Of a DNA stretch of 64,000 bases, positions 1-64,000 are shown in pieces (position 1 is the first letter of the stretch; every line of letters starts with the position of its first letter). The translations under genes were made by a program, and so were the position numbers. Under the pieces are notes generated by a model. That model saw only the letters and a program-made list of their open reading frames with translations. It was not told the origin of the DNA and did no database searches. The stretch spans positions 1,424,275-1,488,274 of the forward strand of contig OZ014418.1 of NCBI GenBank assembly GCA_963965975.1. The letters are read 5' to 3'. This DNA is from Xestospongia bergquistia (taxonomy: Eukaryota; Porifera; Demospongiae; Haplosclerida; Petrosiidae).

Positions 1-237
1 CCTATTGGTTAAATGTTTGTGCTAGTGTTGTTGGTTAAACAATGTTTTCTTTACAAATACTATGACAGATAACTGGTAATTAACTCTTTGTTTATTTTAA
101 CCTGTATTATTTACATAGTGACCTTGATTATTGTCAAACAGTTCAGTTTTACACTATGCATTATCCTAGTAATAAGTGACCTCTGAACGAGGATGCCCCT
201 TTAATCAGGACTTGATTATATTGTTACTCTTTCTTAG

Positions 238-1694
238 GTGGTGTTGAGGAAGAAGGCTCAGTTATTGAACAAGCAATTGTGTGGAGGTGGAGACAATGAC
301 TTTGTTTTATCGTGTCAATTAAAATTGATCGATGCACTCAACGAAGTCAAGGTAAATTAATGTAACCAGTTATAATAACTAGTTTTAATAACCAGTTTTA
401 ATTTCTGGTTATGAGAACCAGTTATAGTAATCAGTGCATTGTTTATTATATTAGTATCATCTGTATCATCCATCCAATAATATATCCATCCATCCATCCA
501 TTCATCTTTCATTCATCTATCTGTCTGTCCATTCACCCTTTAAATTTATAGGATGAACTATTCTTGAGTAACTTGATTCTACAATCAATCTATCCTTCTC
601 TTTCTTGTACTAACAGTCTTCTTCTCTATACTAAAAAAAGAGTAAGTTAATGTCTTAAAAATGACTGAATATTCCAAAAAGGGCCTTATCATGCAAAAAA
701 ATTAGAAGTAATGCTTGTGTATAAATAGTTGTTAAATGACCATCTTGAACAGGAAGCTCATGAAAATTGGTGTGCAAGAAGCACGATCGATGTTCTTTCT
801 GATCACAAATGATAACAGCTGTAATATTATAGTTGTTAATAGTTACCTAATACAAATATAGATTACATCTCTATTGTTCTTTAGTTGACTTGTAGCAAAT
901 CAGAAAATGCTTATAGTTTGAGAGAAAAGGTATACATGTTGTAATCAGTGTATATTATTAACATCATGTACTATTTAAACAGGTTTATTTAACTCTTAAC
1001 AAACTAGTTACTTATCAATTAATTACTGGTTCAAAACAATACAGGTAACTATACTCATTGCAATGATTACTTAATATGTGGTATGATTTCTGTTAAGTCC
1101 TTCATCATGGAGAGGTTTTATGGAGGGTAGTTTGGTGTCTGAGTTTGTTCGATGTACTCAGTCTGGTGAATTGAACTCTGCTAGCTGTATTTGGAGTCGG
1201 CACCAGGTGATTGGATGCATGTGCATGGATAGATGGATGGATGGATAGATAGATGGATCAATGTAATGAAACATTACTTAATTTACATTAAAGACTCTTC
1301 AATTTTTATCATAGACTCATTTAATCTCTCAATTTAATGGAGATCAAATGCTAAATCTACTGCAGACAATACCAGAATCAGTCCTTTCCACTGACATGGG
1401 ACTGTGGCTGAAAGCAGATATCCTGCCATACTTTATATGTCATTTTCCAAATCAGTTGGTACAGAATTCATTATACATTCTATATAACATAATATAATAT
1501 AATAATAATGTAATATATTATAATAATAATATTATTTAATATAATAATAATGTAATATATTATAATAATAATGTAATACAAATTTATTATATAGGATTTG
1601 TTCACATCATGGTTAATAGAGAGAACATGTAGACTGGAATTAATGGAGAAAGTAAGACATACTGTGACCACATCAATAGATATACTCTGCTCAA

Positions 1695-1786
<92 letters not shown>

Positions 1787-4700
1787 GTCTTCTTGGCCAA
1801 CTAATGCTCTACAATTACTAGATATAGTTATTCGATCAATAACATCCAATAAAAAGTGGGAGGAGCATCTTGGTATACAGGCTGATAATGTCACATCGAT
1901 ATCAACTGTAAGATACGATATGTTGAACTTTCTATTATAATAATGTTATTATTTTAGTTAATACAGTCATCATCAATGAACATGTTGAGAGAATTACAAT
2001 GTCAGTTGCAAAATCTAAAGTTTGTTAAAACACAGCTTGATATGACACTCACTCTATCAGATTTTAAACAGGTACATGGAATCATTGCATTTTTATCATG
2101 TGACTATCACACTATTATGTAATATGTCATGTGATTATCACATGTAGGAAACTCATGAAAGTATCCTGTTCAAGTTGTTAGACAAAGCAATAGCTCCGGA
2201 AGTTCTTCCCTCACTTCTTCAAAATCAAATCCAACCTTACCTCGACCACCATAGTCTCTCCATGGACACAGTGCTCCTTCATTACATTAAGGTTAGTAAT
2301 AAAGATGACTCTGTCCATTCATTGTTTGTTTCATTATCTATTGTTCAATCTGTCTGTTAGTTCATCTCTTGATCTATCCTTTTATTCATTCATTTCTCTA
2401 TTTAATAACTTACATTCCATTACATTACAACTATTGTGGTTTATATTTCAGTATATGCTGACTCGGTTCCCTACATTAGCTCCTGATAGTCCTTGGGAAG
2501 CTAAAGCCATTACTATAGTTAGATCAATACAAGACAATAAAGTAATAGTGTATTGAATGATAGTCTATTGGATATTTATTAGGTCCAGATTGAAGGGTGT
2601 ATAGAATTATTACAAGGGGTCCAGAGAACACAGGGGGTCTTGCCAAACTGGAGTACTGCTGTAGAGGGCCTTGTACAGGAGTGCTTACAAATGGATTATC
2701 CTTGGTAAGACAACACAACAGTTATTGTTAGTTTTATTGTGTTTTATTTAGTGTTCAAGATCTTCATAAACAACATAAATTACTTCAGTTACGTTGTATG
2801 CTGTTTGAGTATGGTATACGAGACTTTAATTTTAGTTACTCAGACACAAGCAGAGCTTGGGTGTGTGCAAGAGAGAGAGAATGAGAGAGAGAGAGAGCTA
2901 AGGAGAACAGAGAAATGATAACTGATATTGATGTTTTTCCTTCAGAAATATATTCGATATGTCTTGAAACAACAAGGAGAGAGAGTCTTACAAGATGCCC
3001 TTCAAGTATATAATTATTATCCTAACATTTGACCACAAGACTGTCCTCTCTCTACTGTAGATAGCTGAGCTATACATGTTAGATCAAAGGAGAGTGTACA
3101 TATTCTATATAATTAATTTAGGTTCTAATGGAAAGGTCAGGATTAAAATAGTTCAAATTATGTTCAACTTGAATTTTGGCAGTCTTGGCAAATTGGTGAT
3201 GTTTTACGTGTCTTACCAATTGAGAGTGCCATTTCTGTTGCCATGACGACTAGTTCTTTTATGCTTACAAAACTTGAAGATCTAGGCCAGGACTACAATA
3301 ATATGTCGAAGGAATTGAGAGAAGAATTGGTATGGAGTGGCCATTTGTAAAAATTGTCGACTTTCTTTACAGTTTTCGCCAGAAGAATGGAAAACAAGTA
3401 TTGATACTGCTGTTGAGTGCTTTAAGTTTTTGCTGTTGGCAGGAACACTAGGTATGACATATTATGATGTAATGTGATGTAATATGATGTCACTGTGATG
3501 TGTTATGACATACGATCATTCCTCAGTAACTGCCGAGGGTGACTCCATTAAAGAAATAATTAGCATTCTAAAAAGGATGAAATCATTACAAGTATGACCA
3601 CACCCCTTTTTCTACCAATATTAATGCACTTCTAGGTTGATTTTAACGAGGTCAACCCAATCACTGATATGAGAAACACTAAAATATGTCTGACTCATGT
3701 TAAAGACAGACTGACTTCACTTCTTCCTCCTGTAACTGGTCTTGATGACTCCACTACTACTACATCAATGACAGATATTAATAATTATATGAGATATGGA
3801 CAATTGTTGGGTGTGGCTGAAGTGGAACTATACTTGCAGTTGGTACTAGGGTGTTTGAGACGAGGGGACACTAAAGAAGCGATAAGATTTAGTGGGTTAG
3901 TGACTGATTGAATCATTCTCAATTTATAATTTGTGTAGGTTCTTGTCCTCTATTGTTGACAAATCTGTAAATGATCCATCTGTTGTCAATGCACTTGTTG
4001 CCATAGTGATGGGGGTGTGGCTGCAATTTGAAGAAAAGGATCAACTTGTGTCACCATTAGGACAAGTAGAAGTCCAATGGATGGTCAAATTAGCATCTAC
4101 TACTGTGGAAATTTGTCAGGAAGGTAGGCTTATGATCATTTGTTGTATTCCTCTTTCTTATCTCCCTCTCCTTTCCAGATGACATACTCCATTGTTTAGA
4201 ATTACATCGACTTTGTAGCTACCTAAAGTGGGTGTGGTCTCAATGTAACAGTGGCTGTGTTACAGTCAACCAGTAAGACATAATTCTTTTTAATACAACT
4301 AGCCCTTTAAGAACTTAAGTGTTACATATATAACTTACCTTTAACTTAGTGTTACATGTATAACTTACTGTGTTAAAGTATACTAAAGTAATGCTTTGTG
4401 CTCTCTTAGAACATTATCTCAATTTGAACTTGGAAACTTTAAAGAAGATGGTCTTATTCTAGAACCAGGAGAAGTGTTACCATTGGCTGTTGGCTACTGT
4501 TATTCTTATTTGACTCACCTCACTAATGGAGGTGTACTGGACATGAGGAGATCTTCTCTATATGTGAACAGAGTTGAGAGAAATATGTCTTCATCTTTTA
4601 TTGAGTCTGTTCTAAAATTAGTGACTCATTTCCATGACAACAGTCATTGTGAACTAGGTTTGAAGACTGTATCTCAGGTACTAGTCATATGTTTGTTGTG

Positions 4701-7700
4701 TTTATCTCTCTCTCTCTCTCTCTCTCTGTGTCTCTCTCTCTGTCTCTCTCTGTCTCTCTGTCTCTGTTTGTCTCTCTCTCTCTCTCTCAGTCCATTCTTG
4801 TCAACAGTTTTGTATCTTCTTTGGTTGCTATTGACAACAAATCAAATTCCAAACTGATAGCAGAAGGATTACAGCTTCATTGCTTTTTAAGAGATACTTT
4901 AATTTCAAAAGTATATTACACAATAAATATAACATACTATACTAAAGTATGTGTGTCATTTTATTGTGTAGATCTTGACTATGAGGAAGTTAGATCATGA
5001 ATATGGATTAGCTTTGTTACTGGAGCTCTCAGCTGAAGAAGGAAAAAAGAAGATTGTGGAATCTCGTGTACATACTCTCTCTAGTTACTCTAAAGTGAAG
5101 GTATGTGTATGTGGTTGTGGAGAGAGAGAGAGAGAGAGTAAAATGATGTAATCCGTACTAGTTATTGAATGATGTAATCCATACTAGTTATTGAATGATG
5201 TAATCCATACTAGTTATTGAATGATGTAATCCATACTAGTTATTGAATGATGTAATCCGTACTAGTTATTGAATGATGTAATCCGTACTAGTTATTGAAT
5301 GATCGTACTAGTTATTGAATGATGTAATCCATACTAGTTATTGAATGATGTAATCCGTACTAGTTATTGAATGATGTAATCCATACTAGTTATTGAATGA
5401 TGTAATTCATTAGTTTATAGCAGAGGTTTTTTATTCTATTATAAATATTGTCAAAATCTATCAGATATTTAATTCTCTAGGCATTCTGCAAACTGGCTAT
5501 TGATTTTGGTCATTTAGTTTCTATACCTGATATTGTGAAGACATCTAAATTTTATTATACAGCTGCAGATTGGGGTAAAAAATTGAGCCAGTATCAGGTA
5601 TGGAATTATAGGACTGAGTCTAATTAGATATTAGTGCCAAGTTCAATTGTATTCTAGATCTCATTCACTCAAGCTTTTCGTGGAGGACCAGCTGACAAGA
5701 AACAAGTCTTGTTTAAAATATTTGAAAATGAAGAAATTGAACTGAATCTTTTATGCGAATATTGCAGGTAGAAGATCTATCCATCCATTTGTTTATCTGT
5801 CCATTATAATCTCTTCATATCTATCCATCCATTTGTTTATCTGTACATCTATTTCTCCATCTATCTGTCCATATGTAATCTCTCTGTTTGCCATTTTGTT
5901 TGCTTCTTTTAGAGATTTTGGCTTTGATATTCAAACTGCCTTATTTGGTTCTATTAAAATATTGTTAACTAGTTGGTCTGTTGAAAACTATCCAGAAAGA
6001 TTAAAAGAGGTTCTCAAAAAACTAACTGATCAACATTCTGCTATGACGTTACTAGTACACATTCTAGTTAATAAAGTAAGTTATTATATTTTCTATTTAT
6101 AGGGAATTTAAATAAAAATAATAATATCGAAGAATAATATTGAAGTTTCTATTATTAGGTATTTCCATATGATTATCAAAAAATTGAGGTTATTTTGTTT
6201 ATGGTATTATCTCATGGATATCAAGGGGACTTACCCCTTAAACAAGGTATGGAATTATTGGAATATCTGAAGCGATATTCCAGAGTGGGTCCTATGTCCA
6301 GTTTGGAAAAGGAATATATCTCGAAATGTAAAGAACGTTTAAAGGTCAGCTGCTGTTATTGTAATTGTACAAGTACTTTAGATTGTTTTATAGATTCCCA
6401 GTGTCCTAGATGATGAAGTGCTACCTGAAGAGTGGAGGCAACATCTCCCCTTTCATCAATTACTACTTGGATCCTCTGACATTGTAGTAACATTATTGGG
6501 TAAATCACATGAATGTCATATGACTATCATATGAATATTATAATTCCATAGCTGTTTATTGTATTATTGTTTATTCAATGTATTAAAATTTGTGATATTT
6601 TATTGTGTAATAAATTTGGCGTTTTTTATCTTTAGCTGCTGAACTAAGTAAAGATACACTAGGAAAACTTCTACCAATTTGTGCTATTTTAAAAGTAAAA
6701 AATTATTTAAAATTGAGAACAGATTTATATTCAAATACATACTATATATGTCAATTATAACTATTGATAGGACATTTCAGACTTTATGTTTGTCTGTACA
6801 ACCAATACTAAAAATCAATAAACAAAACCAAGCTATATATATATACAACACAACAACCAATCAAAATACATCTAATATCTAGGACTTTGTATGTCTGCTG
6901 TGTCTGCTGATGAGATCTCCGGTTAGAAGATCGAAACAACCTTGGTCATTTCAACCAATTATCATCTGTCGAGGACTCTATTCCATCTATTTCATTGACT
7001 GTTGCTATGGACTCATTAGATGTATTTTGATTGGTTGTTGTGTTGTATATATAGCTTGGTTTTGTTTATTGATTTTTAGTATTGGTTGTACAGACAAACA
7101 TAAAGTCTGAAATGTCCTATCATACCTATTACCTCTCCACCTAAGCCTTTTCAATTATAACTATTTATATATTATTTTGTTTGTCCATCCATCCATCCAT
7201 TGTAGGTATCACTGGATGACATACTGGAAGAAGCTATTGTTAAAATTGTAGAGAATCACAAATCCATTGCTGCCACTTGTAGTTCGTTAAAGTTTACAGC
7301 TGTTGTATCATTATTGAAAAAGATAGAGTCACCCAAAAGAGCTCTTGATGTAGCTAAATGGCTCTCTGTAGAACTAGCTAATGTTGATGGTAAGATGGAT
7401 GATAGATAGACTGGATAAAGAGATAATAACATTTTACTTTGATTAGTAAGAGAAGCAGTCAAGCCATTGGAAGTTGCAGTCAATATTGCTGGAGATTGGA
7501 AAGCTACAGCCAAACCTGAGGTATTATCATAAACAAGATGATAAGTTGAACTTCTTTCCAACTTTTCTTTCAACAGGATATCAAAGAGGCATCTCTCTTA
7601 GCAGATCAATTTAAAACGTTCTTACAATACAAAAAAACTGAAATAGTTCTCTTAGACTTCAACATTACTGACAAAGAGTTCACATCTCTATCAGGTCAAC

Positions 7701-10055
7701 CAACACAATGTGTTATGCAACTTTACACTAAAATGACTCCATTGAAAAATTTGAGTAAGTGAAAGGATTCAATTTTGACATAACTCTAAATTTTATTACA
7801 GCTGTTCCAGTTCATAAAGTTGTGTCAAGAATAGCTGAAATATGGAATTTAAATACATTTAAAATTAGAAGGAAATTAGCTGAAGTAAGTGACATGGAAC
7901 TTATCAAGCTAATCTTAATGGAACCACACAAAATGACACAAAGTTACTATCAATTTTTATATCCTTTTTGTTCTGTAATAATTGGAATCATGGAATTGAT
8001 ATCTGATAAAATCATGAACATATTAACATGATATATTTTATTTTCCAACTCTACAGCAATGGTTGCCAGTTACTAGTTCCACAAACAAGGACATGGATGT
8101 CACACAGGTACTAATAATGGTATATATGTACATTCTCTTTACATAGCCTCTTTGTTTAGCTGTCATTGATGGAGGACCCAACTGCTCCACAAACTACTGG
8201 AGATGACGACGAAGAAGAGGAAGAACAAATATGTCTACGTCGTTTAACATACTTAATGACACTCCCTGATGAAGTGGAAGAGAACTCTAGATATCTTCTT
8301 AATTGGGCCAAAGTAGGACTTGTCCATCTGTCAATCCATCTGTCCATTGATTCATCTAAGTATCCATTTATCAATCCATCCGTCCATTGATTCATCTAAG
8401 TATCCATTTATCAATCCATCCATCCATTGATTCATCTAAGTGTCCATTTATCAATCCATCCGTCCATTGATTCATCTAAGTATCCATTTATCAATCCATC
8501 CGTCCATTGATTCATCTAAGTATCCATTTATCAATCCATCCGTCCATTGATTCATCTAAGTATCCATTTATCAATCCATCCGTCCATTGATTCATCTAAG
8601 TATCCATTTATCAATCCATCCGTCCATTGATTCATCTAAGTATCCATTTATTAATTTATCTGTCCATTAATTAATCTTACTATTTATCTATTCAGAGTTC
8701 CAAAGTACTAGGAGGTACACAATCTCGTATACGGGCAATTCAAGTTCTGTTCTCTATTGCTACTATTGAGTTGATAGAAAGAATCAGTGAAGCCTCTGTT
8801 ACTAACATTCAGTAAGTACAATGTCTACTTGTATTGACTCAAAATTTACAACACTAATATGTTAATAGAGTTTGTATTTACTAGAACTTTTGACTTTTTC
8901 AAGTTTCATGTTTGTCTCTGTAGGGAGTATATACAAGTTATTCTTTTTGTCTCTGAACTGGAAGGACTTCATATTAAAACAACAGTTAGTGCTTTTCAAT
9001 CATGTAACAAGGAAGGACTTGTCAGGACTCTTTGGAAAAATCACTCACATGAACCACGAGTAAGAACTCAATGACCCCTGTAATTAGTACAATAATTAAA
9101 CAGTTGACAATTGTTTGATTAGTTGGAAAATTCTTCCTTTTAGGCAATGAGACTAATATGTGAACTGTGTCTACAATATGATATACATGATGTTACACTT
9201 TGGAGCAAACTCCTGGAGCAGCTTATCAACATGAACATGGTATGTGAGAACTTAACTCAATCTGTAGTTTGTATTCTTCTTAATAGATTCCTTACTTACG
9301 ATATCTATTGAAGTCTCTAGTAGAGTTGCCTTTGATATGGAAGGTTAGAGAAATTATTGAGACTTATTGAGTATTTCTTTGTACTTGTTATAGATTCAGA
9401 ATATTGTTCCTGTTTGGTATAAAACTTTGATCACTCCATTGAAAGAAGGTATTGATGTAATATTGATTTTGTTTGATCAGTTTTGCCATTTAATGATATG
9501 AATAAATGATTTTGTTTGATGTAATATTGATTTTGTTTGATCAGTTTTGCCATTTAATGATATGAATAAATAATTTTGTTTGATTTCTCTTTAGTTTCAA
9601 TTCCACCTACTACTTTTCAAATCAATGAATGCTCAAAGTCATTAAAACTATTACAAATGTAAGACTAACTGATCTAGTCTGAGTTTGAATTTGATTCTCT
9701 CTCTCTCTCTTTAAGCTGTCCTTTTATTCGTGATCTAGACATAGTAGGGTTAGGTAAAGCATTTCACAGTATTGGTATGCCAGTCCACTCCTTAGCATGT
9801 GCTCTGGTATTACCTGAAGAACAACTACAAAATTATATCAAGGTTAAATACATGTGGTCCTAATATGATGTTTTTATCTGAGTATAGCAGTCTGAATAAA
9901 TATTATTATTAATATTTTTATTGTTTTAGGATGTAATTGGTCCACTAAGTGAGACTGAGATTACTTCAATGTTAATAGAACTACAGGGACTTACTGGTTC
10001 TGTTACATCAGTCCAATCACTACAACTTATATTGTTACAGAATGTGTATCAATGA
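238..10055 (+). CDS. KNTC1: KNTC1/ROD kinetochore protein, 3' part (multi-exon)
   Basis: Spliced gene whose 5' part lies left of the window; the first exon I can read is 238-351. KNTC1 (Rod) is the large scaffold of the Rod-Zw10-Zwilch complex, which recruits Mad1/Mad2 and dynein to unattached kinetochores. Exon translations match the C-terminal half of animal KNTC1: SPWEAKAITIVRSI (about 2498), GFMEGSLVSEFVRCTQSGEL (about 1120), a Thr/Lys-rich segment near 3669-3911, and the most diagnostic stretch LVRTLWKNHSHEP followed by AMRLICELCLQYDIHD and NMIPYLRYLLKSL (9020-9330). Introns are mostly short with GT-AG ends; several acceptors use a (CT)n microsatellite as pyrimidine tract (1697-1787, 4702-4788, 9697-9714). 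The last exon ends VYQ-stop at 10053-10055, roughly 95 residues earlier than I expect from vertebrate KNTC1, and exactly where a tandem duplication begins. Individual exon limits were read by eye; identity is good, full structure is not resolved. Confidence 0.85.
478..560. repeat. ATCC/TCTG microsatellite-rich intron
   Basis: Degenerate (ATCC)n and (ATCT/GTCC)n tracts in a KNTC1 intron, ending at the acceptor of the next exon (starts about 552). The same ATCC family recurs in introns throughout the window (1210, 5770-5870, 8320-8680, 15140-15330, 17215-17275, 34230-34330, 38220-38260, 45110, 46470). Confidence 0.7.
1697..1787 (+). repeat. (CT)n microsatellite abutting a KNTC1 splice acceptor
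   Basis: About 90 bp of pure CT ending in TAG immediately before the exon that encodes TNALQLLDIVIRSITSNKKW (about 1788-1909, donor GTAAGAT). The microsatellite serves as the polypyrimidine tract of the intron. Confidence 0.85.
5145..5405 (+). repeat. 26-bp tandem minisatellite, about 10 copies
   Basis: Intronic array in KNTC1. The unit reads GATGTAATCC(A/G)TACTAG followed by TTATTGAAT. Copies differ mainly by A/G at one site, and one copy (about 5300) is internally shortened. Confidence 0.9.
6751..7165. mobile_element. Non-autonomous element with ~110-bp terminal inverted repeats in a KNTC1 intron
   Basis: The left arm (about 6765-6876) and right arm (about 7015-7122) are near-perfect reverse complements, beginning TGATAGGACATTTCAGAC and ending with the complement. 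The arms differ mainly in the length of a TA run. A unique spacer of about 138 bp separates them. A 15-bp direct repeat, TCAATTATAACTATT, lies at 6751-6765 and again at 7151-7165, consistent with a target-site duplication, although about 28 bp of non-inverted sequence sits between the right arm and its flank. No transposase reading frame. It sits between the KNTC1 exons near 6637-6690 and 7206. Confidence 0.8.
8310..8690 (+). repeat. 40-bp tandem minisatellite, about 8 copies
   Basis: Intronic array in KNTC1. The unit contains GATTCATCTAAGTATCC and ATTTATCAATCCATCC with an alternating A/G. It ends just before the exon that begins near 8695 (SSKVLGGTQSRIRAIQVL). Confidence 0.9.
9452..9590 (+). 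repeat. Two-copy direct repeat (~67 bp) in the KNTC1 intron
   Basis: The block starting TGATGTAATATTGATTTTG and running through GCCATTTAATGATATGAAT occurs twice in direct succession before the acceptor near 9594. Confidence 0.85.
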
Positions 10056-10227
10056 ACTCTTAATATTCTGTGCTGATTATTATAGTTACTATATTATTAT
10101 TATTGATAAATAACAATACTGAGATCAAAGGCACAGTGTGATGTATGGATTAGAATTAAATATACTGCAGAAATATGCCTTGTAAAATAAACCTCTACAA
10201 AATCCTGAAAATAAATAGTTTTTTTGA

Positions 10228-10269
10228 CCACGTGGTATACAACACGTGTGAGCAAACTCTAAGCAGCTG
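10228..10269 (+). promoter_or_regulatory. E-box cluster upstream of bHLH-like gene 1
   Basis: Two CACGTG palindromes (10229-10234 and 10243-10248, 14 bp apart) and a CAGCTG (10264-10269) lie about 120-160 bp upstream of a good 5' splice donor (ACAAGTGAGTT, about 10385). The same trio is kept in unit 2. E-boxes are the binding sites of bHLH proteins, so autoregulation is a reasonable inference. Confidence 0.6.
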
Positions 10270-11205
10270 GTTGACTAGTAGTTATTCCGTCAGTCTGTCT
10301 CACTGCGGTTCCCCACTTAGTACTTCTGTTCTTACTCTCAGCTCTTGTGCCTACTGTTAATACTGTTGTTAGACCAGATTCCTACAAGTGAGTTATTTGT
10401 ATGAGTGGTTTTTATTTTTACCATTTCTTGGACTCCCTCTCCATTAGTCTCAATTCTCACTCTCGAATCTCGCCTTCAGATTCCCTACAGGACAACAGTA
10501 AGGATTTTAATAGTGGTTCTTCTCAATTTTTACTCTACCTACTGTCAGTACTGTGCCTATCTCAGGTTCCCACCAACTACAAGTGAGTCATTTGCATTTA
10601 GAGGTTCTTGTTCCCACTTGAGCTGTCTTGATTCTTACTCTCAAGGCTCAATAAAGTGTCTATACCAGATTCTCACTGTCTGCAAGTGAGTTATTTGCAT
10701 TTAATAGTTTTTGTTTCCACGGTTTCTCTGTCATTAACACTTAATAGTCATTTGACATTTGACATAACATTTCTTTTCATGTTAACTTTGATCAATCTTA
10801 TCTTTAGTTTTAAAAATCTCATTTTCATAGCATTAATTAAGTTTTATCACTGATCAATATTAAGAGATAAAGCCATTAAGTCAATAGTAATGTTTATTTA
10901 TATACTGTGAGTGCATGCATACTGGGAGAGACTTATCTCCAATGAGATAATTATGTATTTAATTTATTCAATTAGGCAGGGGTTAATATTGTGTATAATA
11001 TAATACAGAGTAATTAAAACTATACACTCATTAAACTGCCTTAAATTACATGTTATTACAGTTAATTTGTTCCATGCACAACCTCTAGCAATCCATATCC
11101 CTAAACATTAAAGATAGTATGGAAGCCCTATAGTATACTGGACAAATAACTATTTATAAACTGACATAAGATCTTCTCATTTTCATTACAGAATCTAAAT
11201 CAATA

Positions 11206-11436
11206 ATGACCAAAAGACAGAAGAATGAAAAAGAAAGGAAGCGTGTTGCTGACAAAAGAATTTCATTAAATAAATTAAAATTAATAATACAAAAACACCA
11301 TCAGTATGAATTAACCCCAATAACCCGATGGACAGAGTTTCATACCCTTAAAAGAACAAAAGAACTCATTGAAAAATTGGAAGCAGCTGTACAAGCTATG
11401 GGGCGAGAGCTTCCACAAGTTGACCATAGATATTAA
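11206..11436 (+). CDS. Small bHLH-like protein, copy 1 (76 aa)
   Basis: A single coding exon that starts 15 bp after a strong splice acceptor (TTTTCATTACAG, about 11191). A non-coding 5' exon and an intron of roughly 800 bp therefore seem to precede it. The protein fits the bHLH pattern: a basic region with the N-x-x-E-R-x-R-V signature (residues about 6-13), helix 1 (SLNKLKLII), a loop, and helix 2 (HTLKRTKELIEKLEAAV). Nothing else is present: no leucine zipper, Orange or PAS domain. bHLH proteins normally bind E-box DNA as dimers in the nucleus. At 76 aa this is almost only the domain, so it may act as a minimal DNA binder or a dimerising competitor. Assignment to a known bHLH class is not possible by eye. 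A near-copy lies 1.3 kb downstream. Confidence 0.7.
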   Translation: MTKRQKNEKERKRVADKRISLNKLKLIIQKHHQYELTPITRWTEFHTLKRTKELIEKLEAAVQAMGRELPQVDHRY

Positions 11437-11663
11437 TGTCAGTCCAATCACTACAACTGATATTGTTACAGAATGTGTATTAACAAACTTAATATTCTAT
11501 CTATGCTGATTATTATAATTACTATATTATTATTGATAAATAACAATACTGAGATCAAAGACACAGTGTGATGTATGGATTAGAATTAAATATACTGCAG
11601 AAGTATGCCTTGTAAAATAAACCTCTACAAAATCCTGACTGAATTTATGTGTAGTATTTATAA

Positions 11664-11694
11664 CCACGTGGTATACAACACGTGTGAGCAGCTG
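11664..11694 (+). promoter_or_regulatory. E-box cluster upstream of bHLH-like gene 2
   Basis: CACGTG at 11665-11670 and 11679-11684, CAGCTG at 11689-11694: the same order and first spacing as in unit 1, with the interval to CAGCTG shortened by a small deletion. A donor-like ACAAGTAAGTT follows near 11805. Confidence 0.6.
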
Positions 11695-12521
11695 GTAGTT
11701 ATTCCGTCAGTCTGTCTCTCTGCGGTTCCCCATCCCCACTTAGTTCTGTTTTTATTCTCGACTCTCGTGCCTACTGTTAATACTGTTGCTAGACCAGATA
11801 CCTACAAGTAAGTTATTTGCCTTAGTTGTTCTTATTTTTACCATTTCTCGGATTCCCTCTCTATTCGTCTCAATTCTCACTCTTGAATCTCGCCTTCAGA
11901 TTCCCACAAGATAACAGTGAGGATTTAATCGTGGTTCTTCTCAATTTTTACTCTGCCTACTGTCAGTACTGTGCCTATCTCCGATTCGCACCAACTACAA
12001 GTGAGTCATTTGCATTTAGAGGTTCTTATTTCCACGGTTTCTCTGTCATTAACACTTAATAGTCATTTGACATTTGGTACAACATTTCTTTTCATGTTAA
12101 CTTTGATCAATCTTATCTTTAGTTTTAAAAATCTCATTTTCATAGTGTTAATTAAGTTTTATCACTGATCAATATTAAGAGATAAACCCCATTAAGTCAA
12201 TAGTAATGTTTATTTATATACTGTGAGTGCATGCATACTGGGAGAGACTTATCTCCAATGAGATAATTATATATTTAATTTATTCAATTAGGCAGGGGTT
12301 AATATTGTGTATAATATAATACAGAGTAATTAAAACTATACACTCATTAAACTGCCTTAAATTACATGTTATTACAGTTAATTTGTTCCATGCACAACCT
12401 CTAGTAATCCATATCCCTAAATATTAAAGATTTATAACAAAGTATGGACCTCCTGTAGTATACCGGTATTTATAAACTGACACAAGATCTTCTCATTTTC
12501 ATTACAGGATCTAAACCAATA

Positions 12522-12764
12522 ATGACTAACAGACAGTCTAAGAACCAAAAAGAAAGGAAGCGAGTTGCTGATAAAAGAATTGCATTAAACAAATTGAGAT
12601 TACTAATACAAAAACATCACCATTATGAAAAATCGGAATTAACCCGATGGACGGAGTTTCATACCCTCAAAAGAACAAAAGAACTCATCGAAAAATTGGA
12701 AGCAGCTGTGCAAGCTATGGGACGAGAGCTTCCACAAGCTGTGAAGACAACAGAATTAGAATAG
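12522..12764 (+). CDS. Small bHLH-like protein, copy 2 (80 aa)
   Basis: Tandem paralogue of the gene at 11206, with the same structure: acceptor TTTTCATTACAG just upstream, one coding exon, a basic region with the E-R-K-R-V core, a loop of the same length, and the helix-2 block TLKRTKELIEKLEAAVQAMG identical to copy 1. Differences fall mainly in helix 1 and the loop (LLIQKHHHYEKSE against LIIQKHHQYELTP) and at the C-terminus, where this copy ends in VKTTELE. Both frames are intact and most changes look conservative, which suggests both copies are under selection. Function is unknown beyond probable bHLH dimerisation and DNA binding. Confidence 0.7.
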   Translation: MTNRQSKNQKERKRVADKRIALNKLRLLIQKHHHYEKSELTRWTEFHTLKRTKELIEKLEAAVQAMGRELPQAVKTTELE

Positions 12765-12775
12765 AAAACCATTAT

Positions 12776-13540
12776 GGATATTAATATGCTTCAGAGCAAG
12801 CATATAGACAGTTAGACACTAACTATTAATGGTTATAAAGTTATTAGTAAGTTGTCATAATAAACAATTATTAAATGAATAATAATAATAATAACAATAT
12901 CAAGCTGAATGATAAATAATAAAATAGTTGTTATTCCTCCAGCAATATCATTGATGTAGTATACCTACTAATAAAGAAATGTAAATTATTATCTGAGGGT
13001 TCTCTAATGATAGAAGCTATTTCTGTGAAGAAAAAGACTAATCCTAAAAACATACTATTTATAATACAGAACATCAAAAAAATGCATTAAGAATTTATTT
13101 TTGAAACAAGAGACAATTATTATATTAATAGTTCGGTTTTTTGTGGAACAGAGTAAGCAACACAGATGAAGTGCAAATAAGAGGAAATATTGGTTGGTGG
13201 CTTCAGAGTTAACAACATGTACATGGATACTTCAAGTTAAACCATAGTTGAAATACTGGACCCTAGAGACCAAAATTGAAACATTACAAATCTTACTGAC
13301 ATTCCTGTTGTGTTGATGTATTAACATGTGAAGTATTTCAATAGTTTATGACATTAACCTACATTGTTAATGTACATTACATTAAGTATTAGCTTCAATT
13401 TCTGTGCAATACAATACAAGTCAAAGTAAGTAGAAATGCTTTTATTATTGATTCAGTTTGTCACATAAAATATTTATGTCACAGAACTATTTCATCAAAC
13501 ATACTTGATGGTCAGAAGGCATGAATATGAGTCACAAAGA
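12776..13540. other. Intergenic, convergent between bHLH copy 2 and WDR26
   Basis: AT-rich, without a recognisable gene. On the minus strand a good splice acceptor (TTTTTCTTCACAG, exon side at 13022) would continue the WDR26 frame for about 30 codons to a stop near 12943. This is a candidate last exon of WDR26, but I cannot prove it. Confidence 0.4.
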
Positions 13541-13547
13541 GACTTAC

Positions 13548-20580
<7,033 letters not shown>

Positions 20581-20699
20581 GGAGGGTTCTCCAGCAGCTG
20601 TGTCCACAGAGAGACGAGCTCTCTTAAATGGTGGTGGAAAGAACCCTCCTTCTCTTTGATTGCCAGAGGAGGCCAGGTTCACAGGTGTTTCCTGGTAGC

Positions 20700-21303
20700 T
20701 TTAGTTCCAGTTTTATTAGTTACTTTGTGAGCAATGTCTTTCTCTCTTGTGACTCAGTATAAGAATTTAGGAATGAGACTTTTTGGGTGGTACCCCTAAA
20801 CAGGTGGGACAATGGGAGATAGATCAGAGACAACTAACTTCTCTGACACAATGCAAGGGGATGGCTTAGTGGTTCTTGTGGCGAGTTTAAACTTGAACCC
20901 ACTCAGTCGCTCCTTGGGGGAAGAATTCAAATATAAACTGACTGTTGTTTTTCTTCCTTGAAACCACAAGAGACGTATCGAACAGTCTCTTTATCTTTCT
21001 GACTCTTGAACAATTCAAAGACACTGTGAAACAGTTTCTTTGTTTCTCTTCACCGTCAGTTAGGAAGATAATGAATATGAATTATTTATAGAGGACGCTA
21101 CAAGCATTCTCTAATTATCCGTATATATCAATTTAAGCGCAGGGTGGCTTATTCCTCATCTACAACTTTGCCAGCGTGATATTCAGTGAAATCTTTCCCC
21201 TTGCATTACTTTACGTAAAACTCGGAGTACTATCAGTGTTAATCTTAAACTGGCAAGAAAGTGAGAGAGAGAAAATTAATAACATCTGATCCTGTTATAA
21301 ACT
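20700..21303. promoter_or_regulatory. Divergent promoter region of WDR26 (-) and MTA (+)
   Basis: About 600 bp separates the first readable WDR26 exon from the MTA start codon. It has no long reading frame and is less AT-rich than the introns. It must contain the 5' ends of both genes. No TATA box is obvious. Confidence 0.5.
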
Positions 21304-24300
21304 ATGGCCGAGGGACTCTACAGAATTGGAGGTAAAAATTACACACAATCACGTGATGTTAGGAATAATGTAAAGAATTACAGCAGTTTTTATTGATATA
21401 CATTGATCATGTGCTATAATACACCAGTTTCCTCAAAGGTTGACGTGTATTGACGAAGCAAATAGCACCAACAACAAATAAATAATATATAACTGCTCTA
21501 TTGTTACATACAAAGTAATTATTAAATTATGTATTGACTTATGTAATCTTTTGCAGAGTGTATCTTCATGGAAGTGTATCCACCTCCCACACCTTACCAA
21601 ATCTGTAAGATAGAGGAACTAAGAAAGGTAGCAATGTCATGTGATTGTCTTGTGACCATCTTGTGATAATTAAATTCAACAATGTACTTACATATTACAC
21701 ATGCTATCTGATATGATATCATGTTACATTTACATCTACACATGAGTGCATGTGTCTACATTACATACAGTATCTTGTCATGTGACTGTCATGTGATATA
21801 TATCATCCTTTTAACAGAATAGTAAAGGAAGCGTTGAAGTGGCGGCAAAGTGTTTCTATCGTCGTAGAGATCTCCCTGCCAATCTTCTAATAGCAGCAGA
21901 TAGACATGCTAGTAAGTACAAACCTGTTATACAGCTTCTGTATGTATGTTTGTCTGTCTGTCATAGTGGCTGTAGAAGAAGAGAATGAAATGGACACTAC
22001 TATTCCTCGTGCTAACAACTTTGACAAGTTAAGTGACTTGCAGAAACATCAAATAAAACATCGCGAACTATTCCTGTCTCGTCAGATAGAGACTTACAAA
22101 ATTGACATGGTCAGGTGAGGGAGAGAGATAGGAAATTGTATATGACTTTCATGTGATTTATTGGAGTAGAAGTATTATCATAATTGTATGCATGTGATTG
22201 TCATGTGATTTATAGGAAATAGAGCAGTAATTTATTTAATATTCCATCATCATTGTGTAATTGCATCATTTGCATGTGATTGTCACATGATTTATATGTT
22301 CCCACCTACTTTGTATAGAGGTAAATGTTCAGTGAGTCTTCTTAATGAGTTAGAAGATATATGTTCATACATGGAGAAAGAAGACACATTCTTTTACACT
22401 ATGGTTTATGATCCTACTCAAAAAACTCTCCTCGTTGACAAAGGAGAGATACGAATTGGTCACGAATATCAAGCTGTTGTCCCTCAATACACGCCCCCCA
22501 TCCCTGGGTCTGAGAAAGAACTCAAAAATAAAGCGGAACCCCTTTGGGAACCCAATAATATGCAAGATAGTAAAGTGGAACAGTTTTTAGTGGTATCTAG
22601 ATCTATTGGGACTTTTGCCCGTGCTCTGTTAGATGGAGCTAAGAAACCACAAATTAGTTTGAGATTGGGAGCAGCTGCTGCTTCTCGTGACATCACATTA
22701 GTTAGTATCTGACCGTTCATTCATTCATTTGTCAATTCATCCATCCATTTATCTATTATTTGTGTGTTCATCCATTCTTCTATCCATTGTTAGTTTCATG
22801 CAATGGACACATTACATCAAAGTCGTTACAACATCAATGTAGCCACTAGCCGTCTTGTTCCTAGAGGACCTGTTCTTTGTGCTGATGAGTTAGAGGCATG
22901 GTCACAAGGTAAGACCACACCCTATCCATAATAATATATAAGTCTATTGTCTTAAATAGAGGAAGCCAAACGATTTGAAGAAGGCCTTCAAGATGAGAAA
23001 AATTTCCTTTACATTCAGAGACGTTATGTAAGAATACATGTACATGTTGTGGTTTTAAGTTTGCTTTTAGTTGCCATGGAAACCATTGAAGAGTATAATA
23101 GCTTATTATTACATGTGGAAGACAACAGATCGTTATCAGATACAGGTCAGTATTGGTTGCCATAGCAACTCATTGATGTTTTTATAAGAAACGTCATCGA
23201 ATGATCGAAAAACAAAATGATTTAAAGGAAGTTATAGTACACCTCCGAACTCCATCTGGTGCCCCACCTACTGGTCCTCGTGACCTCTCTGGTAACAAAG
23301 ATATTCTTTACACCTGTTTTATTGTCTGTCTGTCATAGGTAAGGCTGCGTCTGCTGGAGAGATGAACCTAGTCATTCCATCAGAGAATACACCAGTTCCT
23401 CTTGGAACAGATGGCGAGAAAGGATGTGAAAGTTGTTTCTGTGTGTCTTCATCTCGTTGGGTCTCTTGGGGTCCTGCCCATGAGCATTGCCGTCTTTGTG
23501 GTCACTGTTACATTTACTGGAGGAAATATGGCGGTCTTAAGTTACCTACTCGCTGGGGTAAGGGGAGATTTATTTAATTTAATTAATTATTACACATACA
23601 TTGTATTTGGATTCGTGTTGTATATAATAAATTATTTGTCACATGATAATCACACAACAGGTCATGTGACACATTTATCAATGTGTGTATGATGAATTAC
23701 ATGCTGTTATTATACAGAGACTATTGATCGTGAGGTTGCAGCTGCTCAAGCAAGTGAAATAGTTCCGCCTCCAATTGAGAAAAAACCTCTTAAAGGTAAT
23801 ATGTACATATTATATTTATAATATTTCTTTTGTTTTATTGTAGAGCGACCAGATAAAGCTTCAAAAAAGGTACATGTGTGTGTGAGTATGTGCATGCACA
23901 AAGAAAGAGACAGAGAGAGAAAGTATTAAGAACTACACTATCTCATTCTTCTAGGGTTATTCAATGTCTAAATATAAGGATGATCTTATTCCTCATCTTC
24001 CTTTCTCCATGATTCCCACTGCCATTATTCTTCATTTAAGAAAGAAACTTGGCATTCGTACTCTCATCAAAGCTGCTAGAACAACTAATAATTTGATTGA
24101 TGCACAAAATTTTGGAAGACCATCAGGTAAAATTTTAGATCATTGTTAATTTTTTAAATTGTTATATAATTTAAAATTGTCACTTTAGATGCAGACCTTG
24201 CACAAGCCGTAGCAAGTCACAAGAGAGGGCAGAGAAGTCAACGTGAACGTACCCTTGATCGTGTCCGTCAAGCTCTTTCTTCCCCTCCTAAGCAATTCCG

Positions 24301-24783
24301 TTTACATAATAGCCCAATGCCTATCTCACCCTCGTATAGAGCTAAACAGTCACCACGACTGAAAACAGGAGGTACAGTATCAACCACAGGAACGTACATC
24401 CCCCCTAAAGGAGGTTCTGGTCCATCCTCGTCTTCACATCCTGTTGTACCTGCTCAAAAACAAGAGAGTATTCAACCTGGTAAATAAACACAGAAATTAG
24501 ACTTGTTAAAAAAATTTAGAATTTAGAAAATTAAAAAAGAAATTAGACTGATGTTTTTAAATTTTTAGGTGTTTTGATTGGTGGCCTGCCTATAAGAAAG
24601 AGAGAAGCCACAGACAGTGAAGGTAATAACAATATAACAATGAACAGATACTTTGAGGTGTTGTACTCTTCTTCCTTTTATTTTATTTTAAGATGCACCA
24701 GCTGCTAAGATAACTAAATCATCTGACACCAACTATCCAGCTGAAGTCTTCTTTCAAGCTAACAAACGAACGAGGTTATACAA

Positions 24784-24821
<38 letters not shown>

Positions 24822-25425
24822 TTGCCTTAAATTATCTCTAACAATGTAACACCTCGTTATTTAAGGATATCGGTTAAATGCCTTTTAATTATGGATGTGC
24901 CTAACATCCAAAGAAGGATGTCCCTTTTATTTAAACAATTAATCAACAGTGTCCAGACATAGGAAGTTATGTTGTAGCTACATTGTCAATGTATGTATTG
25001 TTACATTAATGGAGTATGATGTAGAATTTGGTGTTGTATTTTTGTGATTTTAGACATACATTTAGCAAGTCTAGATTGTCTAGCTGGTCCCTATAATTTA
25101 CATTTGGAAATCAATTAAAGGAAAAGAGTGTGTTTAATTTTAGTGATCTGGTGTCTGTGTGGTTGAGGTATTATGAGTTATTAAAGATTATTAAAGGAAG
25201 TGCAATGTTAGAGGAAATTAAGATTGTAACAGAATGTCAATATTGTGTTAATTAAATGATTATGTCCTGTGATTTAATGTGGTTAGGTTATTAATAAACC
25301 TGAGTTAATTTTGATGAGTGGTTAATTGTTTTTATCTCATTATACATAGAGAGACTAGAGAGAACATGGGACGTGATCAGCTGTTAAAACTGGCTCGTTC
25401 TCCCACCAAATCTTTTGTATCTTGA
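21304..25425 (+). CDS. MTA: Metastasis-associated protein (MTA family), NuRD subunit, 693 aa
   Basis: Seventeen exons (21304-21331, 21557-21627, 21818-21911, 21967-22114, 22319-22700, 22794-22908, 22960-23027, 23071-23145, 23189-23291, 23339-23557, 23718-23795, 23844-23869, 23955-24126, 24189-24479, 24569-24622, 24693-24774, 25350-25425) sum to 2082 nt and join in one frame. MTA proteins are scaffolds of the NuRD remodelling/deacetylase complex, binding HDAC1/2 and RBBP4/7. Visible in order: N-terminal BAH domain (CFYRRRD), [22 protein letters not shown]2 ([11 protein letters not shown]), SANT ([20 protein letters not shown]), and a GATA-type zinc finger C391-x2-C394-x17-C412-x2-C415. The C-terminal [14 protein letters not shown] resembles the conserved vertebrate end. 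The length lies between human MTA2 and MTA1. It looks like one ancestral-type gene, so I give no paralogue number. Confidence 0.95.
24781..25345 (+). other. Last MTA intron, longest of the gene
   Basis: Opens with a (TA)n tract (24787-24822) and otherwise holds AT-rich sequence in which I see no gene or clear repeat. Confidence 0.6.
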
Positions 25426-26529
25426 GTAGTGGGTGGAGTATAATGTGGGCGTGGCCTGATAAACTTACTAACCTGACTTAATAACTGTTATTTAGTATTA
25501 TACATTACAATCATATCATATCTTTGAGCTTTGTTTTTTGAAGCTACTTGTTTTTCATTGGACAGCTACCTGATTGAAATAAGACTCATTCCTGTACTCT
25601 ATATATAAGTACTGATATTGTAAAGTAACAATATAGATTCTATATGTAATCAATAGAATATAATGTACTAAAGATTAGTTGTGGTATTATCTCTGTGTGC
25701 ATCTGGTATAGTGCATGATATGGGTAGATGTTAATGTGAACAGACTAGATTTTCTATGACAGTAACTTCTCTTTGTAATATTTTGGTAACTTTTAAAAAA
25801 TTTAAGCTGGATTTGAAGACATTCCCTTCATCATCTGTACCTGATATGTAAGTCTGTACACACCCACACACGTCCATTGTTTGATTTTAATGTGACTTTA
25901 AGTCTGCAGCTTAATTGACTATAAATTATATTGTAACCTTAACTTTAATGATTCAATTTTTTGGATGCATGAATGACAGTTTTATTAACCTTAATTGTTT
26001 GATGTAGTTAGTATTGTAATAGAATTAACCTCATTTATTCCAAGAAACACTTGAGAGGAAAAAGTTACAGTTACAAGTGTTTCTTGGAGACAGACAAGGG
26101 TAATTACATTGCAATCATAACTTTTACCTCTCAAGTGTTTCTTGGAATAGATGAAATTAATTCTATTGCAATACTAACTACATCAAACAATTAAGATCAA
26201 TAAAACTGTTATCCAAAAATTGCAACATTGATTAAATATAAAGAAGCCAAGATATGCATTAAAGCAAATCCAAACATAGTATAGACTATGGCCATATAGT
26301 CTATACTATCTATGACCCAACATTACAGTCTTAGATAATCAGGTGAAGATGTATTCAGTTATAGGTCTGATCACTAAATGTCTCACGATAGTTGTATAAA
26401 ATATTTAATATATTTCATTATTTCATATTTTTATTGTAATTTATAAAAGTTGAACAATAACAACAGCTTAACAATGACTATTGGAGTATATGTAAGACAA
26501 TAGTACATTATTTTGAGTTTAATATAATG
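25426..26529. other. Intergenic, convergent between MTA and ART-like copy 1
   Basis: Contains the MTA 3' UTR, the foldback element and, near 26270-26310, a short AGTATAGACTATGGCC palindrome. No gene seen. Confidence 0.6.
25953..26225. mobile_element. Foldback (long inverted repeat) element
   Basis: The left arm (about 25953-26060) reads TTTTTGGAT, then ATTGTTTGATGTAGTTAGTA, then CCAAGAAACACTTGAGAGG. The right arm (about 26128-26225) is its reverse complement with few mismatches. A second, shorter CAAGTGTTTCTTGGA copy lies between the arms, so the centre can also pair with the left arm. There is no reading frame. It sits downstream of MTA. Confidence 0.85.
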
Positions 26530-27735
26530 TTAGTCAATGAGATGCATTGAGAAAACATATATTTGTTTATCAGAAATCATCTTTTGTTTAACTTTTCGAA
26601 TGAAGAACTGGCTACCAGGAGCAAAAGCATACTCATCTTTGTCTGGGTCATCTGAGAATGGAGTAACGTATGATACATTAGACCACAAAATTGCTTCAAG
26701 AGGTGGATTAACTACCAATAGGATACCATTGGAGTGTTTTACAGCAATATCTTTACTACTTGTAAAGCTTAGGACACTCTTTGTAGTGATGATATTACCA
26801 ACTTGGAAAATAGTTTTCAAAGCTTCATCAAAAGGCATCTCAAGAGGGTCAGTAGTTGGACCAGCATTGCCAGGAAACTCCAAGAATTCAGGAGCAAAAT
26901 GATCGAGGTCCAAGTAATTAGGTTGTCCACTAAAGAGTTGTGGAACTTGATATGTGCTTGTACAAGGTAGGGAGTAGAAAGCAACTTCCAGGAGATTATT
27001 CTGAGCTTCATTAAAACCATATAGTTGCTGGTGATTTTGTTCCAGCTGCTGTGCTAAATCTTCTTTACACTCTGTAGGTGTCATCATAAGAGAATGCATG
27101 AAGTCTTTGTTTTGAGGTGTAAATGGTGAACAACTCAAGGTCCAAATAATATTGGTAATGGTTGCTTGATCCAATAATCTATCTGGAGTTATGCTTGTGT
27201 AACGAAAAACCTTAAAGAGTATCATTCTTAAGAAACTTGGAGAAGTCCAATCATATACACAGTAGGACAAAATCCTACTGTAATCTGTAAAAGGAAAGTA
27301 CAATTGTCCAGCTTCTGTTATTTCTTCATCCGATTTTCCTGAAGCATCTGGTATATTCTGGTATGGGACTAACTTTTTCTCCATCATTTCTTTAAAGAGT
27401 GCAATATCAGACTGAGAGATGGGTGGCAGAGAATGTAAGTTCCCAGTGATATTGTTGCGATGTCCAGTTGCTAAAAAAGTAGCATCATCATAAAAGGTCA
27501 GTGTAACTCTGCCTTTTCCTAGATACCCAAAGCGACTGCCATTAATATCGATCTCATACTTACTTGTACCCCATCCAGTATCAACAAGATCTAAGAACCC
27601 TTTGTTAACAACAATGATACGATAACTTGATCCCTCTGGTCCACGTTGGATACCAACAATAGCTCCTCCACCACTGATGTATATTTCTTGTAGAGGAGAA
27701 GTATAATTGATTACTTCAACTATCTCCCACATCAT
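26530..27735 (-). CDS. Intronless ADP-ribosyltransferase-like protein, copy 1 (401 aa)
   Basis: An uninterrupted frame in a region of intron-rich genes. I start at the ATGATGTGG codons shared with copy 2; the frame continues nine codons upstream to another ATG. The N-terminal 120 residues are β-rich with a Gly-rich GGGAIVGIQRGPEG and match nothing I know. The C-terminal ~140 residues resemble the ART fold: ALKTIFQVGNIITT, the Ser strand FTSSKD (324-329), hydrophobic GILLVVNPP, and DEYAFAPGSQFFI, where E368 sits at the catalytic Glu position of arginine-type ARTs. However, the strand-1 motif reads LFSGQ (267-271), with Ser where the NAD-binding Arg is expected, and the first Glu of E-x-E is Lys. 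It may be a catalytically altered or dead ART. No signal peptide is evident. Function unknown. Confidence 0.6.
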   Translation of the reverse strand: MMWEIVEVINYTSPLQEIYISGGGAIVGIQRGPEGSSYRIIVVNKGFLDLVDTGWGTSKYEIDINGSRFGYLGKGRVTLTFYDDATFLATGHRNNITGNLHSLPPISQSDIALFKEMMEKKLVPYQNIPDASGKSDEEITEAGQLYFPFTDYSRILSYCVYDWTSPSFLRMILFKVFRYTSITPDRLLDQATITNIIWTLSCSPFTPQNKDFMHSLMMTPTECKEDLAQQLEQNHQQLYGFNEAQNNLLEVAFYSLPCTSTYQVPQLFSGQPNYLDLDHFAPEFLEFPGNAGPTTDPLEMPFDEALKTIFQVGNIITTKSVLSFTSSKDIAVKHSNGILLVVNPPLEAILWSNVSYVTPFSDDPDKDEYAFAPGSQFFIRKVKQKMISDKQIYVFSMHLID

Positions 27736-27762
27736 GTAAGTCTTATTGCACACAAATATCAC

Positions 27763-29410
27763 TAAACTATCAGGAGCTATGCTACAATATATTATATAAT
27801 CTATTCAGGAAGTATCAATTTACAGGAAGAATATCCATAGAAGTGTGCTGCAGACTACATTCTAATTCTATCAAACATATAAGATATATGCTAGTTGCGA
27901 CATTCATGACTTTGAAAGTGTGAAAATAAAAGTAATTAGTATTTATAATCCAACTTGAGTCTCTGGATGGGCCAAATTTACTAAACATGAATTGATCTTA
28001 ACTTGTTTATTATCAAATGTTTCGGTGGCCATGCATGTACTAGTCATCTTTGTTACTGATATACAATAAGAGCCACAGTTATCCATATGAAATGCATTAT
28101 CAGAGCAATAGATATTGAGTATATGAATTTTACTAATTCATACAGCCTGTTGGGTGTACACTCATTGTCAAGGCAACCAATAATAATTAGCTAACATTGA
28201 TAAAGTTTGTAGCTAGTTGCCAACAATGCTAGGAGTTAAGCCATAAACTAGCCTTGAAGACTAACATATGCTAATACATGAAAGAAAGAATGAAATGAGA
28301 TTATAATTAGTGGTCAGGTATAACTGCTATATGATACATGCCTATCCTATAATTATCATTAGATATTGATGTACATACACTAAAGTGCATTGACAAAACT
28401 ATGGCAACAAAGATTTGAAAATAACTATACACATACTTTAAAGTTAGTGTGTAGTATAAGGCCATGTACATATAATATAGCAATAGCCATGTAGAAAAAT
28501 AATAGAGTAAGATCCTAATGTACTTAAGGATAAATTCAATTCAAAGAGGGTAATGATATTGATATCATCGTTACACAAGTGTCTGGTATATTATGGCCTG
28601 GATATATATCTATCACTGGTAATATTATATATATATTATATATATATGGTCGTTTAGGTTGCATATAGACACTGACAAGTGGTAATATTACATTGTTTAA
28701 ATAACTAATATATAGTAATTGATACTTGATAGTCTGATCTTATAGTTAATTGTCTGAGCTATTAAAATTCTGTTGTTTAATGTCTCATTAATTAGATGCA
28801 ATAATTTCATGGATGCTGGGCTTATGCATGAGGGCTATCACTATGGAATTTATTTATAACACGACAGTTCTGAATATGAACACATTTGTCCTTTGTTTGG
28901 TGGAACAAATGAACTGTCAATTCCATAGTAATTAGTAATCATAACAAGATATGTTTTTAATATAATTTATGTATTTTGTAGATGTGCATGAATCCCAAGT
29001 GACCGTGACTGGATTAAAACAACCAATCTATTTTAGCAGTCCTATAGGGAATGGATAATGCCTTTTCAATTTGGTATTCGCAATTTCAAGGTTGAAGGTG
29101 CTAACAACTGCCACAATAATATGCTCAGGTAGATCTAGAAGACTGAATTTTCAAGAGGCACAAACTTACTGGTAGTTATTATGAAAACATAAACACTTTG
29201 GTATCGCGTCTTTGGTCATTCAAAGCTTCAGTTGTTACTTTGTATCCATATTTTTGATTGTGAAAAGTTATCACACGTACACATCTTTTTATTTTAACAT
29301 ATTAAAAGATAAAATTGTGCAAAAAATTCATATATAAGAAATATCAGCTGCAAAAAAATTAACCACATACTACTATAAACCGTTTTGTATTGATTCATAT
29401 TATAAGAGCC
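27763..29410. other. Spacer between the two ART-like genes
   Basis: AT-rich, with no convincing gene. It contains a short palindrome (GGTAATGATATTGATATCAT, about 28550), a TA-rich hairpin (28625-28650), and a 90-bp inverted repeat (CTATGGAAT with GACAGTTC at 28845-28870, complement GAACTGTCAATTCCATAG at 28911-28928). Homology between the two genes does not extend into it. Confidence 0.6.
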
Positions 29411-29417
29411 TAAAATG

Positions 29418-30623
29418 TTAGTCAATGAGCTGTATTGTAAAAGTATGGATTTGTTTATCAGAAATGATCTTTTGTGCAACTTTTTTAATGAAGAACTGGC
29501 TACCAGGAGCAAAAGCATACTCATCTTTGTCTGGGTCATGAGAGAGTGGAGTAACGTATGATACATTAGACCACAAAATTGCTTCAAGAGGTGGATTAAC
29601 TACCAATAGGATACCATTGGAGTGTTTTACAGCAATATCTTTACTACTTGTAAAGCTTAGGACACTCTTTGTAGTGATGATATTACCAACTTGGAAAATA
29701 GTTTTCAAAGCTTCATCAAAAGGCATCTCAAGAGGGTCAGTAGTTGGACCAGCATTGCCAGGAAACTCCAAGAATTCAGGAGCAAAAAGATCCAGGTCCA
29801 AGTAATTAGGTTGTCCACTAAAGAGTTGTGGAACTTGATATGTGCTTGTACAAGGTAGGGAGTAGAAAGCAACTTCCAGGAGATTATTCTGAGCTTCATT
29901 AAAACCATATAGTTGCTGGTGATTTTGTTCCAGCTGCTGTGTTAAATCTTCTTTACACTCTGTAGGTGTCATCATAAGAGAATGCATGAAATCTTTGTTT
30001 TGAGGTGTAAATGGTGAACAACTCAAGGTCCAAATAATATTGGTAATGGTTTCTTGATCCAATAATCTATCTGGAGTCATGCTTGTGTAACGAAAAACCT
30101 TAAAGAGTATCATTCTTAAGAAACTTGGAGAAGTCCAATCATATACACAGTAGGACAAAATCCTACTGTAATCTGTAAAAGGAAAGTACAATTGTCCAGC
30201 CTCTGTTATTTCTTCATCCGATTTTCCTGGAGCATCTGGTATATTCTGGTATGGGACTAACTTTTTCTCCATCATTTCTTTAAAGAGTGCAATATCAGAC
30301 TGAGAGATGGGTGGCAGAGGATGCAAGTTCCCAGTGATATTGTTGTGATGTCCAGTTGCTAAAAAAGTAGCATCATTATAAAAGGTCAGTGTAACTCTGC
30401 CTTTTCCTAGATACCCAAAGCGACTGCCATTAATATCAATCTCATACTTACATGTACCCCATCCAGTGTCAACAAGATCTAAGAACCCTTTGTTAACAAC
30501 AATGATACGATAACTTGATCCCTCTGGTCCACGTTGGATACCAACAATAGCTCCTCCACCACTGATGTATATTTCTTGTAGAGGAGAAGTATAATTGATT
30601 ACTTCAACTATCTTCCACATCAT
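29418..30623 (-). CDS. Intronless ADP-ribosyltransferase-like protein, copy 2 (401 aa)
   Basis: Near-identical partner of copy 1, 2.9 kb away on the same strand. I count ten substitutions in the first 356 residues and ten more in the last 45, so the C-terminal tail is far more diverged. All features noted for copy 1 are the same here: LFSGQ in place of an Arg-containing strand-1 motif, FTSSKD, and DKDEYAFAPGSQF. Both frames are intact. Similarity starts about nine bases before the ATG and fades just after the stop, so the homology is limited to the coding unit. This fits an old coding-sequence duplication refreshed by gene conversion, or retroposition. Biochemical activity cannot be inferred. 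Confidence 0.6.
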   Translation of the reverse strand: MMWKIVEVINYTSPLQEIYISGGGAIVGIQRGPEGSSYRIIVVNKGFLDLVDTGWGTCKYEIDINGSRFGYLGKGRVTLTFYNDATFLATGHHNNITGNLHPLPPISQSDIALFKEMMEKKLVPYQNIPDAPGKSDEEITEAGQLYFPFTDYSRILSYCVYDWTSPSFLRMILFKVFRYTSMTPDRLLDQETITNIIWTLSCSPFTPQNKDFMHSLMMTPTECKEDLTQQLEQNHQQLYGFNEAQNNLLEVAFYSLPCTSTYQVPQLFSGQPNYLDLDLFAPEFLEFPGNAGPTTDPLEMPFDEALKTIFQVGNIITTKSVLSFTSSKDIAVKHSNGILLVVNPPLEAILWSNVSYVTPLSHDPDKDEYAFAPGSQFFIKKVAQKIISDKQIHTFTIQLID

Positions 30624-31083
30624 GTGATAGTCTTATTTCAATGATATAAAAATCATTGAAGTTGGTCTTAGCCCTAGACCTAAATGCATAGCTAATAGTA
30701 AGACTTGCAATTATAATGACTTTGGTGTCCTTTTCAAGAAGAATGGGTTGGTGGCATTCATCGATGTTTTGTTATTGTAACACTGAATGGCAAATATGCT
30801 TTATAATAACACAACTTAATGTGCATAACAGATACAATTTGATCCACAGATACAGACCAGTTGCAAGACTCATTCCTGACACACATTAACGTATCTATTC
30901 CTATAACCATATATTGACAACTTCATTCCAATTCCAATAGCAAGACTCATTCTTGTACCATAATATTAATAAATTCATTCTAGTACTAGTACTATAATAT
31001 ACAAATGGATTTACATTTGATGTATAAGATAGGATTGAAAAAGTACAGGAGCTGAACTATAATAAGTACCTGTACACCAGTAT
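30624..31083. other. Intergenic between ART-like copy 2 and INTS7
   Basis: About 460 bp of AT-rich sequence. It carries two related GCAAGACTCATTC(C/T)TG blocks (about 30864 and 30941) forming an imperfect direct repeat. No gene seen. Confidence 0.5.
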
Positions 31084-31953
31084 TTACCATCGTGGTCCTC
31101 CACTACTTGATCTACCTTGATGAGAGGTACCAGAGTTATCAGAAGATTGTTTAGATAATTTCAGTTTATCATCAGTATCTGCTAGTACATTCATCTCAAC
31201 TCTATAAGAAACAAACATCAAGGTAACCAAGGTAACACTGTATCCATAGATATTAACATTAACTTTACATGTCAACATAAATAATCCTTTTCACTACAAA
31301 CATTGGATATAATAGTATGGATCTGATAGTTCTATGGACACAAAGACATTGTCCATTTGGCTTGGCCTACACTTTATCATAGTTAAAATAATCTATGTTT
31401 TGTTCAGCTCCATGTATATGTACCAGGGGGTGGAGCAACATCATAATCATATACCTTGGTCCTGTGTGCCAAATCTTTCCCTCATCATCTACTAGACTGG
31501 TTACTATAGTAACCAGGTAATTACCAGCCGTGGGAAATGTCAATAAGAACTCTCCAATGAAATAATCATTGTTTACTTGAGGAGTACGTTCTAGCTCTTG
31601 TAGTTTTGGTAGCTATGGATACAAGAAATATAAAATACAAACCACATAATGTCTTTCTGAATGTAACATTGTCACTGTAATAATTATGGGTTGGGTCCAA
31701 ATGTCCTTATAATTATTATTATTATTTAATGAGATTATATTTTATAGAGTATTATTAATAGAGTATATTTGCTAGTTATTAATTACCTTAAATGATGAGT
31801 CAAATAATTTATTAACTTTAGGCATAACTTGAATAAAGACTGACTTAGGACTACGATATATTCCTATAATATAAATTGACATGTATACAGACAAACTACA
31901 ATACATATACATAATATATACATACATATATATACATATATATACATACATAC

Positions 31954-32003
<50 letters not shown>

Positions 32004-32304
32004 CTCTGTTTATATTACAATCATGCAATATACTTTTTCCAGAATGTTCTATCACTCCTTCTACTTTTAATGCCAAATGTGATCCTAAAGAAACATGGAC
32101 TGGTTGACCAATAACAGGTGGAGTAGGTGAGATGACAAGCTATAATATACAACACATGGAAGTCACATGATAATCACATGGTGAGGATGTTTCAGACCTG
32201 AACAGATGTAGACTGAAAGGAGACAAAAAATGATGGAGGAAGAATTAGAGGTACATCTACTAAAGCTACTGCACATTCTTCTATTACAACAAGGTGCTAT
32301 GAGA

Positions 32305-32343
<39 letters not shown>

Positions 32344-35300
32344 ATTACAAATAATCAAGTTTTTTTACTTACATCTAGAGAGAATGATTGTGTCTTAAGT
32401 CTTACAGCTGCAGACTAGAATGAGGCAGTTAGTGTGAATAGAGTTAACATGTATAATGATTAACTCAAGTGTATGAGTGGGACATTCAATTATACATCAA
32501 CAAAGGCTGTACATACCTGTCCTTTAGAAAGTATTTGATTGCAGGCTCTGCCTAACATGAATTCAGTAGTAAAGTTTTCTGTTGCCTCTAGTGTCACTGG
32601 AGCAGATGGGAAGATTGGTGTTCCAGCTGGAACAGGACTACACAGGAAGACCATGTAATTCACAATGTATGTGTGTGTGAGCTAACCTAAACAGAGGTTT
32701 ATGTGGAGAAATGAGTGAAGACACAATATTAGCTAACAGAGAACATGATTGTTGTAGACTGTTAATAACAAGTTATTAAGGAATTATTAATACTAATATT
32801 AATAATTAATATTAAAATTAATATAGCTAATTGTTGGAGACATTGATCCTTATAATGATATCAATGAACTGATGAGGTATCATCTAAAAAGACATCTACA
32901 TTACTGGACTCTTATTATGAGAGATTTAATTTATTATCTAGTTAGATTACAGCTGCATGTTATGTGCATTTAAATACTTATTAAATATCACAGAGAACTG
33001 CTTGCAAGCACCAGTACCTACTACAATTAAGTTTCTTTATATACATAGTTATAATACACAACACACATTCAATATTATGAGGATACAGTTGTATGTAGCT
33101 AAGAGTGACTGGATCAGCATCAAAAAGAGACTGAGACAGGTCAGAGAAAGACTTAGAAACAGAATGAAGCCGAGCAACTGCTTCTTTGAACTAAAGTGTA
33201 GGGAGAAACAATAATGGCATATGTATTAAAACTAGGACTAGAGACCTTGCTAAGTATCATAGCAGTTGTTGTTGTTGTGGGTGGGGAGATATACTCATGA
33301 GTAATACAGAGAGAGATTAATTGAGCATATGAATCTAACAAAGCAGCTGTACATGATAAGAAATGAGTGTGGAGAGAACTAGATTGTCCTGATCCCTGAA
33401 GTAAAATATGAATGAATGATTGGATGGGTGGATGGATGGATGGTGGGTGATTGAACAAACTCTTACCTTTACAAGCAATGTACAATCATATAGAAGAGAG
33501 GAAGCAGAATAAAGAGATGTTACTAATTTTCCTGAATCAGGGACTGCCTTAGCTAAAAGATTATGAGCTTGAGAGAATTGTTGTAATGTTTGCAGCCATT
33601 TTTTATATTTTAAATCAGTTATCTATGTATGTGGTGTGTGTGAGTTAGAGAGAAAGAGACATAGAGTGAGAGAGAGAGAGATAAAGAGAGATAAATCTGT
33701 CAAAATCGTCCATATGCATACTAACCATACTGTCAAGTTCTTTGTAAATAACTTCAGCAAAACTATGAAACCCCTACAACATAGAGACTGAATTATCAAA
33801 TAATCACATTAAGAACTAACAATTTGTGAAGCTTGTCTAGCTATTTTGTAATCTTGCCAAAACCTATCTTCATTTTGTTGTTGCTGCCATAGATGAGAGT
33901 GCAGCAATGATTGAACATCAGTAACAAATGATTTATACTGAGGACTGTAATAAGTCCCTCTATGGACCTCAAACAACATAGTACTCAATGGTAGCTAAAG
34001 AAGAAGACAATAAACATTACCAGTGACACAGTTAGCTCATTGCACTAACCAACATGTCACTGTGACTGTTCTGTAACAATTTCATTAAGTGCTTTGTAAT
34101 GGAGATATACATACTAGATTGTGCTTCTTCTCCAACTACAGCAGTAATAGCTTTACACAGAGCAGTGTAACAATCAGCTAAAAAGATGTTAATAGAAACT
34201 GATATATTGGTCTTCCAGTCCATCCATTCATGATTGATCAATCCATCCATCCATCTATCCATGCATCCATTTATCCATACATCCATTTATCCATCCATCC
34301 ATCCATCCATCCATCCATCTATCTATCCAATTAATTCACCAGGAATTATCATAATTTGTGAGATCAAAACTTCTAAAACATCTTCTTTTAAAGAAGACTT
34401 TTTTGACAACTTTATCAAACTGAAGAGAAGAACCTAATATTAAAATCAAACAAAGACTTAACAAACTAATATAACAAATATTTACTAACCTTTATAGCAT
34501 ATATATTGTCCTTTCGTTTAGTACCATTATGAATTAGGAACAATTCTACTGTTTGGTCCATAAGATCACTAACTTCTTCATTGTTCTCTTCAGAAGGTGT
34601 GGTCATACTCTCGAGTTTTATATTACAACAGGTAGAGAGAGCATAAGCAGCAACCACCGAGCATCTTGCAAAACAGAGCCTTCGTAAAGAGTCTAACAAA
34701 AATTATAAATTGGTATTGTTTTTCCTATCTTCTATCTCTTTTGCCTGCCTCTCTCTCTCTCTCTATCTCTCAAACACACACATACTCTCACACAAACCTG
34801 CCAGAGATATCATTTGTTGAACTGCTAAAGATGTTGATAGCTTATACAATATTTTACAACCCAACTCTTTCTCAGAAATATAATCTGCATCATCAGCAAT
34901 CTTTATAGTAGTCTGATAAAAGAGAGACCTAACAATTAATACAAGTAAAGTACAATTACTAACCTCAATATTATTAATATCCCAACATTGAGGAGTTTTT
35001 ACTGCTAATTCAAACAGTCCTTTCAATGCTTCTCTTCGTACAAGTTTACGACATTCTTGTCCAGCGTAGTCAAGTAATAAAGTGATCTTAAGAGTACAAT
35101 TAAATTATTAACTCTTTTCAGAAGTAATTTATAACTAGTAATAATTAGTGTTAGTTATTAAGTGTATTCATTATCTATACGAGATCTATTGTACCTGATC
35201 TGGAACATGTACTAGAGTTGATATAGCCAGTTCAGTCAATGTCCATAGTACCACAGTTACAAATGTAAGTGCTGGATGAGATTCAAGTAATTGGAGACAA

Positions 35301-37336
35301 ACATTACGAACCTTGAAATAAAAATGTATAGAATGTAATATATTGTTAACTTTACTGACTTGAGTTGAAAGGGTTAAATTATGATTCATTCTCTTTAAAA
35401 CTTGAATCACTTTCAGTTTCATATCAGGAGGTGTTTTAAGACCTACCAATAAACAAACAAACACAATAACATTACTACTAATAAAACATTATATATACCT
35501 TGTACCATAACAGTCATTTTCTCATAGACTCCAGTAGCAAAAGTACTATAATAATACAATATACACTATAGCTAATAATAGTATTCAATACAACTACAAT
35601 GTAACTATTGTCATGAAATATTATTAACTATTATCATAGTTATGCTACAGTTCTGTCTATAAAATGTTTAAACTTTTAGTATTCAACACAATTCTTATAG
35701 ATAGATTTTCTATAATATATGAGATCACAATGTAATAATAGAAATACTTTATCATGAAAAAACAAAACAGAACTATAGTGATCATGTATGACATACCTGG
35801 AGTATTGACAGAGGGCATCAGTTGCTAATATGGCTGCCTCTACTTCCACCTGATCATTGGACTCCAATCCTCGCCAAATACTAACATTACATAAATATAG
35901 TTTATAACGACCACACTTCCTAACTCACCTGTGATGAACTGACTTCTTTTCTGCTATCAGAGTAGCAATAGCTGCAAATAACCTAGTATTGTTAATATTA
36001 TTAACTAGTGTTGTTAATATCATTAACTAGTGTTGTTAATATTATTAACTAGTATAGTTAATATTCTTAGCTAGTGTTGTTAATATCATTAACTAGTGTT
36101 GTTAATATTATTAACTAGTATAGTTAATATTCTTAGCTAGTGTTGTTAATATCATTAACTAGTGTTGTTAATATTATTAACTAGTATTGTTAATATTCTT
36201 AGCTAGTGTTGTTAATATTATTAACTAGTGTTGTTAATATTATTAACTAGTATTGTTAATATTCTTAGCTAGTGTTGTTAATATCATTAACTAGTGTTGT
36301 TAATATTATTAACTAGTATTGTTAATATTCTTAGCTAGTGTTGTTAATATTATTAACTAGTGTTGTTAATATTATTAACTAGTATTGTTAATATTATTAA
36401 CTAGTATTCTTAATATTATTAACTAGTATTGTTAATATTATTAACCAGTATTGTTAATATTATTATAAATTAACATGATAATCAGTATTATATGACTGTA
36501 CTGTCATAAATTAAGTTAATTTTGTAGTTATTTAATTTTTATGAAGGCTGTAATTTTCAAAAAGTTATTGTGTATAAACATTTAACTTGTGCATTTTATT
36601 ATGATGGACTCGTAGCTTTTCAAAAAAAACTAACTTCTGTGCAAATTTAAAACACGATAATTTTTGTGATTGAAATATAGACAATTTATAATGCAACAGT
36701 AGTGTCATGAACATGAATATTATTAACTAGTGTCAAAATGTTTAAATGTTATGTTAAATATAATACATGTATATAGAGCAATACACACATAGTATGTATT
36801 TTTACTACTTACCTTAATGTAATGGCTCTAGCAATAGGGTCATTACTGTGAATGACGGAATAAATACGTCGAAAGAACTCTTCAGTACTTGTGATTTTGT
36901 TAAGATGTTTTTCTGTGACTTGTACAACTTTGAGAATATTTAAACGTAGAAGATTACTCCTGGAAAAAATAAAAAACCCTGATACTAAAAATCAGAAAAG
37001 TTAATATGAGATTCTGAATCTTGAAATTGAAAATTCCATACCCAGTCCTGAAAACGTCAGCTAATTTGAGAAATGCTACATTAATGAGTATGGGAAATGG
37101 AAACTGGTCCATTAATCCTGGGAAACGGACTATGGCCTCACATTGCTCACCAGGACGAGGAGACTTCAATCCTTTGAGAGGGAAACAAAAAATTAGAAGT
37201 AGTACAATCAATGTCTTGCTTGCCTCTACAAACATGTATCAATATCTATAATACCTTTATCAACCTCTAATAAAGCAATATTAGCTTCTTGTCTAATGTC
37301 ACTTGTAATACTTTCAGCAGTGGTAATAGCTGCCAT
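31084..37336 (-). CDS. INTS7: Integrator complex subunit 7
   Basis: Multi-exon minus-strand gene from ATG (37336-37334, MAAITTAES) to the TAA at 31086-31084. INTS7 is a HEAT/ARM-repeat subunit of the Integrator complex, which cleaves snRNA 3' ends and attenuates Pol II elongation in the nucleus. Exon translations run parallel to human INTS7: ANIALLEVDKG, GEQCEAIVRFPGLMDQFPFP (37170-37041), AFLKLADVFRTG, RRIYSVIHSNDPIARAITLR (near 36814), NDQVEVEAAILATDALCQYS (35860), the Cys-rich helices around 34700, and the C-terminal LALKVEGVIEHSGK (32100), NNDYFIGEFLLTFPTAGNY and GKIWHTGPR (31450). The C-terminal tail is Ser/Gly-rich (QGRSSSGGPRW). Introns are short except the satellite-filled one at 35990-36813. 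I did not fix every exon boundary. Confidence 0.9.
31905..32002. repeat. (TA/CATA)n microsatellite in an INTS7 intron
   Basis: About 95 bp of TATACATA grading into TATATATA, ending upstream of the exon that encodes LALKVEGVIEHSG. Confidence 0.85.
32304..32341 (-). repeat. (GA)n, pyrimidine tract of an INTS7 acceptor
   Basis: On the minus strand this reads CTCTCTCTCC followed by TTCTCATAG and then coding sequence beginning CACCTTGTTG. It is the same arrangement as in KNTC1 and WDR26. Confidence 0.7.
35988..36470. repeat. 22-bp satellite with higher-order structure in an INTS7 intron
   Basis: More than 20 copies of (A/G)(T/G)TAACTAGTGTTGTTAATAT-like units. Variants (TTCTTAGCTAG, ATCATTAACTAG, ATTATTAACTAG) recur in a fixed order over much of the array, giving a 66-bp higher-order period. 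Confidence 0.9.
36471..36813. other. Remainder of the INTS7 satellite intron
   Basis: AT-rich sequence between the satellite and the exon that ends at 36814; nothing recognised. Confidence 0.5.
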
Positions 37337-37730
37337 GCCTTTAAGTATCCGAGGGATATGACACGGACAGATTTTGTATACGTGATTTCGAAATCCCAGT
37401 ATATTTATGAAATTTCCTGAGATTTCCAAAAGATTGCCTGGTGCTATACTAAGAGAACACCATTTGTTCTCTTCTCATTCCTCCTTTGTTCATGCCATTT
37501 TGATTATTAGCGGGCAGTGCAGGAAAATAGACCAGATGATTTGAATATATATTAATTTGTTTCTACAAAGAGTATTCAAAGTAATTGGCTGATTAAATCA
37601 TCAGCTCCTATAGCTATATTAGTCAGTTTATTTATAATATATATTGTGTTAATATAATGCTCCTCTATAAAGAGTATTGGATAGTCATGGGACAAGAAAA
37701 TGGCTGTCCTTGGAGGATGGTTCTATGAAT
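37337..37730. promoter_or_regulatory. Upstream region of INTS7
   Basis: Upstream of the INTS7 ATG (minus strand). It includes a palindromic AGAGAACACCATTTGTTCTCT at about 37450 (AGAGAACA paired with TGTTCTCT around a 5-nt centre) that could be a regulatory or structural site. The INTS7 promoter must lie here. Confidence 0.4.
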
Positions 37731-37848
37731 AACACTACAAAGATATAGATGAAAGTTGACCAAATACATAGACTCCAATATCATATGTATTGCCAAATGA
37801 ACGAAGCATTGGATAGATCTCATCACCATTACTTAGAACAAATATCAC

Positions 37849-38177
37849 CTAATAAGGAATATTGTGCCCTAAGTCCTTATATACATAGTGTTCTACGTTT
37901 TTCTTTGCTGTTGGATTATTAAAGATGTAATAAATTCTCAACATTTTAGCTAAAACTGGTCCAAAGGATAAAGTAATTCCAACAATTAATGCCCAAATAT
38001 AAGCCTAATCAAAATAAAACAGAACTTGTAACTTATCAATGAATATGTGCTTACTGTACAAGATAATGTCACATATACATCATTCTGAGAAGCATTAATA
38101 GCAAAGAATGTTGAACAGTACAGTATGATTATTCCAACTGCAATAAAATAGTTCAAGTTTGGAGTAGTTTTATAAAA
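37849..38177 (-). pseudogene. GABA-B-receptor-like transmembrane fragment (class C GPCR)
   Basis: Two minus-strand exons, 38177-38055 and 38004-37849, join in frame across GT-AG splice sites. They encode about 92 residues resembling TM2, the second extracellular stretch and TM3 of GABA-B-type receptors: TTPNLNYFIAVGIIILYCST, then LSCT, then AYIWALIVGITLSFGPVLAK and MLRIYYIFNNPTAKK. The frame stops at HNIPY-stop (37849-37851). No ligand-binding domain and no TM4-7 can be read next to it, and the 5' side is cut off by ATCC repeats and the DRC4 fragment. It looks like a broken segmental copy. A further open stretch at 37848-37730 (VIFVLSNGDEIYPMLRSFG) might be another exon, but I cannot assign it. 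Confidence 0.65.
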
Positions 38178-38265
38178 CTAGAAAATAAATGAGATATATT
38201 TTTGTAACATCAAATTATCCCATCCATCTATTCATCCATTCATTTATCTGATTATGCATCTATCT

Positions 38266-38667
38266 CAATTGAACGAAGTGCTAGCTTCTTCCAATCTTGA
38301 TCCATCAGCAGTGACTATGGTGACTAGAAAACTTGAGGTACAAGGTTTCACATAGCATCCTCAAACATACTCTCTTTCTCTCTCTCTTCCTATTTCTCAG
38401 GATGTCTTGGACTCCAAAAATGGTGTTATTCGTGACTTACAATAATGAACTAGCTCGAGTTTGCAAGGTACATTTACAAATTTAAGACGCTATTATTGTT
38501 AATATTATTACGTAAAGGCTCATAATGATCTTATCAAAACCTATGAAGCTAAACTCTCAAGTTTTGGAGTCCCTGTTGAAGAGTTGGGTTTCAAGCCTCT
38601 GCAAAGTGCAGTGGCTGGTCAGACTTTGGGCCAAGGACCAGCTGGTCTGGTAGCACCGCCTTCATAA
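38266..38667 (+). pseudogene. GAS8: DRC4/GAS8 3'-terminal fragment with a frameshift
   Basis: Three plus-strand exons (38266-38337, 38401-38466, 38518-38667) match the C-terminus of DRC4/GAS8, a nexin-dynein regulatory complex subunit of motile cilia: [52 protein letters not shown], then [11 protein letters not shown] and [12 protein letters not shown] to a stop. Both introns are retained, so this is a genomic and not a processed copy. Around 38441-38446 the sequence CAATAATGAAC has one base too many for the conserved Q-Y-E-L reading, giving an immediate stop. No upstream DRC4 exons are present. It is a decayed partial duplicate; an intact gene is expected elsewhere. Confidence 0.8.
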
Positions 38668-38670
38668 GAG

Positions 38671-38929
38671 AATGTCCCTGTAATATATTCTTAATGACTG
38701 TGGAGTGTATTTTGTTATTAACAATGCTAAGTATCATTATTAATTCCATTTCATATTAAAGTATGGTTTTCTTTGCAGGCTACTTAAACATTTTCCTCTT
38801 AAACCTTAAATTTGTATGGATGGGCCTGGCTTAACATTCTATATTATTTTACATTTAAAACTGGCCAGTTCCAGTAATTTAAATAGATTTTTTAAAAACA
38901 AAAATATGTAAATAGATTATGAAAAAAAA
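38671..38929. other. AT-rich spacer downstream of the DRC4 fragment
   Basis: May include the 3' flank of the duplicated DRC4 segment. Nothing else recognised. Confidence 0.5.
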
Positions 38930-39300
38930 TCCTTGTGTGTTGCCCAAACGATTCCTACTCGCTCACCCACTCAGGCTTCCACTTAGGCTCCAGGATTCCC
39001 TGCTATTGCTAGCTGGGACCGCCACCTGGCTTGGTAACCCTCGTCCGAAGACGAGGTAATCCTGGCTGGAGCATCGCCCTAACTTAAAACCAGCCGTACG
39101 GGATTCCAGCTCTTAGGGAATGTCGCATTCAGGAACCGGGAACTACAAATACACCAGCCTCATCTCGTTTAAAGGGAGACTACCAGCCCTATCCTAGTCG
39201 GCCTTTCGGATACTCCGTAGAGTATGCTGGTAACCATCTCAGAGGTCTGATGCATTGCAGAACGCTGGCCCACAACACACTGGCACTCATGACTGTTTTA
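38930..39300 (-). ncRNA. GC-rich structured island, candidate Pol III RNA or SINE
   Basis: A sharply GC-richer block in AT-rich DNA without an open frame. On the minus strand it contains stable hairpins: 39056-39039 (CCTCGTC, TTCG loop, GACGAGG); 39225-39210 (ATACTC, TACG loop, GAGTAT), itself enclosed by a 7-bp stem (39232-39226 with 39187-39181); and 39095-39064 (CCAGCC/GGCTGG). An 8-bp pairing of 39065-39058 with 38997-38990 encloses the first hairpin. Both tetraloops are of the UNCG class with a C-G closing pair only on the minus strand. A run of eight T (38939-38932, minus strand) follows, as a Pol III terminator would. I do not recognise the family; it could be a SINE or a decayed RNA gene. 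Confidence 0.45.
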
Positions 39301-39599
39301 ATTTCTTTTTATATGTACGTCAGATTTTTCCTTCATGCTCTTGTGGGGCGCGTCGATCAGCGCTATGAATCTCATTAACGATAGTTCTAAATCGATGGAG
39401 TAGGAATGAACTGAAACTATATTTTAAAGGTCAGGAATAAAAACTAGTCTTATTTAAACAAACTAGAACAATACTAATCCTATTAATTTTTTATATTAAG
39501 CCACTCACAATTCAAATTACATGTTTACACTACATCAAATGCTAAGCTATCACATTCAAAATGTTTTAAAAAGGAGACATTTTAAACATCATCTAACTT
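39301..39599. other. Spacer between the structured island and the repeat array
   Basis: Begins with a short GC-richer stretch (GGGGCGCGTCGATCAGCGC, about 39345-39363) that may belong to the island; otherwise AT-rich. No gene seen. Confidence 0.4.
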
Positions 39600-40670
39600 C
39601 TACTTTTTTTATGAAGTTAGCTATATAGGTCCTTGTTAAGTGACATTATTATTACTGCTCAAAAGCGTTGCATTTCATATTTAAAAATATTTATATAATG
39701 GCCTTTGTTCTACTAATAAATGTACATGTAAATTAAAGAATCTGTTTAGTTTTTTACAGACTTTGACATCATTTCTGAACACAAACAATTACTCTATTTA
39801 ACAAGGACCTATATAGCTAACTTCTTAAAAAATTTGAAGTGATTTCGGTACCTATCATCTTCGCTCATTTTTAGCTCAATACCATGGACCAAAAGTTTAA
39901 AAATTGAGAATTTGGTCCATGTCATCAAATTGCTTAAATTTTTTTGTGGAGTTAGCTCTATAGGTCTTTGTTAAGTGGCATTAATATTACTGCTCTAAAA
40001 TGGTGCGTTTCATATTTCAAAATATTTATATAATGGCCTTTGTTCTACTAATAAATGTACATATAAAATAAAGAATCTGTTTAGTTTTTTACAGACTTTG
40101 ACATCATTTCTGAACACAGAAAATTACTGTACTTAACAAGGACTTATATAGCTAACTTCATAAAAACTTTGAAGTGATTTTGCTACCTATCATCTTAGGC
40201 CAAATTTTGACTCAAAACCCCAGGTCTGGAGCCAAAAATTGAAATTTGGTCCATGTCGCCAAATCATTTGAAATTTTTTATGAAGTTAGGTATATAGATT
40301 CTTATGAAGTGACATTAGTATTACTGCTCTAAAATGTTGCATTACATATTTAAAAATATTTATGAAGTTAGGTATATAGATTCTTATGAAGTGACATTAG
40401 TATTACTGCTCTAAAATGTTGCATTACATATTTAAAAATATTTATATAATGGCCTTTGTTCTACTAATAAATGTACATGTGAATTAAAGAATCTGTTTTT
40501 TTTACAGACTTTAACAACATTTCTGAACACAAACAATTACTCTACCTACAAGGACCTGTATAGCTAACTTCATAAAAATTTGAAGTAGTTTCACTACCTA
40601 TCATCTTAGCCCATGTTTTAGCTAGCTTAATATCGTGGACCAAAAGGTTAAAAACTGAGACTATTGACCT
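39600..40670. repeat. Tandem array of ~340-bp units, each with inverted ends
   Basis: Three units (starting about 39610, 39950 and 40280). Each opens with ATGAAGTTAGCTATATAGGT and closes about 210 bp later with its complement (CCTATATAGCTAACTTC). A linker follows that itself folds (TGGACCAAAA against TTTGGTCCA). Inside all units is AATATTTATATAATGGCC. The third unit carries an additional ~83-bp direct duplication (40278-40445). No coding capacity. Confidence 0.9.
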
Positions 40671-40913
40671 GGGATTGTCAAGTTCTTTTTCAGATTAAAT
40701 TTTCACACTTAAATTTGTCTCTAAAAGTATTAATATTGCTAATCTTGTTAAAAATTTATTGAAACTATTTCTTTCTATATAATTTGTGAAAATTGTTCTT
40801 TAAATACTTTTAAACTAATTTATTATATATTTTTATACATTTCAAATAAGAAAGTTCAATATCTTCTCAATTCGATGTCTAAGAAAAAAACTAGAGCTAA
40901 AAGAATAATGGAT

Positions 40914-41054
40914 GGTTCTTGGTGTAACTTGACTATGATGACATCATTGTGAAATGACACCATTCACACTACCACTATCAACCTGTCTGACACATAGTGA
41001 TGTCATCATCAGAGTACAAGTTACGTCATAGCACGAGTTACACCAAGAAGGACC
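40914..41054. mobile_element. Short MITE (~140 bp) upstream of CCDC167
   Basis: The ends are inverted: TTCTTGGTGTAACT at about 40916-40929 and AGTTACACCAAGAA at about 41036-41049. A second inner pair, GATGACATCA and GATGTCATCATC, sits towards the middle. There is no frame. It ends about 70 bp before the CCDC167 start codon. Confidence 0.75.
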
Positions 41055-41096
41055 GAACAAATCATCAAATATCCACGTGGGTTGTACTAGTGGGTG

Positions 41097-41121
41097 GAGC
41101 CACTCTTGCCATTATATAAGC
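41097..41121 (+). promoter_or_regulatory. Upstream sequence of CCDC167 with TATATAA-like motif
   Basis: ATTATATAAG at about 41111-41120 directly precedes the ATG at 41122. This is too close for a classical TATA box of this ATG, so transcription probably begins upstream and the motif may be fortuitous. Confidence 0.25.
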
Positions 41122-41674
41122 ATGGCAGGTAGTATGTTCAGAAAAGATGGTACAATTACAAGTCAGGTAAACTTGTTTATCCTACTGTTCTTTTTCCTAT
41201 TGCATGATTTAGATAGAAAAATTAGAGAAAGAGACAGCACGATTTAGGAAACAGCTGCTAGAATACAATCATAGATTGGAAGAAGAATTACCTGACAATG
41301 AAAAGTTAGTAGATATAGTTAGCATATCTTAAAGGGGCAGAAGATAAAGCCAACAATAAGAAACAGTTATTAATTAAACTGTAACATTAATTTGATTGGT
41401 TGACTGATGAAACTATTTATATATAATTACAGACTAACACTAAAAAAAGCAGCTGAAGCATTGGAAGAGGAGATAAGTGATAAAGGTTAGAGAAAAATTA
41501 ATAATATATTATTTCTAAGTTTATTTTTTCTACTTTATAGAGAAAGAACTAACTTATTTGCGAAAGGAAAACAGAAAGACAACCTTGGCTGCCATTTTTA
41601 TCTTCACATTAGTAGTTCTTTTTTATGTGTTCTTCATATCATCTCCAAAACACTCCTCAAAAATTAAGTCATAA
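41122..41674 (+). CDS. CCDC167: CCDC167-like small tail-anchored coiled-coil protein, 107 aa
   Basis: Four exons (41122-41166, 41213-41304, 41433-41485, 41541-41674) sum to 324 nt and join in frame. The N-terminal two thirds form a charged coiled coil (IEKLEKETARFRKQLLEYNH, then LEEEISDKEKEL), followed by the diagnostic LRKENRKTTLAAIF. One membrane helix comes next (about residues 82-100, FIFTLVVLFYVFFI) and a short Ser/Lys tail. Layout and the LR-ENRK motif before the helix match vertebrate CCDC167 (97 aa), an integral membrane protein of unclear function. It converges with DLST, whose stop codon is only 177 bp away. Confidence 0.85.
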
Positions 41675-41850
41675 TATTTACAACCTCTCCAAAACTTGAG
41701 AAAAATTATATATGTATATCTGTTAAGATAATACTGTATTATAAAGAATGGGAACTTGTATAGAATATAACAATTTACTAGTTAATTGACCATTACTTTG
41801 GCCACACCCTATCATTGTTAAATAATAAACTAGTTTAAACACAAAACCTG

Positions 41851-44139
41851 CTACACATTTAAGAGGAGTACACGAGGATCTTCAACAGCTGATTTTATTT
41901 TTCTAAGAAATAAGACAGCTTCTCGTCCATCAATTAATCGGTGATCATATGTTAATGCAATATACATCATAGGACGGATTTCAACCTATCAAGTAAGAAA
42001 TTATCAATTAATGAATATACTAATTACCAATGACCCATCATACCAATGTACTAATGACCCATTATACCAACGAGGCAATGTACTAATGACCCATTATACC
42101 GATGGGGTAATGTACCAATGATCCATTATACCAATGGGGTAATGTACCAATGATCCATTATACCAATGGGGTAATGTACCAATGATCCATTATACCAATG
42201 GGATAATGTACCAATGATCCATTATACCAATGGGGTAATGTACCAATGATCCATTATACCAATGGGATAATGTACCAATGATCCATTATACTAATGGGGT
42301 AATGTACTAATAATGATTATACCAATGTACTAAAGACCCATTATACCAATGTACCAACCAATAACCTCCTAGTTATGTTATCATACCTTTCCATCAATAG
42401 CCACAGGTCTATCAAATACACCATGCATACCCAATATAGCTGATTGAGGTGGATTAATGATAGGAGTACCAAATAAAGACCCAAAGACTCCACCATTACT
42501 AATAGTAAACGTTCCTCCATCCATTTCTTCAATAGCTAATGTACCAGCATTAGCCTGTAACACAGCAACAACCATTGACATACATGTACTATAATAAGAG
42601 CACTCGTGTTTACCTTCTCTCCTAAATGATGTATTTCTCTCTCAATATCAGCATAATTCATGGTTTCTACATTTCTTAACACTGGTACAACTAGACCCTA
42701 TTATTAATACAATTTATTTTGGAAGTATTTGGCTATATAATGAACTCAAGACTTAGCAACTTGATTACCAACCTTGGGTGTGGCTACAGCCACACTGATG
42801 TCAATATAATCTCTATAAATAATTTCATTGCCTTCGATAACTGGAGAGAAAGAGAGAGAGAGGGAGAGGGGGGGGGGAGAGAAACAGAGAGGGAGAAATT
42901 CAATCTAGTTAAAGTGATGTATTTATTTTCATTACCTGCATTGACTATTGGTTGTTCTTGAAGAGCAAAACATGATGCTTTCACAAATGGTGACATGAAC
43001 CCAAGTTTAAATCCATGTTTCTTAACAAAGGCATCTTGATATTTTTTTCTTAATTCAATAACCATTGACATGTCAACCTCATTGAAAGTGGTAAGCATAG
43101 CATTGACATTTTGTGCTTCTTTGAGACGCTCAGCAATACGTTGTCTCATACGAGACATTTTGATCTGATGCGAGAAAGAGAGTTCTTAATAAAAGAATTA
43201 TGTCTACACAAGTAGTACATCATTAGAACAGAGACGCTAACAATAAATTAGGTAGTATAAATACATAACACACCCATGACAAATTTAGCATTCATTAATT
43301 TAAAAGATCTCTCTATTAGGAAATAATATATATGTAACTAACCCTTTTTTCTGTACGAGCACCCACTGGAGGACTATCTGAAGTAGTTGTGGTTTGAAGT
43401 GGAGGGGGAATAGGTGGAGGAAGTACAGTACCAATAGGTTGTGCTAAAGAGGAAAACATAATTGTGTCCCTTCATTACCATGAATCGATTAAACCATACT
43501 AGGAAGAGGAGGCACAGGAGGAGGTGTGGTTGGAATAGGACCATCTATAGAAGGAACTGGTATGTCTACAGGCTCTGCAGGAGGAGAAGGAGGTGTGGCT
43601 TCAGCAGTGAGCGGAGAAGCTGATGGAGCAGCCGGTACGTCATCTACAAAATAAATCATGTATATTTAAACGGATATTGTACACGTCGTCTATACATCAA
43701 ACAGAAACCAATTAAGATTTTACTGGAACTATAATATTCCATGAAATACTGACTGGATAGCATCCAGCTCATTATGGTGAATATCATAATACATGTACAT
43801 GTGATGTATTATACTACAGTATCCTATACATGTATAGACATTTAAGTACGTAGTGTTAATAGTATGTCTAGAAAGAATGGCTTCATGAATGAACTGTGAT
43901 GTCATGTACTGTCAAATCACGACAGCTTCTGTTGACAGATTTTGTTTCATTCATTGATAAAGTTAGAGATAGTAATATTATCTCCAAATTTATAATCTAT
44001 TATGTAATACTAACAAATTATAAAATAAATGGATTATTAAAATAAAGAAACATCATTTCTTAAAGAATCTTTTTGAGTTGTCAGTATACATGTATATAAT
44101 ACATGTTTTAAGTACAAGTACACGTGACATTGTGTTACG

Positions 44140-44171
<32 letters not shown>

Positions 44172-47100
44172 TATTACTAAGTGTTGTTGATGTTTGTTAT
44201 CATGAGAGAAGGTGATTTGTCTTAACAGTTAGAACCAGATCCCTTCAGTCATTACAAACATCTCAATATATAACAATACCTCACACACACCAATAGTTGA
44301 ATTGGTAAATATTATAGAACATTTCTATGTTTATTAAAGATGATGCATTATTATGGAACAATTTCATAAAGTGACACGCCTTTAATTAAGATAATTAACA
44401 AAATTGTAAATAATGTCCTATAGTAATTAATTAGTTTATCTATTAATTAGCATATGATCCATTCATTTTGTCCATTTTGTATTAATCTAACCATCCATTC
44501 TTACCAGTGATCTTTATTTTACACAATTGATCTCCTGCAACTACTTTATCACCATCTGGAATGAATAGCTCTTCAATTATTCCAGACACAGGTGATGGAA
44601 TGGGAATAGAAGTCTAGGAATGTGGAAAAAGAAATGACACATAACTTATACTGCAACCACAAAATAACACCTGCTTAGAAAATAACACGACATTAAATAA
44701 CACACATACATAACAGGATTACTATTACAATACATGGAATGTTAATATTATACTAATTAACGAAATATCCAAATACTTTCACTTGCTAAACTTTATAGAA
44801 CCCAAATATATTAGATTGATATTGTCTAATAAATCAGTTTATCGCTCATTACAAACTCATCATAACAATAATAATTACTTCATTGGCAACTAATGAGAAT
44901 GAAATCACAAATTACACGATGATCTAACAAGTATGAATACATGTACATGTACAAATTACATGTATTTATACATGTACATGTATATTTATGTATTTCATTC
45001 CAGTAGAGGATAGTTCATGAACTTTAAGACAAACGACATCATATCACAAGTTATATGGAATGTGTGATATAGATAACTTAATATAGGAAGAATGAATAGA
45101 CAGCTGGATGAATAGATAGATGGGTGGATACATGAATGGATAGATGGGTGGATGAATAGGACAAATGGTATAATGGGCAGATTAATGGCAAATGGGCGGG
45201 GTAGATGGTCTTTATTTTAATTACAGTAGTACAGATCAGTTTCAATGGAGGTATTTGGCAATCATAGATAACTCTTATTAACTTTAATTATAGCATAGTT
45301 CAGCTGACATTCTTACTAATTGTTTATTTGTTCTATCAGTTTAAAAAGAGGCTTTGAAGATGCAGCAATATGGCCGCCTTCTTAATCAGTTTACATTAGG
45401 TAATTGGGTTCAGCTATCCTGTGAGGTACATATTTTAAAATTAACAAAACTAGATTTGGCAATAGATAAATTATCTCAGTGAACACATTAGAAATAATTT
45501 ACTCAATTATAAATTATTTTACTTCTCACATGTCCAATTTGAATACTAAATATCATTTCTCAATGTATAGTAGTACTACATTCTTCAATATAACACTCCT
45601 TATAAGGAATATTTCTGGCATGTTAATAGCATGTTTGTAAACCATAATTCAGTAAAGACCATTATACATTTTTAAAACTACATATTCTGTGTATCAGTAC
45701 TATTTACACACTGTGAAGAAGGACTACTATGAACACAGTACACTCAGGCTTTCATATTACTAGTCTCATTCTCATTCCTCAGATTGTTAGGTGCCTTTGC
45801 TTGTAAGCATGACAGTTTGGGGTTGAGACTATGATCAGATGACATTGGTATGAGGCTATACATGCATCATGCTCCATTTTAGCTGGCAGTAGTAGTAACA
45901 TTGAAAGATGTATTATAAAAGAATTCTTTACATTCTACACAAGTGAACTGGCGGCTAAAATATATGACATGTTAGTGAGATAACAAACAAAGTTATTCAT
46001 TTCAAACATACCATTAATAGATCATTAAATAAAATGAATTTTCATCAATGTAATTTGAAATGTCTGTCGTTTTTCAAATTTTCAAAGTTTAAATAAATGT
46101 CAATGTCAGGGCCAAATTTGTGTACATGTACACAAATTTGGAAGTTTGGAGAAATACAGTAACACTAAACACTGCTCTATAATATGAGCCATTTAAAATT
46201 AGCTTTTAATCTATTATAACTAAGTCTCTCAATACCTTATCTGTTTCAATCTCAGCAATAATCTCGTCCTCTTTTACAGCATCTCCAACATCTATTGATA
46301 ATAACAGATAAGAACATGTCATTTTATAAATGTATCATCTTATAATACAGACAGGGAAAGGCAATGATAGGATTAGTAAATATTATGATAATTGTTGGCA
46401 GTCACTAATAATTATTAAGACAGTATACAAAACACTCTATTTACTAAAACAACACTAGACAGGATAATAGATAAATGAAAGAGCAGCTGGATGGATGAAA
46501 GAGCAGCTGGATGGATGAAAGAGCAGATGGATGGATGAAAGAGCAGCTGGGTGGATGAAAGAGCGGATGGATGGATGAAAGAACAGATGAATGGACAAAT
46601 GAGCAGCTGGATGAATAAATGGATGATTTGACACAGGTGGGTTATGTAAGGAATGGATAAACAAACTATCCCCCGCTACATATATCACATAGAAAGATGT
46701 TTAGATAATAATAACAAATGTATTAGGTATTAGAGCATTTGGTGTGAGAAAAATGACATGCTTCATTTTCACTAATAACAAAGATAAACAATTAAATAAT
46801 GTCAACATTGACACACCTAATCAAATGGGAACACACTATATCCTCTCAATATTATAATGACATTATAATAAGTTAGAATATTTTATTACAAGGATATATG
46901 ACGGGATGTCTAAGAGGATATTCAAGACTTTTAATAAGAGAGGTCTAAAATTACATCATGTGACTACTAACCACATGACATACAATCATACATTAAAATA
47001 TGCAGACAGGAAATACTATTACACACTATCTATATGCTGACTGGAGTTATTACTACAAAGAGAAAAGCAGTCATTGTAACACTCCTTAATTTAGTTAACA

Positions 47101-50100
47101 GTATATAAAACTATAGTACATGTAATTATGTACTCGTGACATTAGAGAGAGTTTAAGCCATTCAAGTGTACACATTAAGTAACTTAAAGGTGACTAAAGT
47201 GTCATGGCTTTACCTAATATGATCATATTAATTATCAACATATGCATAAATACACAGACATGTACATACATGTATGATATATCCCAGTATGAAATGTATA
47301 ACTCACGATACCAATAAACAAGAAAAAAACATTGATACAATACTAGTTGACAATTACTATCTCCAGAACATTAGTACATAGTTATAGTATTATGGATTAG
47401 TAGATAGTTATATTGGGTAACTATTAGTAATGATATTGATGTAGTTGTTCATTATAACTATGGACTTACCCTCAATAATGATACCACTAGTTAACTAGGT
47501 ACATACTTTTTCTTTAATGCTACTTAGCCAATATAACTATGTAGTTAATCTTAATACTGTTACCAATAGTTACCAAATATAACTATGTACTTAATACTGT
47601 TACCAATATTATAACTATGTACTTAATACTGTTACCAATAGTTACCCAATATAACTATGTACTTAATACTGTTACCAATATTATAACTATGTACTTAATA
47701 CTGTTACCAATAGTTACCCAATATAACTATGTACTTAATACTGTTACCAATATTATAACTATGTACTTAATACTGTTACCAATAGTTACCCAATATAACT
47801 ATGTACTTAATACTGTTACCAATATTATAACTATGTACTTAATACTGTTACCAATAGTTACCCAATATAACTATGTACTTAATACTGTTACCAATATTAT
47901 AACTATGTACTTAATACTGTTACCAATATTATAACTATGTACTTAATACTGTTACCAATAGTTACCCAATAATATACACTCATAATGATAGTGATAACAC
48001 ATTCCAAGAGAAATATAATTTATAGTGTTAATATACTTTTATGCTCTTTCGGCAGTCTATTGAACTTCCTTAATAATCTTAATACAATTTAAAATCGTAC
48101 TAATATCATTAACAGTCTTCAAAACATCTGGACATTATTAAGGTAGAAATAGACTAAAATTATTATAATGACAAACCAGTGAGAGTTGATACATTAAAGG
48201 AAACAGATCCTTTTGTTAATAATTAAGGACAACATTGATCCTACATCATCAAATTATCACTGTGAATAGTTGTAACAGACAGGAATGTCAAAGGAGGTTA
48301 CAGGTAATAATGTTTATTCTCCCACTCAAAACAGTCTCTAATATGTCTAATGATCACTCATACATCATATATTATAACCTGATCTACTGTTAGGATCATC
48401 TCTTTGTAACACTATACAGATCTTAATATAATTGTTGAGGTAATCTTAGAGTGTCATCGTTTACTGACATTAAATGTATTGCTTACTTTTATCCCACTTG
48501 ATATCACCTTCAGAAACTGACTCAGCAAATGCAGGTGTCACAACTATTTTGAACTCATCAGCTACAAAAGTAGAGAGAAAGACTTTAACACTACACAAAC
48601 ACACACTATATATATAGCAATCACTGTATGTGTAGTATATAGAGTATAGTTATGATTAACTGTTAATATACGTGGGAATAGCTAGTCAATGGTATTCTCC
48701 TTACAAATTATTTCCAAGTATTGCATGTAATTTGTATATAATTACTCTACATGCGTATATGTCTATGGTTATCTTTGATGCCATGGAAACCAACATTATC
48801 ATATCATTATCATAGTAATAGTACTATTTATACAAATACAATGTAATACTTCTTTTAATAATGCTATATATAAAATAACGTAATAGTGTTAATGACAGCT
48901 TTAAAACAAACTTGGCTACTTAGGATAACAACTATGGTATCTCTTTATTATTTAGTATGTATTGTATTAACAATTAACGCTCTGTCTTTTATAAGTCTTA
49001 AGTCAACAAAAGCCAATAAAGAAATACACTTAAAAGTGATGATCAAATTCATACAAGTATGTTGTCGTATGAAGATAACGGAAAAGATCATAATGATTTG
49101 TTTATATATTGTATTAAACTGAACTGTTATTAACTTTGCAAAGTTTGTTCTCAGAACACCTTAATATGGAGCATCAGTTCAAAGTACAAAGACAACCAGT
49201 AAATACATGAAAATACATGTGTATACATGTATCAACATGTACTTATATGTAAATAATAACATGTGTACCTATGTGAAGACATGTATCAACATGTACATGT
49301 ACAAAATATGTCATTAGTTACTGGGTACAAGGACACAAATGCCCAATGACTATTGATATATTGTAGACTCTAGGTTTCAGTCCGGTATTCTAATCTGATG
49401 AGTTTAACGATACGTGATGCAAACTCAAGCCATGCTGATACTGAGGCCACATTATATGCAGATTGTATTGCCTGCTTTAGTAATTACATGTATGTGCTAA
49501 TGTTGTATTTAATTTGTAAGGGAGATCCCTCACTATACGTATGTTTATTCCCAATAACTATTATATTGACAACAACCACAGCTATAAATATATATGTGGA
49601 CCATATTTGGATAATATAATAGTAATGATTTGAATAGACAATTTAAATCCAAATAATAAAATTAAACTAGTTCTATAAACAGTGGCCTTAATGAAATTGA
49701 TAATAAGTAGAAAATTACTCACAGAGATAAGATGTTGTACTCACAGGACGACAGCTCATTAACCGATGAGGTAACCATGACGATGATATCCAACTTAAAA
49801 GGAATAACCCAATAAATGAGAATGTTTTTACTATAATGACCATTACATATACATGTATATGTACATATATATGTATATGTGATAATTCAATTGATAGTAA
49901 CTTCCATTACAGGTATTGTTGGAGGGAAAACACAAGCCTTCTTACAATTAAAAACATTACCTATATGTAACTAGACACAATATTTAGCCTTCTAAGTAAT
50001 TTATGAAAACGTGAGTATTTTTAATTCCTTCTTTAGCACAACCAAAAGGAGAGTCTCTTTAGATGTTTGGTATTTAGATTGGCCATTTTCTCATTATACC

Positions 50101-51013
50101 AAATATCTCACATTACACACACAGGGTAATAAGGATAGAATAATAAATGTCTTTAGAGTAAAATTTAGCGTAACTATTCCAAATGTAAGTGCAACTAAAA
50201 TATACAACATATGAGTAGAGGAGATATGAACAGGTGTGCTTATGTAAGAGAGAGTGAAACGTAACGATAGTATTGGTACTAATGGTGATATGCATTCTTT
50301 GTTGTAGTAGTTGTGGTAGTCTCAAGTTACTGCGTGTAATTCAGAACTAATAATGTCAGCAGTTCAGTATCAATTTGTCATAATATGTCTAGTTATTAGT
50401 AATAGAATCTATAGAATCCTTTAAAACTATTGCATATAATGTGTATATTGTAATTACTTGTCTTTTGTTCATCAAATATAGTTATTGAATTAACAGTAAT
50501 TTCTTTATACCAATATAAGTCATTGTAATCTATTTCATAAGTTCCTAAATGAACCAATCCTATACATGCACAAATATTATACTACACCATACCATAATGT
50601 AAGCAGTTAGTGCATATATTAATATATTAGTCACCTTGATAAAATGGTAGATTGTTGGTGAGTAAGCTCTGTAAACAGGAAAAAAACTGTAAATGCTAAA
50701 GTTTTCTAATTAATGCCCGTTGCCTCGTCTCAAATGCATATGGTGCCACTGTCTTAGTCTTCAATACATTACACATAGTATAATGCACTCAACAAACCTC
50801 TGCATGGTACAGAAAATACTCTAGAGAGCCTGCAATTGGCATATCGGCTGGATACAAGACATGTATGTGGCCTTGGAAGCAGCTGCAAAGAAAATAGTAA
50901 ATATTAAAAGAAGAAGGGAGGTTCTGTGTCCAATAATGATTAATAAGTTTGCATGTATATTGTATAATGTATTTGCTTACCCTTCTAAACGAGCTACACC
51001 TGGAAGCTAACAT
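41851..51013 (-). CDS. DLST: Dihydrolipoyl succinyltransferase (E2 of 2-oxoglutarate dehydrogenase), 463 aa
   Basis: Fourteen exons sum to 1392 nt in frame: 51013-50981, 50882-50798, 50668-50635, 49793-49723, 48561-48487, 46291-46236, 44613-44505, 43643-43500, 43443-43343, 43164-42936, 42840-42773, 42697-42614, 42554-42387, 41985-41851. The enzyme transfers succinyl groups to CoA in the mitochondrial TCA cycle. An Arg-rich, acid-free presequence ([16 protein letters not shown]) fits matrix import. The lipoyl domain reads [15 protein letters not shown] to ETDKTS, with lipoyl Lys118 at an exon junction. A Pro-rich linker follows without an E3-binding domain, as in animal E2o. The catalytic core has [29 protein letters not shown] and DHRLIDG, with His434 and Asp438. 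Several introns exceed 1 kb and hold satellites, unlike the neighbours. Confidence 0.97.
42028..42362. repeat. 32-bp minisatellite in the last DLST intron
   Basis: About nine copies of TACCAATGGG(G/A)TAATG with TACCAATGATCCATTA, decaying at both edges. Confidence 0.9.
44143..44171. repeat. (TG)n microsatellite
   Basis: About 14 TG dinucleotides in a DLST intron. Confidence 0.9.
44614..46235. other. DLST intron (~1.6 kb)
   Basis: No gene recognised. Contains ACATGTACATGT palindromes (44939-44985), a degenerate GGATGAATAGAT tract (45090-45200), and a TTTGTGTACATGTACACAAA palindrome (46118-46137). Confidence 0.7.
46470..46620. repeat. 20-bp minisatellite (GGATGAAAGAGCAG...)
   Basis: Six to seven copies of GAAAGAGCAGCTGGATGGAT in the DLST intron; each carries a CAGCTG or CAGATG E-box-like core. 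Confidence 0.85.
47515..47970. repeat. 72-bp higher-order minisatellite in a DLST intron
   Basis: Two submonomers, one of 40 bp (ending AATAGTTACCCAATAT) and one of 32 bp (ending AATATTAT), alternate; both begin AACTATGTACTTAATACTG. Because 72 is a multiple of three, a stop-free frame runs through it; I do not regard it as coding. Confidence 0.9.
48562..49722. other. DLST intron (~1.2 kb)
   Basis: AT-rich, with an incidental 78-codon open frame at 48886-49122 and ACATGTACATGTAC motifs at 49200-49300. No support for a gene. Confidence 0.6.
49794..50634. other. DLST intron 3 (~840 bp)
   Basis: AT-rich, with an ATATACATGTATATGTACAT cluster (49850-49880). No gene seen. Confidence 0.6.
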
Positions 51014-51137
51014 CTTCTATTTGGAGAATCAAAATTCACCTAACGGATAATTAGAAATTAGAATATACGGAATTACTAGTAGATAAAAGTTCGCAGTAAA
51101 AGTGCTGTACTTACAAATTTATTGTAAAAGTGGAGAT
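51014..51137. promoter_or_regulatory. Bidirectional promoter region of DLST (-) and semaphorin (+)
   Basis: Only 124 bp separates the two start codons, so both 5' UTRs and core promoters must overlap here, unless the semaphorin has an upstream non-coding exon. No TATA box is evident. Confidence 0.6.
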
Positions 51138-53519
51138 ATGATGCGTTTAAACGGATCTTTATTAATACTTCTTCTATCGATTACTAATGTTTTAGCTTGT
51201 GACGAGTCTCCTTTATGTGAAGATGTTCCGTATGGTAGAATATGTACTAGATTCTCTCCGGATCTCATCACTATAGCTGATGATGCACTCTTGCTGGTGG
51301 CCACCAAGAATAATCTTTATTCATTTAACACTCTGCCAAGGTTGGAACTCAAACAGCACGAATGTATCAAGCCTAGCAATGCTTCAATAGAGCAATGCTT
51401 GAGAGATAATTCTCAGCCCGAAAGCGAATGCGTCAACCTCGTCAGAATATTGCAGCAAATACCTCAAGATGCATTACGTGGAAAGACAACTTTGGAGGAC
51501 AAATTCAACGATACCATTCTGGTATGTGGCACTAATGCATTCAATCCTAAATGTACTGTGCACAAACGCACTAATATCAAAGAATGGAGCTACCTAACTG
51601 GTCTTACCACTGTAGATGATGGCTTTAGCCCCTACTCAACAAAGTTGCATAGTATTGGTTTACTAGCAACTAATAGGAAATTTTATACTGGTTCATTCTT
51701 TGGTAAATTTAACACCAAGAGAAGAGTTGCAGTAGCACCACAACCTCTTATGGGAGATTCTACGTTTGTCACCTCTACACTTGAAAACAGTCCTTTATGG
51801 CTGTCGCAACAAGTTGGAACCAGGTTCATTTCCCTTTACGAAATAGGAGAGCACGTTTACTATTTTGCCCGAGAGCCTGCATTTGAAGTGAATCGAGGCA
51901 AAACAATCACTTATTCTCGAGTAATACGAATTTGTAAAACTGATGAAGGAATAACCGACACGACTCAATTTATACGATTTCGAACCTTCCAGAAAGCTAG
52001 GATGACTTGTCCTCATGTTGTCAATAACAATGCACCTAAATATTATTATGATGATGTTTCATCAACTTACCTTCATTGGCCAGAGAATTCTCAATTACCT
52101 GTACTTTATGCGACATTTTTATCTGCTGACAATGGTCCAGAAGGATCAGCAATTTGTAAGTTCAGTTTTGATCCCAGTAAATCAGAAAGTCTTGTCAAAG
52201 GATTTCAAGATGGAGTGTATTATGTACTGGATAATAATGATAGATTGACAGAAGAAACCGAAGGACCATTTGCTTGTCCAGGAAGTCCAGGCAGAAACCG
52301 TACAGATGATGAGGCCAAGAAATATCAGCTCATTAAAGGTGACGCACTGCCAATTGGCGGTGGTGCTTTGTTTACAGTTGACGGAGAAAGCTATACTCAG
52401 ATTGCAGTAGATGTGTTTACCTATAATAGGGAAACGTATGAGGTAATATATGCTGGTACTAATAAAGGTTCTGTAAAAGCTTTCATTCGTAATACTGGCA
52501 ATAGTGGTTCCCCAACAGTGCTTAAAGTCTATGAGCCAGCCACTAGTGGCAATCCAATTAATCAACTAATACTGAATATATCAAATGAAAATGGAGTCCG
52601 AAGACTATATGTAACTGCTGAAAATCTCCTTGTTGATATTAGTCTTGGCAACTGTTCTAAGTATTCATCTTGTGTGGAATGTCTAGAATCCAATGATCCA
52701 TATTGTGCTTGGAATAGTGCCGACAATAATTCATGCATTAACAAACTGCTTTACAACTATACTACTAAGATTTCAGAAGCCATAAAGCCACCTTCTAATC
52801 TTACAGACTTTTGTGGAGTACTACCAAGCACAGTCATTAAGACTACAACCTTCATGTCTTCCACCCCTACAAAGACAACTAGAACTTATACTACATATTT
52901 CACTACAACTACTACTATTAATACCTGTACATTAAATGCTGGGATTAAAACTATCTTACCTATACCTAGTACTACTAGTAGCAGTACTCTCGTTGTGATT
53001 CCAACATTAAGTGCAAGACCGTCAGTTAGAGGTGTTGAAACTTCACCTAGCAAGCCAGCAATAGGACAGTTGGTGGGTTCTTTAGTAGGTGGTCTGCTGG
53101 TTGGTTTTATTATTGGTATCATTGTATGTTTTATTGGACTCGCTTTGAAAAGAACTTTTATGAAAGATAACAGTTCTGCACCAAGAACGCCTGATCACAG
53201 TTACAATAATGGAAATGGATCTGTTGGACAGTATGCCATTACAGTAGTCCTTCCAGAAGGTCACGAATCAGAAAAAAGTGGCGATGTTCCTCCCCCTCCA
53301 CCTCCCCCATCTGTATCTCCACCATTAGTAATGGTAGACAGTGAATTAGAGGATGATGCTATAAGTGATTTGCCTACAAGCGGTCCACCAAGTCGTTCTA
53401 ATAGTGGAAGGAATCATTGGTCTAAACCAAGAGGAAGGACAGAATCTACAAGATGGTTGAGAGCGAGTGAATCAGAAGCTAGTACTAATGGAACAGAGTC
53501 TCCTTTGTCACCATCATAG
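51138..53519 (+). CDS. Transmembrane semaphorin, intronless (793 aa)
   Basis: One uninterrupted coding exon. I start at ATG 51138, which gives a signal peptide (MMRLNGSLLILLLSITNVLA); the open frame upstream lacks another ATG. A sema domain covers about residues 30-500, with hallmarks such as ILVCGTNAFNPKC, the SVATTD-like middle region, FFLREPA-like YYFAREPAFE, SRVIRICKTDEG and LLVDISLG. A PSI domain follows (C506 to about C559, CVECLESNDPYCAW). Next come a Thr/Ser-rich stalk (probably O-glycosylated), a Gly-zipper membrane helix (about 645-670, LVGSLVGGLLVGFIIG), and a ~120-residue cytoplasmic tail with a seven-proline run near 718-724 that could bind EVH1 or SH3 domains. Semaphorins signal through plexins in cell guidance and adhesion. 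The class cannot be set by eye; there is no Ig or thrombospondin repeat. Confidence 0.9.
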   Translation: MMRLNGSLLILLLSITNVLACDESPLCEDVPYGRICTRFSPDLITIADDALLLVATKNNLYSFNTLPRLELKQHECIKPSNASIEQCLRDNSQPESECVNLVRILQQIPQDALRGKTTLEDKFNDTILVCGTNAFNPKCTVHKRTNIKEWSYLTGLTTVDDGFSPYSTKLHSIGLLATNRKFYTGSFFGKFNTKRRVAVAPQPLMGDSTFVTSTLENSPLWLSQQVGTRFISLYEIGEHVYYFAREPAFEVNRGKTITYSRVIRICKTDEGITDTTQFIRFRTFQKARMTCPHVVNNNAPKYYYDDVSSTYLHWPENSQLPVLYATFLSADNGPEGSAICKFSFDPSKSESLVKGFQDGVYYVLDNNDRLTEETEGPFACPGSPGRNRTDDEAKKYQLIKGDALPIGGGALFTVDGESYTQIAVDVFTYNRETYEVIYAGTNKGSVKAFIRNTGNSGSPTVLKVYEPATSGNPINQLILNISNENGVRRLYVTAENLLVDISLGNCSKYSSCVECLESNDPYCAWNSADNNSCINKLLYNYTTKISEAIKPPSNLTDFCGVLPSTVIKTTTFMSSTPTKTTRTYTTYFTTTTTINTCTLNAGIKTILPIPSTTSSSTLVVIPTLSARPSVRGVETSPSKPAIGQLVGSLVGGLLVGFIIGIIVCFIGLALKRTFMKDNSSAPRTPDHSYNNGNGSVGQYAITVVLPEGHESEKSGDVPPPPPPPSVSPPLVMVDSELEDDAISDLPTSGPPSRSNSGRNHWSKPRGRTESTRWLRASESEASTNGTESPLSPS

Positions 53520-54200
53520 TTATTGTTATAATAGTCTTGTAGATTTTTTATTTATTTTGTTTAATTTTACATTAATCATCTGCTCCTCCTTTCACATATG
53601 CCACTATGTCTACCCAGTTCGGCACATTCTATAAACTGGTATACACTTTGTGATATAATGTTTTTGTAAAAGTCGAATCATAATTACAAACAACGAGCCC
53701 CACCCATTTAAAGTCTGCATAACTGATTAACTATAACCGCGAACTTTAATTGTTCACGTGCTCACCAAACTGGTTTTCGCGGATCCTCCACGCCTTCTTT
53801 CAACAAACCGGTCTTTTCTGCCCTAGCCCCATGGCAAAAATATTCCTTATCACCTAAGGAGTTTTTTTCTCTATCCTGCTGCATAGTTTAGCCAGCTTTC
53901 TTCCTTCAATTATTCTCTCGTCTTTATATCTCCTATTAAAGGAGGCATTCGTAATCTTTTCCTGTTATTTAAAACTGTTGTATATATATTGCAACATTTT
54001 GTATGCTTTTAGAAAGTGATAAAGTAAAAAAGTTTAACCCTCTGTGAGGAGAGATCTGAACGAGTAAAGAAACATAGAAAAAAAGCCTTACAAGTTAAAA
54101 GTGAGTTATATTATCCACTTAATGTTTTGTTCATGCTAATTATTTCATTAATTAATAGGGTTTGACCTTTTCTACTGTTCATCTTCTGGGAGGTAAAGTA
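53520..54200. promoter_or_regulatory. Intergenic region and XPO1 promoter/5' UTR
   Basis: Holds the semaphorin 3' UTR and then the XPO1 upstream region. A CACGTG (about 53756) lies between inverted CCGCGAA (53737) and TTCGCGG (53774) heptamers. The acceptor-like AATAG before 54160 suggests a non-coding first XPO1 exon ending near 54101. Confidence 0.4.
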
Positions 54201-57200
54201 ATGGCTGCTTCTACTGAGCTGATGGACCCAGGTTTTGTGCCAAATACAACATTTGCTGATAGAGCAGTATCATTGCTGGACTTCTCTCAGAAATTGGATA
54301 TATCATTACTAGATTCTGTGGTGACATGTTTCTACTCAAGTTCTGGACATGAGGTAATATAAATTGTATATGCTCTGATGAGGAAAGTTTGCATTTGAAG
54401 GCTCTTTATGATTTTTAAGTTGTCTCTTTGCCAGTTATCCTCCTGTTAATTTTAAACTTAATTACTTACAATTTAATATGTAATTAAGTTGTAAGCACAG
54501 TCAATGTAACATATTGTAATTTTACACTTGTCAACATTAACACATGATAGTCACGTGACTTTACATTGTTTGCATGTAGCACTTTGAAATTATATAAAGA
54601 CTTAACTACAGTCTTTTACTTATCCTTTCCTTTGTCATGTACATTAGCAACAAGTAGCTGGTAGAATTTTACACGAGTTTAAAGAACATACAGAAGCTTG
54701 GACTCGAGTGGACAGTATTCTGGAATTTTCTCAAGACCAACAAACAAAGGTACAAATGTATTATATGTACATTAGTTACTATAGCAACTGTTGTCATTAC
54801 TTTGACCTAAGAAAAGAGGTCATTTTTTGTATAAGCAGAAAGTGTTATTTTTCTTTTGTTTATGTGAAGTCATATTAATTTTTGTTTTAGTTATCATAGC
54901 TCTTTATTAATTTATCACTTGACATTCCTCTCTTGGACATGACACTGTGCTACTACAAGAATATGTGTAAATGTAGCTGTGTGCATTGTCAGTTTGACTG
55001 GTTCAAACCAGTTACCAATTCAATGTTACTTATCCTTGTAAACTTCCTGTACATGTGTTGATGTGTTGATATGTACATGTATACTTGATAGTGTTTATTT
55101 CAGAAGAAAGGGTTGTTGCTGGTTTTCCTAGCATAGTATTTCACTGTAATATATATATATATTTCTTTATTTTAAGTTATGACTTAGAGGTGAGCTACTT
55201 AGTTTATTTAAGTCTATACAATATGACTATTTACTTAGACTCCTGTGGTTCTGTTGACATAACATTTAATTAGTTATCTTATGGTCTTTGGTTCAATTCC
55301 AACTGGTCCAGAGTTTTCAGGATTTGTCTGTCTTTCTTGAATAACAATTGATGTGTTGGAACTTTCAATATTGTAACGTTGGGACATGTGATGAGAAATA
55401 TTCTGACACCCCTTGTACGAGTGATTTGTTAATACAGTCACTTTGAACAGATTATATGACTAAATCTGATGTCTCAGTATTTGTTAACTCTTTTTAATGA
55501 CTCTATTTTAGTATCAATTGTAGATATTGTGCAATATTCTGTTCCTAGCTAAAGAAGATTATTACATTCTTTTAATTCATAATACTACTTTGATTTTCAT
55601 TTTTCAGTACTTTGCTTTGCAAATTCTTGAAGCACTTATCAAAACAAAATGGAAGATCTTACCAAGGGAGCAATGTGAAGGTACATTAACATACATTGGC
55701 TCTTTCTATTATTGACATATTGTTACCTTATCCTTCACTGGGTATTATATATGTGTATGTAGGGATCAAGAAATATATTGTAGGACTTATAATAAAATAT
55801 TCTTCAGATCCAGAAACATTAGCTGTAAGTACATTACACTTACAATGTTCATAAATATATATATATATCATTATGGTTAATACCCTCTATAGTATGTAAA
55901 CTATTGTTATGACTGGTTTCACAGTCTTCAATTTCCTTTGTTTCCTCTCTTTATCATCTTTCCACTCTCTTTCAGTTTGGTCATCTTGTTTACATGTACA
56001 TCCTTTCTTTCTTTATTGTTTAGGAACAAAAAGTCTACCTTGCCAAGTTAAATATTATTTTAGTTCAAATTGTAAAACACGAGTGGCCACGAAATTGGCC
56101 TACATTTATCAGTGACATTGTTGGGGCTAGTAAAACGAACAAATCGCTATGTCAGAATAACATGAACATCTTGAGACTATTGAGGTAAAACTGAAGTTAA
56201 CCATTTGTTGAAGATTGAGGGTTTATTTTTCTCTCTTGTAGTGAAGAGGTATTTGATTTCAGTAGCGGTCAAATGACACAAATGAAAGCTAAACATCTCA
56301 AGGATAGTATGTGTGGTGAATTCTCTCAAATATTTCAGCTATGTTCTTTTGTAATGGTGAGTTTGAAATAACAATAAGACCATGTAATGTTGTTGTATTC
56401 ATTTTCATGTAGGACAATTCTCAAAGTGTTCCACTTATCAATGAAACTCTTGAAACACTTCTCAAATTTTTAACCTGGATTCCGTTAGGATATGTTTTTG
56501 AAACTAAACTCATATCAACTCTCATCTATAAAGTATGACATAATGCTACAACACCATAGAGTACTTGTTGTTAACAGTTGTTATACATGTACCATATGAC
56601 AATAAAAAGTACCTACGACATGTGATGAAAAATATTCTGACACCCCTTGTACGAGTGACCATTTCATAGGTTACTATGAACAGAATATACTATTATAATC
56701 TGATGTCTCTTTGAATTAAGTTTAGTCAAACAATCTCAATGCTAATGTTGTAATGGTATTTGCTACTTCATTCTTCTTTTCTCCACTGTAGTTTCTCAAT
56801 GTGCCTGCCTTCAGAAATGTCACATTAAAATGTCTGACAGAAATTGGTTAGTACCAACAATTTTGTATATCTATTTTTATCCTATTCATCCATTTAGCTG
56901 GTATACAAGCTGAAGATCAATACAGTGAACAATTTGTGGTAATGTTCTCAATTGTTATGACTCAATTAAAACAGGTTGGTCCAGTTAGACGATCTTTTCG
57001 TTTAACTGTAATTTCCTCTTTCTTTCAGATGTTACCACTCTCAACCAACATCAGAGAGGCGTATAAAAATGGTCTGGACGAGGAACAGTTCTTCATTCAA
57101 AATTTAGCGCTATTTATTTGTACCTTTCTGAAAGAGCATGGACAATTAGTAGAGAACAAGGTATACAACATTTAATATATAATGTTCAACTGCTAAGCTT

Positions 57201-60200
57201 GGATCATCTACTGTTTACAGGCTGAAATGCAGAATACATTATTAGAAGTAAGTCTGCACTATCTTATTGGATTTTAAGCTCTTTTCTCTCGTAGGCTCTT
57301 CATTACCTTGTATTGATTTCTGTTGTGGACGAGAAAGAGATCTTTAAAATTTGTCTTGAATATTGGAATCATCTGGCATCTGGTCTTTATCGAGAGAATC
57401 CATTCTCCTCGTCTCATTCACCTCTTCTCCTCCCCCAGCAAAACCCACCTCAAAGACGTCAGCTATTCTATCCTATCCTATCAAAGGTAGTATTGTAATG
57501 TCCTTTAAAATATTAAATGGTCTTTTCAGATACGTCTTGTGATGATCAGTCGAATGGCTAAACCAGAAGAAGTCATTGTTGTTGAAAACGAACAAGGAGA
57601 AGTTATAAGAGAAGTTATGAAAGATACTGATGCTATCAATATGTACAAAACAATGAGAGAGACACTAGGTGAGTTAGTAATCTCTGTGAATAGTATGCTA
57701 TTCTCTCTCTTTCTCCTTGTAGTGTATCTTACTCATTTAGATTATTCTGATACTGAACAATTAATGACAGAAAAACTCTACAGACAAGCTAATGGCTCAG
57801 AGTGGTCTTGGAAGAATTTGAATACGGTAAAGTATTCATAGGACTAGTTCCATATTGATTAGATTTACTATTCTTAGTTGACATTCTTTTAATACACACA
57901 CACACACATGCATACACTATCAGGTGAAAATAGTAGAATGTGATACTTAATTGTCATACTTTCTTTCTCTTTCCTCTTCTTTGACCCCCCCTCTCTACTT
58001 CTTTTAGTTATGTTGGGCTATTGGTTCTATCAGTGGAGCTATGCATGAAGAAGATGAGAAGAGGTTTTTAGTGACAGTCATTAAGGTAAAGAACCTCCTA
58101 ATATTACATATATAATTCATTATTATTATAGGAACTATTAAGTATGTGTGAACAAAAGAAAGGCAAGGACAATAAAGCTATTATAGCTTCTAACATTATG
58201 TATATTGTTGGTCAATATCCTAGATTTTTAAGGTATCATTAAGGAGGGTTAATATAAAGTTGATACTTTGATCTTTTAGAGCACACTGGAAGTTTCTCAA
58301 GACAGTTGTCAATAAACTGTTTGAATTTATGCATGGTGAGTGTAAAAGGTGGACTGTGTGTTTAATAGTATATGATCTTTTTCAAACTAATTTTAGAAAC
58401 TCATGAAGGAGTACAAGATATGGCTTGTGATACATTTATAAAAATAGCGCAAAAATGTAGAAGACATTTTGTTCAGGTATATCTCTCTCTGCTATCATAG
58501 GACAGAACAAATGAATGTCTTTGCCTTTTAGCTTCAACCTCAGGAGGTGATGCCATTTATAGAAGAGATTTTAAATAATATTAGAGCTATCATATGTGAT
58601 TTAGAACCACATCAAGTTCACACTTTTTATGAGGCTGTAGGCTACATGATCTCAGCACAAACTGTAAGCTATTGTATACATGTAATATCTTCATATCTCT
58701 CTCACTCACTCTTGCAGGATGATGTAGCTCAGAAGAGACTTATAGAAAAGTATATGGCATTACCCAATGAATTGTGGGACAGTATTATACAAAGAGCGAC
58801 AGCTGTGAGTTGTAGTACATAGTAGAGCTTAATTGTAATCACTCATTGATTATTGTAGGATTTGACTGTCTTACAACATCCTGAATGTATCAAGCAGTTG
58901 GGTCATGTTCTTAAGATTAATGTCAGAGCATGTACAGCTGTAGGACATCCATTTGTAATTCAGGTAAATAATACTTGTTGTTAAGTGGTAAACCACTCTT
59001 TTATGTGTTACAGCTGGCAAGAATATATCTTGACCTTTTAAACATTTACAAGTGTCTTAGTGAGAATATATCAAATGCTGTAATAGCTGGAGGTGTGGTC
59101 ATTATAACAACTATGAATATTATTAAATATTATCCTCCTTTCATAGGTGAACATGTTACTAAGCAACCATTAGTAGCTGGTATGAGAACAGTTAAGAAAG
59201 AGACATTGAAATTACTATCTTGTTGGGTATCTAAATGTCAGGACACAGCTATGGTAAGTAGTTAGTATTTATGAATCTATTTTATTGTCCTGTCTGTATT
59301 TTAGGTGCATGATCACTTTCTACCACCTTTATTGGATGCTATTCTCATTGACTATCATAAGAATGTACCACAGGCTAGAGAACCAGAGGTCTTGAGTACT
59401 GTGACCAGTATTGTCGATAAACTGCAGGTAAAAACAAATTATGTTAATGCATAATAGTCAGTATGTAGTCTATAATGGTAGAGCCTGTTACTTGTAAAAG
59501 ACTGTTGTATAATGTTATGTTTCTATGTATTATATGTACATATAATGCTTGTTTCTTTGTATAATATCATGTTCTTATGTTTTATATTAACTACATTATG
59601 TACTCTTTTAGGAACAAGCCACTAGTAATGTACCTACTATAATGGAAGCTCTGTTTGAATGTACTCTTGAAATGTTAAACAAAGATCTTGAAGAGTTTCC
59701 TGAACATCGACTTCACTTCTTTCGAATGTTACAATCTTTTACTCAGCATTGTTTTTCAGGTAAGTTCTTAGAGCTGGCTACAATAAACTCTCTTTTCTCT
59801 TTTTATTTAGCTCTGTTGCAAATTCCTGCTGAAAGATTTAAGCTCTTTATTGATTCTGTGATATGGGCATTTAAACACACAATGAGAAATGTGGCAGAAA
59901 TAGGTCAGTACTTGATCATCATCTCTATGCATAATACAACATTAACCATTACATATATAATTTATAATATAATAATGAACTAATATTATAAGTAAGTTTT
60001 GTTAACCTTCCTTACTTGCTCTCCTAATAAGATGATAATCCACTTGTGTGGAATTAAGAAAGTAGATAAGAGCTATTGATGGTGTGACATATTATCCTTT
60101 AAATATCACCTCCTCTTTCAATGAAGAACTCTACTCAGTTTATTCAGGCAGATTGTCTAGAATAATCTTCTGTTTATATAATTGAGTTTGATTCATTTCT

Positions 60201-60955
60201 TTAGGTCTTCATATTCTCTTTACTCTCCTTCAAAAGTTCTCTGTCTCAGAAGCAGCTGCTGCAGATTTTTTCAAACTGTTTTTTATGGACCTCATGGAAC
60301 ATGTGTTTGCTGTAGTAACTGATACATCACACACTGCAAGTATGTAAAAGAGGGGAGACCACACTTCTAATTAAAGCTCCTTTCTCCCCTTTGTTACTGT
60401 CTCAGGTCTGACCATGCATGCTACTATTCTAGCTCTCATGTTCCAATTGGTGGAGGAAGACAAAATACCAGTACCACTGTTTGATCCTGCTACAGTTCAA
60501 GTTACAAGTAATGCTATATTTGTTCAAGAATATGTAGCACATCTCATCAAACAAGCCTTCACTCACTTAACAGAGTAAGGAAATTAATATCATCACAATA
60601 TTATTTAGTATTTTTTGTGTTAAATTATTAATATTATTTATTTTTATTTTATGCTACAGTCCTCAAGTCAAAGTGTTTGTTGAAGGATTGTTCTTTTTGA
60701 ACAAAAATATACCTAGTTTTAAGGAGCACCTGAGAGATTTTCTTGTGCAAATTAAAGTATGGAATTATCAATAATTGGTGTCATCTCTTTCTTTCTTTTA
60801 TTTTCTAGGAGTATACTGGTGAAGATTCCACTGACCTGTATCTTGAAGAAAGAGAACTTCAACTTGTACAGGAACAAGAGAGAAAGCGTCAGATCCTTTT
60901 GGATGTCCCAGGAATGATCAATCCTCACGATCGACCAGATGAAATGCAAGAATGA
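54201..60955 (+). CDS. XPO1: Exportin-1 (CRM1)
   Basis: About two dozen short exons from ATG 54201 (first exon to 54353, 51 codons) to TGA 60953-60955. XPO1 is the RanGTP-dependent karyopherin that exports leucine-rich NES cargoes and snRNA/ribosome adaptors. Recognisable stretches are collinear with human XPO1: [20 protein letters not shown], the CRIME/importin-beta N-terminal region, [97 protein letters not shown]-like [15 protein letters not shown], and the C-terminal EEREL to [11 protein letters not shown]. The reactive Cys of the NES groove (human Cys528) is kept in [14 protein letters not shown] (Cys codon 58147-58149), predicting leptomycin-B sensitivity. Introns are mostly short, including one of 54 nt (59093-59146). 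Confidence 0.97.
55384..55480 (+). repeat. Dispersed intronic repeat, copy A
   Basis: Contains AAATATTCTGACACCCCTTG and TACGAGTGA and ends with a TCTGATGTCTC-like block. A second copy lies 1.2 kb downstream in another XPO1 intron. Confidence 0.75.
56617..56712 (+). repeat. Dispersed intronic repeat, copy B
   Basis: Matches copy A at both ends (ACATGTGATGA at the left, ATCTGATGTCTC at the right) with a more diverged middle. This pattern suggests a short non-autonomous element of about 95 bp. Confidence 0.75.
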
Positions 60956-61489
60956 CATGTTCTATTTTGCGCGTCTCTTTCCGTTCATCTGTTTTCTCCT
61001 TTTTTGCCGCTTTCTGTACTTAATCTGTAACTTTAGAACAAACATTAGTGACAGACGTTATAATCATGCTACTATACTCTTCTTTTTGCCTTTTTGTTGA
61101 ATGCGCATGCGTCGTTTCAAGGCCCCACCCCCACCCCAGCAAACACTGGTATCATACAATTTCAGAGTATATTGTTTTTCTTTTTGTTTGTATGTGCAAG
61201 ATGTAAATTTATTCCATTTATGATGGTAATTCTTTATTAAAGGATACACTGTGAAGCCAGAGATTGATTTGGTATTTGGTTGAAATTTTTAAAATAAGAA
61301 CTTGTTGCTGCAATTTGTGACATAATTATATATATCAATAAATAATATTAAACAGTAAATGCTTAATAAATTAAAGTGATGTACACGCTACACAGCTGTA
61401 AGATTTAATGTTATGTGTTACAATAGCTTCATGTCTTTTACAAAATAATCTTAATATGTTAATTATTTGTTAATGTTTGTGTGTTAAGT
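60956..61489. other. Intergenic, convergent between XPO1 and the VWC membrane protein
   Basis: 3' UTRs of both genes. GGCCCCACCCCCACCCC near 61121 is a local C-rich run in otherwise AT-rich sequence. No gene seen. Confidence 0.5.
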
Positions 61490-62919
61490 TTATGGTTTTC
61501 TGGCTGGTTTGGTAGGAATGCCTCTGATAGCTTTGACTGTTTTGAGTCGTCTGTTGATGATAATTAATATAACCACGACTCCAATAAAACTGACAAGGGA
61601 AATAGCAGCTAGTAATGTAAGAACGATAATGGTGGCTGTTAAATGCATCTCTGTTTTTTCAGAAGCAGAAGGTCCTACTGGTTCATCAGTCATAGCTAGA
61701 GAAGGAGAGAGAGAGATACTTTTAATACAGTAGCTAGTTCAGGGATTTTCTCTTACTTCTTTTAGTTGGTAATGTATATAGTTGATAATTTATTGCCATT
61801 TGGTTTACTAATACGGCAATGTCTGAATCTGATAATTTCGTTGATGGTTGGTCGCTATCAGAGTTGACGTTTTTGTCCATATTTGTTAGAGTGAGAGTCA
61901 GGACAGTAGCATTTCTATAATAATAGATAACCCCTTTAATGATGTGTTATTAATGTATCTATTGTTGAAATATAAGGCTATCTTAATTAGTTTGTGTGCG
62001 TGTGTATGTGTATCCATTCAAAATCACATATCAATTTTGCATCATCTTATACTGACCATCCATTGTTCATTTCTATTCATTCAATTATTCTATTCCAAAC
62101 TTCATCCATTGCTGACTGTCATCTGTCCATTTAACTATCTTAATGTACATCTTTCATTTCTATCCATCCATTCACCTCCAATCCATTTCTACTTACAGAG
62201 ATGATGATTTATCAGCAGTAATTTCCACATCATCTAAAGATACCTGCTGATCTTTCAGTATACTCATTAACTCCAATGAGAACTCATCCCATTTTGCTTT
62301 GACTTCCTTATAAGGTACATTTAACACCAATGCTAAGTTCTTGGTGATATCTCCAACTGCTGTCGGTTGTGTCTGAGGGTTGCTAGGTGGGTTAGTCCTG
62401 TTGCTAGGCAACTGTGATGATGGTGGAGATTGTGTGGGCATGTCATTATGTGTTGGCATTTTGGGAGGTAGAGTGACTATATTAATATTGTTATCTGGTG
62501 ACATTGTAGGAGTGACCATATTAATGTTATCTGGTGACATTGTAGGAGTGACCATATTAATGTTATCTGGTGACATTGTAGGAGTGACCATATTAATATT
62601 GTTATCTGGTGACATAGTAGGTGTCCTTTCTATAAACAAAGTTAAAAGAGTCTAATGTATAGTATACAAATACTGAAATAGACATTACAATATTGTCTTG
62701 TTAATGTGACAAACATTTGATATGAATGGTGCTCAACTTGTTCAGACAAAACAAAAGATCATTTTGTCCATTTGTTGCATTTGATTATGGTAGATTTATA
62801 AATTTTATCATATTAATATAAACAACAGAAGCACATGATGTAATACATGTGGTCAATCCTGCTGTTGCATGTACTAATACCCACAAATTTTTATCTGTGT
62901 CTCTGCATTCACTCTGGCT

Positions 62920-62969
<50 letters not shown>

Positions 62970-63911
62970 CTAGCTCTCTCTCTCTCTCTCTCTCACCTTT
63001 TTCACATATGGGACAGCATTCTCCTTCTGGTATATAATAGCTTACACCATCATCACACTTTGGTGTATCACACATTTTCTCAGCACAAGATATCTCTCCA
63101 TCTTCACATCTACAACGACGACAAGGACCTGGTTCCCATCTCTGTCCTTCTTCATATTTAGTTCCTGACTCTGACATACAACCTGACAGTGTATCACCTG
63201 GATTATCATTATCTTTAGGAGTGAACACATTTGAAGGTTCAAAACACACAGGGCAACATTCTCCCTCAGGTATGTAAGTGACAGAACAGTCACTTAGCTG
63301 GGTACAGTTCTTATATGTGCATCGAACACCTTCTGGTGTACAAATACATGTTTTACATGGTGTGTCATTCCATGTTTCATTGTAAGAGTGTAAAGTGCCC
63401 TCATAGTTACAACCTGTAATAGAATGAGAAAAGTGTGATGAAGATAAAGTGAAAGTTTTTATAAAAGGACATTTAAATTTAACTATTGTGAGAAAGCCCT
63501 TATTCTAATACTTAGTGTATTTTTAACCTCTGTATAGAGACACCTTTATATTAAAGAAAGTTCCCAAGCTCTTAAATTGTCTGCTCTAAAGAAGTTTTGC
63601 TGAATAAGGTTGACAATTTCTTTGTACATGTACTCAAATGCTATCATGTACCAAAAATAACTCAACAATAAACGTACTTCTCTCACAGTGATATTCATGA
63701 CAGCATTTTCCTTCATTTTCATTAGCTATTTCTACCATAACTAGTTCACTAAACTGTGGACATTGTGGTGGTCTAGCACAGAGTGATATATTACAAACAC
63801 ATCGTCCATTGATTGGACAACAGTCGTCATAAAATGATGGTCCTTCTTCAAAATACATTCCTGCAGGACAACCTTGTTCTGCCACTTGAGGAGGACACTT
63901 ACATTTCTTTC
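61490..63911 (-). CDS. Single-pass membrane protein with VWC-type cysteine repeats (3' part)
   Basis: Minus-strand exons 63911-63678, 63413-62997, 62629-62197, about 61915-61757 and 61695-61490 (stop); more exons lie right of the window. The first exon carries a Cys-rich module (CPPQ, DDCCPINGRCVCNISLC, GKCCHEYHC). The second holds two von Willebrand factor C-like modules, each ending IPEGECCPVC or IPEGECCPIC, with CKTCICTPEGVRC and CRRCRCEDGEISC cores. The third begins with an imperfect repeat of TPTMSPDN(N)INMVT, then a Pro/Thr-rich linker and a folded segment. The fourth continues that segment (NATVLTLTLTNMD), perhaps a SEA-like membrane-proximal domain. The last exon gives one helix (IIVLTLLAAISLVSFIGVVV) and a short basic tail. 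VWC modules often bind BMP-type ligands, so a surface modulator is possible; no orthologue is recognised. Confidence 0.75.
62485..62629 (-). repeat. Coding minisatellite (39-42 bp) in the VWC protein
   Basis: Four copies of a unit encoding PTMSPDN(N)INMVT at the start of the exon. Copies differ by an in-frame AAT (one Asn) and by synonymous or single changes, as in a recently expanded in-frame repeat. Confidence 0.85.
62929..62994. repeat. (CT)n tract at a splice donor of the VWC gene
   Basis: Two (CT)n runs separated by GGCTAG directly follow the donor of the 63413-62997 exon (CTCACCTTTTTC on the plus strand). On the coding strand the intron therefore starts GTGAGAGAGAG. Confidence 0.85.
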
Positions 63912-64000
63912 CTATATGGAAAAGGAATTAAATTATTTAGGTTTGTATAATTAGAAATAATTAAATAAAGAAACATTTGCTTACTTTTGACAGCTTCATG

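Follow-up and report, generated by a model that had tools for sequence, protein, structure and literature searches.

A candidate family of class-3 RNA polymerase III genes for a structured RNA in the sponge Xestospongia bergquistia

What does a short GC-rich block without a long reading frame encode in the genome of the sponge Xestospongia bergquistia? The block lies at positions 38930–39300 of a stretch of 64,000 nucleotides (the window; contig OZ014418.1, positions 1,424,275 to 1,488,274), and it was pointed out in a first-pass annotation made from the letters of the window. Its basic description was borne out: GC content is 0.53 in the block, 0.31 in the flanking 1 kb on either side and 0.33 in the whole window, and no ORF of at least 100 aa overlaps it. 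We consider it likely that the block is a member of a family of some 300 class-3 RNA polymerase III (Pol III) genes, and that it encodes an unrecognised structured RNA of ~355 nt.

The predicted gene and its copies

The predicted noncoding RNA, ~355–359 nt long, occupies 38926..39284 on the minus strand, with its start (~39284) placed from the TATA spacing and its end placed inside a T-run. The block as originally delimited covers the RNA and misses the promoter, which falls just outside it at 39305–39379. All further elements are on the same strand: a distal promoter element, GTTAATGAGATTCAT (39365..39379), a spacer that varies in sequence and length between copies (39351..39364), a PSE-like element, CGCCCCACAAGAGCATGAAGGAAAAATC (39323..39350), and a TATA box, TATAAAAAG (39305..39313), the first base of which is 29 nt from the predicted start. 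The ends of the RNA form a predicted terminal stem, P1, with its 5' strand, GUGUGUUG, at 39273..39280 and its 3' strand, CAACACAC, at 38935..38942. The inner pairings that had been read on the minus strand were located exactly. Hairpin 1, with a 6-bp stem and a C(UACG)G loop (39210..39225), is nested in a 7-bp stem (39226–39232/39181–39187), and hairpin 2, with a 7-bp stem and a C(UUCG)G loop (39039..39056), lies inside an 8-bp long-range pairing (39058–39065/38990–38997). The eight-T run that had been reported, resembling a Pol III terminator, is present at 38922–38929, and each of 21 aligned copies ends in a T-run, which in some is interrupted.

Elsewhere in the window, a 335-bp tandem repeat (39604–40363; 2.3 copies, 84% matches) begins ~225 bp past the promoter of the gene. 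Pfam domains mark two ORFs, one with Sema and plexin-repeat (PSI) domains at 51102–53519 and one with a VWC domain at 62785–63249.

A DNA search of the genome, with 419 first-look candidates, returned 40 near-full-length copies with 98–100% identity and three shorter matches. With at most 3 mismatches allowed, a 31-base segment of the 5' body matched 296 times in the 146-Mb genome (164 on the plus and 132 on the minus strand), a 35-base segment of the 3' body 311 times, and the consensus of the PSE-like block 303 times. These counts take in partial copies, such as L093, with the promoter and only the first 101 body bases, and L105, a 3' piece only. The reversed control patterns for the 5' body, the 3' body and the promoter block gave 0 matches each, genome-wide. 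Because promoter and body are about equally numerous, the copied unit is the promoter plus the RNA.

Some of the clusters are tandem arrays, for example one with three equal 4315-base steps on contig C1 near 5.72 Mb, and a fragment of a DDE_1 transposase (L040:3487–4131) lies inside the tandem 4315-bp unit that carries the RNA gene. Intact genes at L011, L020, L021, L022, L027, L028, L031–L034, L039 and L040 are followed, after a few hundred bases, by remnants of the 3' part in like orientation, which are 77–100% identical where BLAST matched. Fragments in L028 and L034 share, as read by eye, 3' flanking DNA with intact genes, so that they look like DNA duplications. The first-pass annotation had proposed a genome-wide copy count, and had named many dispersed, degraded copies as an observation that would speak against an RNA gene. 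The count gives about 300 dispersed copies; degraded 3' fragments do exist beside intact genes, but they are a small part only, and most copies are full-length and near-identical.

Conservation was assessed in an alignment of 74 copies at 71 loci (the window, L009–L036, five copies in L039–L040, and L046–L085), 60 of the loci having been chosen by body match and 11 by promoter match. In this set, which is biased toward good copies since they were picked from search matches, mean pairwise identity per column is 98.0% in the transcript, 97.9% in the TATA box, 93.1% in the PSE-like element and 92.3% in the distal element; it is 74.7% in the leader from TATA to start, 49.5% in the spacer and 47.3% in the 3' flank. 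Conservation is confined to the promoter elements and the transcript. Among 700 random copy pairs, mean body identity was 0.975–0.977 in all four classes of flank identity, from <30% to >70%, by a crude flank comparison (ungapped, up to 40 bases); the lowest body identity, 0.66, was owing to defective copies. Bodies that stay near-identical at loci whose age has erased the similarity of the flanks point to purifying selection and/or gene conversion. Upkeep by one or both, which are not separable here, is the best explanation for the near uniformity of the family.

Of the 74 copies, 33 belong to subfamily A and 40 to subfamily B, with one unclear. The subfamilies differ in the leader and in the bases at the two ends of the RNA. 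Copy L073 combines an A-type start with a B-type end, and this chimera indicates that exchange between the subfamilies occurs.

Comparison with the Pol III promoters of the same genome

Rfam models gave 2 matches for U6 in the genome, 4 over the cut-off and one below it for RNase P, 1 over the cut-off for MRP, one gene for SRP (C8:7416732), and twelve over the cut-off and one below it for U2. Upstream of the two U6 genes, of three RNase P genes and, in part, of MRP lies the element CCCACAA(n7)AAAACAA or a variant of it, together with TATAAA. The unvaried form is present at RNase P, at one U6 gene and at Y-RNA-like genes; the PSE of U6 gene L038 is diverged, and the MRP promoter fits less well, with CTCACAA and without AAAACAA. 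Relatives of the distal element were found upstream of two U6 genes (TTAATGAAATTCAT and TCAATGATATTCAT) and at three RNase P genes (TTAATGATATTCAG and TTAGTGATATTCAG), and a TTAATGAnATTCAT-like element lies upstream of U6 and of three RNase P genes, and is not clear at MRP. U6 and MRP have 29 nt between TATA and the Rfam start, and RNase P has 35 nt. The upstream region of the SRP gene holds no such promoter block, and six U2 genes have a related yet different one.

Within the family, a loose promoter match (at most 11 substitutions) is present at 71 of 71 loci, in 74 copies, 11 of the loci having been selected by promoter. In 73 of the 74 copies the 3' stem is followed by TTTT, with an interruption or a delay in a few (e.g. 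L028 and L061); in copy L082 the 3' stem was not located. The family genes resemble the U6 genes in having a distal element, a PSE-like element (close in one of the two), a TATA box, 29-nt spacing and a T-run. Unlike U6, their RNA is ~355 nt long, has no sequence relation to U6 by Rfam, and is represented by ~300 copies against 2 U6 matches. The RNase P and MRP genes share the promoter design as well, closely for RNase P and partially for MRP.

Type 3 promoters can drive either Pol II or Pol III, the TATA box being decisive in humans (PMC9841428); the rule in this animal may differ. From the comparison with U6, RNase P and MRP, together with the T-run, we infer the use of Pol III, and the family very probably consists of class-3 genes, with type 3 promoters. 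Where the first-pass annotation had offered a lineage-specific Pol III RNA, its Pol III part gains support from the shared type-3 promoter design, the T-run and the structure of the copies. One family gene, seen as a promoter match, lies ~1.6 kb from one U6 gene on the same strand (C5:8814930 and C5:8816535).

A PSE probe, TCCCACAA-N7-AAAACAA, derived from RNase P and one U6 gene, was run genome-wide. With at most 1 mismatch it gave 115 matches against 47 for the reversed control, a background so high that one-mismatch matches are of little value alone. Ten matches are exact. Five of them are circular (three RNase P genes over the cut-off, one RNase P match below it and one U6 gene), and five are independent, comprising four before Y-RNA-like genes and one family promoter without a body.

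The four Y-RNA-like genes, L107 (C14:1060784 and 1061329), L108 (C14:1164171) and L109 (C2:10600826), have the layout GGTGGTCC ... TGACCAC, TGATCAC or TTGACTTCC, followed by a T-run. They are assigned by sequence reading, Rfam listing L109 alone, at 25.3 bits against a gathering score of 38. These genes on C14 and C2 have the same PSE, and three of the four have TATAAA. Y RNA differs from the window RNA in being shorter and essentially one long stem, and there is no BLAST match between the two.

Fold of the predicted RNA

According to the first-pass annotation, strand, fold and terminator agree on the minus strand. Fold energy favours that strand, though only modestly: the block has z −1.91 on the minus strand (4 of 100 shuffles as good) and z +0.16 on the plus strand (58 of 100). 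Three transcripts of 357–360 nt (the window copy and the commonest A and B sequences) gave z −1.07 to −1.54 in the sense orientation, with 21 to 46 of 300 shuffles as good, and z −0.2 to +0.4 in antisense. On energy, the sense values come close to a fold no better than shuffled sequence, which had been named as an outcome that would count against a structured RNA. Fold energy by itself is weak evidence, near chance.

The outermost aligned pair of P1 is U-A in 26 of 50 distinct sequences, G-C in 22 and unpaired in 2, with G-C in subfamily A and U-A in subfamily B. This compensatory change between the subfamilies supports P1; it could be a single event. A two-sided change is seen in only 1 of 118 predicted pairs, and a shuffle control reaches the observed pair count in 500 of 500 runs, the pair types in 482 of 500 and the number of cells in 0 of 500. 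Of the substitutions at paired columns, 17 of 24 keep the pair, where 12.4 are expected (p 0.00035 with the consensus fold, p 0.00015 with the MFE fold of the window copy). This excess finds no support when the MFE fold of any of four other copies is used instead (p 0.06, 0.66, 0.67 and 0.67), and we therefore treat the inner fold as hypothetical. Covariation from the decayed 3' remnants was dropped because these look like pseudogenes.

The loop of hairpin 1 stays within the UNCG class, being UACG, or UUCG in six sequences from a set of loci that had been selected because an exact match to the 5' body or to the promoter was missing there. The UUCG loop of hairpin 2 is present in the window copy, as the first-pass annotation had read it, but it is a minority form in the family: the loop is CGAAGA in 64 of 74 copies (CCUCG-CGAAGA-CGAGG), and the longer-stem form occurs in 10 of 74, 7 of these with UUCG. 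The CGAAGA loop looks like an inverted UUCG loop minus two bases. As none of nine decayed remnants that span hairpin 2 has CGAAGA, this form seems to be derived and to have spread to most genes of both subfamilies.

Identity and proposed role

At the gathering score, Rfam matched no family in the window and gave 0 matches at eight further family loci. With E values up to 10 admitted, there was only Qrr in the block (E 3.5) and RT-2 beside it (E 3.2), both far under their cut-offs. ARAGORN found no tRNA in the window. The window RNA matches neither the RNase P and MRP models (RF00009 and RF00030), although these RNAs are likewise large and structured, nor the SRP (7SL) model (RF00017). Separate genes for RNase P, MRP, SRP, U6 and U2 exist in the same genome, so the family RNA is none of these. 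The earlier suggestion of a derived RNase P/MRP or SRP RNA consequently falls away, the block having no Rfam match to them even at E up to 10. Exact RNA patterns gave 0 matches in viral contigs (two patterns) and prokaryotic genome contigs (one pattern), both collections without animals. In the literature, no title among the matches listed describes such an RNA, most subscription papers and preprints being outside the scope of the search, and passages of a sponge RNA-seq paper contain nothing on one (PMC9385839).

Could the RNA be 7SK of this organism, too diverged for Rfam, which would bind HEXIM and hold P-TEFb inactive? 7SK has a type-3 promoter and a terminal stem, and its repeated HEXIM-binding site is the motif GAUC. 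The type-3 promoter, the terminal stem and the similar length (the Rfam 7SK model has 331 positions) are compatible with such an identity, and the genome contains a HEXIM gene (E 4.5e-31). The 7SK model (RF00100) matched neither the family RNA nor anything else in the genome; its control set also matched nowhere, so this does not establish that 7SK is absent from the genome. We nevertheless regard 7SK as quite unlikely. The transcript of the window copy, which is the copy searched for the motif, lacks GAUC, the consensus fold has no hairpin directly before the U-run, and a 7SK with ~300 intact genes would be far out of the ordinary; a separate type-3-like candidate also exists at C6:673196 (L115). 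A SINE, or another retroposed element derived from a Pol III gene, would account for hundreds of dispersed copies with a T-run end and for the 5'-truncated fragments. Retroposition leaves a promoter upstream of the start uncopied, whereas here the promoter travels with the body: promoter matches (303) are as many as body matches (296 and 311), and the promoter was present in 6 of 7 loci (L099–L105) fetched by a 3'-body match without a listed exact promoter match. Since the fragments in L028 and L034, moreover, look like duplications of DNA, the SINE that the first-pass annotation had entertained is very improbable.

The promoter and RNA could also form a mobile or selfish unit of DNA, whose spread through transposition or gene conversion brings the host no benefit. 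High copy number, clusters and the tandem 4.3-kb units with their DDE_1 fragment fit this idea, as does the position of the genes: on C3–C9, 39 of 42 exact promoter matches, among the matches listed, lie <1 Mb from a contig end. The bias persists by cluster (24 of 26 within 1 Mb, against 22% expected; binomial p 5e-14; C3–C9, among the matches listed), and 32 of 35 full-length search matches outside C1 and C2 are no farther than 1 Mb from a contig end. The test excludes C1 and C2, which are the longest of the contigs with a known length and also have numerous clusters in their interior. The measure refers to contig ends, which may or may not be chromosome ends, and the window copy lies 1.46 Mb from a contig end. 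A freshly copied block, however, would not be expected to have a saturated spacer amid conserved elements and body, and flanks differ between clusters, with no common ends in the aligned copies, which makes a selfish unit unlikely. The same end bias and the dispersal in clusters would suit genes that matter as DNA, for example as boundary elements for Pol III factors near chromosome ends, the RNA being incidental. The transcript is the most conserved part, and a stem of the RNA has a compensatory pair change; we find this last alternative extremely hard to credit.

The best reading is that the family encodes a candidate lineage-specific, structured RNA made at high dosage. In the mechanism that we propose, the PSE-like element would serve as the binding site of SNAPc, and the TATA box as that of TFIIIB. 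Transcription by Pol III would begin ~29 nt downstream of TATA, at the first bases of the terminal stem, and end in the T-run, which would yield an RNA of ~355 nt, closed by P1 and branched inside. As its role we propose an abundant structural RNA of an RNP, with many genes to supply the dosage, as has been described for the maternal U1 and U6 genes of zebrafish. Chromosome 4 of zebrafish is reported to carry large numbers of maternal U1, U6 and 5S gene copies interspersed with protein genes (PMC11075544). This block is a precedent for many snRNA gene copies in one genome, and it differs from the family here in that its RNAs are known and lie in one chromosome region, whereas the sponge RNA is unrecognised and its genes are spread over many contigs.

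Subfamilies A and B differ at both ends of the RNA yet keep the terminal stem. We tentatively raise a wider possibility, in which we place less than even confidence, namely that the family belongs to a major undescribed RNA machine of an animal lineage, with ~300 homogenised U6-type genes largely near chromosome ends, whose RNA would be made in bulk, and that A and B are possibly developmental forms, oocyte and somatic for example, of a single essential RNP. Few class-3 Pol III RNAs are known (U6, 7SK, RNase P, MRP, Y and U6atac), and they usually have few true genes. If our reading is right, the family would add a further member, of the size of RNase P RNA, with ~300 promoter-bearing genes, an apparent very high dosage and no assigned job.

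The genome-specific PSE can in addition be used to track down missing Pol III RNAs, and it has already led to the Y-RNA-like genes and to other candidates. L115 (C6:673120–673700) has a type-3-like arrangement of a one-mismatch PSE, a TATA box, ~217 bases closed by GGGGGA/TCCCCC, and T5, and is possibly another Pol III RNA gene. A second unassigned set of small repeats, L111, L113 and L114 (C3:5.83 and 6.77 Mb, C10:4.04 Mb), has PSE variants such as TCCCACAATAGCTCAAAGACAA and the box TATATAA, after which a related sequence of ~120 bases follows; L112 has the PSE variant with different DNA behind it.
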